DNA of 60,246 nucleotides from Erysipelotrichaceae bacterium (GCA_030528645.1 JAUMYM010000001.1:1-60246); one strand, 5' to 3'; shown: positions 1-60,246, counted from the first letter of the stretch. The notes: generated by a model not told the origin, from the letters alone. Program-made: numbers and translations.

Positions 1-1
1 C

Positions 2-475
2 AATTTTCAAAAATCGTCCATAAACACAAAAAGGTACTTGACAAAACGCTCTCTGCTTGCCTCTACCATCGCTTTAAATCATTCTCTATCATGGGGAAGT
101 AATAATGACTGGGGAGGACACGACATTGAACATACGATTAGTGCCATTCATGATATTGCCCATGGTGTTGGTTTATCGATTGTCATGCCTAATTTTTTAA
201 AACTGCATGCAAAAAAGAATACAAAACATATCAAACAACTCATGGTTAATCTTTTTAAAATAAATGATTCTTCTTTCAGTGATTATGAAGTTGCGATTAT
301 GGGTTGTAATAAACTACAGGATTATTTTAAAGACATTGGTGCCATTACTACTCTTAAGGAAGTAAACATTACCAATAGTAGTAAGATTGCTAAACTGGCT
401 CATAAACACAATGTTGGTAGTGTATATCCATTAAGTTATGAAGAAATCTATGAAGTATTACAAATGGCAAAATAA
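2..475 (+). CDS. Iron-containing alcohol dehydrogenase, C-terminal part (cut by window edge)
   Basis: This is the C-terminal end of a group III (iron-containing) alcohol dehydrogenase, the NAD(P)H-dependent aldehyde/alcohol oxidoreductases of fermentation such as YqhD and BdhA. The reading frame is open to the first base, so the real start lies upstream; the TTG at 38 is internal. The segment WGGHDIEHTISAIHDIAHG carries the family's conserved histidines (H in IEH and H in AHG) that ligate the active-site metal. The remaining ~100 residues form the helical C-terminal domain. The gene stops at 475 and is followed at once by a bidirectional terminator shared with the convergent eno. Family assignment is firm; substrate cannot be told from this fragment. 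Confidence 0.88.
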   Translation, partial: NFQKSSINTKRYLTKRSLLASTIALNHSLSWGSNNDWGGHDIEHTISAIHDIAHGVGLSIVMPNFLKLHAKKNTKHIKQLMVNLFKINDSSFSDYEVAIMGCNKLQDYFKDIGAITTLKEVNITNSSKIAKLAHKHNVGSVYPLSYEEIYEVLQMAK

Positions 476-476
476 A

Positions 477-498
477 AGCTCACAATGTGAGCTTTTTT
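477..498. terminator. Bidirectional terminator between alcohol dehydrogenase gene and eno
   Basis: Inverted repeat AGCTCAC-AAT-GTGAGCT (477-493) runs into TTTTTT on the + strand and is preceded by AAAA, which gives a T-run on the - strand. It lies between two convergent stop codons at 475 and 500. Confidence 0.85.
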
Positions 499-499
499 A

Positions 500-2565
<2,066 letters not shown>

Positions 2566-2567
2566 TC

Positions 2568-3764
2568 TTAATCCTTCTCCTGAATAATCGCAATACCTGG
2601 AAGCACTTTCCCTTCCATATATTCTAATGATGCTCCTCCACCCGTTGAAATGTGAGTGAACTTATCCTTAAATCCTAAGTTAATCGCTGCAGAAGCACTA
2701 TCTCCTCCACCAATGACTGTCATTGCACCAGGAAGCTCTGAAATTGCTTTACAAATTTCAATCGTACCTACTGCAAATGTTGGATTTTCAAATACACCCA
2801 TCGGTCCATTCCAAACCACAGTTTTTGCACCTTCTAATTCTTTTTTAAATAATTCAATTGTTTTAGGTCCAATATCCAAGCCCATGAAATCATCTGGAAT
2901 ATCACCTTCAAAGACTTTGATTTCAGTTGGATTATCAAAATCATTTGCACAATTTGTATCTACCGGTAAGACTAATTTATCTTTTCCTTTTTCTAAGAAT
3001 TCTTTTGCTAATTCAATTTTATCTTCTTCAAGTAAAGATGTACCAATGTTACGTCCTAACGCTTTACCAAATGTGTAAGACATACCACCACCAATAATTA
3101 CCTTATCAGCAATTTTTAATAAGTTTTCAATAACGGCAATTTTATCACTTACTTTTGCTCCACCTAAAATCGCTACTAAAGGACGTTTTGGATTATCAAT
3201 TGCAGCTGATAAACATTCTACTTCCTTTTGTACTAAGAAGCCTAAAGCACTAGGTAAAATTTCTGCAATTCCAACAGTTGAAGCATGAGCTCTATGCACA
3301 GAACCAAAGGCATCTGTAACAAATAAATCTCCTAAACTTGCCCAATATTTTGCAAGTTCCGGATCATTTTTACTTTCACCTTTTTCATAACGTGTATTTT
3401 GCATTAACACGATTTCACCATCATTTAAATTTTTAACAGCTTCCTCTAATTCCGCACCTCTTGTTTGATTTACGAATGTAACCTTTGTATTTACAAGTTC
3501 TTGTAAACGCACAGCTACTGGAGCCATATTGTTTTTCTTTTTGTTTTCTTCACACTTTACAGGATCTTTATGATCAACTTTACCTAAATGTGAAAGCAGT
3601 ATAATTTTTGCTCCATGTTCAATTAAATAATTAATTGTTGGAAGCGCACTTACAATACGATTATCGTTTGTAATTTTACCTTCTTTGATAGGAACGTTAA
3701 AATCTACACGTACAAGGACACGTTTCCCTTTAACATCCAAATCAAAAACTGTCTTTTTTGCCAT
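2568..3764 (-). CDS. pgk: Phosphoglycerate kinase
   Basis: Transfers phosphate from 1,3-bisphosphoglycerate to ADP in glycolysis. The start at 3764 ([10 protein letters not shown]) was chosen because AGGAGG lies 9 bp upstream; the frame is open for 19 more codons but that stretch contains the promoter. The resulting 398 residues match the family. Motifs: RVDFNVP near the N-terminus, LLSHLGK, the arginine-rich ligand region around [13 protein letters not shown], and the nucleotide-binding GGGDS and STGGGASLE near the C-terminus. First gene of pgk-tpiA-eno. Confidence 0.97.
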
Positions 3765-3792
3765 ATTAAAAATTCCTCCTTTATACAGTATG

Positions 3793-3821
3793 ATTATATC
3801 ACCTGCAACCCTATGAAACAA
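3793..3821 (-). promoter_or_regulatory. Promoter of pgk-tpiA-eno
   Basis: On the - strand TTGTTT (3816-3821) is separated by 17 bp from TATAAT (3793-3798), followed after about 28 bp by the pgk start. This is a near-consensus housekeeping sigma-factor promoter. Confidence 0.75.
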
Positions 3822-3897
3822 TTAAAAAGTTTATTATTTATCATGGTTTTATTATCATTTCACACGAAACCCCAATGTAACCACTTACACCAAGAAA

Positions 3898-5571
3898 CTA
3901 ACTCTTACGAATTGTATCAATTTGATAACTTTGATCTGCAATATTCATGGTTGATTGACGATGAGAAACCAAAACAACAGTTTTATTCTTAGATTCTTCT
4001 TTTAGCGCTTTTAAAATAATACCTTCATTTAAGCTATCCAGATTACTTGTTGGCTCATCTAATAAAATCATTGGACTATCATATAAAAATGCACGTGCCA
4101 ACCCTATTCTTTGACGCTCACCACTCGACAAAGAAGATCCAAGCTCTGCTACTTGACTATCATATCCTTCCGGCAAAGCTTCTATAAAATTATCAATAGA
4201 AGCTTTTTTACATGCTTGCTGTACTTTTTCTAACGGTATATCTTTTCCAAGTGTAATGTTATTAAGGATGGTATCGTTAAATACATGCGTATCTTGAATA
4301 ACATAACTTTGTAAATCTCTTAAATGACTTGTAGAAATCTCTTTTAGATTTACATCATTTAAAGTTAACATACCTTTATTTGGATCATAAAAACGCATCA
4401 TTAATTTTAAGATTGTAGATTTACCACTACCACTTTTCCCACATATACCTATAATTTTATTCTTTTCTACCTTTAAGGAATAGTCTTTTAAAATGGGCTC
4501 TTCTTTTTGATAAGCAAAACTTACCTGATGTAAACAAGCATCACCCATCTCTACCTTCTTTCCATCAACCACTTCCTCAACTACACTTTCTTCTTGTAAT
4601 AAATCTAACAAACGATTTCCACTTGCCAATGTGTAGCGAAGATTTCCGGATAAACTACTTAAGGCTAATACCGGTCCAAAAGAACTCATTAATGCCACAG
4701 TTGAAATGAGAGCTTGTGGAAAATTCAATGCTAAATGAAGACCAAAAGATGTTTTTTGATAAAGATAGGCATTTACAAATAGACCTAACATCGAAAAGAA
4801 AACCACCGCAACATTTGTAATACCACGAGTAATCCCTTCATACTTCTTCAATAATTCTTGATTAGAATGCAATTGATTTGTTTTATGCATAACAAATTCT
4901 TTACGATACTCTTTGGCATCATATTGCATAATTTCTTGCAATCCACGTAGATTATCTAAAAAGTAATTATTCAAATCCGCAAACTCTTTGCGATATTGCA
5001 AACCTTCTTTTTGTCCATATTTATATAAAGTTACCGGTATAATATACCCAACTGTAATATAAGCAAGCATAGCGATTATTCCTACATAAAAACTATAATG
5101 CATGATGAAAATCACCATAATCAGCGATGTAAGAAAACCAATAGCAATCGGAGAAATCGTATGCGCATAAAAGACTTCCAATAGCTCAATATCACTTGTA
5201 ATTAATGCGATTAAGTCACCAGAATCCTTACCATCCAATTTAGCTGGTGCTAAGTTTCTTAAGACTTTAAATACAATATTACGCAATAAGGCTAAAATCT
5301 TAAAAGCAATGTAGTGATTTGATAATTGTTCAATATAACGTAATACTCCTCTAAAAATAGCACATAAGCCAATCCATAATAAAATGGTGTTTAAAGAAAA
5401 GCCCATGTCATAGCCTAGGATGATTGCGATAGCAAATGCTCCTAAAATCGTAATAAACGTCGCTAATAAAAAACCTAAAACACCTGTAGTAATTGCTAAA
5501 ACCATGACATGCAATAAAGGATATACCAGTGAAATTAAGCTACGCATGACTTTAAATCCACTTCTATTCAT
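3898..5571 (-). CDS. CydC-like ABC exporter half (permease fused to ATPase)
   Basis: A half-transporter with about six N-terminal membrane segments (residues ~10-310) and a C-terminal ATPase carrying Walker A GKSGSGKST, signature LSSGERQRIG, Walker B MILLDEPTSNLD and an H-loop in VSHRQ. The sequence belongs to the broad CydDC group, heterodimeric exporters linked in other bacteria to thiols, heme or cytochrome bd assembly. I start at 5571 (MNRSGF) because AAAGGA lies 8 bp upstream; the alternative start at 5580 abuts that sequence. It overlaps the upstream partner by 8 bp (ATGAATAG), a usual sign of coupled translation. No cydAB genes are in the window, so the substrate is unknown. Confidence 0.8.
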   Translation of the reverse strand: MNRSGFKVMRSLISLVYPLLHVMVLAITTGVLGFLLATFITILGAFAIAIILGYDMGFSLNTILLWIGLCAIFRGVLRYIEQLSNHYIAFKILALLRNIVFKVLRNLAPAKLDGKDSGDLIALITSDIELLEVFYAHTISPIAIGFLTSLIMVIFIMHYSFYVGIIAMLAYITVGYIIPVTLYKYGQKEGLQYRKEFADLNNYFLDNLRGLQEIMQYDAKEYRKEFVMHKTNQLHSNQELLKKYEGITRGITNVAVVFFSMLGLFVNAYLYQKTSFGLHLALNFPQALISTVALMSSFGPVLALSSLSGNLRYTLASGNRLLDLLQEESVVEEVVDGKKVEMGDACLHQVSFAYQKEEPILKDYSLKVEKNKIIGICGKSGSGKSTILKLMMRFYDPNKGMLTLNDVNLKEISTSHLRDLQSYVIQDTHVFNDTILNNITLGKDIPLEKVQQACKKASIDNFIEALPEGYDSQVAELGSSLSSGERQRIGLARAFLYDSPMILLDEPTSNLDSLNEGIILKALKEESKNKTVVLVSHRQSTMNIADQSYQIDTIRKS

Positions 5572-7303
5572 ATTGCACATCCTTTCTACTATACTGTTCT
5601 AATTGTGATTGTTGATTGTGTAATGTAAAATACTGCCCTTGCTTATGCATTAATTCTTGATGATTTCCAGATTCGACAAGATAACCATCTTTTAAAACAT
5701 AAATACAATTAGCACCTTCTACATTTGCCAAACGATGCGAAATCATAATGACCATCTTACTTTTAGCAAGGTTATAAATCACTTCCATAATTGTGACTTC
5801 ACTTTCAACATCAATATTAGACGTTGCTTCATCAAAGATATAAACATCACTATCCTTTAAAAGTGCTCTTGCGATAGTTAAACGTTGTTTTTGCCCACCA
5901 GATAGATTATTCCCTTGTTGCAATAACATCGTATCTAATCCATCTAAATTCATAAGAAAATCATAAAGTTTTACTTGCTTCAACACATCATACAAACGCT
6001 GATCACTTATAGATTTACCCATCGTTAAGTTTTCACGAACACTGCCTTTAAAGACATAATTATTATTACCAATCAACGTCATTTTCTGCATGATACTAGC
6101 ATCACTTATACTCGATAATTCATGTGTATTCACCGCTACACTACCTTGATACCCTTTATTCATTCCCATCAACAATTTAGCAATACTACTTTTTCCACTG
6201 CCACTTTCACCAACAAAAGCAACAAGCTTGTCCTTTGAGGCGGAAAATGTAATATTTTTTAAAATGCCACGTTGTGTTTCATAGGCAAAGGATACATCTC
6301 TTGCATCAATTTGAGTGATGGTTTCTGACAATAACAATCCATCTTGACTACTTTCCGGCAAATCCAATAATTCAAATATTTTATTGGATGCTGCTACGGA
6401 ATTCATCGCCACATGGAAAAAAGAACCCAATAAACGCAATGGTATAAAAAACTCAGAAGATAACATCACAATAATAAAGAAACCTAAAAAATCAATCGCC
6501 CCTTTTTGAAACTCAAAAATAGCAATAATCGTTCCAATGGCTGCCCCACCATAAGCAATGATGTCCATAACTGCAATCGAATTTAACTGCATCGTTAATA
6601 CTTTCATTGTTACTTTACGGAAATTTTGAGCCTCTGCATCCATTTGTTTCGCTTTTGCTTCATCTTGTTGATAAATTTTAAGCGTAGTTAAACCCTGAAT
6701 ATTTTCCAAGAAATGATCTCCCAGTTTTGTATATCGATTCCAATAACGACTTAATAATTTCTTGGCAATTTTCATAACCGCAACAATCGACAATGGAATC
6801 AAAGGAACACAAATCAATAGCACAATCGCCGCTTTAAAACTAATCGTTGTTAAAAGTAAAAATAATGTAACCGGAGCTAATACACTGTAAAACAACTGTG
6901 GTAAAAAAGCTCCAAAGTAGGTTTCTAATTGTTCTACACCCTCAATAGCGACCTGTATAATACTTGAAGTATGTATCTTTTGATGATAATTAACACCTAA
7001 TGTATTTAATTTGTTATAAATCGTTTCTCTTAAAACTGTCTTTACATCCTTACTTGATAAAAATGTCATCTTTGATGCATAGATACTTGTTACATATTTA
7101 ATCAAAATGCATCCTACAACAATCAAAAAAGCATACACTAGACGCATGGTTTCTACCTTATTGTTGAACATATCATTTAAAATTGTTCCTACTACATAAA
7201 TAAATACAATACTCGCTAATAAACTTAGCCAGTTTACAAAGACTGTCATCCAAATATAACGTTTGGATTTCCCCATCATCTTTAATAATCGTTTGTTTAC
7301 CAT
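5564..7303 (-). CDS. CydD-like ABC exporter half (permease fused to ATPase)
   Basis: Partner of the following half-transporter. The N-terminal ~310 residues form about six membrane helices; the ATPase domain has Walker A GESGSGKSS, signature LSGGQKQRL, Walker B VYIFDEATSNID and an H-loop in ISHRL. The two proteins differ throughout, so this is a heterodimer rather than a recent duplication. Both ATP sites look intact in Walker A and B. It follows the DUF454 gene by 9 bp, so the three genes form one operon. Substrate not determinable from sequence; CydDC-type cysteine/glutathione or heme export is a family-based guess. Confidence 0.8.
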   Translation of the reverse strand: MVNKRLLKMMGKSKRYIWMTVFVNWLSLLASIVFIYVVGTILNDMFNNKVETMRLVYAFLIVVGCILIKYVTSIYASKMTFLSSKDVKTVLRETIYNKLNTLGVNYHQKIHTSSIIQVAIEGVEQLETYFGAFLPQLFYSVLAPVTLFLLLTTISFKAAIVLLICVPLIPLSIVAVMKIAKKLLSRYWNRYTKLGDHFLENIQGLTTLKIYQQDEAKAKQMDAEAQNFRKVTMKVLTMQLNSIAVMDIIAYGGAAIGTIIAIFEFQKGAIDFLGFFIIVMLSSEFFIPLRLLGSFFHVAMNSVAASNKIFELLDLPESSQDGLLLSETITQIDARDVSFAYETQRGILKNITFSASKDKLVAFVGESGSGKSSIAKLLMGMNKGYQGSVAVNTHELSSISDASIMQKMTLIGNNNYVFKGSVRENLTMGKSISDQRLYDVLKQVKLYDFLMNLDGLDTMLLQQGNNLSGGQKQRLTIARALLKDSDVYIFDEATSNIDVESEVTIMEVIYNLAKSKMVIMISHRLANVEGANCIYVLKDGYLVESGNHQELMHKQGQYFTLHNQQSQLEQYSRKDVQYE

Positions 7304-7312
7304 ATATCCCTC

Positions 7313-7684
7313 TTACGCTGTTTTAATTTTAAAGAAAAAATAATAATACTTTGCGATAAATAAAAATGCAATCGTAACTCTGCTATAGATATTTCCTGAT
7401 ATGACAAAAGCCCAAATCAATAAGCAAGACACCGGGATTAATATCGTTAATTTCTTCCTTAATGTCATAGAATTTGTTTTTACAAAATCATCAATATGAT
7501 TACGATATAGACTTGTTTGAATAAACCAATCATGAAATCTTTTTGATCCATTCGCAAAACAAAACGATGCTAAAAGTAAAAAAGGTGTCGTAGGTAAAAT
7601 TGGTAAAACAATACCAATGACACCTAGCCCCAAGGAAATAAAACCACCTATTAAAAATAAAGTTCTAACAAAGCAACTTTTCAT
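7313..7684 (-). CDS. DUF454 (YbaN-family) small membrane protein
   Basis: A 123-residue protein with the DUF454 pattern: an N-terminal membrane segment rich in Gly, the motif GVIGIVLPILPTTPFLLLAS, then SKRFHDWF and LYRNHIDDF, and one or two C-terminal membrane segments. The function of the family is not established. It is the first gene of an operon with the CydDC-like ABC exporter, with a GGAGGG ribosome-binding site. A 13-bp palindrome (ACTATTAAATAGT, 7711-7723) lies 27 bp before the start and could be an operator, but this is weak. Confidence 0.8.
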   Translation of the reverse strand: MKSCFVRTLFLIGGFISLGLGVIGIVLPILPTTPFLLLASFCFANGSKRFHDWFIQTSLYRNHIDDFVKTNSMTLRKKLTILIPVSCLLIWAFVISGNIYSRVTIAFLFIAKYYYFFFKIKTA

Positions 7685-7740
7685 AAACCCTCCAATGTTA
7701 TAGTAATCTAACTATTAAATAGTAAGGCATAAATGGGTTT

Positions 7741-7775
7741 AAGTAAAGAAAATAAGACTGTAAATTTACAGTCTT
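7741..7775 (-). terminator. Terminator of the extracellular pullulanase gene
   Basis: Perfect 22-bp inverted repeat at 7754-7775 (AAGACTGTAAA and its complement), followed on the - strand by ATTTTCTTT, just downstream of the stop at 7782. Confidence 0.8.
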
Positions 7776-7781
7776 ACTTTA

Positions 7782-10700
7782 TTATTTCTTTCTTTTCAAT
7801 AACACAAGCAATACGACAAGTAATCCCACACCACCAAGACTTGGAAGAACAATCCATAACGGATTTGCTTTCTTTTCATCCTTTAACGTTGGCTTTACTT
7901 CTTCTACTTCTGTATTTTGTTGATCTTCAACTTGCTTTGTATAGTCAATTTTAATCTCTTTAAACTTATCTGTTTTAAAGATTACATAATTACCTTCCAC
8001 TTTGTAATCTGTGATCTCACTACCATCAGCATCAAACAACGTAAATGTTTCATGCTCAATCGGTAATGTGATTTCAACTACAACATCCTTAAGTTCAACC
8101 GGTTTGTTCTCTTTATTTTTGATACTTAATTGGAAGATAGATGCATGTTCCAACTTTTCTTGTGTTGTTTCTAAGATGACTTCTTTTTTCGTTTCATCAA
8201 GTAAAACACTTAGCTTACTTCCAAACTCACCATATAACACCATTACACTATTTTCAGGTTCTACTACCTTATCTACTTCCTTAGTTACGGTATCATATAC
8301 TCTTCTAAAGAATGAGCCTGTAGATGGTGATGGTGCTTTTGAAGTAGAAGGTACTTCTTCTACCTCTTCTTTCTTTGAAGCAGGAGGATTTCCCTTAACC
8401 TTTAAGCCTTGAATCAGTTGTCTTAACTTATGAATCGCTTCATTCACTTTTTCTTGAACATCATTGATTTCATCACGATGTCCTTTTACATATTCAACAT
8501 ATTGTTTTAAAGCATTGTAACTTACTTCTGTATACTTTGTTTCTTTCAGTAACTGTTCACTTTGTTTTACCAAAGCCTCTAGTGTATCAAGATTTTGAAT
8601 CTCTCTTACACGATAAATCGTAACACCATTTGCATAACCCTTTAATTGATTTACATGTTCAACAAGATCATAGTTTTCAAAATACACTTCTAATTCTTTT
8701 GAAATAACTTCATATGTCGCTAAAGGAACTGAAATATCGACATCAAAGCTATTTGCATTAGAAATTACAATATACGTATGTTTATCATCAAACAATTTAT
8801 AGCTTACGATAGACTCATTTACTTGGATGTGTTGCATATGTTGGTTGATTTCATCAAATGATTTCATACCAAACATTGGTTCCATTGCTCTAAGTTTAAT
8901 TAAATCTTTAAAGTATTGCAATGCCTTTGGATACTGTCCGGCACGATCATAGTCAAAATGATTAATCGTATCACTTGATTTATATGAGTTATGATCCCCT
9001 GCTTTACTTCTCAATGTTTCTTGTCCGGCATGAATGAATACCATACCATTTCCTAGTAATTGTAACGCAGTAGCATGCGTATGACGTTTCATACGTACTT
9101 CATCACTATCACTTGGATTTGATAATAGAAGCTTATCATACATTGTATAGTTATCATGAGCTTCATTATATAACACATTTTGTTGTGGATTAATATAACT
9201 TACAACATGTTGTGATTTTAAACTATTTAAAATATTCCATGCATTTTCAACTTGATTTTCACCATTGATATAACCGGGACTTGCTCCATTAAAGTTATCA
9301 CCTTTCACCGCATCTCTAAATTTGTCATTAAAGAATGCAATTCCATCTAATTCAGCAGCATTGTATTGGTTAGCACCTTTACTTCCACTAGGATGATTTC
9401 CCATATCCCATCCTTCACCTAAGATGATGATTGAAGGATCTACTTTATTTAAAGCCTTACGAACTTCTTGCATGGTTTCAATATCATGAATACCCATTAA
9501 ATCAAAACGGAAGCCATCAATGTCATATTCTGTTGCAAAATACACCAAAGAATCAATCATGTACTTACGATACATCAATTGCTCACTTGCCGTTTCATTT
9601 CCTACACCGGTACCATTATGTAAGTTTCCATTTTCATCATATCTAAAATAATAACCCGGTACTGTTTTATGCAGTGGAGAATTTTCAACATTGTAAACAT
9701 GGTTAAATACAACGTCCATAATGACGTACATACCTTCATCATGAATTGCTTCAATCATTTGTTTCATTTCTTTAATACGCGCTTTTGGATTACTTGGATC
9801 ACTTGAATAGGAACCTTCCGGAACATTGAAGTTTTGCGGATCATAACCCCAGTTATATTGAGCATTAAAGCTTAAATCTCCTGCTTCATCCACAGTCGCA
9901 AAATCATACATCGGTAAAAATTGAATGTGAGTGACACCTAAACTCTTTAAGTAACTCAACCCACTTAAATGACCACTTTGTGTCTTCGTATTTTTCTCGG
10001 TTAATCCTAAGAATTTCCCTTTATGGACAATTCCATTATCTGCATCAATCGTTAAATCACGAATATGAGCTTCATAAATAATCGCATCCGTTTCATCCGT
10101 AAATGGTTCCATACGCTTATGATCCCAGTTATCCGGAAGAATTGCCTTACTATCTACCACAACCGCAAAAGCTCCATTAATGCTTACAGCTCTTGCATAA
10201 GGGTCTACGGATTCACTTACACTACCATCTGGAAACGTTAAACGATAGCGATACTTTAATTCATCATGATTTCCGTCATACTCATATTCCCATACACCTT
10301 TATCCTTTTGGACCATTGGAAACTCTTGATGATTTGTATAATCCATTAACGTTACAGCACTTGCTGTTGGTGCCCATAGTTTAAATGTCGTTTTATCCGT
10401 TGTATAAATAGCCCCTAAAACACCATCATAATAATAGGTTTCATTGAATTCTTTTGAATGAAGATAGTTATTTAATAATGGTAATACATAATTACCATAC
10501 GTTGGATGAGCAATCACAACATCATTGCTTAAAAGAATGGCTTTATCAACCTCTAATACAACTTTATTTCCTTCAAGTCTTCTATTTACAACAGTATATC
10601 CCTGTACAGTAAATTGATTAGCTTCTTCTTGTGATAATGCCTTTGTAACCGTTAGTGTAATTTCATTTGGATTACTTAAAAAGGCATGCACAATCTTCTT

Positions 10701-12218
10701 AGGAATTTCTGCTTCACTATTATAAATCGTCGCATCATTTTGAATGATCCAGATTTCCTTTTTCCCGGAAGTATCAAACCCGGTAACAAGCAAATCATCC
10801 GGTGTATTCTTACCATTCCATTCATTAGCACTTGTACTATGACGTACAATAAGACCAACCGATGAAATCCCTCTATCATCATGATGTGTAATGATGGCTT
10901 GATGTTGTGGATTAAATGAAAAACTACGACCATCTTTCGAAGGCAACCACGACCAGATATTCCAACCTTCATAAGCATTATCATAACGTAAGTAATTCAC
11001 TTTTAATTCAACATCCTTCACTACGGTAGGTGTTGAACCATATTCATACGTTACATCACCTTGATAATCTTCTAACCATACTTCTAACCCTTGTTTGATA
11101 TTAATCTTTAAATCCTTTGATTGCTTATGCCAAGGATTTCCATCTTTTTCTTGACGAACAATTAAATTATAAGTTTCAACTCCATCAACAAGAGGAAGAT
11201 AACCAACCTTGCCAAAACTATCCTCATCATTAAACTCGAAACTTTGTTCTCCATTTACCGTTCCCCAAGTATACATATTCCAACCTTCTGTATCATTAAC
11301 AGGTGCTTTAAAATGTACTTTAATTTTTGATAATGGTTCTTGTGTTTTATAACTTGCCTGTAATCCTTCAACCCAAATTTCAGCTTTTCCATCTACTAAA
11401 GAAACATCAATATTACCTTCACTTTGAATTGCCCATGGATTACTTGTTCCATTATCTGATTTTAATTTTAAATGAAAACTATTCAGAACTTTATGATCTA
11501 CTGTAATGGTTGCGACTTTACCCCAAGCATCTTGTCCATCGAATTCTACATCTCGTCCACCTTCTCCATCATACCAAACCCACATTTTAAAGTGAGCTTG
11601 AGCATGTTCAGGACTTGCTTTATAGTGTACCTTAATCACACTTTGTGTAATGGGTTGTAATTCATCTAACTTAATTTCATTTAATAAGGCTACTGCTTTA
11701 TCATTGTTATAGTTTGTTCTAAGCTTTTGTATCGCATTTAACCATGTATTGTATTTTTCTTTTTGTTGTACAGTTAAAGCTTGATAATTTAAGCCTAACA
11801 TATCTCCTTGTAGTTTCACTAAACGCTCATAATTTTGATTATAATACGTTACATTTGTATCTTTTACACCATGATTTACTATGATGTTGGTATGTGTATC
11901 CTGTAAAGTAACATAACGATCTTCTTGGATATCTTTTTGCCAATCGCCATGATAAATAACAAAACCTAAATTTTCAACATGATTTGAAACTTCAAGTGTT
12001 GCCCTATATGCATCTCCTTCTTTTACAAATGGAGCATCGAACTTCGTTTGATTTGCCGCTTGATCCCACCCATGAATCTTCCAATCCTGTTGTGGAGCAT
12101 CTTGCAACAAAATCGTAACGATACGTTCTTCTGCTGCACGATAGTTTTGAAGTGCTGTAACCCAAACTAACGTAAGCGCTAACAATAAGTTTACAAATTT
12201 TTTTGTTATCGTCTTCAT
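7782..12218 (-). CDS. pulA: Extracellular type I pullulanase with multiple starch-binding modules, C-terminal membrane anchor
   Basis: Hydrolyses alpha-1,6 branches of pullulan, amylopectin or glycogen at the cell surface. The 1478 residues hold, in order: signal peptide (1-29); four CBM41-like starch-binding modules (about 33-120, 190-290, 297-393, 403-500), three of them sharing a W-x-x-x-x-W pattern; a CBM48-like module (~605-690, FKLWAPTASAV); a GH13 catalytic domain with YNWGYDP (~789), nucleophile Asp in FRFDLMGIHD (~904), acid Glu in LGEGWDMG (~933) and EAHDN (~1018); a helical FIVAR-like segment; a Ser/Pro/Thr-Glu linker; and a final membrane helix ending KRKK. No LPXTG motif is present, so it is probably held by the C-terminal helix. 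Single-gene transcript with its own promoter, operators and terminator. Confidence 0.93.
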   Translation of the reverse strand: MKTITKKFVNLLLALTLVWVTALQNYRAAEERIVTILLQDAPQQDWKIHGWDQAANQTKFDAPFVKEGDAYRATLEVSNHVENLGFVIYHGDWQKDIQEDRYVTLQDTHTNIIVNHGVKDTNVTYYNQNYERLVKLQGDMLGLNYQALTVQQKEKYNTWLNAIQKLRTNYNNDKAVALLNEIKLDELQPITQSVIKVHYKASPEHAQAHFKMWVWYDGEGGRDVEFDGQDAWGKVATITVDHKVLNSFHLKLKSDNGTSNPWAIQSEGNIDVSLVDGKAEIWVEGLQASYKTQEPLSKIKVHFKAPVNDTEGWNMYTWGTVNGEQSFEFNDEDSFGKVGYLPLVDGVETYNLIVRQEKDGNPWHKQSKDLKINIKQGLEVWLEDYQGDVTYEYGSTPTVVKDVELKVNYLRYDNAYEGWNIWSWLPSKDGRSFSFNPQHQAIITHHDDRGISSVGLIVRHSTSANEWNGKNTPDDLLVTGFDTSGKKEIWIIQNDATIYNSEAEIPKKIVHAFLSNPNEITLTVTKALSQEEANQFTVQGYTVVNRRLEGNKVVLEVDKAILLSNDVVIAHPTYGNYVLPLLNNYLHSKEFNETYYYDGVLGAIYTTDKTTFKLWAPTASAVTLMDYTNHQEFPMVQKDKGVWEYEYDGNHDELKYRYRLTFPDGSVSESVDPYARAVSINGAFAVVVDSKAILPDNWDHKRMEPFTDETDAIIYEAHIRDLTIDADNGIVHKGKFLGLTEKNTKTQSGHLSGLSYLKSLGVTHIQFLPMYDFATVDEAGDLSFNAQYNWGYDPQNFNVPEGSYSSDPSNPKARIKEMKQMIEAIHDEGMYVIMDVVFNHVYNVENSPLHKTVPGYYFRYDENGNLHNGTGVGNETASEQLMYRKYMIDSLVYFATEYDIDGFRFDLMGIHDIETMQEVRKALNKVDPSIIILGEGWDMGNHPSGSKGANQYNAAELDGIAFFNDKFRDAVKGDNFNGASPGYINGENQVENAWNILNSLKSQHVVSYINPQQNVLYNEAHDNYTMYDKLLLSNPSDSDEVRMKRHTHATALQLLGNGMVFIHAGQETLRSKAGDHNSYKSSDTINHFDYDRAGQYPKALQYFKDLIKLRAMEPMFGMKSFDEINQHMQHIQVNESIVSYKLFDDKHTYIVISNANSFDVDISVPLATYEVISKELEVYFENYDLVEHVNQLKGYANGVTIYRVREIQNLDTLEALVKQSEQLLKETKYTEVSYNALKQYVEYVKGHRDEINDVQEKVNEAIHKLRQLIQGLKVKGNPPASKKEEVEEVPSTSKAPSPSTGSFFRRVYDTVTKEVDKVVEPENSVMVLYGEFGSKLSVLLDETKKEVILETTQEKLEHASIFQLSIKNKENKPVELKDVVVEITLPIEHETFTLFDADGSEITDYKVEGNYVIFKTDKFKEIKIDYTKQVEDQQNTEVEEVKPTLKDEKKANPLWIVLPSLGGVGLLVVLLVLLKRKK

Positions 12219-12244
12219 ATAACCTCCTATAACTCTCTGGCGCT

Positions 12245-12273
12245 ATTATACCATTAAAGAAAACGTTTTCCAA
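12245..12273 (-). promoter_or_regulatory. Promoter of the extracellular pullulanase gene
   Basis: TTGGAA (12268-12273, - strand), 17 bp, TATAAT (12245-12250). The AGGAGG ribosome-binding site and start at 12218 follow. Confidence 0.75.
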
Positions 12274-12282
12274 GCGCTTTCA
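12258..12282 (-). promoter_or_regulatory. Two overlapping cre-like operators over the pullulanase promoter
   Basis: On the - strand GGAAAACGTTTTCT (12258-12271) and TGAAAGCGCTTGGA (12269-12282) each match 12 of 14 positions of the cre consensus TGWAANCGNTNWCA. They cover and flank the -35 box, a position at which CcpA (or another LacI-family repressor) would block transcription. This points to glucose repression of pullulanase. The repressor gene is not in the window. Confidence 0.7.
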
Positions 12283-12283
12283 T

Positions 12284-12318
12284 AAAAAAACTCTAATCTT
12301 TTACTTACAATTAGAGTT
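12284..12318 (-). terminator. Terminator of the glgC-glgD-glgA operon
   Basis: Inverted repeat AACTCTAAT/ATTAGAGTT (12289-12297 and 12310-12318) with a 12-nt loop, followed by a T-run on the - strand. Confidence 0.75.
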
Positions 12319-12324
12319 TATTCT

Positions 12325-13770
12325 TTATTTTTTACTTAAAACCATGTTATACATTTCTAAATATAGCTTACATGACTTTTCAAAACTAACATCTTCCTTC
12401 ATAGCATTTTCAATCATAGCGTTAAATCCAATGGAATTTAAATAATACGTATCACATGCATATCTTAATGTGTAGTATAAGTCATCACTACTTTTTGATG
12501 CAAAGCTAAAACCTGTACCCGTATTATCATATTGATTAAATGGTGTTACGGTATCTTTTAAACCACCGGTTTCTCTGACTAACGGCAATGTTCCATAACG
12601 CATGGCAATTAATTGAGAAATGCCACATGGTTCAAATAAACTTGGCATTAAGAAGACATCACAACCTGCATAGATACGATGTGCTAATTCTTCATTATAT
12701 CCACAATAGAACACCGCACGACGTTTATACTTATATTCCATGTGTTTAAACGCATCTTCAATATGTCCTTCTCCACTACCCAAGACAATGAATTGTAGAT
12801 CAAGTCCCATAATATCCGCAAGTTTCTCTAAGATTAAATGAATTCCTTTTTGATTCGTTAATCTTGAAACCATACCTACTAACATCGTATCCGGTGTTAC
12901 ACGTAAGCCAAGCTCTTCTTGCAACGCTTTTTTATTCGCCTTTTTACCACTTGCATAAGATTTTAAACTATATTTCTTGCTTAAAAGTTTATCCTTACTT
13001 GGATCCCATAACTTGGTATCAATACCATTGGTAATGCCCCATAAATCATCTTTACGATAACTTAAAACTTCATCCATGTTTTCGCCATATTCTTTTGTTA
13101 GTATTTCATGTGAATAGGTTGGTGAAACCGTTGATATTTTATCCGCAAATAAGATACCTGCCTTCATAAAACTAATACCTTGATAAAAACGCATACTACC
13201 ATCATGATAAAAGCTATCACTAATACCTAAACAATCTGTTAAAACACTGACTGGGAAATTGCCCTGATATGCTAAGTTATGAATGGTATAGACATGTTTT
13301 ATTTTTTGATACTTTTTATCATTGGCATAATGTATTTTACACATCGCCGGTATCATCCCTGTATGCCAATCATGACTATGAATAATTTCAGGATAGAATT
13401 GCAGTTCTCTTAACATTTCTAAAACCGCTTTTTGAAAGAAGGCAAAACGAGCACCATCATCATAGTAACCATATAACCCTTCACGTTCAAAATAACCTTG
13501 ATGTTCAATAAAGTAATAAATCACTCCTTGTACATCTTTTTCATATAATGTCGCAACCGTATTAATTTGTCCAGTTAATACAGGAAATGTCTTTACTTTT
13601 TTAAAACTTTCACGATGATTCAACGCAATCTTTAAATACAACGGCAACACCACACGTACATCCATATTCTTTTGTTTTAAAGAATGAGGTAAACTACCAA
13701 TCACATCCGCTAAACCACCACTTTTAATAAACGGCAATCCTTCACTGGCAACAAATAAAATAGATTTCAT
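12325..13770 (-). CDS. glgA: Glycogen synthase (ADP-glucose dependent, GT5)
   Basis: Elongates alpha-1,4-glucan from ADP-glucose. The 481-residue length is typical for bacterial GlgA. The N-terminal KSGGLADV motif binds ADP-glucose; SHDWHTGMIP and YTIHNLAYQG are conserved GT5 segments; the C-terminal domain has MVSRLTNQKG and the catalytic-site region PSLFEPCGISQLIAMRYG. Third gene of glgC-glgD-glgA, 9 bp after glgD, with an AGGAGG site. No branching enzyme (glgB) or phosphorylase (glgP) is in this cluster. Confidence 0.97.
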   Translation of the reverse strand: MKSILFVASEGLPFIKSGGLADVIGSLPHSLKQKNMDVRVVLPLYLKIALNHRESFKKVKTFPVLTGQINTVATLYEKDVQGVIYYFIEHQGYFEREGLYGYYDDGARFAFFQKAVLEMLRELQFYPEIIHSHDWHTGMIPAMCKIHYANDKKYQKIKHVYTIHNLAYQGNFPVSVLTDCLGISDSFYHDGSMRFYQGISFMKAGILFADKISTVSPTYSHEILTKEYGENMDEVLSYRKDDLWGITNGIDTKLWDPSKDKLLSKKYSLKSYASGKKANKKALQEELGLRVTPDTMLVGMVSRLTNQKGIHLILEKLADIMGLDLQFIVLGSGEGHIEDAFKHMEYKYKRRAVFYCGYNEELAHRIYAGCDVFLMPSLFEPCGISQLIAMRYGTLPLVRETGGLKDTVTPFNQYDNTGTGFSFASKSSDDLYYTLRYACDTYYLNSIGFNAMIENAMKEDVSFEKSCKLYLEMYNMVLSKK

Positions 13771-13779
13771 AATGACCTC

Positions 13780-14892
13780 CTAAATTCGATCTCTTCGTTT
13801 TACATAAATAGGACTTTCAAGTGTACCCTGTAATTTCTTAACATGATGAACAATCGCTTCACGATCAATTACACATGTATTAATCTTTGTATCTTCACCA
13901 ATATAAGCATTTGGTAAAATAACACAGTTTTCAACAATCGCTCCTTTTTTAATAATAACGTTACGTCCAATGACACTATTGATAACCGTACCTTCAATTT
14001 GACAACCATTGGCTACAATACTATTAGAAACACTAGCACCATTATCATATAAAGTTGGACATGAATCATTTGTCTTTGTATGAATTGGCCAATCTTGTTT
14101 AAATAAATCTTTGGCATATTGATATTGTCTTAATTCCATACTAGCTCGATAGTAAGCAGGTAAAGAATTGATACATGCAACATATCCCTTATGTTGATAA
14201 CCACGAATATCTAACTCATCACAACTTTCTGCAATGATATCTTTAAACCAATATAAACTTGATGTATTGGCAGCTTTATTCACCATTTCAATAAATAAAC
14301 GCTTACTCATGACATAACACTCTAAAGAAATATTACGTGATTTATATTTTCCACGATTCTTAACAAAACTTGTCACACGATTATTAGAATCAATGTTTAC
14401 AATATCCGCCATAAAGAATTCTTCTTTGGCATGGTCTGTTGATGTATAAATTAAAGTAATATCATTTCCTGTTTCAATGTGTTTATTTAATACATCATTA
14501 AAATCAATACGATACACCATATGACTTGGTGCAACAATTACATATGGTTTATTGCTACGTTCAATAAACTCCATATTTGACATGTAAGAACTAATATCAT
14601 GATTATAAATTTCTTGTGTGATTTGACTTTCACCATATAGAACATGAATCTTGCCACGTTTTGAGTTAATATTAAAGTTACTTTCTTTTACATGATCAAT
14701 CAAAGAACGAGGCTTATTTTTAATATACACTTGAATATTACTAATTCCTGAATTCGTCATATTACTCAATAAGAAGTCAATAATACGATAACGTCCTAAA
14801 AAGTTAATTGCCGCTACCGGACGATAATTACTCATCCCTAAAACATCCACATTTGTATCACCAAAACTGACAATTCCTAATGCATTACACAT
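13780..14892 (-). CDS. glgD: GlgD, non-catalytic partner of glucose-1-phosphate adenylyltransferase
   Basis: A 370-residue paralogue of GlgC found in Firmicutes as a partner that modulates GlgC. It keeps the nucleotidyltransferase fold ([17 protein letters not shown]) and the C-terminal left-handed beta-helix hexapeptide repeats ([22 protein letters not shown]). The catalytic GGRGTRL glycine-rich loop of GlgC is replaced by [10 protein letters not shown], which supports a regulatory rather than catalytic role. Overlaps the end of glgC by 8 bp. Confidence 0.92.
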
Positions 14893-16039
14893 CTTTCACA
14901 CCTACCTTACTCACTGTATTTTTTGTTACGAGTTCTATGTTTTCACTATTGGCATCCCCTATCACCATGTGATCTGGAATCTTTACGTTTTCAGCAACAA
15001 TACATCTTGTAACTTTAGCCCCTTTTCCAATAATGGCACCATTCATCACAACCGTATCAATCACCTTTGCATCTTCTCCAACTTTTACATCTGTAAATAA
15101 AACGGAATCTTGTACAAGACCATCTACAATACAACCTTGTGTAATATAAGCACGTTTAATTTTGGCATGCTCACCAATAAACTGTGGTGCTGTATTTGTA
15201 TCTTCTGTATAGATTTTCCAACTAGGATCAAATAGATTCAATTCATTTTGATTATTTAATAAATCCATATTGGCTTCCCATAAACTATCAATCGTACCAA
15301 CATCTTTCCAATATCCAACAAAACGATGCGCCTTTAAAACACGATTATCATTTAAGTAGTTTGGTATAATATCCTTCCCAAAATCATGTGAAGAATCCGG
15401 ATTTTTTTCATCCGCCAACAAATATTTCTTCAATGTCTTATATGTAAAAATATAAATACCCATACTAGCTAAATTGCTTTTTGGCTTTTTAGGTTTTTCT
15501 TCAAATTCAATGATTAAATCGTTTTTATCACAATTCATAATTCCAAAACGACTTGCTTCTTTTAGCGGAACTTCTAATACCGCAATTGTTGCGTCTGCTT
15601 TACTTTTAATGTGATCATTTAACATCTTGGCATAGTTCATTTTATAGATGTGATCTCCTGAAAGAATTAAGACATACTCTGCTTCCTCTTGATCTAAGAA
15701 GTCTAAGTTTTGACCAATGGCATCGGCTGTTCCTCGATAAAGTCCAAAGCCTGTTTCATCCTTTTCACGTGGAGGCAAAACAAAAACCCCTCCATCCTTA
15801 GAATCAAGCCCCCAATGATGATCCCTTGCGACATAAGAATTCAACAAGACAGACTCATATTGTGTTAAAACACCAACAACCGAGATATCCGAGTTTGCAC
15901 AATTACTTAAAGGAAAATCGATAATACGATACTTCCCACCATAATGTACCGCCGGTTTCGCAACTTTTTTGGTTAAATCAAAAAGTCGCGTTCCTCTACC
16001 ACCAGCTAGAATCATTGCAACCATATTATTGTTTCTCAT
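14885..16039 (-). CDS. glgC: Glucose-1-phosphate adenylyltransferase (ADP-glucose pyrophosphorylase)
   Basis: Makes ADP-glucose from ATP and glucose 1-phosphate, the committed step of glycogen synthesis. The N-terminus has the catalytic loop LAGGRGTRL, then [19 protein letters not shown], the metal-ligand SGDHIYKM, and the Glc-1-P site around [10 protein letters not shown]. The C-terminal domain is a beta-helix. At 384 residues it is of the usual size. Start chosen at MRNNNMVAM with AGGAGA 8 bp upstream. First gene of glgC-glgD-glgA. Confidence 0.97.
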
Positions 16040-16131
16040 GATAAATATCTCCTTTTTTTATACTTTCATTATAGCATTTTTATTTGTTAAAATTATAATA
16101 TTTTACTAAATCCCTCCTTTTTTCTAAAAAA

Positions 16132-16156
16132 TAAAAAAGGATTCTAAAAAGAACCC
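16132..16156 (-). terminator. Terminator of the binding-lipoprotein gene
   Basis: On the - strand GGGTTCT-TTTT-AGAATCC (one G-T wobble) followed by TTTTTTATTTTTT, directly after the stop at 16163. Confidence 0.75.
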
Positions 16157-16162
16157 CCTGAA

Positions 16163-17443
16163 TCATTTTTCAACCTGCTGAAAACGATTGTAAAATTCAG
16201 CATATAATCTATTTATTTCTTCAACAGCCTCATCTACATTCATCTCTTGTCTAAATACTTTTTGATATACATCCAAATAAGCAGGTTCTTTTACAAACGC
16301 AAATACTTGAACATCCGCCTTTTCATAACGACGATAATCTTCCATCATACTACCTAAAAAAGCTTTTGAAATCGCAAGTTGATCTTCGTTTTTAAATGTT
16401 AATGCATAAGGATGTTCATGGAGATGATTATACAATAAGATTGAATCTGTATGCTTCATATATAAATTTAAACCCTCTTGCGAAAACATAAGTTCAATAA
16501 GGGCAAAAGCGGCACTGGGATACTTCGTTAAGGCATTTACACCATATCCCTTAGAATGAGCTAAAGGCGTAAATCCTTTACCATTTAAAGTTGGAAATAC
16601 ACTGAAACGAAAATCAACTCCATTAATATCTTGGTATTGTTCATAATACATCCATGTAGTAACCAAACTAAAGGGACTCACCTCTTCACTAAGATAATCT
16701 TCATACAAGAATTCCGTTTCTTCAAACATTGTGTTAAGCTGTTGCATCGCCTGTAAACTCGCTTTAAACTCAGGACTTGTAAATCCATATTCTTTTAAAT
16801 CATGATCAAAAGAAATGCCATTGGTTGTAAAGGCAAAACTTGTAAAAAAATCATCTAAATAAAGGGGCATTTTAAGCAAAGGTTGTTGGCTGTCTTCTTG
16901 TTTACTTACATCCATACCGGCAATCTCTTCAAAGGTATCAAAAGCATCCACAAGACCATCTTGATTTTCATCAGCAACATCATAACCCATAGCTTCTAAC
17001 ATGGTCACATTTGTACTAAAAAAGCTACCTACAGCACTGATTGGTAAGTAGGTTATTTCTTTTGTTGGAAACAGAAAATTGCTTGCTAAATGGTCCTTAA
17101 ACTCATCTATCTGTAAATCTAATAAGTGCTCTTGCATACGCACTGCATAACTATCCCATAATAAAACAACATCCGCATAGATATCTTGAAATTCTTGATA
17201 ATCAAAGTTTTGATATACTACATAGTTTAAAAGACCTTGATGTTTTGGATAAGTCTTGTCCCACAACTCCACAAGCCTTTGACCATATGCTTCATTTTCC
17301 ACTGCCACCACTAATGAAGCCTCTTCTTCAATTTGAAATTTCCCTGTCTCTTTATCTTTACATGCTTGAGTGCCATCCAACTTACACGTCGATTGACATC
17401 CAACCAGAAAACAAAGCAACAATACCGTTATAAATGTCTTCAT
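16163..17443 (-). CDS. Orphan extracellular sugar-type solute-binding lipoprotein with EF-hand-like loop
   Basis: A 426-residue lipoprotein (lipobox LVGC, Cys16) with the overall pattern of carbohydrate ABC binding proteins of the MalE type: SLVVAVENE near the mature N-terminus, alternating lobes, and the C-terminal AFALIELMFSQEGLNLYM typical of the family. Residues 158-169 (DENQDGLVDAFD) match an EF-hand calcium loop except for Asp instead of Glu at position 12. No permease or ATPase genes sit beside it; it lies between the glycogen operon and a different ABC system, and has its own terminator. A maltodextrin ligand is suggested by context only. Confidence 0.72.
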   Translation of the reverse strand: MKTFITVLLLCFLVGCQSTCKLDGTQACKDKETGKFQIEEEASLVVAVENEAYGQRLVELWDKTYPKHQGLLNYVVYQNFDYQEFQDIYADVVLLWDSYAVRMQEHLLDLQIDEFKDHLASNFLFPTKEITYLPISAVGSFFSTNVTMLEAMGYDVADENQDGLVDAFDTFEEIAGMDVSKQEDSQQPLLKMPLYLDDFFTSFAFTTNGISFDHDLKEYGFTSPEFKASLQAMQQLNTMFEETEFLYEDYLSEEVSPFSLVTTWMYYEQYQDINGVDFRFSVFPTLNGKGFTPLAHSKGYGVNALTKYPSAAFALIELMFSQEGLNLYMKHTDSILLYNHLHEHPYALTFKNEDQLAISKAFLGSMMEDYRRYEKADVQVFAFVKEPAYLDVYQKVFRQEMNVDEAVEEINRLYAEFYNRFQQVEK

Positions 17444-17477
17444 AATAACCCCACTTGTAACTATTGTAAAAGATAAT

Positions 17478-17509
17478 TTTAAAAAAAGCTATAAATCACT
17501 TATAGCTTT
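17478..17509 (-). terminator. Terminator of the two-component/ABC operon
   Basis: AAAGCTATAA (17485-17494) and TTATAGCTTT (17500-17509) form a stem; the - strand continues TTTTTAAAA. The stem includes the last codons of the permease gene. Confidence 0.8.
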
Positions 17510-18278
17510 CTGCCTTTTTACGACCATGATAATAGTAAGAAATCCACAATACCAATACAGCAATGGCGGCCCACAGCAATAATGATTGTAATAATGGAGC
17601 CAAATTATAATCAAGACCTTTATATAAATCTAAGATACGCTCTTCCACAAAATATCTTGTTGGAAGCATCTTACTAACAATCTGAAGAGCATTAGGTAAT
17701 GCATGAACAGAAATCCCCATCATGCCACTTAAAATCATAAACCCAAAATAGAATACCATTGTAATCGCATAAGCTAACCCAAACTTACGCACTAAATTAG
17801 AAATACCGTGCGCAAATACAATCATAATAATTGAAAAGACATAATAAATAACAATCATAACTAAGAACCCTTTTAATGATGGTAAAGCAATCCCTAATGC
17901 AAAGCATTCAAATATAGAAAATACAATTAAACCGGATGTTAAAAATACCAATGCCGCTAAGATTTTATACACCAATAAGGTAGTTTGTGAAAACCCAAAT
18001 AGATGCAAACGATCCGGAATATGACTCTCTAACTCTGTAGCATAATTAGCCGTATAACCAATAAACCCGGTTGCCAATGGAATAATCAAAGAAAATCCTA
18101 TCGCAACGGAAGTAAGTGCATCTTTCATCATAGCCTGTGGTACGGAACTTTTAATTTGTATGCTGATAATAAACGATAAAATCATTGGAAATGCAATTCC
18201 AAAGAACATTGAAAATCCATTTAACACATTATTCATCAATTCATAATAGAAAAATTGCACATTGAATGTTTTCTTCAT
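17496..18278 (-). CDS. ABC-2 type permease
   Basis: A 260-residue membrane protein with about six hydrophobic segments and the ABC-2 permease layout (N-terminal helix, long cytoplasmic loop with ELESHIPDRLHLFGFS, then four helices including GFMILSGMMGISV). It overlaps the ATPase gene by 4 bp (ATGA), so the two form one transporter. The operon also encodes a histidine kinase and response regulator, the usual arrangement of a sensed export or resistance system. Substrate unknown. Confidence 0.85.
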   Translation of the reverse strand: MKKTFNVQFFYYELMNNVLNGFSMFFGIAFPMILSFIISIQIKSSVPQAMMKDALTSVAIGFSLIIPLATGFIGYTANYATELESHIPDRLHLFGFSQTTLLVYKILAALVFLTSGLIVFSIFECFALGIALPSLKGFLVMIVIYYVFSIIMIVFAHGISNLVRKFGLAYAITMVFYFGFMILSGMMGISVHALPNALQIVSKMLPTRYFVEERILDLYKGLDYNLAPLLQSLLLWAAIAVLVLWISYYYHGRKKAESYK

Positions 18279-19147
18279 GCCTTTACCTCCTTGTTAAATG
18301 CCACATGCTTCGCATTTAAAGACATAATTTCTATGTCACTGATACTGCGTTTATAATCCACATTATGTTCTACTAAAAGTTTCGTTAACGCTAATTCTTC
18401 TTCTTGATTACTACAACTAATCGCAACTAAGTGATCAGGTGCCACAATCTCTTTAAATCCTTTTAAAAAACTTAAATCTTTTTGACGATTCATGATATAC
18501 ACTGTATTACCACAATACTTTTTAAATAACGTCTCTTTATCCCCATAATCCACAAACTGTCCTTTTTCAAGAATTAAAATCTTATCTACTAAATACTCTA
18601 ATTCTTGATAATAGTGAGACACTAATAAAACGGTTTGTTGACGATTACGATAATACTCACTTACTTTTTCCATTAAACGTTGTCTTGTTTCAAAATCAAG
18701 ACCTGAAGTTACTTCATCAAAGATTGTGATTGGTGCATTTTGACACATAACTAAAATCAATGTTAAACGTTGTTTTTGACCACCAGATAAATGCTTAAAC
18801 TTCTTATGCAAACAACCTCTAAAATCAAAATAATCAATCAATTCATTGGCTACTTTATGTTGCTTTAAAGAACACCCTAAAATAGCTTCCATAACTACCT
18901 TTACCGATACAATACTACTGTATTCATTTTGTTGCATATGGATGGCAATGGATTCCTGTAATACATCCAACTGAATCATTCCTTCATAATAAGCTAAACC
19001 AAGAATCGCTTTAATTAAAGTTGTTTTCCCGGCACCATTGGAACCAATGATACCCACCTTTTCTCCTTGTTCAATACGTATGGTTTCTAACATACTTAAT
19101 GCTTTAAAATCTTTATAAAATACTTCTAAATTCTTTAATTCAATCAT
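18275..19147 (-). CDS. ABC transporter ATP-binding protein, partner of ABC-2 permease
   Basis: A 290-residue ATPase with Walker A GSNGAGKTT, signature LSGGQKQRL, Walker B ITIFDEVTSGLD and H-loop VSHYYQ. The last ~75 residues form an extra C-terminal domain (from about 215) of the kind seen in NatA/BcrA-type export ATPases. Starts 50 bp after the kinase gene and overlaps the permease by 4 bp. Export of a toxic compound or membrane stress relief is likely from operon layout, not proven. Confidence 0.87.
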   Translation of the reverse strand: MIELKNLEVFYKDFKALSMLETIRIEQGEKVGIIGSNGAGKTTLIKAILGLAYYEGMIQLDVLQESIAIHMQQNEYSSIVSVKVVMEAILGCSLKQHKVANELIDYFDFRGCLHKKFKHLSGGQKQRLTLILVMCQNAPITIFDEVTSGLDFETRQRLMEKVSEYYRNRQQTVLLVSHYYQELEYLVDKILILEKGQFVDYGDKETLFKKYCGNTVYIMNRQKDLSFLKGFKEIVAPDHLVAISCSNQEEELALTKLLVEHNVDYKRSISDIEIMSLNAKHVAFNKEVKA

Positions 19148-19197
19148 ATTTTATATCTCTCCTTATGCCTATATTGTAGAAAAACGATATGAATTCC

Positions 19198-20748
19198 TTA
19201 TGAAGATTCTATGCAGGTTGTTTGTACATCATAATAAAGTGTTGCCACAACTTTCTGATTCTGATTTTCAATATGAAACTGATACCCTAATAACTTTGTA
19301 AAATAATCTACAACATATAAACCTAACCCCTTACCACTATTCCCTTTAAAACTTGTAACAAAAGGCTCTAAAATCGTTTCCAGCAACTCCTCTTCTATAA
19401 CAGCCGGACCATTTTCAATACGTACATATTGATTGGTAATTGCTACCTTTATCGTTCCTTTTTCACTTGTATAACTAATGGCATTGCTCATAAGATTATC
19501 CAATATCTTATATAAAATCTCTTCATTGCTTACTAAACAATGATTTCCTACCAGTTTTATTGTTAATTGTTTGTTTTCAATCACAAGCTGATGATGATGG
19601 ATAATGGTATTGATAAAAGAATTTAAATGTATATTACAAGTATCATAGTCATTACCATAACGACTTAAACTCAATATTTCATCAATCATATTACGCAATA
19701 ACTTTAACTGTTCTTTTACCTTCACTAAATAGACATCACGGTCTTGATAACGCCCTACCTTATTTATCATCCCCTCTACAAGCAACATCGCTGATTGAAT
19801 AGGAGTCTTTAATTGATGAGAACTACCAAGTAAAAAGACTTCCTGTTTCTTTGCTTGTAACTTTTCCTTTTCATGATTTTCACGTAACTTGGCATACAAT
19901 TCATTTAACTCTTTTGTTAATAATCCTATTTCATCATTACGATTTATTTGTATTGGTTGAATATCTTCTAAGGATACCTTCTTTAAGCGTTTAATGGTAT
20001 TGGAAAAAACGGTAATTGGATGTACCATCGCATAACTAAATACATGCGCAAAACAAATTAACACTACCAACAATACCAAAACAATAACAGGAAGAGCCTG
20101 CCATAACGTATTATAAACATCTGCAATCTTAGGTGTTACACCATTATGAATGGTTAAGGCAAGATACTCATCACGATACGTAATGACATAATGTGCTAAA
20201 TAACTATTTTTATTATCATTGGTTAAAAGACGAATTAAAATGGTATCTTCATGATAACGATAAAAAGAATAGGAAGAAGCTTGCTCTTTCGATAATTTTA
20301 CATAAGGATCAAACGTATACTTCAAGTTTTTCATTGGAATATTTACTCTTTTAAATATCGACTTTGACCAAGTATCCCAAAACATTTGATTATCCTGTTT
20401 CATAAATTCTTTATCCAACATCTTTTCTCTTACTACATCAATTTGCTTTCGAATTTCCGGATCTTCAATCTCATAAGTAAAATTTAAAAAAGTACTATAC
20501 CCATGTAACGTATAACTATCCTTATAGATCTTTAAGCTAAAATTATAGATTAAATCTGTATTTTGATCGAGATAATCTTCTGATTTTAAAAACTTAACGT
20601 GATTCTGATAAGCCTCATTTAATAAATCCTGTTTACGATTTTCAACATATAAAGATGGAATCATATATAAAAAATACAGCACAATGATACTAACTACTAA
20701 TACGGATATTACAACATTAAATAGAAGCATCTTACTTTTTAACTTCAT
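19198..20748 (-). CDS. Sensor histidine kinase
   Basis: A 516-residue membrane kinase: helix 1 at ~9-31, an extracellular region of about 180 residues, helix 2 at ~217-238, a HAMP linker (~240-290), coiled coil, the HisKA box with phospho-acceptor His in GSSHQLKTPIQ (~309), an N-box NLMSNAISYT (~416) and a G-box GKGLGLYVV. The extracellular domain is not one I recognise. It overlaps the response regulator gene by 17 bp and precedes an ABC transporter that it probably controls. Confidence 0.93.
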   Translation of the reverse strand: MKLKSKMLLFNVVISVLVVSIIVLYFLYMIPSLYVENRKQDLLNEAYQNHVKFLKSEDYLDQNTDLIYNFSLKIYKDSYTLHGYSTFLNFTYEIEDPEIRKQIDVVREKMLDKEFMKQDNQMFWDTWSKSIFKRVNIPMKNLKYTFDPYVKLSKEQASSYSFYRYHEDTILIRLLTNDNKNSYLAHYVITYRDEYLALTIHNGVTPKIADVYNTLWQALPVIVLVLLVVLICFAHVFSYAMVHPITVFSNTIKRLKKVSLEDIQPIQINRNDEIGLLTKELNELYAKLRENHEKEKLQAKKQEVFLLGSSHQLKTPIQSAMLLVEGMINKVGRYQDRDVYLVKVKEQLKLLRNMIDEILSLSRYGNDYDTCNIHLNSFINTIIHHHQLVIENKQLTIKLVGNHCLVSNEEILYKILDNLMSNAISYTSEKGTIKVAITNQYVRIENGPAVIEEELLETILEPFVTSFKGNSGKGLGLYVVDYFTKLLGYQFHIENQNQKVVATLYYDVQTTCIESS

Positions 20749-21409
20749 ACGCTTCCTCCTTTTGAAATTGATAACCTACTCCTACAATTGTTTTAATACA
20801 ATTAAATGGTAATTTCTTGCGTAAATTCTTAATATGCGCATCAATAATACGATCATTACCAATGTAATCTTCATTAAAAATTTTTAAAATCAATTGTTCT
20901 CTTGAAAACACACGTTGAGGACTTTGATATAAGACTTGTAATAACAAAAATTCACTTAACGTCAATTTTAAAGGTTTTCCATTATATACTGCACGATAAC
21001 CCTCATGATCAATCTTTAAGCCTTCTTGCCATGGTATTTGAGACTTCACACGACGAAGTAATGTTTCCATACGCTTTAATAAAATAATCGGAGATACCGG
21101 CTTTATGATATAATCATCTGCTGTATCATTAAACGCATGCACTTGACTGTTGACATCATCTAAAGCACTCAGCATTAAAACACCTATGTGCTTATTATGA
21201 CTTAAACGAATATAGTTTAAAACTTCAAACCCATTGTGTTTAGGAACCATAATATCTAAAATAGCCAAATCAAGATCTTCTTGATCAACAATGCGCATGG
21301 CTTCTTCCCCATCGGTTGCCACAAAAACGTTATAACCCGCTATTTCCATATACTCTACCAATACTTCACGAATAATTGGTTCATCTTCCATAAATAATAC
21401 TCGATACAT
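20732..21409 (-). CDS. OmpR-family response regulator
   Basis: A 225-residue two-domain regulator. The receiver has the acidic pair E8-D9, phospho-acceptor Asp52 (AILDIMVP) and Lys103 (IIKPVSP); the C-terminal winged helix ends with RIIDAHIKNLRKKL and the wing VGVGYQF. Start taken at 21409 (MYRVLFMEDE), which has a GGTGA site; the frame is open 22 codons further up but that runs into the nox terminator region. First gene of the regulator-kinase-ABC operon. Two 11-bp-spaced CTTCAT repeats lie just upstream. Confidence 0.94.
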   Translation of the reverse strand: MYRVLFMEDEPIIREVLVEYMEIAGYNVFVATDGEEAMRIVDQEDLDLAILDIMVPKHNGFEVLNYIRLSHNKHIGVLMLSALDDVNSQVHAFNDTADDYIIKPVSPIILLKRMETLLRRVKSQIPWQEGLKIDHEGYRAVYNGKPLKLTLSEFLLLQVLYQSPQRVFSREQLILKIFNEDYIGNDRIIDAHIKNLRKKLPFNCIKTIVGVGYQFQKEEAYEVKK

Positions 21410-21441
21410 AAAATCACCCACTAAAAGTGTATCACGTTGAT

Positions 21442-21458
21442 ATGAAGATGTGATGAAG
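21442..21458 (-). promoter_or_regulatory. Direct repeat, possible response-regulator binding site
   Basis: CTTCAT-CACAT-CTTCAT on the - strand, two hexamers exactly 11 bp apart, upstream of a possible -10 (TACACT, 21426-21431) that lacks a good -35. An 11-bp period is the usual spacing for OmpR-family dimers, so this may be an autoregulatory site. Confidence 0.4.
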
Positions 21459-21460
21459 AT

Positions 21461-21489
21461 TAAAAAAACTATCACAATTGTGATAGTTT
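21461..21489 (-). terminator. Terminator of the NADH oxidase gene
   Basis: Perfect 24-bp palindrome (21466-21489, AAACTATCACAA and complement) followed on the - strand by TTTTTTA. It overlaps the nox stop codon. Confidence 0.85.
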
Positions 21490-22825
21490 ATTTTGCAGTT
21501 AAAGCTGCCATTGTAATGTAATTATATGGCTTATTAAAATGTGGCAAGAAGAAGATGTCAGTTAATGCCAAACGATCAATCGTTACCTTTTCTTGAATCG
21601 CTAATGAGAACATATGAATTGCCATCGACACATCATGCTCACTTGCAATTTGTGCTCCTAAGATAACTCTTGTTTTAGCATCATAAACGATTTTAATTAA
21701 TACTTTATGATTGTCATGTTCCATGAATTCAGGTTTTTGTAAATCTTCAAACGTTGTTGTCTTAACATCGAAACCTAATTGTTTCGCTTTTGTTTCACAG
21801 ATACCTGTTGAAACCATCTTTAATTCATAGATATTAATACCATTTGAACCTTGTACGCCAATTGACTCTAATGCTGTACCACATGCATTATGCCCAGCCA
21901 CTACCCCAGAGCGTACTGCATTTGTTGCAAGTGCAATGTATTGTTTTTGTTGAGTTGCATTATCAAATACCGTTGCACAATCACCAATCGCATACACATC
22001 TTTTACACTTGTTTCTTGATGTAAATCAACACTGATTGCACCATTTTTAAATGTTTCTAAGCCTTCACTAAGAACATTGTTTGGTCTAAAGCCAATACAC
22101 AAGATAACCATATCTGTTTCAATTGTTCCTTGATCTGTCACAATCGCTTCTACTTTATCGCTACCTTTAATTTCTTTTACACTTTGACCATATACTTGTT
22201 TAATCCCATGTTTTGCTAAGTTGTCTTCCATTAACTTACTAAACTCAGGATCATAGTAGCTAGCCAACGGTCTTGGGGCTAAATCCACCATAGTTACTTC
22301 TTTGCCACAACGTTCAAATGCCTCAGCAAGTTCTACCCCGATATAGCCAGCTCCAACAACCGCAACTTTCTTAATCTCCGGTTGATTTAACTTTTCAATT
22401 ACTTCTTGAGCATTTTGATACAATTTAACCAATTGTACATTCTTTAAGTTAATTCCTGGAATATTAGGAATAATTGGTGTTGAACCTGTAGCTAAGACTA
22501 ACTTATCATAGCTATCTTCAAATACTTCATTTGTTTTTAAATTCTTTACACTTACTTTTTTATTGTCATAATCTACACCAACAACTTCATGTTCCATAAA
22601 AATCTTAGCACCCTTCTTCCCTAAGATTTCAGGATTTGCATAGAATAGGCCATCTCCACTAGCGATTTGACGACCAATCCACAATGCCATACCACAACCT
22701 AAAAATGAAATGTTTGAATTGCGATCATAAACCACAACTTCATTGGCACCAGGATAATTATCTAGCATTGTATTAATACAAGCTGTTCCTGCATGGTTTG
22801 CACCTACAACGATTATTTTACTCAT
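21488..22825 (-). CDS. nox: NADH oxidase, Nox/CoA-disulfide reductase family
   Basis: FAD-dependent oxidoreductase that in this family reduces O2 to water with NADH, or reduces CoA disulfide. The N-terminal Rossmann motif [12 protein letters not shown], redox-active Cys in [10 protein letters not shown], second dinucleotide motif [15 protein letters not shown], the FAD segment YAIGDCATV, and the C-terminal dimerisation domain (IHMFSLAIQ..., [13 protein letters not shown]) are all present. Start at 22825 (MSKIIVVG) has AAGGAGG upstream; this gives 445 residues, the normal length. The single active-site Cys fits water-forming Nox. Monocistronic. Confidence 0.92.
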
Positions 22826-22856
22826 ACTTCTTCCTCCTTCAATATATCGCATGAAA

Positions 22857-22885
22857 ATAGTACCCAAAATTACTTATTTATACAA
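22857..22885 (-). promoter_or_regulatory. Promoter of nox
   Basis: TTGTAT (22880-22885), 17 bp, TACTAT (22857-22862) on the - strand, about 30 bp before the start. Confidence 0.55.
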
Positions 22886-22891
22886 GTGATA

Positions 22892-24592
22892 TTATTTCTT
22901 TTTCATGTAGTTTTCAACATCATTTGTAACCGATAACAATGGGCGCTCCCCACTACTTAATACAACCCTTAAAAATTCTTGTAAAGTAAGTCCATGTTCA
23001 TGGATTGCTTTTTCACTTTGAGTATAAAAATAATATAAACCATACCCATAAGGAATATAACCAAACGGTTCTTTATAAGCACCTTCAATCATAAGTTCTA
23101 TATCTTCATCACTGATCGTTTCATATTTACTATAAAAAGCTTTTATTTCATCAAAAGACATATTATAGTAATTCACTTGTAAATCTAAAAGTGCTCCTGT
23201 TACATAGTCATAAATAATATAGTATTGAATTAAATCACGTACTCCTTCATCCATCTCTAACCACTCTAATGCCAAGATTTCTGAAAACATAGCCCATCCT
23301 TCACTATAAGCAATCATACGAAAAGCATGATGAATCGGATGTTTGCCATACGTATTGGAAAAACTATATTCATACATATGACCAGGTAAAGCTTCATGAG
23401 CGATGACAGAATATAAATCGATATTTAAGTCCACATTTTTTTGATTGATTTTAACCACATTTTCATTTGGACTATCTAAATAACCGGGAAGAAAATATCC
23501 ATCGAAATGCGATTCTTCCCATTCTTCAAAATAACTGACATTATAATTTAAATCTTTTATTTCCGGTAAAATACGCGTATAGTTTGTCTTTAAATGCTCT
23601 ATGATTTCATCTAAACTCATATCAATATCAAACTCAAAAAACGCATCGTAGGTTTCTCCATATAATAAATCCTGATGCTTATAAAACTGATCATCTAAAA
23701 ACGTTACTAAGGTTTGATACAGTTCATCCGGATTTACTTCACCACTGGCATTAAATTGAATCAAATACTTTGCATACTCTTTCCCATATGGATACTCCAC
23801 AATACTTTTATACGGGATAGCATCTTCCTTTAACTTTATAAGTTCTTCTTTTAAGACTTTTACCTGTTCAATAAGTGTTTCAACCTTAGCGTTAAACACC
23901 TTAACCAATTCATTTTTCTCATCATCTGAAATTAAAATATATTCAAAATTATAATCAAAATTGTTATACACATCAAGATACGTTTCACTTAAAAATAAAT
24001 CAAGAAAGCTAATCGCCTCATCATAAACAATGGTAGGCATGATATAACCCGCTTCTTTTTGTTGCTTAGTAAATGCTAAACCTTCTTGAAAATACGCTTC
24101 TACTTTATCAAATAAAGCTAAATATTGCTCAAACTCTTTGGTATCATCAAAACGATAATAAGCTAAATTTTCAAAAACTGTATAGGCAACTCCACCTAAC
24201 GATGGTTGAAATACAAATCTAAAATAAGGATACTTTGATAATTCTATTTTATTTTTTAGATAAAATGCGTAGGCATCATAACTTGCTTGTTCATATACAT
24301 CTAAATCATCTCTGTTATATTGCATTAGTGCATCATAACTTCTTTGATAATCCTCTAATGTAAATTCCTTTGCAAAACGAGGTTCTTTTACAACATCATG
24401 ATAGTCAAACTGATTAACATAATAATGTTGATAAGACATATTATCCATGTAAATATACTGTTTGATTTCATCATCTAAATATTCTTGAAAACTCTTTTTT
24501 ACGTCCTGTACCGTCGTAGAAGAAGTATCTTTCAGCTTAGTACAAGCCATTAAACAACATAATGTTAAAATAACTACTAGTAATTTCTTCAT
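22892..24592 (-). CDS. DUF885 family lipoprotein (putative metallopeptidase-like)
   Basis: A lipoprotein (lipobox LMAC, Cys17 from the start used) of the DUF885 family, proteins of unproven function that carry a conserved HE-x-x-PGH motif resembling a zinc peptidase site; here HEALPGHMYE at about residue 394. The C-terminal part has the family's EGAYKEPFGYIPYGYG and SGERPLL. It is a paralogue of the gene just upstream. Start is uncertain: MKKLLV at 24592 gives a normal signal peptide but no clear ribosome-binding site; ATG at 24598 or TTG at 24610 are alternatives, the latter having AAAGGA 8 bp upstream inside the preceding terminator hairpin. Confidence 0.82.
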   Translation of the reverse strand: MKKLLVVILTLCCLMACTKLKDTSSTTVQDVKKSFQEYLDDEIKQYIYMDNMSYQHYYVNQFDYHDVVKEPRFAKEFTLEDYQRSYDALMQYNRDDLDVYEQASYDAYAFYLKNKIELSKYPYFRFVFQPSLGGVAYTVFENLAYYRFDDTKEFEQYLALFDKVEAYFQEGLAFTKQQKEAGYIMPTIVYDEAISFLDLFLSETYLDVYNNFDYNFEYILISDDEKNELVKVFNAKVETLIEQVKVLKEELIKLKEDAIPYKSIVEYPYGKEYAKYLIQFNASGEVNPDELYQTLVTFLDDQFYKHQDLLYGETYDAFFEFDIDMSLDEIIEHLKTNYTRILPEIKDLNYNVSYFEEWEESHFDGYFLPGYLDSPNENVVKINQKNVDLNIDLYSVIAHEALPGHMYEYSFSNTYGKHPIHHAFRMIAYSEGWAMFSEILALEWLEMDEGVRDLIQYYIIYDYVTGALLDLQVNYYNMSFDEIKAFYSKYETISDEDIELMIEGAYKEPFGYIPYGYGLYYFYTQSEKAIHEHGLTLQEFLRVVLSSGERPLLSVTNDVENYMKKK

Positions 24593-24600
24593 ACTCATAA

Positions 24601-24627
24601 TAAAAAACAAAGGAAGATTCCTTTGTT
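24601..24627 (-). terminator. Terminator between the two DUF885 genes
   Basis: AACAAAGGAA-GA-TTCCTTTGTT (24606-24627) followed on the - strand by TTTTTTA. The same hairpin contains the only ribosome-binding-site-like sequence (AAAGGA) for the next gene. Confidence 0.75.
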
Positions 24628-26371
24628 ATTTTTTTCCTTTCATGTATTGGGCTATATCTTTATCGACAAAGACAAATGGACGTTCTCCATTTTTCATCAA
24701 TACTTCTGTAAACTCTAGAATCGAAAACTTATCACCATATTTTTTTAAGGCTTCTTTATAATAATTATCCATCTTCATTAAACCATAACCATAAGGAATA
24801 ATACTTGCAGGATCTGAAATCGCTCCTTCACGAATCGTTTGGAACGTTTCAGTACCTAAATTAAATCCAAAGGTAGTTGAAAAATGTTCTTCAATTTGGG
24901 CTACATCATAACCATAATAATTCACCATGATATCCACCAATGCACCAATCGCATAGTTTAAACCAATATCAGACTTTAAAATTGTCGCTGTTTCCGGATA
25001 TTCAAAATCTAATGTTTCAATCATGAAAAACTCACTAATCATCGCCCAACCTTCACTATAGCCAATAAAGGAATTACTTAAACGATATGGATTTGCCTTA
25101 GTTTGAATAAAATTCATATTTTGATATAAGTGTCCAGGTAAACCTTCATGTGCCAATGTTACAAATAAATCAAAATCACTGGAAGAATTTTCACCATTGA
25201 CACGTATAACATTTAAGGTTGTATTATCAATTGGAGCTTGTAAGTAATAAGCACTAATACTTGGATTTGTAATAGAAGGATCTAGATAAGAAATCTTATA
25301 ATCGATTGAAGGTAGTGGATGCACAATCTTAGGATAATGTTCTTCTAAATATGCCAAGATTTCATCAACACCCTTATATGGTAATGTATAGTTACTTGCC
25401 TCATCAACAGCGCCTTCTGCACCACCTAAAATAACGATGTATTGTTGTAACCAAGAAAGAATATAATCATTTAAAGCCTTAAACGCATCATCCACGGAGA
25501 TATCATCACTTGCTTTGTATTTAAATAAGGTTGCATAGTATTCTTTCCCGTTTGGATAAGCAGCTAGACCTTGATCTTTAACACTACTTGAACCACGTAA
25601 TCCATTTAATGCTTCTTTTGTTTCTTTAAAAACAGGAATGATTTGGTTGTAAACAATGTCTTCATTTTCTTGTAAAAAAGCATTCTTTTCTTCTTCACTT
25701 ACATCATTTACGAACGCCACTTTATCTTTAAACGATACGATTAATTGATTATCTTTCGCATCTGTAAACTTATCAATTAAATCAATTGTTTCATTTAATG
25801 TATAGTCTTGTAAAAAGTATCCTTTTTCAGCTTGTTGTTTTGTAAAGGCAATTCCATCTTTAAAAAGACGTGATACATCCTTCAACAACCATAAATAATC
25901 TTCAATATCTTGCTTGTTTTCAATACGAAATTCCATAAAATTCGTAATGATATTACTTTGGTAGCCATTCATAGGACTAAAGACAAAATCAAAATCCGGA
26001 TATTTATTTAATTCTTTTGTGGCATTTAAATTCCACATAATGACATCATAATCGACTTGTTGATGACTACTTAATGATTCATACTTAAACTCTTTAAATT
26101 TTCCAATTAACGCATCTGTTTTCTCTAGCTGTTCTTGATAACTATCATAACCAACTTCACCCAAAGAAGCTGTTTCAGGACGTTTCAATTGATAGGTTTC
26201 AGGATTATATACTTGATAGTGTTGACTAATTAAATCATCGTTTAACAATGCCTGAAATTCACTGTATAAAAACGCATCAAACTCTTTATTATCATCGACC
26301 ACTTTGTTTGGCTTTTGACAACCTGTTAATGATAAAAGTAACACTAAAATTAATAAAGTCAGTTTTTTCAT
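24626..26371 (-). CDS. DUF885 family lipoprotein (putative metallopeptidase-like), paralogue
   Basis: Second copy, 581 residues, lipobox SLTGC (Cys18). The HE-x-x-PGH motif is HEGLPGHLYQ (about residue 407), and the family C-terminal motifs REGAISDPASIIPYGYG and NGERPFVF are present. Start at 26371 (MKKLTLL) has GAGGTG 4 bp upstream. The two paralogues share domain order but differ throughout, so the duplication is old. Substrate unknown; the surface location and motif suggest peptide or ester hydrolysis. Confidence 0.85.
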   Translation of the reverse strand: MKKLTLLILVLLLSLTGCQKPNKVVDDNKEFDAFLYSEFQALLNDDLISQHYQVYNPETYQLKRPETASLGEVGYDSYQEQLEKTDALIGKFKEFKYESLSSHQQVDYDVIMWNLNATKELNKYPDFDFVFSPMNGYQSNIITNFMEFRIENKQDIEDYLWLLKDVSRLFKDGIAFTKQQAEKGYFLQDYTLNETIDLIDKFTDAKDNQLIVSFKDKVAFVNDVSEEEKNAFLQENEDIVYNQIIPVFKETKEALNGLRGSSSVKDQGLAAYPNGKEYYATLFKYKASDDISVDDAFKALNDYILSWLQQYIVILGGAEGAVDEASNYTLPYKGVDEILAYLEEHYPKIVHPLPSIDYKISYLDPSITNPSISAYYLQAPIDNTTLNVIRVNGENSSSDFDLFVTLAHEGLPGHLYQNMNFIQTKANPYRLSNSFIGYSEGWAMISEFFMIETLDFEYPETATILKSDIGLNYAIGALVDIMVNYYGYDVAQIEEHFSTTFGFNLGTETFQTIREGAISDPASIIPYGYGLMKMDNYYKEALKKYGDKFSILEFTEVLMKNGERPFVFVDKDIAQYMKGKK

Positions 26372-26389
26372 TTTACACCTCACTAGAAC

Positions 26390-26420
26390 ATTATAGCATA
26401 ACTTGTTATAATTATTCAGG
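26390..26420. promoter_or_regulatory. Divergent promoter region between DUF885 gene and the small unknown gene
   Basis: Two -10 boxes TATAAT face away from each other (26390-26395 on -, 26407-26412 on +) with poor -35 boxes. A 12-bp palindrome ATAACTTGTTAT (26398-26409) lies between and overlaps the + strand -10, so one operator could affect both genes. Confidence 0.4.
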
Positions 26421-26428
26421 TGATTAAA

Positions 26429-26866
26429 ATGCTACATGCAAAAATGAATTTAAAAGAAATGATTGACTATCGCTTAAGCGAAGAAGAATTAAACAAACTA
26501 GATCCGAGTATTATGTCTTTATCACGCATTGTAATTTCAGGAAGCACAAGAGAAGACTGCTATGCATTTATCCGTTATATGTTTTCGATGCAACAGGAAG
26601 ATACATTGACACAATTCTTTCATGAACCTTTAGAAACTATCTTCTATGACTTTACTATCCAAGAAAAAGCCATCGTTATTTTTCAACTGTTAGGACTTAA
26701 TCCTCAACATGAAATCTCAGCATATTTTGAACAACTACTAAGTAACTATCAAGGAGATCAAGATATTGTTATTGATACCTTTGATGATGATACGAATATG
26801 TATCGTACAAGTGTCTATGATGAAGAGATAAAAACCACATTAATTCCTCTGCAAAGACAAAATTAA
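26429..26866 (+). CDS. Unrecognised small acidic protein
   Basis: A 145-residue soluble protein I do not recognise. Start at 26429 (MLHAKMNLKE) with AGGTGA 5 bp upstream. No signal peptide or membrane segment; the N-terminal half is predicted helical (LKEMIDYRLSEEELNKLDP), with a middle FTIQEKAIVIFQLLGL, and a C-terminal acidic stretch DTFDDDTNMY. It stands alone on the + strand, divergent from a DUF885 gene, and ends in a terminator shared with the convergent pullulanase gene. Confidence 0.75.
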   Translation: MLHAKMNLKEMIDYRLSEEELNKLDPSIMSLSRIVISGSTREDCYAFIRYMFSMQQEDTLTQFFHEPLETIFYDFTIQEKAIVIFQLLGLNPQHEISAYFEQLLSNYQGDQDIVIDTFDDDTNMYRTSVYDEEIKTTLIPLQRQN

Positions 26867-26891
26867 AAGCGAATCATCCATTCGCTTTTTT
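26867..26891. terminator. Bidirectional terminator
   Basis: AAGCGAAT-CATCC-ATTCGCTT (26867-26887) with T-run on the + strand and A-run upstream, between convergent stops at 26866 and 26895. Confidence 0.85.
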
Positions 26892-26894
26892 TAT

Positions 26895-28997
26895 TTAAGA
26901 TACTGCTTCATGTTTACATTTTAATATCGAAATGGAATACGGTTTAATATCTACATGATCAACAGCTTTATCATTCACTAACCCATGCTCATTAAAGATA
27001 AGTGTACCTTGTTTTGCATATGTAATTTCACTAGATGTCGGATTAATAAAACATACTATAGTATGATCCTCTTCCATGATGCTATAAACTAATAAATCAT
27101 CATATGACTCAAATTCAACATACTTAAAAATATCCTCCGTATTACTTAAACGGAAACACTTATGTCTTCTACGTAAAGTAACTAAATCTCTAAAGTAATC
27201 ATAAATCATTTGATAACGATTCAAACGATTATAATCCAACTTATTAATATCATCCATTGTATTATACGTATTATGCATTCCAAGTTTTGTACGAGCGAAC
27301 TCTTGCCCACTATGAATAAACGGTACTCCTTGGGCAATCATTGTTGTTGCAAGCAATAACTTATGTTTTAAAATACGAATTTGATTAACATCTTCTTTAC
27401 AACAATCATCAATCTTATCCCAACTTGTCGCATTATCATGGCACTCAACATAATTAATTGACTGTGTTGGACTTAAATAAATTTTATGATAACCATCAAT
27501 ACTATTCCCTAATAGCGCCGATTTATATTCAAACATTAAATTCAGATTCCCTGTAATATAGCCCTTGGCATAAGATTCTTCTACAGACGTCTTTCCCTTT
27601 ACAACATCACGGAAGAAATCATTAAAGAAAGCGATGTGTGGCATTTGATAATTGTTATATAACGTAGCTTTTTCATCATCACTCATCGCAGTTGGCATAT
27701 TCCAGCCTTCTCCATAAACCATAAAATCGCACTTATAACTTGATGCTAATTTATAAATCTCATTCATCGTTACAATATCATGAATACCCATCAAATCAAA
27801 ACGTAGACCATCAATATCATATAATGTAATAAATTTTTCAATGGTATCCAACATAAACTTACGCATCATTAAACGACGAGATTCTGTATCATTTCCACAG
27901 AATGATCCATTTGATAAATACTTTTGATCACTATAACGAAAGAAATAATAAGGAACAATTAAATTTAAGTTTGACATACTCAAATCATAGTGATGGTTAA
28001 ACACCACATCTAAATTTACGCGCATCCCATGAACATGAAGTGTATTTACTAACTCTATGAACTCATTCACTCGACTATATGGATCATTTGGATTACTACT
28101 ATAACTACCTTCTAAGACACCCCATTGTAATGGATCATACCCCCAGTTATATGCACGCCTTGGATTTTCCTCATCTACCGTCGCAAAGTCAGTAACCGGA
28201 AGTAATTGCACATGAGTAACATTTAAACTCTTCAAATAATCAAATGCGGTTGGTAATCCTTTAAATGTTGTACCTTCTTCTAACATCGACTTAAACAAAG
28301 AATGACTTGATGTACAAGCCGTAATATCACTTGTAAAATCACGCACACTTAATTCATAAATAATCGCATCCGTATAACTATTCATTGGTTCAAGTGTATA
28401 CGATTGTTTCTTCACCAATTTTTCAGAATTAATAACTGCACTTGCCTTTCCATTTGCAAAACCACTAATTGCATAAGGATCGGTTGTCTCAACGATATGA
28501 CCATTTACATCAACATAGTAACGATATTTGGCACCATCTAAATCTTTATATACCGTTGTACGAAAAACACCCTTTTCTGTTTTTTCCATCGTATAAATTT
28601 CATCATTGATATGCACTGCAGCATAAATTGCCGTTGGTGCCCATAAAGCAAAAGATGTCGCTTCTTTTGTATAATGACTTCCTAAATCTTTACCATCATA
28701 ATAAAACAATTCTTCAAAACGTTTTGTATGAACAAGATAACGCACTTCCACTGTCGCTTGATGACAATGAGATTCATATACGGTATATCGCTTACTGAAA
28801 TCATATTCCCCTTCAAATACCACTTCATATTGTGTATAACCATTTTGTTCTAGAATGCTCTTTATTTGGCATTCCATTACTAAACCGTCACTACGCTTTA
28901 AATAAAACCCATTGGTTTTTCCATTGTAAAAACGATGCGAAATTACAACATTTAATTTATTAAAATCATCTAAATATGCCTTCATGCTAGCTTCCAT
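26895..28997 (-). CDS. Intracellular type I pullulanase / debranching enzyme
   Basis: A 700-residue GH13 pullulanase without signal peptide or CBM41 modules, so it should act in the cytoplasm on glycogen or imported branched maltodextrins. It has an N2-like domain (~1-110), a CBM48-like module (FALWAPTAIYAAV, ~120-205), and a catalytic domain with YNWGYDP (~282), nucleophile Asp in LRFDLMGIHD (~399), acid Glu in YGEGWNM (~428) and ECHDN (~515). Start at 28997 (MEASMKAYL) chosen because AAGGAGG lies 9 bp upstream; it overlaps the MATE gene by 11 bp. Its core is related to the extracellular enzyme at 7782-12218. Confidence 0.92.
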   Translation of the reverse strand: MEASMKAYLDDFNKLNVVISHRFYNGKTNGFYLKRSDGLVMECQIKSILEQNGYTQYEVVFEGEYDFSKRYTVYESHCHQATVEVRYLVHTKRFEELFYYDGKDLGSHYTKEATSFALWAPTAIYAAVHINDEIYTMEKTEKGVFRTTVYKDLDGAKYRYYVDVNGHIVETTDPYAISGFANGKASAVINSEKLVKKQSYTLEPMNSYTDAIIYELSVRDFTSDITACTSSHSLFKSMLEEGTTFKGLPTAFDYLKSLNVTHVQLLPVTDFATVDEENPRRAYNWGYDPLQWGVLEGSYSSNPNDPYSRVNEFIELVNTLHVHGMRVNLDVVFNHHYDLSMSNLNLIVPYYFFRYSDQKYLSNGSFCGNDTESRRLMMRKFMLDTIEKFITLYDIDGLRFDLMGIHDIVTMNEIYKLASSYKCDFMVYGEGWNMPTAMSDDEKATLYNNYQMPHIAFFNDFFRDVVKGKTSVEESYAKGYITGNLNLMFEYKSALLGNSIDGYHKIYLSPTQSINYVECHDNATSWDKIDDCCKEDVNQIRILKHKLLLATTMIAQGVPFIHSGQEFARTKLGMHNTYNTMDDINKLDYNRLNRYQMIYDYFRDLVTLRRRHKCFRLSNTEDIFKYVEFESYDDLLVYSIMEEDHTIVCFINPTSSEITYAKQGTLIFNEHGLVNDKAVDHVDIKPYSISILKCKHEAVS

Positions 28998-30369
28998 GCA
29001 GAATATCCTCCTTATCATTTACTGTTAAATTCACTAACCATTTTTCTTTTTTCACTAAAAAATAACTATATAGCAACTTAATAACATCTGTCATTTGACT
29101 CATAACATACATTAAAATTATATTGATATTTGTATAATATGCAATCATATAGATTAATGGAATATTGAATAACCACATAAATCCGCTGTCCATCAATAAT
29201 GCACTTTTCATATCACCACCTGCACGTAAAATAAAATAAAACTGTGCGGTAGCCATATAAATCCAATAAAAACATCCCATAATACGTACGATTGAAACAG
29301 CTACTGACATCGTTTCTTCCGTTACATTATAAATATAAGGCAATATATAAGAAGAAGCAAACATCCCTATTCCAAAAACAAGGGCTAAAAAGATTCCAAA
29401 ACCAACTAATTTATATGCATTTTCTTTTGCTTGTTCAAGATGATTGGCTCCTAATTTTTGAGATACCAGCACTGTAGTTGCGATTGCCATTCCACTAAAT
29501 AAAATAAAGAAAATATCCGCTATGGTTAAAGCAATAGAATATCCACTGGTTGCCCAAGAACCTCTTGTAGAATAGAATTTAAATAAAGTCGCTATACCAA
29601 AAGTCCAAATAATTTCATTTAAGAAAAGCGGTATTGCTTTCAATAATATTTTAGTCAATAATTCTTTGGTAATCTTCACAAAATGAAATACTCTAGGAAA
29701 TTCTTCTTGATTAACCACAACAACATACATGATTAACTCTAAAAAGCGTGCTATAACAGTTGCTAACGCTGCTCCCTTAACCCCTAAAGAAGGGAAACCG
29801 AAATGACCAAAAATTAATATATAATTCAAGATTGTGTTTGCAATCACCGCTATAATACTAATGATTAATGGTGCTTTTGTCTTCCCTATCGAGCGTATCG
29901 CGCTGGCAATGCATAAGGAAAAAACATTGGGTAAAAAACTAAAAATAACAATTTTAAGATACTGTGCACCATAAGTAAGAATTTGTTCATCTCTTGTAAA
30001 ATACATCACAATTTCTTTTGGATATACAAGGGCAACTATGGTGAAACAAACTACCAACAAAAATGATATTAGAAGGGAAATCAAAAAAGATTCCTGCATC
30101 TTCCCTTTATTCTTTGCTCCAAAATATTGAGCTATATAAATAGAACAAGCTGCTACTAAACCATTAATCCCGTATAAAATAATAATATATACGCGATTAA
30201 CCGTACCTACTGCCCCAATCGCATAATCACCGAGTTGTCCTACCATTAAGTTATCAATTAAATTAACAGAACTGATAATCAATTGTTGAAGCATCAAAGG
30301 TATCGCAACTGTCAACACGGTTATGTAAAATGTTTTATCCCCTATAAATTTCTTTAACTTCACTTTCAT
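28987..30369 (-). CDS. MATE family efflux transporter
   Basis: A 460-residue membrane protein with about 12 helices in two related halves. The N-terminal IPLMLQQLIISSVNLIDNLMVGQLGDYAIGAVG and the later GVKGAALATVIARFLE are typical of MATE/DinF-type multidrug-Na+/H+ antiporters. It is followed with an 11-bp overlap by the intracellular pullulanase gene, an unusual pairing with no obvious functional link; the two are clearly co-transcribed. Start with AGAGGATAA upstream. Confidence 0.92.
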   Translation of the reverse strand: MKVKLKKFIGDKTFYITVLTVAIPLMLQQLIISSVNLIDNLMVGQLGDYAIGAVGTVNRVYIIILYGINGLVAACSIYIAQYFGAKNKGKMQESFLISLLISFLLVVCFTIVALVYPKEIVMYFTRDEQILTYGAQYLKIVIFSFLPNVFSLCIASAIRSIGKTKAPLIISIIAVIANTILNYILIFGHFGFPSLGVKGAALATVIARFLELIMYVVVVNQEEFPRVFHFVKITKELLTKILLKAIPLFLNEIIWTFGIATLFKFYSTRGSWATSGYSIALTIADIFFILFSGMAIATTVLVSQKLGANHLEQAKENAYKLVGFGIFLALVFGIGMFASSYILPYIYNVTEETMSVAVSIVRIMGCFYWIYMATAQFYFILRAGGDMKSALLMDSGFMWLFNIPLIYMIAYYTNINIILMYVMSQMTDVIKLLYSYFLVKKEKWLVNLTVNDKEDILHGS

Positions 30370-30441
30370 TTATCCTCTATTTTGCCTTATTAGTTTATCA
30401 TACTATTTCATGAATACAATATGTTTGCTAAGTTTTCTTCG

Positions 30442-30470
30442 TTGACATAAAAAATATGAAGTGCTATAAT
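30442..30470 (+). promoter_or_regulatory. Consensus promoter of the zinc operon
   Basis: Perfect TTGACA (30442-30447), 17 bp, perfect TATAAT (30465-30470). The strongest promoter in the window; the operator immediately downstream would keep it silent when metal is present. Confidence 0.9.
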
Positions 30471-30471
30471 T

Positions 30472-30486
30472 TGAAAATGATTTTCA
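30472..30486 (+). promoter_or_regulatory. Fur-family (Zur-like) 7-1-7 operator
   Basis: TGAAAAT-G-ATTTTCA is a perfect 7-1-7 inverted repeat, the architecture bound by Fur, Zur and PerR. It begins 1 bp after the -10 box and covers the transcription start of an operon that begins with a Fur-family gene and encodes zinc uptake, so autorepression by that regulator is expected. Confidence 0.8.
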
Positions 30487-30501
30487 TATTAAGGAGGTAT
30501 T

Positions 30502-30900
30502 ATGAAAGCACCATACAAAACCAAGCAAAAAGAATTGCTTATTTCCTACTTAAGTGATACAAAAGGAAGTCACATTACAGTTATGGATATTCAAAAATAT
30601 TTCCAAAATAAAGAAATTACGATTGGACAGACAACCATCTACCGTCATCTAGAAAAACTAGTTGAAGAAGGACTGGTTAGCAAATACCAATTGGATGGAA
30701 AAGGAGCATATTTTGAATATGTTGGAAGTCATAACCACTGCCATCTTTGCTATCACTTCAAGTGTGAACAATGTGGTACTTTATTTCATATTCATTGCCA
30801 TTCATTAGAAAAGGTTGCAAAGCATCTTGATGCCAATCACGGATTTCGTTTAAACACAATGAAAACAGTATTATATGGACTCTGCAAAGCATGCAGATAG
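30502..30900 (+). CDS. zur: Fur-family metal-dependent repressor (Zur-like)
   Basis: A 132-residue Fur-family regulator. The N-terminal winged helix includes TIGQTTIYRHLEKLVEEGLVSKY; the dimerisation domain has the structural zinc pairs CEQC (Cys88, Cys91) and CKAC (Cys128, Cys131) and a His/Cys-rich segment (residues ~77-100) that would hold the regulatory metal. Zur is preferred over Fur or PerR because it heads an operon encoding a His-rich ZnuA and ZnuCB. Good AAGGAGG site. A perfect 7-1-7 operator sits at its own promoter. Confidence 0.85.
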   Translation: MKAPYKTKQKELLISYLSDTKGSHITVMDIQKYFQNKEITIGQTTIYRHLEKLVEEGLVSKYQLDGKGAYFEYVGSHNHCHLCYHFKCEQCGTLFHIHCHSLEKVAKHLDANHGFRLNTMKTVLYGLCKACR

Positions 30901-30911
30901 GAGGAAAAGAA

Positions 30912-32036
30912 ATGAAAAAATTACTAGCATTACTTATAACCGGATTTCTTGTTTTACAAGGCTGTAGTCGTACACCAAAGCAAGCAAACAATGTAGATGA
31001 AGATAAAATTACAATTGTAACAACCATCTTCCCTCAATACGACTTTACAAGACAAATTGTCAAAGACAAAGCAAATGTCATTATGTTATTAAAACCGGGA
31101 GCTGAAAGTCATACCTACGAACCAACTCCACAAGACATTAAAACTATTCAAGAAGCAGACTTATTTATCTATACAGGTGGTGAAAATGACGTTTGGATTG
31201 AAAGCATCTTTGAAGGATTAGAGAAACAACCACATACTTTAAAATTAATTGATGTGGTACATGTTGTAGAAGAAGAATTAGTAGAAGGTATGCAACATGA
31301 CCACGACCATGACCATGGACATGGTGACCACGATCATGGACACAAAGAAGATGATCACAGTCACGACGATCACAATCACAGTCATGATGAGCATGAACAT
31401 GACGAACACAACCACAGTCATGATGAGCATGAACATGGTGACCACGATCATAATCACGATAAAAAACAGGATGCACCTACAAAAAGTAATGTGGTTGAAT
31501 TAACAGGTGAAATCGATGAACACGTTTGGACTAGTGTTGTCAATGCGATGACAATTGTTGAATCGATCACAGAGGAATTAGTAGAACTTGATGAAAAAAA
31601 TAAAGACTTTTATTTAGAAAACAGTAAAAACTACTTAGAAGAGTTAAAAGCTGTAGATGCACAAATTAAAGATGTCGTGAAAAACAGCAAATCAAAAACA
31701 GTAATCTTTGGAGATCGTTTCCCATTTCGATATTTTGCAGATGAATATGGACTAGAATACTATGCAGCCTTTTCAGGATGTTCAAACGACTCAGAAGCAA
31801 GTGCAGCAACTGTTTCTTTCTTAATTGATAAAGTACAAGAGCTTCAAGTTCCAGTTGTATTTACAATTGAACTTTCAAACGAAAAAATCGCAGACTCTAT
31901 CGTTGAAGCAACAAATACAAAGAAATTAGTATTAAATTCAGCACATAATGTAACACCTGATGAATTTGAACAAGGTATTACTTATGTTGATATTATGAAA
32001 CAAAACGTTGAAGTATTAAAAAAAGCATTGAATTAG
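30912..32036 (+). CDS. znuA: Zinc ABC transporter substrate-binding lipoprotein with long His-rich loop
   Basis: A 374-residue cluster A-I metal-binding lipoprotein (lipobox LQGC, Cys18) that captures zinc outside the cell for the ZnuCB importer. Start at 30912 with TAGGAGG upstream. PQYDFTRQIV, PGAESHTYEPTPQDI (His ligand), DEHVWTS (His ligand) and FGDRFPFRYFADEYGL are family motifs. Residues ~129-186 form an exceptional His/Asp/Glu loop with about 25 histidines, including the decamer HNHSHDEHEH twice, typical of zinc rather than manganese binding proteins. Confidence 0.94.
   Translation: MKKLLALLITGFLVLQGCSRTPKQANNVDEDKITIVTTIFPQYDFTRQIVKDKANVIMLLKPGAESHTYEPTPQDIKTIQEADLFIYTGGENDVWIESIFEGLEKQPHTLKLIDVVHVVEEELVEGMQHDHDHDHGHGDHDHGHKEDDHSHDDHNHSHDEHEHDEHNHSHDEHEHGDHDHNHDKKQDAPTKSNVVELTGEIDEHVWTSVVNAMTIVESITEELVELDEKNKDFYLENSKNYLEELKAVDAQIKDVVKNSKSKTVIFGDRFPFRYFADEYGLEYYAAFSGCSNDSEASAATVSFLIDKVQELQVPVVFTIELSNEKIADSIVEATNTKKLVLNSAHNVTPDEFEQGITYVDIMKQNVEVLKKALN
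31296..31470 (+). repeat. Low-complexity His/Asp-coding repeat in znuA
   Basis: Degenerate tandem repeats built on CAT/CAC and GAT/GAC codons, including a near-exact duplication coding for HNHSHDEHEH. Such repeats can change length by slippage. The reverse strand is also open here but only as a shadow. Confidence 0.8.
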
Positions 32037-32050
32037 TTAAAGGAGAATCT

Positions 32051-32761
32051 ATGAGTTTAATTAGATGTGAAAACCTAGCATATGCATATGATGGACATAT
32101 TGCTGTTAAAGATTTAAACTTTTCAATTGAAGATGGCGACTATGTTTGCATTGTCGGAGAAAATGGTGCTGGGAAAAGCACATTAATTAAAGGCATCCTC
32201 AATTTAAAGAAACCTATAAGTGGTAGTTATACCCTAAGCAATCATATTAAACGTAATCAAATTGGATACTTACCACAACAAAGTTTAAATCAAAAAGACT
32301 TTCCGGCTAGTGTTTATGAAGTTGTATTATCAGGATGTTTAAATCGTTTAGGACATTTACCATTTTATCGCAAAAAAGATAAACAATTAGTTCAACACTA
32401 TCTTGAAGTTTTACAAATCAGTCATTTAAAACACAAATGCTTTAAAGAATTATCCGGTGGACAACAACAACGTGTTTTACTCGCTCGCTGTTTATGTGCC
32501 AGTGATAAATTAATTATTTTAGATGAACCTACAGCGGGATTAGACCCAATTATGAGTCAAGAACTCTATCAAATTATTCGTAAAATTAACAAAGAGCTAC
32601 ACACAACAATCCTTATGGTTTCACACGATATTAAACAAGCCGTAAACCAAGCAGATAAAATCTTACACATCAACTATCAACAACTATTCTTTGGTACTAC
32701 ACAAGAATACATCGAAAGTCCAATCGGACAATCATTCATTGGAGGATCGAACCATGCTTAA
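32051..32761 (+). CDS. znuC: Zinc ABC transporter ATP-binding protein
   Basis: A 236-residue ATPase with Walker A GENGAGKST, signature LSGGQQQRV, Walker B LIILDEPTAGLD and H-loop VSHDI. Follows znuA by 14 bp with an AAAGGAGA site and overlaps znuB by 8 bp. Powers zinc import with ZnuA and ZnuB. Confidence 0.94.
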   Translation: MSLIRCENLAYAYDGHIAVKDLNFSIEDGDYVCIVGENGAGKSTLIKGILNLKKPISGSYTLSNHIKRNQIGYLPQQSLNQKDFPASVYEVVLSGCLNRLGHLPFYRKKDKQLVQHYLEVLQISHLKHKCFKELSGGQQQRVLLARCLCASDKLIILDEPTAGLDPIMSQELYQIIRKINKELHTTILMVSHDIKQAVNQADKILHINYQQLFFGTTQEYIESPIGQSFIGGSNHA

Positions 32762-33584
32762 CGTGTTATTTGAAATGTTTAATTATCCCTTTATGACAAG
32801 AGCCTTCATCGTAGGAATCTTAATTTCCTTATGTTGTTCCTTACTTGGAGTCTCACTTGTCTTAAAGAAATACGCTATGATTGGAGATGGATTATCTCAC
32901 GTAGGCTTTGGTTCTTTAGCAGTAGCAAGTGTATTGAATTTATCTCCCCTATATGTATCTATTCCGATTGTAGTCTTAGCTGCCTTTTTACTACTACGTA
33001 TCTCAGATAGTTCAAAAATCAAAGGTGACTCTGCCATTGCCATTATTTCAACAGGATCCCTTGCCATTGGGGTAATGGTAATCTCTATGACACGAGGTAT
33101 GAATACAGAAGTATGCAATTACTTATTTGGATCGATCTTAAGTATGACAAAAAGTGATGTAAACTTAAGCATTCTGCTTTCAATCGTTGTTTTAGTAACT
33201 TTTATCTTATTTTATAATCGTATCTTTGCCGTTACCTTTGATGAAAACTTCGCCAAAGCAACAGGTACAAATGCCTCTGCATATAATATGTTGATTGCGA
33301 TATTAACAGCCTTAGTCATTGTCCTTGGTATGCGTATGATGGGATCACTACTCATCACAAGCTTAATTGTATTTCCAGCTTTGACATCTATGCGTCTTGC
33401 GAAAAACTTTAAAGCGGTTATTATTAACTCTTCTATAATTTCTGTGATTTCATTAATCATCGGTATGAGTGTATCTTATCTTTATGCAACGCCAACAGGT
33501 GCTAGTATCGTATTATGTCATATTGTCTTTTTCATTATTTATTCTATAATTAATGTAATTAAAGGTGGAATCATTCATGGTTAA
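32754..33584 (+). CDS. znuB: Zinc ABC transporter permease (ABC-3 family)
   Basis: A 276-residue ABC-3 family permease with about eight helices (KYAMIGDGLSHVGFGSLAV, MRMMGSLLITSLIVFPALTSMRL are family-typical). Start at 32754 (MLNVLFEMF) set by GGAGG at 32741-32745 within znuC. Overlaps the next lipoprotein gene by 8 bp. Confidence 0.94.
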   Translation: MLNVLFEMFNYPFMTRAFIVGILISLCCSLLGVSLVLKKYAMIGDGLSHVGFGSLAVASVLNLSPLYVSIPIVVLAAFLLLRISDSSKIKGDSAIAIISTGSLAIGVMVISMTRGMNTEVCNYLFGSILSMTKSDVNLSILLSIVVLVTFILFYNRIFAVTFDENFAKATGTNASAYNMLIAILTALVIVLGMRMMGSLLITSLIVFPALTSMRLAKNFKAVIINSSIISVISLIIGMSVSYLYATPTGASIVLCHIVFFIIYSIINVIKGGIIHG

Positions 33585-34122
33585 AAAATTACTATTGATT
33601 TTCATACTCTTACTTAGTGCATGTAGTGAACAGCCTAAAAAACAAGGCTTTAACATCGCTCCAGATTATGAAAAACAATTAACAAACTACCAAAAAAACT
33701 CAAAAGAACAAAATAACATCAGTGTTCCCTTAATGACCAATGAAATCCATAAAACGGTTGATTCCAATGTCATTGTGGTCACTGAAAAGCTCTACTTATC
33801 ACAAATCAATGATATCTACTATAACTTTTCAGACTATGAAAATAAAACCATTGTTGTAGAAGGTATGTATACCCTTTTTAGCAATGAAGATAAATCAAAA
33901 GTAGTACCGGTCGTCTTTCGAGAAGGACCGGGATGTTGTGGTAATGATGGATGGGGAGGTTTCTTACTCAACATTGAGCCACAAGATTTACCTGATAAAG
34001 AATGGATTAAGGTTACAGGAAAACCCTACTTAGAAAAAGAAGATGGTTATACAAACTTATTTTTAGAAGTAGAATCCATTGAAGTAACACTCCCTCGTGG
34101 AAAAGAGTTTGTAACACATTAA
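33577..34122 (+). CDS. Zinc-operon lipoprotein with CC-containing OB-fold-like domain
   Basis: A 181-residue lipoprotein (lipobox LLSAC, Cys16). Start at 33577 (MVKKLL) with AAGGTGG 8 bp upstream, overlapping znuB by 8 bp (ATGGTTAA). The mature part ends in a domain of the form IVVEGMYTLF...VPVVFREGPGCCGNDGWGG...WIKVTGKPY, with adjacent Cys120-Cys121. The pattern recalls the C-terminal CC-containing domain of TIGR03943/DUF1980 proteins, which accompany zinc transport genes in other Firmicutes; this similarity is from memory and should be tested. Likely a surface zinc accessory protein. Confidence 0.7.
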   Translation: MVKKLLLIFILLLSACSEQPKKQGFNIAPDYEKQLTNYQKNSKEQNNISVPLMTNEIHKTVDSNVIVVTEKLYLSQINDIYYNFSDYENKTIVVEGMYTLFSNEDKSKVVPVVFREGPGCCGNDGWGGFLLNIEPQDLPDKEWIKVTGKPYLEKEDGYTNLFLEVESIEVTLPRGKEFVTH

Positions 34123-34147
34123 AAAAGGACTTGAATGTCCTTTTATT
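34123..34147. terminator. Bidirectional terminator after the zinc operon
   Basis: AAAAGGAC-TTGAAT-GTCCTTTT with A-run before and T-run after, between convergent stops at 34122 and 34143. Confidence 0.8.
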
Positions 34148-35648
34148 TTTTTATAAAACGATAAGCCTTATAAGGATACTGTGTTTGTAACACCTCAACA
34201 AACGCCTTAAATGACTTTAACTGCATTCCCTTTTCTAAAATAGGAATCGCTATACAATCAACATAAGGATGATCTTTATACGCCTCTAAAAGATCCAACG
34301 CATTGATATTTTCATTATGAACACGTTGTATAAAACGAATATGACTGGAAGTATTTGCTTGTAAAGATTGAAGTACTTCTTGTTTTATCTCTTTATGAAA
34401 AATAATGTTACTTTCATAATCAATGCAATCTAAATACTTATAACTATATGGATATAAACACTCATCATATAGTTTTTGTATTACTGCTTTACGATCTTCA
34501 ATTAGCTTAATAGCCAATTCTGTATATAAAGATACTTGTTCATCTGTATTTACAATCACTTCTACAAGTTGTCCTTTTACTACCTCTTCCTTTTGAAAAA
34601 TGACTTGATTGCTATGGTCCATCGCAAAACGATACACCGCATCAGAAAGAGGAAAACTTTGCATTGGATACACCAAGACCGGATTTTTAAAGCAAGATCC
34701 CATTCCATCTTTTTCCAATAGAATCTCCAATAAAACTTCATGAATACAATCCATTTCTGCTTGAAGATCTTGATATGTAAATGCCATTGTTTCCTGTGCA
34801 ATCATACACTTCTTTTTCTCTAATGTAGTATCTACTGTAACATCAAACTGTAAGATACACTTAGGATGCTTAATGCCATAATAAGTTGGATAGTTAATTC
34901 CAAAAATAAACATTTCCAAATGTTTTTTTAATGTTTCTTTACTTACTTGATCCTTCTTAACAAAAGCGGCTAAATAACGATCAAAATGCTTAAAGATTAA
35001 AGGTTGATTCCATTCATACTGCACAATATTAATAAAGTTAATCAATTGGTGTAAGAAGGAATCCACATGTTTAGCCGGCTTGGCAAAGACTTGATGTTCA
35101 ATTCCCAACCCCAGATTCATCAAAGTCTCTAAATTAAAACAAGCTTGATTAAAACTTAAAGTATCTAAATTCTTTACTTCTAAATATCCCTTTTCAATCG
35201 CCGTAACAACATCATTTGTAAAGACATCATTCATCCAATAATTATGTACAATCAATTTCGCATTGTAATCCGATAAGCCACCGGTAGAAAGATTAATACA
35301 ACTGGAATCACTAAAGTATTCATTTACAATACGCTTAAATTGTTCAACACTGGACTTCATATTACGCTTTTTCTCACGATTTTTGCGATATAAAATATAC
35401 TTTTTCGCAACATTGCCATATCCGCAAAATCCTAGTACAGACTCTACACTATCCTGAATATCTTCAACCGCAATACTATGATCAACAATTTTACTTGCAA
35501 AATCTGCCGTCACTTTTAAAGCTAAAACATCAATCACATCTTTTGAATATTCAATATTTGTTGCAATAAAAGCCTTTGTAATCGCATCAATAATTTTATC
35601 TAGCTTAAACTCACTAATGGAACCATCACGTTTAATCACTTTATACAT
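34143..35648 (-). CDS. Degenerate class III ribonucleotide reductase (NrdD)-like protein with ATP-cone, no glycyl-radical domain
   Basis: A 501-residue protein; intact NrdD is usually about 700 or more. Residues 1-92 are an ATP-cone (MYKVIKRDGSISEF..., ending GNVAKKYILYRKNREKKR), the nucleotide-sensing module. Residues ~115-330 follow the NrdD barrel: a degraded IHIHD segment (LEVKNLD), PAKHVDSFLHQLINFINIVQ, FDRYLAAFVKKD, MFIFGINYPT, KDGMGSCFKNPVLVYPM. The catalytic-Cys segment expected next (SMCCRL in NrdD, then GSIGVVTINL) is absent; weak homology resumes at ELAIKLIEDRK and LYPYSYKYL. The protein ends (FVEVLQTQYPYKAYRFIKK) just where the zinc finger and glycyl-radical domain (RVxGY) should begin. 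The frame is clean and the gene is coupled to the MarR-radical-SAM gene, 2 bp away. Probably a non-catalytic, nucleotide-binding protein. Confidence 0.8.
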   Translation of the reverse strand: MYKVIKRDGSISEFKLDKIIDAITKAFIATNIEYSKDVIDVLALKVTADFASKIVDHSIAVEDIQDSVESVLGFCGYGNVAKKYILYRKNREKKRNMKSSVEQFKRIVNEYFSDSSCINLSTGGLSDYNAKLIVHNYWMNDVFTNDVVTAIEKGYLEVKNLDTLSFNQACFNLETLMNLGLGIEHQVFAKPAKHVDSFLHQLINFINIVQYEWNQPLIFKHFDRYLAAFVKKDQVSKETLKKHLEMFIFGINYPTYYGIKHPKCILQFDVTVDTTLEKKKCMIAQETMAFTYQDLQAEMDCIHEVLLEILLEKDGMGSCFKNPVLVYPMQSFPLSDAVYRFAMDHSNQVIFQKEEVVKGQLVEVIVNTDEQVSLYTELAIKLIEDRKAVIQKLYDECLYPYSYKYLDCIDYESNIIFHKEIKQEVLQSLQANTSSHIRFIQRVHNENINALDLLEAYKDHPYVDCIAIPILEKGMQLKSFKAFVEVLQTQYPYKAYRFIKK

Positions 35649-35650
35649 AA

Positions 35651-36727
35651 CTACCCTCTTACTTCTAAGCCTGTTTGCTTTAACTCTTCTATACTATAAC
35701 CATCTTCCTGATACATACAATCACAATAGATGTAATAATGATCTTGTATCCACATGGATATATCCTTTAAATCTTTTAAAGTATGCAGTTGTCTATGTGC
35801 TATTGTTTTAAATTCATAGTCAATCCCACTATGTTTAATAAGTGAAATAGCTTGATCAATAATCTCTAAATTAAATTCTTCACTTAAAAGTCCTGATGTT
35901 TCAAGATACTTCTCTTTACTATTAACAATATCCATACTGATATAATCCACTAAGTGATTCTCTAAAATCTGTTTTAATACACTGATATTATGTCCATTGG
36001 TCTCTAACTTAATTTTATAATTCATCTTCCTTAAAGCATTTAAAAACTCTACAATACCTTGCTGGATCAAAGGCTCTCCACCTTTGATTGTCACACTTTG
36101 AATACTACCTTGTTTCTCTTGTAAATATTGTAAAACATCTTCACTCTTTAACGTTTCATCTACTTGTTTTTTAGTATGTTGATGCTTAAGACGAGTATAA
36201 CTACACTTATAATTATTATCAGCCAGGTAGATGGTTGTATTTAAGTAACCATCATATTCCTTTAAATTAAACGCATCCATATCAACAATTAACACATCAA
36301 TCTTATAATCAAATGTATTCACAAGCGAATGATATGCCAAAGCATCCATAAGCTCAATACAGTGTTGTTGATTTAAATCTCCAATCACTAAATCTTTTGT
36401 CTTATTGAGTATTTGATAAAAATCCTTCATTAACATTTCCGCTTTGCTTGTTGTATATAATCGTTTAATACGCTTATCTTGACGATCATTTTCAATATAA
36501 ATCAACTTCGCATCTTCTAATTTACCAATACTCTTTGTCGTTGTTCCTTTATCAAAAGCCCCCATAGTCGTTAACTCTTGCATTTTCAAACCTTGATGTT
36601 CATTGATAAACAATAAAAACAAAAGCTGACCGGCTCCTATGTTATATTTAAGAAGATTTTGGTCAAGATGCTTTTGTGTTAAGCGATATAGAATGGAGAT
36701 ATTCATTAAAAAATCTTTATTTGGCAT
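35651..36727 (-). CDS. MarR-type HTH fused to radical-SAM (NrdG-like) domain with lost cluster cysteines
   Basis: A 358-residue fusion. Residues ~1-135 are a MarR winged helix (HQGLKMQELTTMGAFDKGTT, then IENDRQDKRIKRLYTT as the wing). Residues ~140-358 resemble activases of anaerobic ribonucleotide reductase (TIGR02495 type): TIKGGEPLIQ (GGEP at 216-219), KLETNGHN, VDYISMDI. The cluster motif CxxxCxxC is replaced by N171-NYK-C175-SY-T178, so only the middle Cys remains and a [4Fe-4S] cluster is unlikely. The gene starts after GAGGAAATT and is followed 2 bp later by the NrdD-like gene. Read together: a DNA-binding regulator derived from an RNR activase. Function unproven. Confidence 0.82.
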   Translation of the reverse strand: MPNKDFLMNISILYRLTQKHLDQNLLKYNIGAGQLLFLLFINEHQGLKMQELTTMGAFDKGTTTKSIGKLEDAKLIYIENDRQDKRIKRLYTTSKAEMLMKDFYQILNKTKDLVIGDLNQQHCIELMDALAYHSLVNTFDYKIDVLIVDMDAFNLKEYDGYLNTTIYLADNNYKCSYTRLKHQHTKKQVDETLKSEDVLQYLQEKQGSIQSVTIKGGEPLIQQGIVEFLNALRKMNYKIKLETNGHNISVLKQILENHLVDYISMDIVNSKEKYLETSGLLSEEFNLEIIDQAISLIKHSGIDYEFKTIAHRQLHTLKDLKDISMWIQDHYYIYCDCMYQEDGYSIEELKQTGLEVRG

Positions 36728-36742
36728 AATTTCCTCAAATCT

Positions 36743-36762
36743 ATTATAAACTATTGTATAAT
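36743..36762. promoter_or_regulatory. Divergent -10 boxes between MarR fusion and tRNA-binding gene
   Basis: TATAAT on the - strand at 36743-36748 and on the + strand at 36757-36762, with poor -35 boxes. AT-rich symmetric sequence here could hold a MarR operator, but no long perfect palindrome is seen. Confidence 0.4.
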
Positions 36763-36787
36763 GAATATAACATAAAGAGGTGAAAAT

Positions 36788-37132
36788 ATGGAATTAAAAA
36801 AAGATATTGATTTTGAAGTATTTGAACAACTAGACATACGTGTTGGAACGATTACAAAATGTGAAAAACATCCGGATGCCGATCGCTTACTCGTATTTCA
36901 AGTAGACTTTAAAGACTTCCAAAGACAAATCTTAAGTAGTATTGCAATGCATTATCCAAACTGTGAAGCCTTAGTTGGTAAACAAGTTGTAGCCATTTTA
37001 AACTTAAAACCTAGAAAATTAAGAGGCTTACTATCACATGGAATGTTGTTGTGTGCCGAAAATGAAGAAGATACAATGTTATCACTTGTTTCAACACTAG
37101 AAAAAGTAGAAGACGGATTATTTGTTGCATAA
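36788..37132 (+). CDS. Free-standing tRNA-binding (EMAP/MetRS-C-like OB-fold) protein
   Basis: A 114-residue single-domain protein with the tRNA-binding OB-fold of the MetRS C-terminus, CsaA and Arc1p: FEQLDIRVGTITKCEKHPDADRL, then VGKQVVAILNLKPRKLRG and LSHGMLLCAENE. Closer to the MetRS beta-subunit type than to CsaA by LKPRKLRGxxSHGMLL. Likely binds tRNA or assists a synthetase. Strong AGAGGTG site; single gene with its own terminator. Confidence 0.88.
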   Translation: MELKKDIDFEVFEQLDIRVGTITKCEKHPDADRLLVFQVDFKDFQRQILSSIAMHYPNCEALVGKQVVAILNLKPRKLRGLLSHGMLLCAENEEDTMLSLVSTLEKVEDGLFVA

Positions 37133-37164
37133 AAAAAAGGTTGATTTCAAATCAACCTTTTATC
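37131..37164. terminator. Bidirectional terminator
   Basis: GGTTGATTT-C-AAATCAACC (37139-37157) flanked by eight A and TTTT, between convergent stops at 37132 and 37171. Confidence 0.85.
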
Positions 37165-37170
37165 TTGTCT

Positions 37171-38208
37171 TTATTTTACTTCTTTTACTGCTTTTGTAGT
37201 AGCTTCTAATGCTTTTAAGTAGCCACCAACTTTAATTGTCAATGATGTTTTGAAATCTTCAGCAGTAGGAACTGTCTTGTCATCTACTGGTAAAGCTAAT
37301 ACATCAGCAACTGTTTTACCAACTGCGTATTCTTCTAATACAGCAATTTGTTCAAACCATTCTTTTTTGATTGGTGATGCTTCTTTCATACCATAAGCAT
37401 CGCCTTTTTCTTTCTTCGTAGGTGTTTGAAGTGCAGTTAAATCTTCTGTTAATTTACCAGCTGTATCAAATTTACCAGTGTTTTGAGCAACGTCAAATGT
37501 TGCATAAGCAATTGTACCATCTGCCTTTAAAGCAACAGTAGCCATTGTTGTATTCACTTGAATTTGACCTTCTTTTTCAGCTGTAGCTTCGGCATTTCTA
37601 AACTCTGTAATTGAACCTGTTGCAACAGAAGCAACTTCTTCTACTTCCACTAAGTTCTTACTAGCAACTTCTAATGATTTTAAATAACTACCAACTTTAA
37701 TTGTTAAAGAAGTTTTAAAATCTTCACCTGTAGGAACTGTTGTATCATCTACCGGTAATGCTAATACTTCAGCAATCGTTTTACCAATCGCAAATTCTTC
37801 TAATGCAGCAACTTGTTCATACCATTCTTTTTTGATTGGTGATGCTTCCTTCATACCATAAGCATCGCCTTTTTCTTTCTTTGTAGGTGTTTCAGCTGCT
37901 GTTTCAACTACTTTACCAGTCGCATCAAATTCACCTTTGTTTTGAGCTACATCCCAGTAAATACTAACGATTTTATCACCCTTTAGTACCACTGTACAAT
38001 ATGTAGTATCTGCTTGAACATAACCATTTTTGTCTGTTACTTCACTTCCTTTTAATGAAGTTACTGAACCTGTACCTACCGAATAAGTAGTCATTTCACT
38101 GCCTGAAGTTGTCTCTTCTGCAGTTGTAGTTGTAGTATCTGCTACTTTAGGTGATGTACAACCAACTAATGTTGCAGCTACTAATAAACATGCAAGTAAT
38201 TTTTTCAT
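37171..38208 (-). CDS. Lipoprotein made of two tandem ~140-residue repeats
   Basis: A 345-residue lipoprotein (lipobox LVGC, Cys17), a Thr-rich spacer (18-44), then two copies of one domain at about 45-182 and 196-336, offset by 155 residues. Each has a beta segment with DVAQNxGxFD, an identical stretch beginning TPTKKEKGDAYGMKEAS, and an end KTSLTIKVGxYLKxLE. Similar repeats occur in surface lipoproteins of anaerobic Firmicutes, sometimes near FMN-binding domain proteins; I do not know the function. Own promoter with TTGACT; terminator shared with the convergent gene. Confidence 0.8.
   Translation of the reverse strand: MKKLLACLLVAATLVGCTSPKVADTTTTTAEETTSGSEMTTYSVGTGSVTSLKGSEVTDKNGYVQADTTYCTVVLKGDKIVSIYWDVAQNKGEFDATGKVVETAAETPTKKEKGDAYGMKEASPIKKEWYEQVAALEEFAIGKTIAEVLALPVDDTTVPTGEDFKTSLTIKVGSYLKSLEVASKNLVEVEEVASVATGSITEFRNAEATAEKEGQIQVNTTMATVALKADGTIAYATFDVAQNTGKFDTAGKLTEDLTALQTPTKKEKGDAYGMKEASPIKKEWFEQIAVLEEYAVGKTVADVLALPVDDKTVPTAEDFKTSLTIKVGGYLKALEATTKAVKEVK
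37201..38076 (-). repeat. Tandem duplication inside the repeat lipoprotein gene
   Basis: Copy 1 spans about 37663-38076 and copy 2 about 37201-37623. The most conserved part codes for an identical stretch starting TPTKKEKG (residues 107 and 262). DNA identity is also high there, so homologous recombination between copies could change copy number. Confidence 0.75.
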
Positions 38209-38228
38209 AAATCTTCCTCCGCAACTTC

Positions 38229-38257
38229 ATTTTAAGGCTTTTAGACTGGTAAGTCAA
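38229..38257 (-). promoter_or_regulatory. Promoter of the repeat lipoprotein gene
   Basis: TTGACT (38252-38257), 17 bp, TAAAAT (38229-38234) on the - strand, 20 bp before the start. Confidence 0.75.
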
Positions 38258-38266
38258 TCAAGTTTT

Positions 38267-38283
38267 TTCACAATTCTTTCACA
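38267..38283 (-). promoter_or_regulatory. Direct repeat upstream of the repeat lipoprotein promoter
   Basis: TGTGAA-AGAAT-TGTGAA on the - strand, two hexamers 11 bp apart, ending 9 bp before the -35 box. Spacing and position fit an OmpR-family activator site (compare WalR, TGTWAH-N5-TGTWAH, one mismatch per half). Confidence 0.4.
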
Positions 38284-38286
38284 AAA

Positions 38287-39513
38287 CTATGATTTCATAC
38301 GATACATTACCTTTAAACCTGTTAAAAATAATGCCAAACATAAGATAACCACACTAAAATAGTGAAGCCCTTTTACTACTTTACCAAACCATGTTTTATC
38401 AAAACGATCTTCAATAATCGTTACTTCTTTTTCCATATCTACAGACTTAATAAGGACCCCATCTAATAAAATATCGACATAGCCCTTCATTAACTCAACA
38501 TTATTTTGATGTTCAATATGATTCTTTAACTCTAATGTACTTAGATCTGCATTTACATTCACCAATAAATCTACATCACTTGGAACATGAAAAGAAACAC
38601 TCGCACTAACACGATTCTTTTCAATAATATCAAATTGTTCATCCTTAAACTCTTCCGCCTTTAAAGTAACACCTTTAAAATGTTGAAATCCATATTCAAA
38701 TAATGCAAGGGTATCTTGATAACGAGCCTCTTCACTTGGACTACCTAATAATACAACAATTAAATCCGTAGTATCTTTACTTGCAGTAACCGCAAATGTG
38801 TAATCAGCAAACTCTGTATATCCGGTTTTTCCACCCTTTACATACTCGTAATAATATTTACCCTTTTTAATCATCTTATTTCCATTGGCGAAAAGGCGTT
38901 CTTCATGAAGTTTATTGGTTGGACTACCTGTATAAGTATTTGTACCAATCACCTCTTTAAACGTTTCATTTGTTAAGGCATGCTTTAAAATAATTGCCAT
39001 ATCATAAGCACTCGTATAGTGATTTTCATCTTGTAATCCATGTGCATTTGTAAAATGAGTATTCTTTAACCCCCACTTTTCCACCTGTGCATTCATTTCC
39101 CCTACAAATGCTTCTTGAGAGCCTGAAACATACTCAGCAATGACATTGGAAGCATCGTTGGCACTTTGCAGTAACATCGCATACATTAAATCTTTCACCA
39201 AGACTTCTTCATTATAGTCAAGTGCAATATGGGAACTATCACGATCAATAGAGTCAACCGCATTAGCAGAAACAACCATAGAACCATCTAAATTGCCTTT
39301 CTTTTCAAGCAGTAAATATCCGGTAAGTACCTTGGTAATACTTGCCGGATAGAGTCTTTGATCAGCATTTTTGCTATATAATACTTGTCCGGTCTTACCA
39401 TCCATTAAAATGGCAGCCTGACTTTCCACCTGCATCGATTCTGCTTGATGCACTTGTATTCTATTTGCACACAATATACAAAAGGATATTGCTAGTAGGA
39501 GTAATTTTTTCAT
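38287..39513 (-). CDS. dacA: D-alanyl-D-alanine carboxypeptidase (class A low-mass PBP)
   Basis: Trims the terminal D-Ala from peptidoglycan stem peptides outside the membrane. The 408 residues have an N-terminal signal peptide (~1-24), the three serine-peptidase motifs SITK (catalytic Ser), SAND and KGGKTG, a beta-rich C-terminal domain, and an extra C-terminal membrane helix ending RMKS. AGGTGAAAC ribosome-binding site; starts only 10 bp after the CadA-type ATPase gene, so it is read from the metal-regulated transcript unless an internal promoter exists. Confidence 0.93.
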   Translation of the reverse strand: MKKLLLLAISFCILCANRIQVHQAESMQVESQAAILMDGKTGQVLYSKNADQRLYPASITKVLTGYLLLEKKGNLDGSMVVSANAVDSIDRDSSHIALDYNEEVLVKDLMYAMLLQSANDASNVIAEYVSGSQEAFVGEMNAQVEKWGLKNTHFTNAHGLQDENHYTSAYDMAIILKHALTNETFKEVIGTNTYTGSPTNKLHEERLFANGNKMIKKGKYYYEYVKGGKTGYTEFADYTFAVTASKDTTDLIVVLLGSPSEEARYQDTLALFEYGFQHFKGVTLKAEEFKDEQFDIIEKNRVSASVSFHVPSDVDLLVNVNADLSTLELKNHIEHQNNVELMKGYVDILLDGVLIKSVDMEKEVTIIEDRFDKTWFGKVVKGLHYFSVVILCLALFLTGLKVMYRMKS

Positions 39514-39523
39514 GTTTCACCTG

Positions 39524-41776
39524 TTAAATCTTCATTGCACGGATGGAATTTAAAATTGCTAAGACGGATACACCCACATCCGCAAAAATTGCCATCCACA
39601 TATTGGAATAACCCAATGACACCAATAATAATACAATAAATTTAACTACAATTGCAAAAACGATATTCATTTTAACAATACTTTGTGTTTTTTTCGCATG
39701 ATGATAAGCGATATAAATATCATTTAAATCATCATTCATTAACACCAAATCACTTGCTTCAATCGCCGCATCACTTCCAAGTTGTCCCATGGAAATCCCC
39801 ACATCCGCTAAAGCTAATACAGGAGCATCATTAATCCCATCACCAACAAAAGCTACATGTTGATCTTGACTTAAATATTCTTCCATCTTACGTACTTTAT
39901 CATTCGGCAACAATTTACCATACCATTGACCAACTCCTACTTTGGTTGCGATGGCTTTGGCAACATGTTGACTATCCCCAGTAAGCATTACCGTTTTTAA
40001 ACCACTTGCCTTCATGTTCTTTAATGCCTTTATACTGGTATCTTTTACTTTATCACTTACGACAATGTACCCTAGATATGTTTGATTATGATATACATAA
40101 ACGACACTACCAACACTTTGACACTCCACTAAATCTGAAACATATTGTTGTATCAATTCATAATTACCAACAGCACTAAAGTAACCATCAACCTTACAAG
40201 TAATCCCATGACCCTTGATTTCTTGTAAGTCTTTGACACGTGTTACATCCAAACTTCCTTCATAACTTCTTACAATACTTTTTGCTATTGGATGTGTACT
40301 GGAAGCTTCAATCAAAGCACAAATACTTAATAAATCTTCATGACCAACCACTTCACTTACTTCAAATACACCCTGTGTAATCGTACCTGTTTTATCTAAT
40401 AAGATTGTCTTTACTTTCGCTAAAGCCTCTAAATAATTACCACCCTTTACCAAGATTCCCTTCTTACTTAATCCACCAATACTAGCAAAATAAGCCAAAG
40501 GAACAGATAATACCAACGCACATGGACAAGATACTACTAGAAAGGATAATCCACGATAAAGAAACGTACTAAACGGCACTTCCTTAATGAACAGTGGAAG
40601 TACAAAAGCAATAATCGTTGCAATGAAACACACCACCGGTGTATAATACTTGGCAAACACCGTAATAAAACGCTCACTTTTAGCCTTTTTACTACTTGCA
40701 TTTTCCACTAATTCTAAAATCTTATTGACCGTACTTTCTTTACTATCTTTCATTACTTCAATCGTTAAGCGACCCGATGTATTTAAAGAACCACTTAGCA
40801 CTTCACTGCCCTTAGATACTTCCTGTAATTTGCTTTCACCCGTTAAACTTGAAGTATCAATAAAAGAATTACCATCAACTACAACACCATCTAAAGGAAT
40901 TAATTCCCCTACTTTTACAAGAACACGATCATGAATACCTACTTCATGGATGTCCTTTACAACGATTTGATTGTTTTCCATTACATTGGCATACTCTTGC
41001 TTCATATTCATCATAGAAGCAATCGACTTACGTGAACGATCAACTGCTAAATCCTGAAAATATTCTCCAATTTGATAAAATAACATAACCCCTACTGCTT
41101 CAGGTATCTCATTAATCACAATAGCCCCAATGGTTGCGATACTCATTAAGAAATTCTCATCAAAAAGCTTACCATGAAACATATTATTGAATGCTTTAAG
41201 AAGTACTTTATGCCCTACAAGCAGATAAGCTATAAAATATAATCCATTTGAAAGGACACCCTTTGTAAACAATGCAACAATAAATAAAACCATCGCACTT
41301 ACAATATACCATCCATTTTGATGAAATGTATCTGCTTGCTGTTTTTGAAGATCAATAAGTAACACACCATCTTCTAAACTATGAATCACTGCCTGAACCT
41401 TTTTCATTGATACTTCTTTTGCTTCATAAGTAGTATAGGTTAATTTCTTTTGCATAAAATTTAAATATACATTATGTAAACTACCTTCTTTACGCAATGC
41501 TTCTTCAATTTCATTGGCACAATGAGCACAATCCAACCCTTTAATCGCTAATTCTACGACAGTATTTTTCATCGAATGAAGCTTTACTTCCGGTTCTTTC
41601 TTTAAAATAATTTCTTCTAACTTTAAAGTAGGATCCTCCTTACTACATACCGTTAATTTTTTATTTACAAATGATAAGGAAACATCAGAAAATCCATCTA
41701 CTTGTTTAAATGCTTCTTCTAGTTCACTTGCACAATGAGCGCAATCTAAATTCTCTATGGTATATTGATATTTCAT
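39524..41776 (-). CDS. cadA: Zn/Cd/Pb-exporting P1B-2 type ATPase with two metal-binding domains
   Basis: A 750-residue heavy-metal ATPase that exports divalent soft metals. Two N-terminal HMA domains each carry CAHC (Cys12/15 and Cys83/86). The membrane CPC motif (SCPCAL, ~417), phosphorylation site DKTGT (~460), hinge GDGINDAP and the final-helix Asp in FADVGVSVLAILNSIR place it in the CadA/ZntA (Zn, Cd, Pb) group rather than the copper group. Promoter and operator upstream fit control by an ArsR/SmtB-type sensor, whose gene is not in the window. Confidence 0.92.
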   Translation of the reverse strand: MKYQYTIENLDCAHCASELEEAFKQVDGFSDVSLSFVNKKLTVCSKEDPTLKLEEIILKKEPEVKLHSMKNTVVELAIKGLDCAHCANEIEEALRKEGSLHNVYLNFMQKKLTYTTYEAKEVSMKKVQAVIHSLEDGVLLIDLQKQQADTFHQNGWYIVSAMVLFIVALFTKGVLSNGLYFIAYLLVGHKVLLKAFNNMFHGKLFDENFLMSIATIGAIVINEIPEAVGVMLFYQIGEYFQDLAVDRSRKSIASMMNMKQEYANVMENNQIVVKDIHEVGIHDRVLVKVGELIPLDGVVVDGNSFIDTSSLTGESKLQEVSKGSEVLSGSLNTSGRLTIEVMKDSKESTVNKILELVENASSKKAKSERFITVFAKYYTPVVCFIATIIAFVLPLFIKEVPFSTFLYRGLSFLVVSCPCALVLSVPLAYFASIGGLSKKGILVKGGNYLEALAKVKTILLDKTGTITQGVFEVSEVVGHEDLLSICALIEASSTHPIAKSIVRSYEGSLDVTRVKDLQEIKGHGITCKVDGYFSAVGNYELIQQYVSDLVECQSVGSVVYVYHNQTYLGYIVVSDKVKDTSIKALKNMKASGLKTVMLTGDSQHVAKAIATKVGVGQWYGKLLPNDKVRKMEEYLSQDQHVAFVGDGINDAPVLALADVGISMGQLGSDAAIEASDLVLMNDDLNDIYIAYHHAKKTQSIVKMNIVFAIVVKFIVLLLVSLGYSNMWMAIFADVGVSVLAILNSIRAMKI

Positions 41777-41787
41777 ACTTACCTCCT

Positions 41788-41811
41788 ATATATGAATAAT
41801 TATTCATATAT
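41788..41811 (-). promoter_or_regulatory. ArsR/SmtB-like operator of cadA
   Basis: Perfect 24-bp palindrome whose core TGAATAATTATTCA matches the TGAA-N6-TTCA pattern of SmtB, ZiaR and CzrA operators. It lies between the -10 box and the start codon and touches the ribosome-binding site, so a bound repressor would block transcription of cadA. Confidence 0.7.
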
Positions 41812-41819
41812 GCATATAT

Positions 41820-41848
41820 AATATACCATTAAGTACAACATTTGTAAA
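41820..41848 (-). promoter_or_regulatory. Promoter of cadA (-dacA)
   Basis: TTTACA (41843-41848), 17 bp, TATATT (41820-41825) on the - strand. Its -35 box overlaps the -35 box of the divergent promoter. Confidence 0.65.
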
Positions 41849-41870
41849 TACTCCCCATTTTTATTATGAT
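41842..41870 (+). promoter_or_regulatory. Promoter of the deoxyribosyltransferase-family gene
   Basis: TTGTAA (41842-41847), 17 bp, TATGAT (41865-41870), followed by GGAGG and the start at 41891. The -35 is shared with the opposite promoter. Confidence 0.6.
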
Positions 41871-41890
41871 TAATGAAAACGGAGGATATT

Positions 41891-42334
41891 ATGAAAATTT
41901 ATTTAGCAGGTGCATTATTCAATGAAGGAGAAGTAACACAACGCTTACTGGAAGGAAAACAGCTTAGAGAAGCCTTCCAAGATCGTATCGACTTATTCAA
42001 TCCCATCGAACAACCATTTAATGAAAACAAACAATCCTTACCCACACCGATTGACATTTATGAAGGAGACACCAAAGCAGTCTATGATTGTGATCTCTTT
42101 TTAGCTGATGTCACCAATGAAGATGCAGGCGTAATGGTAGAATTAGGGATAGCCATCGCTCTTGGCAAAAAGATTATTGCTGTAAATTCAGACATACGCT
42201 TAAAATCTGCCAATCAATACGATATTCCAAGCTATGCCATGAATCACTATGTGCTTGGAGGCATCTTAAAACATGGACAACTTGTACATAGTTTTCAAGA
42301 AGCGATTGCTGTAATTAAAACTTGGATAAAGTAA
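41891..42334 (+). CDS. Nucleoside 2-deoxyribosyltransferase family protein
   Basis: A 147-residue protein of the nucleoside deoxyribosyltransferase fold (PF05014): N-terminal KIYLAGALF, DCDLFLADVT, and the region DAGVMVELGIAIALGKKI with the catalytic-type Glu. Members exchange bases between deoxynucleosides or hydrolyse dNMPs. Start at 41891 set by GGAGG. Divergent from cadA with overlapping promoters; a convergent terminator separates it from the BI-1 gene. Confidence 0.85.
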   Translation: MKIYLAGALFNEGEVTQRLLEGKQLREAFQDRIDLFNPIEQPFNENKQSLPTPIDIYEGDTKAVYDCDLFLADVTNEDAGVMVELGIAIALGKKIIAVNSDIRLKSANQYDIPSYAMNHYVLGGILKHGQLVHSFQEAIAVIKTWIK

Positions 42335-42358
42335 AAAGAGGTTGCCCTCTTTTTTTAA
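42335..42358. terminator. Bidirectional terminator
   Basis: AAAGAGG-TTGC-CCTCTTT (42335-42352) followed by T-run on +, preceded by A-run. Confidence 0.8.
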
Positions 42359-43029
42359 TCTCTACGACCTAAGAAACGTAATACATATATAAAGATATTA
42401 ATAAAATCCATATACAAATGCAATGCTGCCATTGTCGTTAATTTTGATTCTTCATCATATTCCATACGATACAATTCTTTAAAACGTTGCACATCAAAGG
42501 CTGTAATACCCAAGAATAACACAATTCCAATAAAACAAATAATACCCTCTAAGAAGGATAATCGAAAGATAACAGCTACAAGTGAAGTAACAATTAACAT
42601 GATCAATCCAATCAAGAAGAATGATGAAAATTTTGTTAAATCTACTTTTGTTGTATGCCCTACAACAACCATACCACCAAACATAAGAGCACTTAATGCA
42701 AAGGCAACATAGATATTACCAAGACCATAGACTACCGGATAAATTCCAGAGAGTAACCCAAACAATGCAGCATATACATAAAATGCCACCATTAATAGCG
42801 TTGAATTTAAACGATGATATAAGAAATTAATCAGTAAAATCGTAGCAATACTTCCAAATAAAATACCTAAATACCATACACTGTTAAAATAAATCGTAAT
42901 CCATAAACCAGATGCATATGTAGCATAACCTACAACTGCAGAAATTAATAAACCGACAAACATCTTCGTTAATGTTTTTGTGAAAAAACCTGTAAACGAA
43001 GTACTTCTTTCAAATAGAATTTCAGACAT
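42355..43029 (-). CDS. Bax inhibitor-1 / YccA family membrane protein
   Basis: A 224-residue protein with seven hydrophobic helices and the BI-1 pattern: early MFVGLLISAVVGYAT, middle AFALSALMFGGMVVVGHTTK, and C-terminal GITAFDVQRFKELY. Bacterial members such as YetJ are pH-sensitive calcium leak channels; role here inferred from family. Last gene of mutS-unknown-mutL-miaA-tcdA-BI-1. Confidence 0.9.
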   Translation of the reverse strand: MSEILFERSTSFTGFFTKTLTKMFVGLLISAVVGYATYASGLWITIYFNSVWYLGILFGSIATILLINFLYHRLNSTLLMVAFYVYAALFGLLSGIYPVVYGLGNIYVAFALSALMFGGMVVVGHTTKVDLTKFSSFFLIGLIMLIVTSLVAVIFRLSFLEGIICFIGIVLFLGITAFDVQRFKELYRMEYDEESKLTTMAALHLYMDFINIFIYVLRFLGRRD

Positions 43030-43033
43030 AACT

Positions 43034-43747
43034 TTAGTTTCCTTTCTTTAAAAGATTTCGTACAACAATGCTTCCAAGCAATAAACCAGCACTTGCCGGC
43101 ACAAAACTATTAGACCCCGGAGGGTATTTTTCTTTGTATGTTTTTCCATCCGGATTTACTAGTTTATTTTGCTTATAAGCCTGTTCTAATGATACCACAA
43201 CTTCGATTTTAAAGCGATAATTTCTTTCTTTTGCCATTTTACGCATGGCTTTTGCCAAAGGATCATAAGATGTTTTATCCAAGGTTGTATAACGCAATAA
43301 ACTTGGATCAAAACGATTTGCCATCCCTAAAGAAGAGATACAAGGGATCTTTACATCATAACATTTTTTAATAATATCCATTTTACTTGTAATCGTATCA
43401 ATACAATCCACAACATAATCACAATCCATCAAAGCTGTATCTTCATTAAAAAACGCATTGATACACTCGACTTGCGTATCACTAAATTGTTGAATACGCT
43501 GTTTCATCAACTCTGTTTTATACTGACCAATCGAATCGTAGGTCGCAATAATTTGACGATTTAAATTGGTAAGACTCACCACATCATGATCCATTAATAT
43601 CAACTTACCAATACCACAACGTGCTAAACTTTCTGCCACATAACCGCCAACACCACCAACTCCAACAATGAGGATGGTTTTTTGTTTTAACGTTTCAATA
43701 CCTTCCTTACCAATCAATAATTCTAAACGTTCTAACTGTTGTACCAC
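43034..43747 (-). CDS. tcdA: tRNA threonylcarbamoyladenosine dehydratase (TcdA, ThiF/E1 family)
   Basis: Cyclises t6A37 of tRNA to ct6A using ATP. The E1-like fold has the nucleotide motif VGVGGVGGYVAE, the DHDVVSLTNLNRQ segment, DCIDTITSKMDI and the C-terminal PPGSNSFVPASAG. GTG start at 43747 with AGAGG upstream, overlapping miaA by 16 bp. Placing two tRNA position-37 enzymes (MiaA and TcdA) together is functionally sensible. Confidence 0.93.
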   Translation of the reverse strand: MVQQLERLELLIGKEGIETLKQKTILIVGVGGVGGYVAESLARCGIGKLILMDHDVVSLTNLNRQIIATYDSIGQYKTELMKQRIQQFSDTQVECINAFFNEDTALMDCDYVVDCIDTITSKMDIIKKCYDVKIPCISSLGMANRFDPSLLRYTTLDKTSYDPLAKAMRKMAKERNYRFKIEVVVSLEQAYKQNKLVNPDGKTYKEKYPPGSNSFVPASAGLLLGSIVVRNLLKKGN

Positions 43748-44628
43748 GCTTTAATAACCTCTACTATTCTTTCATATTCTTCTTTCGGATCAAACCATTG
43801 GACATGCATCTGATTGTTAAACCATGTATATTGACGTTTGGCAAACTTACGTGATGCACTTGCGATTTCCATCTGTACTTCTTCTAAGGTTTTCTCTTGT
43901 TTGATATAACCTTTAAACTGACGATAACCAATCCCCTGCATACTTTGATCATCAAAACTTACTCCTTGTTTCAATAAAGATTGTATTTCTTCTAATAAAC
44001 CCTCTTGAAACATCTTAGCAACACGTTCATTTATTCTTTCATAAAGAATACTACGATCCGTTGTACAACCAATGATTAATGCATCATATAAAACTTCTTT
44101 CTTTTGACCTTCAATGGTCTTTGATTTTTTTTGATTAACATCCGCTAACGCTAAAGCACGTACAATACGACGTCTATTATTAGGATGCAACACCATTGCT
44201 GAAGCATAATCCACGTCTTGTAACTTTTGATACAATGCTTCATTACTCATCGATTCATATTTACTATAATCTAATTCATCAACAGGAGCAAACGTATAAT
44301 CATACAATAAAGCCTTAATATATAAACCCGTCCCTCCAACAACAATAGGTAATTTACCTCTACTTGTAATATCTTCTATATGTTGACGAGCCCTCTTTTG
44401 AAAATCATATACCGAATAAGTATCTTTAGGACTTAAAATATCCAGCATGTAATGTTTCACTTCTTTTCTTTGCCCTTCATTTACTTTTCCAGAACCAATA
44501 TCTAAGCCCTTATATACTTGTATGGAATCTCCACTAATAATTTCACCATCAAATACTTTCGCCAATGCTAGTGATAAATCGGATTTTCCAACCGCTGTAG
44601 GTCCTACTATTACTAATACTTTTTTCAT
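43732..44628 (-). CDS. miaA: tRNA dimethylallyltransferase
   Basis: Adds a dimethylallyl group to A37 of tRNAs reading UNN codons. P-loop VGPTAVGKSDL, GDSIQVYKGLDIGS, VVGGTGLYIKALLY, PNNRRRIVRALA and a C-terminal TWFNNQ are all present. 298 residues, usual length. Overlaps mutL by 4 bp (ATGA), the common mutL-miaA arrangement. Confidence 0.97.
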   Translation of the reverse strand: MKKVLVIVGPTAVGKSDLSLALAKVFDGEIISGDSIQVYKGLDIGSGKVNEGQRKEVKHYMLDILSPKDTYSVYDFQKRARQHIEDITSRGKLPIVVGGTGLYIKALLYDYTFAPVDELDYSKYESMSNEALYQKLQDVDYASAMVLHPNNRRRIVRALALADVNQKKSKTIEGQKKEVLYDALIIGCTTDRSILYERINERVAKMFQEGLLEEIQSLLKQGVSFDDQSMQGIGYRQFKGYIKQEKTLEEVQMEIASASRKFAKRQYTWFNNQMHVQWFDPKEEYERIVEVIKAWYNS

Positions 44629-46406
44629 CGTTTAAAATTCCTTATTAAATCTCGATTGCTTACTAACATAAATGTTGGTCTTCCATGCGGACAATTAAAA
44701 GGATTATCACACTTACTTAATTGTTGAATCAATGCATGCATCTCTATACTTGATAATACATGATTAAATTTAATCGAAGCCTTACATGCCATTGTCGCAA
44801 GAATATGATCATTCATTTGCTCTAGCGACACTTTTTGTTCCTGACTGTATAAATCTAAAATATCCTTTAAGAACCCTTCTTCATCTAACTTACTTAACCA
44901 TACCGGTATTTGACGAATGATTAAAGTATTACCACCAAAACATTCAAAGTAAAGCTTTAAATTTTTTAATTCCTGATTGATTACTTCTAATTTACTTAAG
45001 ATACCTGGCGCTACATGTATACGAATAGGAACCAATAAATCAATTAAGGTATCATTTTGATAAAAACCTTTCACAAAGTACTCATAATGGATACGCTCTT
45101 GTGCTGCATGTTGATCAAAAATATATAAACCATCTTCACTACCACATAAAATATAACTGCCTTGTAATTGACCTATTAACTGTAAATCCGGAAACTTGGA
45201 TGTCGTTTCAATCATAGCTTCCTGTTTTTTTAAACTATTCTCTACTATAGGAAAATTTTGAACCCATGTTTCCATTGTTTCTTGCTTATCTTGTAGAGCA
45301 TTTATATTTTCTTCTTTTAGTATTTCGACTTGCTTATTCGAAGCTACTTCATGCACATATTGAAACAATGGTACTTCTTCCACTTTAGGACTTGGTGCTT
45401 TAAACTCCATAACAGGAGCTTTCATGGCACTTGCTAAAGCGGCAGTTAAAACATTTGTGACTAATTCTTCTAATTGCTTTTCCTTGGATAAACGAATTTC
45501 CCACTTACTAGGATGAACATTTACATCCACTAATTTAGGATCCATCTTAATATTTAAACAAATAATTGGATAACGATTATCCATCATATACTTACTAAAA
45601 CAAGCAATAATCGCTTGATTTAAACGATAATGCTTAATCATACGATGATTAATAAAAATAGAGATATAATTACGTGTCGCCCTTGAATGACTTGGTAAAG
45701 CTGCAATCCCTTCAATTTGATAATCATAGTCTTCCCCTTGAATCAAAAAGGAATTACTAGCAAGTTCTACCCCATACACACTAGCAAAGGCATCCATTAA
45801 TTTTCCACTTCCATTACTTTGAAGTACAACAGTTTCTTCATTGATCAAACGAAAACGAATCGAAGGATAGCTAAGCGCAAACTTAACCATGACATCATTT
45901 ACAATAGAAGCTTCATAATACATTGATTTTAGATGTTTTAAACGAGCAGGTGTCTTTAAAAACAATCCTTCTACTAAAATCGTTGTTCCTTGATTACTTG
46001 GATAAGGCTTAGCTTCAACAATACTTCCATATTCCATCTTCACTAAGGTTGATTCATTGCCATTGGATGTTTTTAGTTCTACTTTACTTACAGAAGCAAT
46101 GGAAGGCAGCGCTTCTCCACGAAATCCTAAAGTATGAATGTTCCATAAATCTTCTTCATGAACAAGCTTACTTGTTGCATGTCTTGCAAATGCCATTGTG
46201 GCATCCTTATAATCCATACCAACTCCATCATCCACCACCATAATAGAGGCAATCCCACCTTGTTTTATAATAACTTCAATGCTTGTCGCCTTTGCATCAA
46301 TGGCATTATCCACCAATTCTTTTACAATACCAGCCGGTCTTTCAACCACTTCCCCGGCTGCAATCATATTGGTTAAATGTTCATTTAACTGATTAATCTT
46401 TCCCAT
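44625..46406 (-). CDS. mutL: DNA mismatch repair protein MutL (endonuclease type)
   Basis: A 593-residue GHKL ATPase: N-terminal GEVVERPAGIVKELVDNAIDA, DDGVGM, and TLGFRGEALPSI motifs, and a C-terminal domain with the metal-dependent nicking motif DQHAAQERIHYE, plus ACKASIK and CPHGRPT. The DQHA-x2-E-x4-E motif shows that it nicks DNA itself, as expected where MutH is absent. Third gene of the mutS operon. Confidence 0.97.
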   Translation of the reverse strand: MGKINQLNEHLTNMIAAGEVVERPAGIVKELVDNAIDAKATSIEVIIKQGGIASIMVVDDGVGMDYKDATMAFARHATSKLVHEEDLWNIHTLGFRGEALPSIASVSKVELKTSNGNESTLVKMEYGSIVEAKPYPSNQGTTILVEGLFLKTPARLKHLKSMYYEASIVNDVMVKFALSYPSIRFRLINEETVVLQSNGSGKLMDAFASVYGVELASNSFLIQGEDYDYQIEGIAALPSHSRATRNYISIFINHRMIKHYRLNQAIIACFSKYMMDNRYPIICLNIKMDPKLVDVNVHPSKWEIRLSKEKQLEELVTNVLTAALASAMKAPVMEFKAPSPKVEEVPLFQYVHEVASNKQVEILKEENINALQDKQETMETWVQNFPIVENSLKKQEAMIETTSKFPDLQLIGQLQGSYILCGSEDGLYIFDQHAAQERIHYEYFVKGFYQNDTLIDLLVPIRIHVAPGILSKLEVINQELKNLKLYFECFGGNTLIIRQIPVWLSKLDEEGFLKDILDLYSQEQKVSLEQMNDHILATMACKASIKFNHVLSSIEMHALIQQLSKCDNPFNCPHGRPTFMLVSNRDLIRNFKR

Positions 46407-46409
46407 AAC

Positions 46410-46991
46410 TTACTCCATTAATAGACCCATCACACTATAATAGGTATTTCCGTTTAAATCATAATATGAATCCAACTCTAAAATTACCGGAAGTAATCCA
46501 GTCATATCAATATCTTTAAAACTTGCAAGCATCATCGTAAGTTCCGGATGATTCCCTTGTACAATTGGATCTACATATACCGTTTCCTTTAAAGCATCTT
46601 CCACAAATACCATTTTGAAGGAATACTCTTGTTCACCTACTAAAGTAATAATGGTTTCTTTTCCTTTTAGCAGTGATAAAATAATACGATTCATAAAGTT
46701 ATAATCACAATAAACAACCTCTTTTAACGGATGATTACGATTGAGATAAATAAAATATGTATCCGTAAAAGCCACCGGCTGATTAAAATTGAGACGAATA
46801 TCTAACTCAAACTCTTGTTGTTCAAAACGCAGTTTACTTACATCTTTAATATAATCTTGTTGTTCTTCACCGGTTGGATAAAACGCATGCGTATCGGTAA
46901 ATTTTTCTTTCTCAGTTGTTTTATATACAAGAAAAACACCAACAACAAAACCAATGACAAGCAAAAATAATCCTATCTTTTTTTTATTCAT
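46410..46991 (-). CDS. Unknown membrane-anchored protein between mutL and mutS
   Basis: A 193-residue protein with one N-terminal membrane helix (GLFLLVIGFVVGVFLVY, residues ~6-23) and an extracytoplasmic domain of about 165 residues containing no motif I recognise. Starts inside the end of mutS (8-bp overlap) with AAGGATATA, and ends 3 bp before mutL, so it is co-translated with the mismatch repair genes. A surface protein here is unexpected and its role is unknown. Confidence 0.8.
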   Translation of the reverse strand: MNKKKIGLFLLVIGFVVGVFLVYKTTEKEKFTDTHAFYPTGEEQQDYIKDVSKLRFEQQEFELDIRLNFNQPVAFTDTYFIYLNRNHPLKEVVYCDYNFMNRIILSLLKGKETIITLVGEQEYSFKMVFVEDALKETVYVDPIVQGNHPELTMMLASFKDIDMTGLLPVILELDSYYDLNGNTYYSVMGLLME

Positions 46992-49503
46992 CTTGTATAT
47001 CCTTCTTTAACTTATTTATCAACAGTAACGCATCCATCGGTGTTAGTCGATTTACATCAACACTCTTTAAGGTATCAATTACTTCTTCATACTCAAAAGG
47101 AACAGATTCTTCCTGAAACAAATCAAAACTTTGCATTACCACTTTACGCTGTCCTTCCAATTCGTTTAACAATGCACTTGCCCTAGCAATGACTTTACTT
47201 GGTAAAGAAGCCAAACGAGCAACATTAATCCCATAAGACTTATCTGCCTTCCCCTTCACAACCTTATACATAAACGTCACATGATGATCTTTTTCATGTA
47301 CCAACACATGATAATTTTTAATATTATCAAACTGATTTTCTAAACTTGTAAGTTCATGATAATGCGTAGAAAATAAAGTTTTAGCCTTAATATGACTTGC
47401 GATATATTCAATCATAGCCTGAGCTAAAGACATACCATCATACGTACTTGTACCTCGACCAATTTCATCAAATAGAATCAATGAGTTTTTACTCGCATGC
47501 TTTAATGCATAATTGGCTTCATTCATTTCCACCATAAATGTAGATTGCCCTGACAAAATATCATCACTAGCCCCAATACGAGTAAAAATTTGATCAAAAA
47601 TAGGTAACGTGGCACTTACACAAGGCAGGTAACTACCAATTTGTCCCATGATAACCAACAAGGCTAATTGACGCATATAGGTTGATTTCCCACCCATATT
47701 CGGACCTGTGATCATTAAAACATCATCATGCTCCATAAAACAATCATTGGCTACAAATTTTCCATGCTTCATCAATTTATTTAAAATAGGATGACGACCT
47801 TGCTTAATGTCTAAACGATACTCATGAAAGGTTGGTCTTTGATATCCCGGTTGATTTGCTAAAATAGCTAATGACAATAGACAGTCAATATAAGCCAAAC
47901 GCATTGCTAAATGCTGGAGCTTATTTAAAAAATCCTTAATATACGCCAATAATTCTTCATAAAGAAGATACTCTTTCTTTAAGGCATTCTCCTGTGCCTT
48001 AAGAATTTCATCTTCCTTTTCTTTTAACTCTTGTGTAATAAAGCGCTCTTGATTGGTTAAGGTTTGTTTGCGAATATAACCAAACTCATCTTTTACTTGA
48101 TTTAACTGCCCCTTACTAATCTCAATATAATACCCAAAGACACGATTATAACCAATCTTTAAATTCTTAATACCTGTCTTTTCTTTTTCCCTTTGCTCTA
48201 ACTCTAAAATCCAATCTTTCCCACCATTACTCAACGCATTTAAACGATCTAATTCAACATCGTATCCCTCTTTAAATACACCACCATCTTTAATGCTCAC
48301 CGGTACCTGCTCTACTAAGGCATTCTCTAAACGATCTTTTAAAGCTTCAAACTCCTCAAAATCCAATAATTCATGAAACACTTCATACTTCTTTAACAAC
48401 AATTTAATGTTTGGAACTTCTTCTAACGTCTTTAATAAACGCACTAAATCAATTGGATTACTACTGCCTAAAGCTACTTTTGCAATCAAACGCTGTAAAT
48501 CATAAATATTCTCTAGCGACTTCTTTAAATGATTCATACATAAAAGATCATTTTTAATCGTTGTAACTTGATCCAATCGTTTTTCAATTTCACTTTGTTT
48601 TACTAAAGGATGCTCAATTAACTTACGTAATAAACGAGACCCCATACTACTAGAAGTATGATCCATAAATGACCATAAAGTTTCACTTTTTGTATCATTT
48701 TTTAAACTACGAACCAACTCTAAATTTAAAATGGTATTATAATCCATCTTTAACTTCTCATTAACATCTTCATACTTTAAAGCCTGTAAATGATCAATCA
48801 CACGCTTTTGTGTTAACTCCAGATAATTAATCAACAAACCATAACTATGAATAACCTTTACATCATCCATAGACGAAAGATGCTTTAAATAACGATTTTC
48901 TAACATCGTATCCTCAAAGAAAGAAACAATGATATTCATCTCCTTAAACATATCAATCATTTCTTGATTAAAATCACTTTGACAAATAAACTCTTTAATA
49001 TTATTTTTATATGCAATCGCCTTTACATCCAAGCTATTATAAGAAACATCACAACCAATGGTTTCCCCTGTACTTAAATCTACAATACATAAATAATAAC
49101 CATAACCATAGTCATAGATCGACGCTAATGTCACAACCTCTTTTTCATTTTGTTCATCCGGCAACATCGTACCAGGCGTTACAATTTTAATGACATCACG
49201 CTTCACGATTCCCTTACTGCTACCAGCTTCTTCCAATTGCTCAACAATCGCTACTTTATAACCCTTAGAAACAAGTCGTTGTAAGTAAGTATTAGCCGCA
49301 TGAAAAGGCACCCCACACATAGGCACTTTCTCTTCTTGCCCGGCATTACGACCTGTTAAAACCAAATCCAATTCTTTTGAAGCTACCTTGGCATCTTCAA
49401 AAAACATTTCATAGAAATCCCCTAAACGATAAAAAACAATCGCATCTTGTAACTTCTCTTTTACTTGTAAATACTGCATCATCATTGGTGTATATTCTGC
49501 CAT
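46984..49503 (-). CDS. mutS: DNA mismatch repair protein MutS
   Basis: Recognises mismatches and recruits MutL. 839 residues. The mismatch-reading Phe-x-Glu motif is GDFYEMFFEDA near the N-terminus; the C-terminal ATPase has Walker A TGPNMGGKSTYMRQ, DEIGRGTSTYDG and STHYHELT. A beta-clamp-like QxxLF-type C-terminal motif is suggested by SFDLFQEE. First gene of a six-gene run; GAGGTTTTTAG ribosome-binding site. Confidence 0.98.
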   Translation of the reverse strand: MAEYTPMMMQYLQVKEKLQDAIVFYRLGDFYEMFFEDAKVASKELDLVLTGRNAGQEEKVPMCGVPFHAANTYLQRLVSKGYKVAIVEQLEEAGSSKGIVKRDVIKIVTPGTMLPDEQNEKEVVTLASIYDYGYGYYLCIVDLSTGETIGCDVSYNSLDVKAIAYKNNIKEFICQSDFNQEMIDMFKEMNIIVSFFEDTMLENRYLKHLSSMDDVKVIHSYGLLINYLELTQKRVIDHLQALKYEDVNEKLKMDYNTILNLELVRSLKNDTKSETLWSFMDHTSSSMGSRLLRKLIEHPLVKQSEIEKRLDQVTTIKNDLLCMNHLKKSLENIYDLQRLIAKVALGSSNPIDLVRLLKTLEEVPNIKLLLKKYEVFHELLDFEEFEALKDRLENALVEQVPVSIKDGGVFKEGYDVELDRLNALSNGGKDWILELEQREKEKTGIKNLKIGYNRVFGYYIEISKGQLNQVKDEFGYIRKQTLTNQERFITQELKEKEDEILKAQENALKKEYLLYEELLAYIKDFLNKLQHLAMRLAYIDCLLSLAILANQPGYQRPTFHEYRLDIKQGRHPILNKLMKHGKFVANDCFMEHDDVLMITGPNMGGKSTYMRQLALLVIMGQIGSYLPCVSATLPIFDQIFTRIGASDDILSGQSTFMVEMNEANYALKHASKNSLILFDEIGRGTSTYDGMSLAQAMIEYIASHIKAKTLFSTHYHELTSLENQFDNIKNYHVLVHEKDHHVTFMYKVVKGKADKSYGINVARLASLPSKVIARASALLNELEGQRKVVMQSFDLFQEESVPFEYEEVIDTLKSVDVNRLTPMDALLLINKLKKDIQDE

Positions 49504-49550
49504 ACTAAAAACCTCATCTAGCTACTATTATACTATAACTTACTCCAATG

Positions 49551-49574
49551 AAAAATAAGGGAAGCCCCTTATTT
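49551..49574 (-). terminator. Terminator of the YitT gene
   Basis: AAATAAGGG-AAGC-CCCTTATTT (49553-49574), followed by T-rich sequence on the - strand; overlaps the stop codon. Confidence 0.75.
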
Positions 49575-50181
49575 AATGAATACGTATCGTTTCTTTATAA
49601 ATGCGATGTTGATGCTTTATGATGAGATTAATGACATTTGTTGATATAAACGTCGATAACAATGAAAAAATAAACTGCTGAAATGGCATGTAAATCAACA
49701 ATGATAATACTAAGACTAAAAAATCATCGATATAATACACCATTTTAATTGGAATCTTAAAATATTTATTAATGATTAACGCAATAACATCATCACTACC
49801 ACAAGCTCCCCCACTGATAATCACTAAACCTACTCCAAGTCCTACAAAGATTCCTCCTAAAATAGAAACAAGCCATAAGTTAGATAGATAAAATAAAGGT
49901 GGAAATTGCTCAATAAACTTATAAGAAAGTGAAAAGGATGCGATGGATATAATCGTATACGCAAAGAAATGTTTTCCTAATACTTTTAAACCAATTAAAA
50001 ACATCGTCGTATCTAAAACCGCACTTGTTATTGCCGGGGAAATATCAAAGACATGCTTTAACAATAAAAACAAACCTAAAATACCACCTTCTGAAAGAAT
50101 ACTTTGATAATGAAAGTGATAAAGCGCAAAAGCAACAATAAAACTCCCAACAGTAATCAATATAATATTTTTGAACTTCAT
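49573..50181 (-). CDS. YitT family membrane protein
   Basis: A 202-residue protein with five or six helices and the YitT (DUF161) signature SGGACGSDDVIALIINK. It lacks the C-terminal soluble DUF2179 domain that most family members (~280 residues) have, so it is a short version. Function of the family unknown. Single gene. Confidence 0.85.
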   Translation of the reverse strand: MKFKNIILITVGSFIVAFALYHFHYQSILSEGGILGLFLLLKHVFDISPAITSAVLDTTMFLIGLKVLGKHFFAYTIISIASFSLSYKFIEQFPPLFYLSNLWLVSILGGIFVGLGVGLVIISGGACGSDDVIALIINKYFKIPIKMVYYIDDFLVLVLSLLIYMPFQQFIFSLLSTFISTNVINLIIKHQHRIYKETIRIH

Positions 50182-50244
50182 ATTAATCCCCTTACGTAAT
50201 GAATTTACGAGTCATGGTATCATATCTAAACAAAAAAGTCCACA

Positions 50245-50271
50245 AATAAGAAAACAAGCCTTTGGCTTGTT
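50245..50271 (-). terminator. Terminator after the B3/B4 gene
   Basis: AACAAGCC-TTT-GGCTTGTT (50253-50271), then TTCTTATTTG on the - strand. Confidence 0.75.
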
Positions 50272-50981
50272 TACTCTTCCATACAGATTTCCGGATGATC
50301 TTTATCCAATATATACACCTTACACTTTCCATGTAGATAATCAGAAACAAGATCCGCTAATTCATGGATAGCCATATTTAACTCTTCAAAACGTTTAAGA
50401 TCTACCGATTCCATAATCAAAAAAGCCTTCTTCGTATCTTCTGTAAGAATGGTACGCATAGATTCCCTCCAATTCCAACATCGACAAATCGCTCCATAGT
50501 CATCCTTATAGATGATTTCTTGTGGATATGGAGGTTCCGACTCTTGCGAGCCTAAAGTAATAAATTCTTCATCTCCATTTGCTTTAGTTAAATATACATC
50601 TCCAACAAAACGATCCATATCTTCTCCCCCACAAGGTAAAGCATATTTTAATGAAATCGCATTATATACATCTACCAACGGATTAATGTTTCCAACCATA
50701 TTTCCATTTTTTACCCTTTTTAATAATGCTTCAATCGAACAACGAGCACCTTTTTTTGTCTTAAATTTTTGATATGCCTTTCTCCATACATCGATAACCT
50801 CATTACTACTAAATTCTTCATTTGGTAAATAACGTGTTCCTAGTTTTGCATTCTTATGCAACAACTCTTGATAAACACTCATATCTTCATATTGATTGTT
50901 TATATTCTTAGCAATTACAACTCCAATCTTCGCATCCGGAAATACATCCCAAAATTCTTTTGTAATTATAAACTTTTTCAT
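50271..50981 (-). CDS. B3/B4 tRNA-binding domain protein
   Basis: A 236-residue free-standing B3/B4 domain, related to the editing domain of PheRS beta subunit (COG3382). Motifs: VFPDAKIGVVIAKN, GTRYLPNEEF, NPLVDVYNAISLKYALPCGGED and a C-terminal SDYLHGKCKVYIL. Start at 50981 set by GGAGGAAGA. It overlaps the lipoprotein gene upstream by one base. A role in trans-editing or aminoacyl-tRNA handling is inferred from family. Confidence 0.88.
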   Translation of the reverse strand: MKKFIITKEFWDVFPDAKIGVVIAKNINNQYEDMSVYQELLHKNAKLGTRYLPNEEFSSNEVIDVWRKAYQKFKTKKGARCSIEALLKRVKNGNMVGNINPLVDVYNAISLKYALPCGGEDMDRFVGDVYLTKANGDEEFITLGSQESEPPYPQEIIYKDDYGAICRCWNWRESMRTILTEDTKKAFLIMESVDLKRFEELNMAIHELADLVSDYLHGKCKVYILDKDHPEICMEE

Positions 50982-51952
50982 TATTCTTCCTCCTCTATAT
51001 ATGTATAGTCTTCTTGATTTTCCAAACACAACTTATACACTTCTTGTACCTTTGGATTCATTTCTTCCAATTCTTCAAACCCATAGATTTCCGGATTATA
51101 AACACGAACCATGCCCACCGGATCCTTTTGCCCAACAACAACTATTTCATAAACTAGACCATCAATCGCCGCATAATATACCTTCGTTTGATCATCATAG
51201 TAACCACCAAACATACTCAAATGTTTTTCATTAAATGGGTCGGTAAAATCCATCTTTAATTGTGCAGTATATACGTTATCTTTAAAGTAAATATTACCTA
51301 AATACATCTCATTATAATAAATAGTGATAATTGACTTTTCACATTCTAAACAATCGTAATAAAAATTCGGAACAAGTACCAAGGCATCTTTTTTGTCTGA
51401 AATCAATCGATTCGTATTCGCTACTCGGTCGTCAATTTCTTTTAAAACTTCGTCTGTATATACAATTTGATGCTGAAAATCACCAACATTATAGACATCT
51501 TCCAACATCTGCCAATATTCATACTCACTATCATCTTTTATAAAACGTTGCTTAAACGTCATATAGTCTCCATTGATTAAACTTCGATTGACTAAAGTTG
51601 AATACAACTCTCCATCTTCCACTTCATAAACCACTTCTCCATAGACAGCTTCATTATAAGTGTCATATACATGAACATATTTTTTATGATATTTTTTATT
51701 TAATTCTTTTAACTCTTTGATAAGCTCTTCTTCACTAACTCCCTCATAATCATCATATACATCTATAAAATTTTCTTTATAGAATATTAAAACCGTACTT
51801 TCCGGCAAATAATCAACATACTGATTATTTAAAACGAAAGATAATCCATCCTTACTTTGCTTAAAATAGTTTTGATTTAACTCCTGAAGGGTAAGCTTCT
51901 TGGCACATCCCACCACCAACATCAACGCTAGCGCTATTATAATTTTTTTCAT
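50981..51952 (-). CDS. Unknown lipoprotein upstream of B3/B4 gene
   Basis: A 323-residue lipoprotein (lipobox VVGC, Cys16), very acidic and Tyr-rich, ending in EEEE. Contains a Cys pair YDCLECEK near residue 213. No family recognised. Start at 51952 with AAAGGAG. The stop overlaps the next start (TAATG), so the two are translated together though their cell locations differ. Confidence 0.75.
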   Translation of the reverse strand: MKKIIIALALMLVVGCAKKLTLQELNQNYFKQSKDGLSFVLNNQYVDYLPESTVLIFYKENFIDVYDDYEGVSEEELIKELKELNKKYHKKYVHVYDTYNEAVYGEVVYEVEDGELYSTLVNRSLINGDYMTFKQRFIKDDSEYEYWQMLEDVYNVGDFQHQIVYTDEVLKEIDDRVANTNRLISDKKDALVLVPNFYYDCLECEKSIITIYYNEMYLGNIYFKDNVYTAQLKMDFTDPFNEKHLSMFGGYYDDQTKVYYAAIDGLVYEIVVVGQKDPVGMVRVYNPEIYGFEELEEMNPKVQEVYKLCLENQEDYTYIEEEE

Positions 51953-52017
51953 AAATCTCCTTTCCATTCATATGTGTGTTATTGTACCTTCATTGTTACA
52001 TAAAAAGAATCGTTTGT

Positions 52018-52047
52018 AAAAAGAAAAAGCTACAATTTTGTAGCTTT
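52018..52047 (-). terminator. Terminator of the iron ABC operon
   Basis: AAAGCTACAA-TT-TTGTAGCTTT (52026-52047), followed by TTCTTTTT on the - strand, overlapping the end of fbpC. Confidence 0.85.
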
Positions 52048-52680
52048 CACTTCTTCTATTCGATCAATGCGTCCTTGCTTTAAAAATACAATTCGATCCG
52101 CTATATCATAAGCATCGTCAATGTCATGTGTCACCATAATAGATGTTATGTTTGCTTGGGTTAAAATTTCTTTAACCTCCTTACGCACCTTATATCTTAA
52201 ATCGGCATCTAAATTTGAAAATGGTTCATCCAATAATAATACTTTTGGTTGTGCCGCTAAACTTCTGGCAATTGCCACACGTTGCTTTTCTCCACCACTT
52301 AATTCATAAGGATAACGTTTCTTGAAAGACTCCATCTTCACTAATTTTAACATAGCATCTACAATAGGGTCTTTATAACTTTTTAAAGCAAAACCAACAT
52401 TTTTTTCAACCGTTAAATGTGGAAATAAAGCATAATCTTGAAAAACCATTCCAATATTTCGCTTTTCGCACACAACATCTGTAATATCTTTTTGATCCAA
52501 TAAGATTTGTCCAACACTTACTTTTTCTAATCCAGCCACAAGATTTAATAAGGTTGACTTCCCACTACCGGAACTTCCTAAAATGGCGATAAGCTCTCCC
52601 TGTTTCACCTCTAAGTTAATATCTTGTAAAATCATTTGGTTTTTATTGTAATAAAACGATATATTTTTAAGACTTAACAT
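52030..52680 (-). CDS. fbpC: Ferric iron-type ABC transporter ATP-binding protein
   Basis: A 216-residue ATPase with Walker A GSSGSGKST, signature LSGGEKQRV, Walker B VLLLDEPFSNLD and H-loop VTHDI. The FbpC/PotA-type core is present but the C-terminal TOBE regulatory domain (family ~350 residues) is missing, so it is a short version. Overlaps the permease gene by 14 bp. Confidence 0.85.
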   Translation of the reverse strand: MLSLKNISFYYNKNQMILQDINLEVKQGELIAILGSSGSGKSTLLNLVAGLEKVSVGQILLDQKDITDVVCEKRNIGMVFQDYALFPHLTVEKNVGFALKSYKDPIVDAMLKLVKMESFKKRYPYELSGGEKQRVAIARSLAAQPKVLLLDEPFSNLDADLRYKVRKEVKEILTQANITSIMVTHDIDDAYDIADRIVFLKQGRIDRIEEVKATKL

Positions 52681-54265
52681 ACTTCTTCTCCCTAAACAAC
52701 ATGATGAATGATACGGTAATAATACCCAATATGATAATCATTAAACTATAAATAGCAGCTTCCGAATATTGTTCATTGTGGGTATAACTATGTACAAATC
52801 CTGTTAGAGTCTCTAACTTATACGGCTTTAACATTAAGGTAATCGGTAACTCTTTAAGAATTTCTAAAAACACAAGCAGAAATGCCATTAATAACGTCGG
52901 TAACATCAAAGGCAAATCAATACGCCAAAAGGTTTTTATGGCACTTTGTTTTAATGTAGAACTTGCCTTAAATAAATTTGGATTGATTTTTTTATATCCG
53001 GCATTGATATTATTAAAACTAACCGCCATGAAACGCACCACATAGGCAAACATAAATACAAAGACACTTGTTGAAAGTACCAATACCTTTTCTTTAATCC
53101 CTATGAAACGATATACCGGAACAAGCATTTTATCGACATCAAAGAAGGTAAACATAACAGCAAGTCCAACTAAAACACCAGGTATGCTATAGCCCATTGT
53201 TGCCAGTTTACTGATGGCTCTTGCAACCATTCCTTTGTTTCCCTTGATGTAATTGGCAATAATAAATGAAATAACAACACAAATCAAACTCGCTAAAGAT
53301 GTATAATAGACTGTATTTAATGTAACCTGTATTAACTTTATATTTAACAACTTTCCATACGCATAGATACCATTATACATAAGTTGTATAAAAGGAATGA
53401 TAAAGGTAATCAATAATGTTAAAGATAAATAGATTAAAATATAACGACTATTTTTTACCTCAATTAATCTAATAGACTTACTCTTAGACGTTGTAAAATA
53501 ATGCAAACGACGACGTAAGAAAGACTCTACATATACCACAACAAAGATAACACATAAGAAAATCGCTGATAAACGAATCGCACCATAAAAATCACTATAG
53601 TTATGCCATATCTTATAAATACCAGTTGAAAAACCCTGAACACCATAGTAATCAATAACCCCAAAATCACTTACAAGCTCCATAATAACCAATGTTAAAC
53701 CTGCAACCAAAGGCAATCTTGCAAGTGGAAGTCCCACTTTATAAAACAATTTAAACCAATTTGCCTTTAACATTCTGGCATTTTCAACAAAGGATGCACT
53801 TGTATGTTTAAAGAAACTTAAACAAGCAATATAGACATAAGGATATAGGGTAATACTATAGATAAACATGGCACCATACATATTCATGATGTCAAAATGC
53901 TTGGTAATCCCAAAAATACCTAATAATCTTGGAAATAAACCATTGGCATACATAAAATCAGAATAACTTACTGCTGCAATATAAGGCGGTATAGCCAACG
54001 GCAAAGCTAAGACAACCTTAAAAAAACGACGAAACGGAAAGTCATAAAAACTTATAATCCATGCCAATGTCAACCCTAAAAGCCCAGCAAAAAATCCAAC
54101 CACAAAAATCATAAGGACTGTATTACGAATATAGGTAAACAACAATTTATTGGATAATACGGTTTCTGTAGGCTTAAAAGCCTGTAGTAATAAGTAAACA
54201 ATCGGTATGCATGTCAGTATTAATAATACAATCCCTATAATGTGAATAATTGAATATTTCTTCAT
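52667..54265 (-). CDS. fbpB: Ferric iron-type ABC transporter permease (two fused halves)
   Basis: A 532-residue permease with about 12 helices in two homologous halves, each with an EAA-type loop (ENARMLKANWFKLFYKVGLPLA and KASSTLKQSAIKTFWRIDLPL), as in FbpB/SfuB/FutB. Start at 54265 (MKKYSIIHI) is a guess: no good ribosome-binding site is seen because the upstream bases form a terminator-like hairpin. GTG at 54280 is the alternative. Confidence 0.87.
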   Translation of the reverse strand: MKKYSIIHIIGIVLLILTCIPIVYLLLQAFKPTETVLSNKLLFTYIRNTVLMIFVVGFFAGLLGLTLAWIISFYDFPFRRFFKVVLALPLAIPPYIAAVSYSDFMYANGLFPRLLGIFGITKHFDIMNMYGAMFIYSITLYPYVYIACLSFFKHTSASFVENARMLKANWFKLFYKVGLPLARLPLVAGLTLVIMELVSDFGVIDYYGVQGFSTGIYKIWHNYSDFYGAIRLSAIFLCVIFVVVYVESFLRRRLHYFTTSKSKSIRLIEVKNSRYILIYLSLTLLITFIIPFIQLMYNGIYAYGKLLNIKLIQVTLNTVYYTSLASLICVVISFIIANYIKGNKGMVARAISKLATMGYSIPGVLVGLAVMFTFFDVDKMLVPVYRFIGIKEKVLVLSTSVFVFMFAYVVRFMAVSFNNINAGYKKINPNLFKASSTLKQSAIKTFWRIDLPLMLPTLLMAFLLVFLEILKELPITLMLKPYKLETLTGFVHSYTHNEQYSEAAIYSLMIIILGIITVSFIMLFREKKYVKS

Positions 54266-54266
54266 A

Positions 54267-54293
54267 AGCAAAAATAGCACTTACGTGCTATTT
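54267..54293 (-). terminator. Intercistronic terminator-like hairpin between fbpA and fbpB
   Basis: AAATAGCAC-TTAC-GTGCTATTT (54272-54293) followed by TTTTTG on the - strand, between the fbpA stop (54288) and the fbpB start. It probably reduces read-through so that more binding protein than permease is made. Confidence 0.7.
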
Positions 54294-55367
54294 CCATCCA
54301 ACCTCATCCATAATTTCTTGAGCTTTTTTATTGTTTTCACCTAAGATTGATAAATTAATACCTTGTTTCTTAAATTCACCCCAAGATTTTAATAATTCAT
54401 TTTTAACTTCAACATTTGGATTTACCGGGAATTCAAAGTTAGCAGAAGAGAATTGTTCTTGTGCATCTACACTTGATAAGAACTCTAATAATTTCACTGC
54501 ATTTTCTTTATTCTTTGAACTCTTTAAAATACCAGCACCACTTACGTTAACATGTGTACCAGTTGTTTCTTGGTTAGGGAAGAATACTCCAACCTTAGCT
54601 ACTGCTTCTTTTTCTTCAGGCTTATCTGAAGTAATCATTTTACCAATGTAGTAACTATTTACAATTGCAATATCTGCTTCATTTGCCGCAACAGCTTTCA
54701 CTTGGTCACGGTCATTACCCTTAGGCTCACGAGCAAAGTTACTTACTAACCCTTTAGCCCATTCTTTTGTTTCTTCAAGACCATTTACTTCAATGAATGA
54801 AGCAACTAAAGATTGGTTATATACGTGTGAACTTGGACGAGTAACAATTTTACCTTTCCATTTTTCTGTTGCTAAATCTTCATATGTAGAAAGTTGACTA
54901 GGATCCACATTTTCTAATGAATACACAATAATACGTGCTCTCATTGTTAATGCAGTCCACATATCATCACTATCACGATAGATTTCAGGAACATTTGTCT
55001 TAACAACATCTGAACCAATTGTTTGGAATAATCCTTTTTCTTTTGCTTGCGCTAATTTACCAGCATCTGCTGTATAGAATAAGTCAGCATCTAAATCTTC
55101 TCCACCTTGTTCAATTTCTTCAAGTAAAGCCTTCGCATCACCTTGTTTTACTTCAACTGTGATACCAGTCTTTTCCTTAAACGCATCAAACAATGCTTGG
55201 TCAGTATCGTAGTGTCTTGATGTATAAAGAACTACTTTTTGTTCACCACTACTTACTGTTGTTTCAGTCGGTGTTGTTTCCATTGCAGTTGTATCTGCAG
55301 TTTCTTTCTTAGCACAACCTGTAATTAATAGAAGTGCTGCAGAAAATATCAATAACAATTTTTTCAT
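54288..55367 (-). CDS. fbpA: Ferric iron-type substrate-binding lipoprotein
   Basis: A 359-residue lipoprotein (lipobox LITGC, Cys18) of the FbpA/FutA transferrin-like group. After a Thr-rich spacer the mature protein starts VVLYTSRHYDTDQALFDAF; it has ADLFYTADAGKLAQAKEKG, RARIIVYS and the paired tyrosines NSYYIGK expected to bind Fe3+. Start at 55367 set by TAGGAGG. Iron is the most likely ligand but thiamine or phosphonate relatives share the fold. Confidence 0.88.
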   Translation of the reverse strand: MKKLLLIFSAALLLITGCAKKETADTTAMETTPTETTVSSGEQKVVLYTSRHYDTDQALFDAFKEKTGITVEVKQGDAKALLEEIEQGGEDLDADLFYTADAGKLAQAKEKGLFQTIGSDVVKTNVPEIYRDSDDMWTALTMRARIIVYSLENVDPSQLSTYEDLATEKWKGKIVTRPSSHVYNQSLVASFIEVNGLEETKEWAKGLVSNFAREPKGNDRDQVKAVAANEADIAIVNSYYIGKMITSDKPEEKEAVAKVGVFFPNQETTGTHVNVSGAGILKSSKNKENAVKLLEFLSSVDAQEQFSSANFEFPVNPNVEVKNELLKSWGEFKKQGINLSILGENNKKAQEIMDEVGWK

Positions 55368-55391
55368 TGTTTTCCTCCTAAAGTACTTATG

Positions 55392-55420
55392 ATAGTAACA
55401 CAAGAGAATGTTATAATCAA
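55392..55420 (-). promoter_or_regulatory. Possible promoter of fbpA
   Basis: TTGATT (55415-55420), 17 bp, TACTAT (55392-55397) on the - strand. No clear iron operator is seen. Confidence 0.45.
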
Positions 55421-55464
55421 CTAACACTATCTATCACTCTTCATAATCCTTTCACTTTATATCT

Positions 55465-56343
55465 TTATTTCTTTTGATTTGGACGATATTCTTTTAATAA
55501 TTCATTATTTTCCATAACAAACGGACTTGCTGTTTCTTGTCCCCATGATACATCATATTTTTCCATTAAATAATCATTCAATTCTAGTTTACTGCTAAAT
55601 TTAATGACTTGATATGGCAAATCAAAACTTAATTTTTCAATAAAATAATAACTTTCATCCTTTTCTACAAGTAAACCTATATGTCCGATAAATAAATGAT
55701 CTACTTCCTCTAAATCATCATGAAACACTACCGAAATAACACTTACATGCTTAGGCAATTGATATTTTATGTGATGATCTGCAAGATGTTTTTTCATCGC
55801 TTCTAAATGTACACTAATGTCTTTTGTTTTTGTTGTCTCTACTTGTTCATAATATCCATAAAATCGTTTTAACTCTTCATCTGTAAACTTGTGACTTTCA
55901 CTCAATGATAGATTATCAAATAATAAATTATACGGTACTTCTTCTTTTGCATCCACAGATACAAAATCTTTGATTAATGTAAATGTTGTGATACGACAAT
56001 TATTCCCAATATAATCGGGATTTATCGCTAATAATGATTCTGAGATTGCTAATTCATCATAATTCACGTTTTCTGCAGTAAGTTCTTTGTAACTTCCTGA
56101 TAAATTACTCAAAGATTTATTATACTCCATAACATCATTCAAGAATATACTTAAACTACTTTCATGAATTTTGTCCTTTAATAACTCTTTCATCTCATTT
56201 ATATTTTCTTCTGAAGCTGCATTATGATATACAATCGCATCTACCTTTTCATTTCCTTCATTACTATTTGTTGTATCTTTTGGCTTTTGTACACTACAAC
56301 CAATAAGTAAAAAAACTGCTAACAAAATAAATAACTTTTTCAT
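55465..56343 (-). CDS. DUF4300 family lipoprotein
   Basis: A 292-residue lipoprotein (lipobox LLIGC, Cys16) whose NCRITTFTLIKDFVSV segment and C-terminal HIGLLVEK...FIEKLSFDLPYQVIKF match DUF4300, surface proteins of unknown function in streptococci and relatives. Start at 56343 with GGAGGTTATT. Monocistronic. Confidence 0.75.
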   Translation of the reverse strand: MKKLFILLAVFLLIGCSVQKPKDTTNSNEGNEKVDAIVYHNAASEENINEMKELLKDKIHESSLSIFLNDVMEYNKSLSNLSGSYKELTAENVNYDELAISESLLAINPDYIGNNCRITTFTLIKDFVSVDAKEEVPYNLLFDNLSLSESHKFTDEELKRFYGYYEQVETTKTKDISVHLEAMKKHLADHHIKYQLPKHVSVISVVFHDDLEEVDHLFIGHIGLLVEKDESYYFIEKLSFDLPYQVIKFSSKLELNDYLMEKYDVSWGQETASPFVMENNELLKEYRPNQKK

Positions 56344-56415
56344 AATAACCTCCATATTGTTACATAGCTTATTATATAGGAAATAAACCCAATTATTTAT
56401 TACAATTTTGACACT

Positions 56416-56448
56416 TAAAAAAGAGTTAGTTTCTAAGCACAACTCTTT
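56416..56448 (-). terminator. Terminator downstream of the frameshifted small gene
   Basis: AAAGAGTT (56420-56427) and AACTCTTT (56441-56448) with a 13-nt loop; the - strand continues TTTTAAG. Confidence 0.6.
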
Positions 56449-56533
56449 AAATGATTATATTTCGACTCATTTTTCCACTATCGTATCATTTTCTAACCCT
56501 CTCTACAAACATATAAGCATTAAGCATCGTATT

Positions 56534-56789
56534 CTACAATACCTCTATGGTTTGAAAGCTTTCTTTTTTGTATAAGAAAATGCATGGTATGTTTTTATAT
56601 TGTAAAATAGCTACCAAAAGCAATAAGAAGATAACCGGTAATACAACACACAAACTCCATCGAATGATTTTAGATCCAATAATTTCTATTGTTCTAAATA
56701 AAACTAACAAAACAAAAAATAATGACAGCTCCGATTCTTAATGATAAAACCATCCCCTTTGATACCCAATTTTTAACATTTAGTTTCAT
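56534..56789 (-). pseudogene. Small two-helix membrane protein gene with one-base frameshift
   Basis: From ATG at 56789 the frame reads MKLNVKNWVSKGMVLSLRIG then stops after 31 codons. Removing one T from the T6 run at 56714-56719 (A6 on +) restores a continuous 84-residue frame to a TAG at 56534, with hydrophobic segments AVIIFVLLVLF and VVLPVIFLLLLVAIL and a charged tail KKESFQTIEVL. The span is 256 bp, 3n+1. Upstream: TATAAT at a good distance, only a weak ribosome-binding site (AAGAAAG). Slippage in the homopolymer, a true pseudogene or a sequencing error are all possible. Confidence 0.6.
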
Positions 56790-57116
56790 CTAAATTCTTT
56801 CTTAAAACATAATTATATTAACGTCTGCTTATGATGAGTAAGGATATGTTAAAGCTAATATAATCTTAGTTTTTACATATTACAATCAAAAAGCTTAACA
56901 CCGAATATCTTCTGTCATTCAATTCAACGCTACAAAGATATGCACATGTCTGCACAAATTAGAATAATCTAATTATATTACAACACCCTGCAAATAACTT
57001 AATACAACATTTTATTACTTGTAGTTTGCACTAATAAATACCCTTCATCTGATTTTTACACAAAAAAGACCATGGAATCTATCCATGATCTTATCACCTC
57101 TATTACGGTAAATAAA
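56790..57116. other. Intergenic stretch, mostly featureless
   Basis: AT-rich, about 327 bp between the frameshifted small gene and rpsI. It holds a possible - strand promoter for the small gene (TTACTC, 18 bp, TATAAT near 56815) and the rpsI terminator at 57061-57090. No other open frame with a ribosome-binding site was found on either strand. Confidence 0.5.
57061..57090 (-). terminator. Terminator of rplM-rpsI
   Basis: GATCATGGA-TAGAT-TCCATGGTC on the - strand (one G-T pair), followed by TTTTTTG. Confidence 0.8.
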
Positions 57117-57521
57117 TTAACGTTTAGAGAATTGTGGAGCTCTTCTTGCACCTTTAAGTCCGTATTTCTTACGTTCTTTGCAACGAGCATCTCTCGTTAA
57201 AAATCCAGCTGCTTTTAATTTAGGACGGTAATCTGCACTCACTTCTAATAAAGCTCTTGAGATTCCATGTCTCATAGCACCTGCTTGACCGGTAAATCCA
57301 CCACCATTAACATTAATTTTTAGATCAAATTGACCTACTGTTTCCGTTAATTCAAGCGGAGAATTTACAACCATACGTAAAGTCTCTAATGGTAAATATT
57401 CTTCCATTGATTTTCCATTAATTGAAATTACACCTGTACCTGGAGTCATAAAAACGCGAGCTACAGAAGATTTACGACGACCTGTTCCGATGTAAGTTAC
57501 ATTTGTCTTTTTCTTTGCCAT
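57117..57521 (-). CDS. rpsI: 30S ribosomal protein S9
   Basis: 134-residue S9: [16 protein letters not shown] at the N-terminus, [20 protein letters not shown] in the middle, and the C-terminal tail ending PQFSKR that reaches the P-site tRNA. Follows rplM by 13 bp with AGGAGG. Confidence 0.98.
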
Positions 57522-57534
57522 GTCTTAATTCCTC

Positions 57535-57972
57535 CTATCCTTTAATCTTTAACTCAATTGGTTTTTGTGCAGCATGTGGATGTTCACTTCCTTTGTAAAC
57601 AAATACATGCTTACGCATTACATTTCCAAGTTTTGTATGAGGAAGCATACCATGGATTGCTTTTTCAACCCATTCTACTGTGTATTTTTCTCTCATTACA
57701 CGTGTTGAACGTGTACGTAATCCACCTGGATATTGTGAATGACTGTAGTAGAATTTTTTATAATCTTGATCACCTGAAATTACAATCTTATCTGCATTGA
57801 TAACAATTACATAATCTCCGCAATCAACATTAGGTGTATAAGTAGGTTTATGTTTTCCTCTTAATACTGTTGCAACCTCACTTGCAAGACGTCCTAATGT
57901 ACATCCAGTTCCATCAACAACATACCATTGACGAACTACTGTGCTTGGCTTAGCCATAGTTGTTTGACGCAT
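57535..57972 (-). CDS. rplM: 50S ribosomal protein L13
   Basis: 145-residue L13: WYVVDGTGCTLGRLASEVA, RGKHKPTYTPNVDCGDYVIV, and GMLPHTKLG are typical. The N-terminal MRQTTMAKPS matches the conserved start in Firmicutes. AAGAGGT ribosome-binding site. Cotranscribed with rpsI from the promoter at 58035-58063. Confidence 0.98.
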   Translation of the reverse strand: MRQTTMAKPSTVVRQWYVVDGTGCTLGRLASEVATVLRGKHKPTYTPNVDCGDYVIVINADKIVISGDQDYKKFYYSHSQYPGGLRTRSTRVMREKYTVEWVEKAIHGMLPHTKLGNVMRKHVFVYKGSEHPHAAQKPIELKIKG

Positions 57973-57993
57973 ATTTTTTACCTCTTTCCAAAT

Positions 57994-58027
57994 GTAGTTT
58001 CCGGGGCTACAATTGGCATAAGTTGCC
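57994..58027 (-). promoter_or_regulatory. Structured leader of rplM (L13-leader candidate)
   Basis: The ~55-nt leader contains two small hairpins on the - strand: GGCA-ACTTA-TGCC (58015-58027) and GTAG-CCCCGGAAA-CTAC (57994-58010). Position and size fit the L13 leader described for Firmicutes; autoregulation by L13 is inferred. Confidence 0.5.
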
Positions 58028-58034
58028 GATTAAA

Positions 58035-58063
58035 ATAATAACCTAAATAGCCTATAAAGTCAA
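58035..58063 (-). promoter_or_regulatory. Promoter of rplM-rpsI
   Basis: TTGACT (58058-58063), 17 bp, TATTAT (58035-58040) on the - strand. Confidence 0.75.
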
Positions 58064-58096
58064 TCATTTTCATAAGGAAAACCAAAAATAAAAAGG

Positions 58097-58762
58097 CTAT
58101 AGCCCTTCTATTACTTCTAACAATTCTAAAATATTATAAATTCGTATAATCGGATAAGTACTAGGTCGACTACGATCATAATTTAACCAAACAGGAAACA
58201 TATTTGCCCTAATCGATCCAATAATATCCGTATGAAACGTATCTCCGACAAAGATACACTCTTCCCTTTTAACACCTAATAGCTTACAGCACTTTTCATA
58301 TGGCTGTAATTCAGGTTTATGTATGTTGTCTTCACCACTAATAACAATCGCATCAAACAAATCGGCATAACCAAGCTTTTTTAACTTTCCTCCTTGTACT
58401 TCTACCGTACCATTTGTTAAAATACCAAGTTTATATTTCTCTTTTAGTTTCAAAACAACTTCCTTACTTCCTTCAAAAGGAAGCGTATAACTTGCAAAAT
58501 GCGTATACCAATGTGCCAGCATTTCATTCTCTACGTGTTCATTTATCTCATATTTACTAGCCAACTTATGAATAGGAATCGCTTTAGAAATATGACCGAA
58601 TTCATCACAATTTAAAGCATATTGTACTGCATTTTCCACTTCAGATTGATCTTCCTTGATGTGTGGAATATACTTTAAAACAATATCTTTATAACAATGA
58701 TAAGCAGCCTGTTGACGATTAATCAAAGTGTTATCTAAATCAAATATAATGGCCTTATACAT
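58097..58762 (-). CDS. HAD family phosphatase, YjjG/5'-nucleotidase-like
   Basis: A 221-residue HAD-IA hydrolase: motif I FDLDNTL, cap domain (~15-85), motif II ILTNG, motif III lysine in HKPELQPY and motif IV FVGDTFHTDI. Length and motifs resemble YjjG-type pyrimidine nucleotidases or N-acylneuraminate-9-phosphatase relatives; substrate is not certain. AGGAGATTTT ribosome-binding site. Follows the unknown membrane protein by 12 bp. Confidence 0.87.
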   Translation of the reverse strand: MYKAIIFDLDNTLINRQQAAYHCYKDIVLKYIPHIKEDQSEVENAVQYALNCDEFGHISKAIPIHKLASKYEINEHVENEMLAHWYTHFASYTLPFEGSKEVVLKLKEKYKLGILTNGTVEVQGGKLKKLGYADLFDAIVISGEDNIHKPELQPYEKCCKLLGVKREECIFVGDTFHTDIIGSIRANMFPVWLNYDRSRPSTYPIIRIYNILELLEVIEGL

Positions 58763-58774
58763 AAAATCTCCTTT

Positions 58775-59515
58775 TTATTTTGTTTTATATAATGCTTCAT
58801 AATAAATTGCCTTGGACAATACAATATCAAATACATTTCCATAAGTAAAAATCACAAAGAATACACTTATCCATGCCATAGTTTCCGCATTTATCCCTAA
58901 TGTTTCAGCCCCAATTGCCAATCCAATATAAATAAACAAGAACATAAAATAAATACTATTGCTTCTTAAAATATAAGAACTAAGCTGATACCAATTCTCC
59001 TTATTCATCATTCTTGCAAAAAATCCATGATTTTTTTTATCATGAATCTCAAATGAAGAAAATCCATAACGAGAAAAAATAATATTATACATTAAAAAGC
59101 CTAAATAGATACTAAGCATACTTTCATAAAAATTCAACTCAACAACTTCAATTAAGCTTATCAAAACCATCGCAAAGAAAAATAAAAAACGCATAACAAT
59201 AAAAAATAGCTCTTGCTTAGCAATGGGAAGCCAATGATTATAAACAGATTGCAATGAATCAAAAATTCGATGCTCTTCACGTACTTTCTTCAATACAATT
59301 ACATTAGCAAAATATTTAATATAACCCCAAAAAACAAACATTACAAATAAATACAAAAAAGCCATCTGAGTTTCAGGTCCATGTGACAATATATTTAATA
59401 AATAATACATAATTACAAAAAATATACTGCTTAATATAATTGCCCACAAAATAAAAATGCCTGTGAGTCTTTTTTTATAATATTTATATTCTTTCATAAA
59501 ATCAGCATAGTTCAT
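58775..59515 (-). CDS. Unrecognised polytopic membrane protein
   Basis: A 246-residue protein with about six hydrophobic segments and a central soluble loop (EEHRIFDSLQSVYNHWLP). No family recognised. Start at 59515 (MNYADFMKEY) with AGAGG 7 bp upstream. Second or third gene of a small cluster with the 60120-59734 protein and the frameshifted ORF; the HAD gene follows it. Confidence 0.75.
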   Translation of the reverse strand: MNYADFMKEYKYYKKRLTGIFILWAIILSSIFFVIMYYLLNILSHGPETQMAFLYLFVMFVFWGYIKYFANVIVLKKVREEHRIFDSLQSVYNHWLPIAKQELFFIVMRFLFFFAMVLISLIEVVELNFYESMLSIYLGFLMYNIIFSRYGFSSFEIHDKKNHGFFARMMNKENWYQLSSYILRSNSIYFMFLFIYIGLAIGAETLGINAETMAWISVFFVIFTYGNVFDIVLSKAIYYEALYKTK

Positions 59516-59558
59516 CTCCATACCTCTTATCATTATTTAGTATCATTATTTTAGCTCT

Positions 59559-59734
59559 TCATATTTTTTCACGGAAGTATCCATCATCAAATTTCATAAC
59601 GCTTTCTTTATCTATGAATAGATCCCATGCTGCAATTAGGAATCATGTTCAAAGTTCAATAAAACGGTATTCTTGTAAAAAGATAAAATGAATCCAAAAA
59701 AACTAACAAGGATAAACGCTAACAACTGTTCCAT
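59559..59734 (-). pseudogene. Small single-helix membrane protein gene with one-base frameshift
   Basis: ATG at 59734 overlaps the previous stop (TAATG) and codes MEQLLAFILVSFFGFILSFY, then a TAA after 32 residues (59636). Adding one T to the TT of GATTCC would continue the frame as HDFLIAAWDLFIDKESVMKF...FREKI to a TGA at 59559, a 58-residue protein. The span is 176 bp, 3n+2. Either a real 32-residue small protein or a broken gene; the coding-like sequence after the stop favours the frameshift. Confidence 0.55.
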
Positions 59735-60120
59735 TATCTATACATAGATAATTCAATACTATTCAAATACTGGCTCATAGATTTATTAAATTTCTCATAA
59801 TCCGCTTTTGAAAACTCATCATTAGCCATCGCAACACTTACCACCACAACACCTGTCTGATTATGAAAAGTCATCATAACTGGAACCTTAAGCATTTTCG
59901 ATAAACCTCGAATACAAATACTACCCTTTTCTTCAAGATCCATGATTTCATCTTTATTTTTTATTGGTACTATATCGTTATCTGCTAACACTTCTAATTG
60001 AGTATAGTCTGTTGAAGCAAAAACAGAAGCCTTAAGTAATTGTTCCCAGCCAACTCGATACGTCAAAGACCAATGTGATATAAGCCAATGATCCTTTTCT
60101 TCTACATGTAAAAGTAACAT
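59734..60120 (-). CDS. Unrecognised 128-residue soluble protein
   Basis: No signal peptide or membrane helix and no family recognised. Start at 60120 (MLLLHVEEK) with GGAGGG just upstream. Features: GWEQLLKASVFAS, ICIRGLSKMLKVPVMM and a charged C-terminal helix. Its stop overlaps the next start, so it is coupled to the frameshifted small membrane gene and to the membrane protein beyond. First gene of the cluster. Confidence 0.7.
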   Translation of the reverse strand: MLLLHVEEKDHWLISHWSLTYRVGWEQLLKASVFASTDYTQLEVLADNDIVPIKNKDEIMDLEEKGSICIRGLSKMLKVPVMMTFHNQTGVVVVSVAMANDEFSKADYEKFNKSMSQYLNSIELSMYR

Positions 60121-60194
60121 TTTTCCCTCCATTACTCAATTATTTTATCATCTATTTATTTCTATCAATCATAATTAATATTTCTGACTGCTTC

Positions 60195-60223
60195 ATTGTA
60201 TCACTTTCCTTATGCTTTGTCAT
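60195..60223 (-). promoter_or_regulatory. Promoter of the terminal unknown cluster
   Basis: ATGACA (60218-60223), 17 bp, TACAAT (60195-60200) on the - strand, about 75 bp before the start at 60120. The leader contains a 14-codon open frame (MKQSEILIM...) without a clear ribosome-binding site. Confidence 0.5.
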
Positions 60224-60246
60224 GCAATCTAAAGAGCGTTTTACAA

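Follow-up and report, generated by a model that had tools for sequence, protein, structure and literature searches.

A candidate regulator of nrdDG derived from a catalytically degenerate class III ribonucleotide reductase and its MarR-fused activase in Erysipelotrichaceae

The pair and its missing catalytic residues

The window, a 60,246-nucleotide stretch of DNA from an Erysipelotrichaceae bacterium, carries two neighboring genes on the minus strand. P0002 comes first and P0001 lies downstream of it, with a gap of 2 bp between the genes. The genome to which the window belongs (G000, 1.38 Mb) has a separate and intact nrdD-nrdG locus at C28 (L001), with RRITGYL near the C-terminus of its NrdD and CPHHCFGC in its NrdG, and also encodes one class I large subunit. 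The features of the pair are as follows, in the direction of transcription:

36728..36787, minus strand: promoter/intergenic region of the pair, without the TAGTTG-N6-CAACTA operator (best score −1.7), in which live pairs differ
35651..36727, minus strand: P0002, fusion of a MarR domain and an NrdG2-like pseudo-activase, 358 aa (Pfam/NCBIfam, AlphaFold, Foldseek)
36308..36727, minus strand: MarR DNA-binding domain of P0002, residues 1-140 (Pfam MarR 4e-8; Foldseek 3bpx, TMt 0.89)
36518..36553, minus strand: MarR recognition-helix region, residues 59-70, DKGTTTKSIGKL (conserved-column analysis)
35726..36283, minus strand: NrdG2-type radical-SAM-like domain of P0002, residues 149-334, GGEP retained (TIGR02495)
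36194..36217, minus strand: broken 4Fe-4S motif NNYKCSYT (N171-NYK-C175-SY-T178), CxxxCxxC in relatives
34143..35648, minus strand: P0001, pseudo-NrdD, 501 aa, an ATP-cone plus a truncated class III RNR core predicted to be catalytically dead (Pfam/NCBIfam, alignment to live NrdD, Foldseek, dN/dS 0.115)
35373..35642, minus strand: ATP-cone of P0001, residues 3-92 (PF03477, 72.8 bits, 1e-18)
34656..35288, minus strand: remnant of the NrdD barrel, first half, residues 121-331 (PF13597, 3e-25, profile positions 8-211/562)
34146..34655, minus strand: second half of NrdD, shrunken, residues 332-501, with deletion of both the finger-loop Cys region and the glycyl-radical domain (alignment)

In the ATP-cone of Prevotella copri NrdD, contacts to the phosphates and the base are made by Lys7, Arg8, Tyr83, and Arg87 (PMC11226230). 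The residues of P0001 that match them by position and motif, K6, R7, Y84, and R88, were all retained, and the conserved-column analysis placed them among the family-invariant residues. The full NrdD barrel was not present in P0001, as PF13597 covered positions 8-211 of 562 only. Alignment to relatives showed that the finger-loop thiyl-radical Cys (within RSMCCRLRLD in relatives) was absent with its region deleted, that the first-strand Cys was gone (GYCAGW in relatives, NQACFN in P0001), and that the C-terminal glycyl-radical motif RxxGY (RITGYY in relatives) was missing along with the whole domain. The AlphaFold model of P0001 (pLDDT 80) had class III RNRs as its top Foldseek matches. As built, P0001 is, on its sequence, predicted to be unable to act as an RNR.

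Both PF12802 and PF01047 scored above cut-off in P0002, identifying a MarR winged-helix domain, and D59, K60, G61, T62, K65, and L70 (DKGT..K) were invariant across live and dead pairs. No second protein of G000 matched the MarR domain of this family at E ≤ 1e-5 in a whole-genome search. TIGR02495 (NrdG2) matched P0002 with 131.9 bits (E 1.8e-38; cut-off 131.15), a score that speaks for homology, not activity. Two of the three cluster Cys were missing, and residues 179-188, which adjoin the broken cluster motif, had a pLDDT below 50 in an AlphaFold model that otherwise scored well (pLDDT 86) and that matched MarR structures and PFL activase/QueE in Foldseek. P0002 is accordingly built in a way that would leave it unable to act as an activase. 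The original prediction of two dead-enzyme genes 2 bp apart was thus confirmed by the gene coordinates and the lost catalytic motifs, and its assignment of a DNA-binding domain to one gene and an ATP-cone to the other agreed with the MarR and PF03477 profile matches; these are the ends that have been retained. The upper bound of its span, 34143-36790, overshoots the P0002 start by 63 bp, which takes in intergenic DNA and the opening bases of the following gene.

Relatives, repeated loss of catalysis, and selection

The pair, in the gene order MarR-NrdG2 then NrdD, was found in about 35 of the 98 genomes of the order that formed the comparison set. The original prediction had depended on the two genes being neighbors in other genomes, and they were conserved as adjacent genes across genera and families. 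In a class-wide sample, full-length MarR fusions were confined to three families (f1, f2, and f21). Most pair-bearing relatives have a live class III RNR, with an NrdD of ~790 aa in which every catalytic motif is present and which has a glutaredoxin-like tail, and with an activase that contains CxxxCxxC. Since the pair is a live and self-regulated RNR-activase operon in most relatives, an enzyme appears to have been turned into a regulator.

A dead NrdD was present in 13 of the 98 genomes, namely those of a nine-member clade, the genus of the window, G032, and Eggerthia catenaformis (G058). The host group of the dead pairs consists of gut and oral bacteria. In the nine-member clade the NrdD measured ~650-680 aa where complete, the finger-loop Cys was gone, and most members kept RVxGYY; the lengths were 501 aa in the window genus (two species), 508 aa in G032, and 571 aa in G058. 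Both substrate-site Cys were lost in every dead NrdD examined, and the glycyl-radical domain was missing in G000, G001, G032, and G058. The activase cluster motif was flagged as broken by a motif scan in 7 of the 13 dead pairs, though G002 and G051p, both flagged, kept three Cys in altered surroundings; CxxxCxxC was intact in the activase part of dead pairs G012, G022, G030, G032, G042, and G058. Residual radical chemistry may persist in dead pairs that retain CxxxCxxC or RVxGYY.

Genus g32 was mixed, with one live member (G382, 787 aa) and two dead ones (G032 and G314), and two further dead pairs were found in named MAGs (L299 and L304). L308 and L322 (~510 aa, finger-loop Cys kept) were left out of the dead count because of a possible frameshift. 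Independent losses were counted on the MarR-NrdG2 tree, since the reduced members sat on very long branches in the tree of NrdD-like proteins. The dead label needed five changes on this tree, four of them forced by well-supported branches. By this count, catalysis appears to have been lost in at least four separate lineages, with the MarR and ATP-cone ends kept.

The sister species, Erysipelotrichaceae bacterium OH741_COT-311, carries this pair too (94-95% identity). Measured against it, dN/dS was 0.115 for P0001 and 0.079 for P0002, within the range of the neighboring genes (0.04-0.18, one gene without change left out). By part of P0001, it was 0.046 in the ATP-cone, 0.084 in the barrel, and 0.171 in the second half. 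The low values indicate that the pair is under purifying selection and is thus neither a chance arrangement nor a decaying pseudogene. Of the columns that are strictly conserved in live pairs, the dead pairs retained on average 89% for the ATP-cone and 91% for the MarR domain, whereas the barrel retained 60%, the second half 52%, and the rSAM domain 62%. The corresponding values for the window's pair were 96%, 85%, 36%, 24%, and 45%.

A palindrome at the canonical nrdD promoter

The palindrome TAGTTG-N6-CAACTA (roughly TAGTTGRA-NN-TYCAACTA) was found upstream of live MarR-NrdG2 genes, and 20 of the 21 live MarR-fused pairs had this operator at their own promoter. A matrix was trained on these 20 sites, with canonical nrdD promoters excluded from training; 99.9% of random 250-bp sequences scored below 11.8 bits. 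The predicted operator was present at the canonical nrdD promoter in all 13 dead-pair genomes (19.0-26.4 bits), in 7 of 16 live-pair genomes, in none of the 4 genomes whose pair activase has no MarR domain, and in 1 of 47 nrdD promoters from 41 genomes without a pair. With genomes treated as independent, Fisher tests gave 2.7e-12 by promoter and 1.3e-11 by genome for dead pair versus no pair, and 0.0012 for dead-pair versus live-pair genomes; the concern about kinship in these tests is reduced, not removed, by the four or more separate origins. Three independent additions to the set also had the operator at canonical nrdD: the dead-pair genome G314 and the live-pair genomes G382 and G426, the latter from another order. 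Two genomes were exceptions: G093 had an nrdD operator and no pair that could be found (82% complete, in the genus of the pair-bearing G063), and G019 had a 19.7-bit site upstream of a live nrdD, with an activase that lacks MarR. The operators at nrdD lay 30-84 bp upstream of the start and, in several cases, 3' of the likely −10.

G000 was searched genome-wide by pattern, not by matrix score. The sole perfect TAGTTG-N6-CAACTA in its 1.38 Mb was C28:13608-13625, 50 bp upstream of the canonical nrdD, and an identical site was found upstream of the canonical nrdD of the sister species. A pattern search likewise yielded a single TAGTTGR-N4-YCAACTA site, located upstream of nrdD, in G002, G012, G022, G023, G030, G042, G051, G054, and G058. 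The first eight of these belong to the nine-member main dead clade, and G058 is Eggerthia. Live-pair genomes with an exact site in the pattern search had it mostly at the pair itself.

Other targets were examined and rejected. Scanning of 13 class I nrd regions gave no site in G000 or G001, and the best score elsewhere, 11.1 bits, was near chance. Among the one-mismatch sites examined in G000, those that scored above 13 bits were in coding DNA with one exception, a 16.9-bit site in the hsdM/hsdS gap (C23:41843). Within the window the operator was not enriched (43 loose matches vs 40 expected). Both RNR genes and the operon itself had been suggested as targets. The former suggestion held, given the operator at the canonical nrdD; the latter failed in G000, where the pair's own promoter has no operator, so that its operon is no evident target. 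Autoregulation, which is seen in relatives, was therefore rejected for G000 and appears to have been lost there.

A putative two-protein regulator among known systems

To our knowledge, NrdR is described as a near-universal repressor of bacterial RNR genes. The original prediction had called for a survey of nrdR in genomes having the pair. A profile search with TIGR00244 (Zn-ribbon plus ATP-cone) gave NrdR matches in 0 of the 98 genomes, G000 included, and in 9 of 14 control genomes, and its absence from all 98 leaves an NrdR-like role vacant. NrdR represses once loaded with dATP and ATP (PMC9110341), and the ATP-cone is in essence restricted to RNRs and NrdR (PMC11226230).

We consider it likely that the pair, taken as a whole, is a dedicated transcriptional regulator of nrdDG, most likely a repressor, in which the ATP-cone of P0001 gates P0002. 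The architecture, the loss of catalytic residues, the selection, the operator with its position, and the co-occurrence can be read from the sequences themselves. That the pair regulates the canonical nrdDG is highly probable on these grounds. It is probably a repressor rather than an activator, because in many genomes the operator lies 3' of the likely −10 box; this position suggests a road-block or competition for the start site. P0001 is reasonably likely to be the signal input, and its ATP-cone would be the obvious one by analogy with NrdR. We lean, somewhat less firmly, toward ATP/dATP as the signal.

The proposed ancestor would be a live MarR-NrdG2/NrdD operon with a MarR domain that acted on the operon's own promoter and also, in certain lineages, on nrdD. 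The MarR domain of P0002 would bind TAGTTG-N6-CAACTA upstream of the canonical nrdD, and P0001 would most likely report the ATP/dATP state via its ATP-cone and alter the DNA binding of P0002. The contact between the two proteins would be the ancestral RNR-activase contact, kept by descent, and high dATP would shut nrdDG.

It is possible, though rather unlikely, that P0002 alone regulates nrdDG in response to a signal that is not an adenine nucleotide, sensing oxygen/redox or SAM, or acting via a residual rSAM pocket, and that P0001 is a structural partner or stabilizer. Some relatives (L281, L294, L297, L303, L307, and L313) have MarR-NrdG2 without an adjacent NrdD, so a P0001-type partner is not always needed, and the cluster motif was kept by six dead pairs. 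However, no dead pair in the genome set lacked a P0001-type partner, and the ATP-cone is the best preserved part of this protein (in G000, 96% of the strict columns and the dN/dS of 0.046). It is improbable that the pair is an altered enzyme or modulates the live NrdD/NrdG, perhaps as a decoy subunit that affects the allostery of NrdD, and that its MarR domain is incidental. P0001 partly keeps the NrdD fold and could mix with live NrdD, and the glycyl motif survives in several of the dead relatives, but the substrate-site Cys and, in four genomes, the glycyl domain are lost as described above, the MarR domain is among the best-kept parts, and the presence of the nrdD operator tracks the pair.

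Binding of the palindrome by a different transcription factor, with the correlation due to shared genome ancestry, is highly improbable. The site of G019, which has no MarR-fused activase, would fit such a factor, and operators could be inherited along with nrdD. Against this, the site was missing in 4 of the 5 live pairs that have neither MarR nor a second MarR-bearing copy, compared to its presence in 20 of 21 with MarR. G051 has the site at nrdD and at a live pair without MarR, and its dead MarR-bearing pair lies elsewhere in the genome, as expected for regulation in trans. The MarR domain of P0002 also stands alone in G000, and at least four lineages gave rise to dead pairs. A functionless, decaying pseudogene remnant, as the deletions and catalytic-residue loss might suggest, has a negligible chance and is contradicted by dN/dS of 0.08-0.12, open reading frames in two species, selective retention of both ends, and the operator at nrdD.

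The regulator reading makes the dead pair a candidate for the missing regulator of RNR genes in an order whose 98 genomes lack NrdR. The chances are about even that it is a new class of nucleotide-pool regulator, in which the ATP-cone of a dead NrdD would control DNA binding by the MarR domain of a dead activase, and which would have arisen at least four times in parallel from self-regulated RNR operons and would stand in for NrdR. An ATP-cone outside RNRs and NrdR would itself be unusual (cf. PMC11226230). The relatives offer a view of an enzyme complex becoming a transcription factor, as live ancestors, half-decayed forms (~675 aa), and fully reduced forms (~500 aa) coexist, even within one genus. 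They also open to direct test how catalytic sites disappear while allostery stays, and whether in a live MarR-NrdG2 the activation of RNR is coupled to expression of the protein itself. The literature searched, mostly outside subscription journals, gave nothing relevant on MarR-NrdG fusions, pseudoenzyme RNRs, or NrdR in Erysipelotrichia, and described no regulator of a live RNR that consists of a dead RNR together with its dead activase.

Sequence and gene order point to a direct ancestor, the class III RNR NrdD/NrdG with an NrdG2 activase (TIGR02495; NF006126 PRK08270). Live NrdD/NrdG2 in sister genera have RSMCCRLRLD, RITGYY, and CxxxCxxC, the catalytic features lost in the window's pair. 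NrdR resembles the pair in being a regulator of RNR genes with an ATP-cone and sites at nrd promoters, but it is one protein with a Zn-ribbon DNA-binding fold and two NrdR boxes, whereas the pair has a MarR winged helix, is split over two proteins, has one 18-bp palindrome, derives from an RNR and its activase, and occurs in genomes without NrdR. One-component MarR repressors (MarR 3bpx, SlyA, and MexR) share with P0002 the domain fold and a palindromic, promoter-proximal operator; P0002 differs in its fusion to a radical-SAM activase beside a pseudo-RNR, which would take the place of small-ligand binding by the MarR dimer. PutA, BirA, and NadR are trigger enzymes or enzyme-derived regulators. 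The pair is like them in that a metabolic enzyme also came to regulate, and it went on to lose catalysis; unlike them, two partners of one radical enzyme system were converted together, and the live intermediate persists in relatives. Regulators of the MarR, NrdR, and enzyme-derived kinds are already known, and there is a fair chance that a two-protein switch gated by an ATP-cone is a new class beside them.

NrdR and operator-like sites

The ATP-cone repressor NrdR was found in none of the 98 genomes of the order, including 41 that carry nrdD without the MarR-NrdG2 pair. An operator-like site (TGATTGAAAATTCAACTA, 19.7 bits) was located ~100 bp upstream of nrdD in one relative (G019, locus L104), despite the absence of a MarR-fused activase from that genome; the role may have passed to another MarR protein. 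Among the intergenic operator-like sites seen in the window's own genome (G000), the one ranking second scored 16.9 bits and was at G000:C23:41843-41860, within a short gap flanked by hsdM-like and hsdS-like genes.

Repeat protein in the window

37171-38208, (-) strand, lipoprotein-like protein of 345 aa built from two near-identical repeats

The repeats followed the pattern ..YGMKEASPIKKEW.EQ..LEE.A.GKT.A.VLALPVDD.., and no Pfam family scored above its own cut-off.

Variants of the live pair and MarR-NrdG2 genes without NrdD

Live class III NrdDs carried a C-terminal glutaredoxin-like domain (TxTCPNC; e.g., L086:5604-7976), which was gone from the dead forms and is perhaps a built-in reductant. 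The operon of another relative, G063, was split by an IscB-like gene with an HNH motif (L085:6291-7607) between MarR-NrdG2 and the live NrdD.

At six loci (L281, L294, L297, L303, L307, and L313), MarR-NrdG2 retained an intact cluster motif without an adjacent NrdD, and a GH1-like glycosidase gene adjoined it in four. These proteins may regulate on their own, or may be activases that work in trans.
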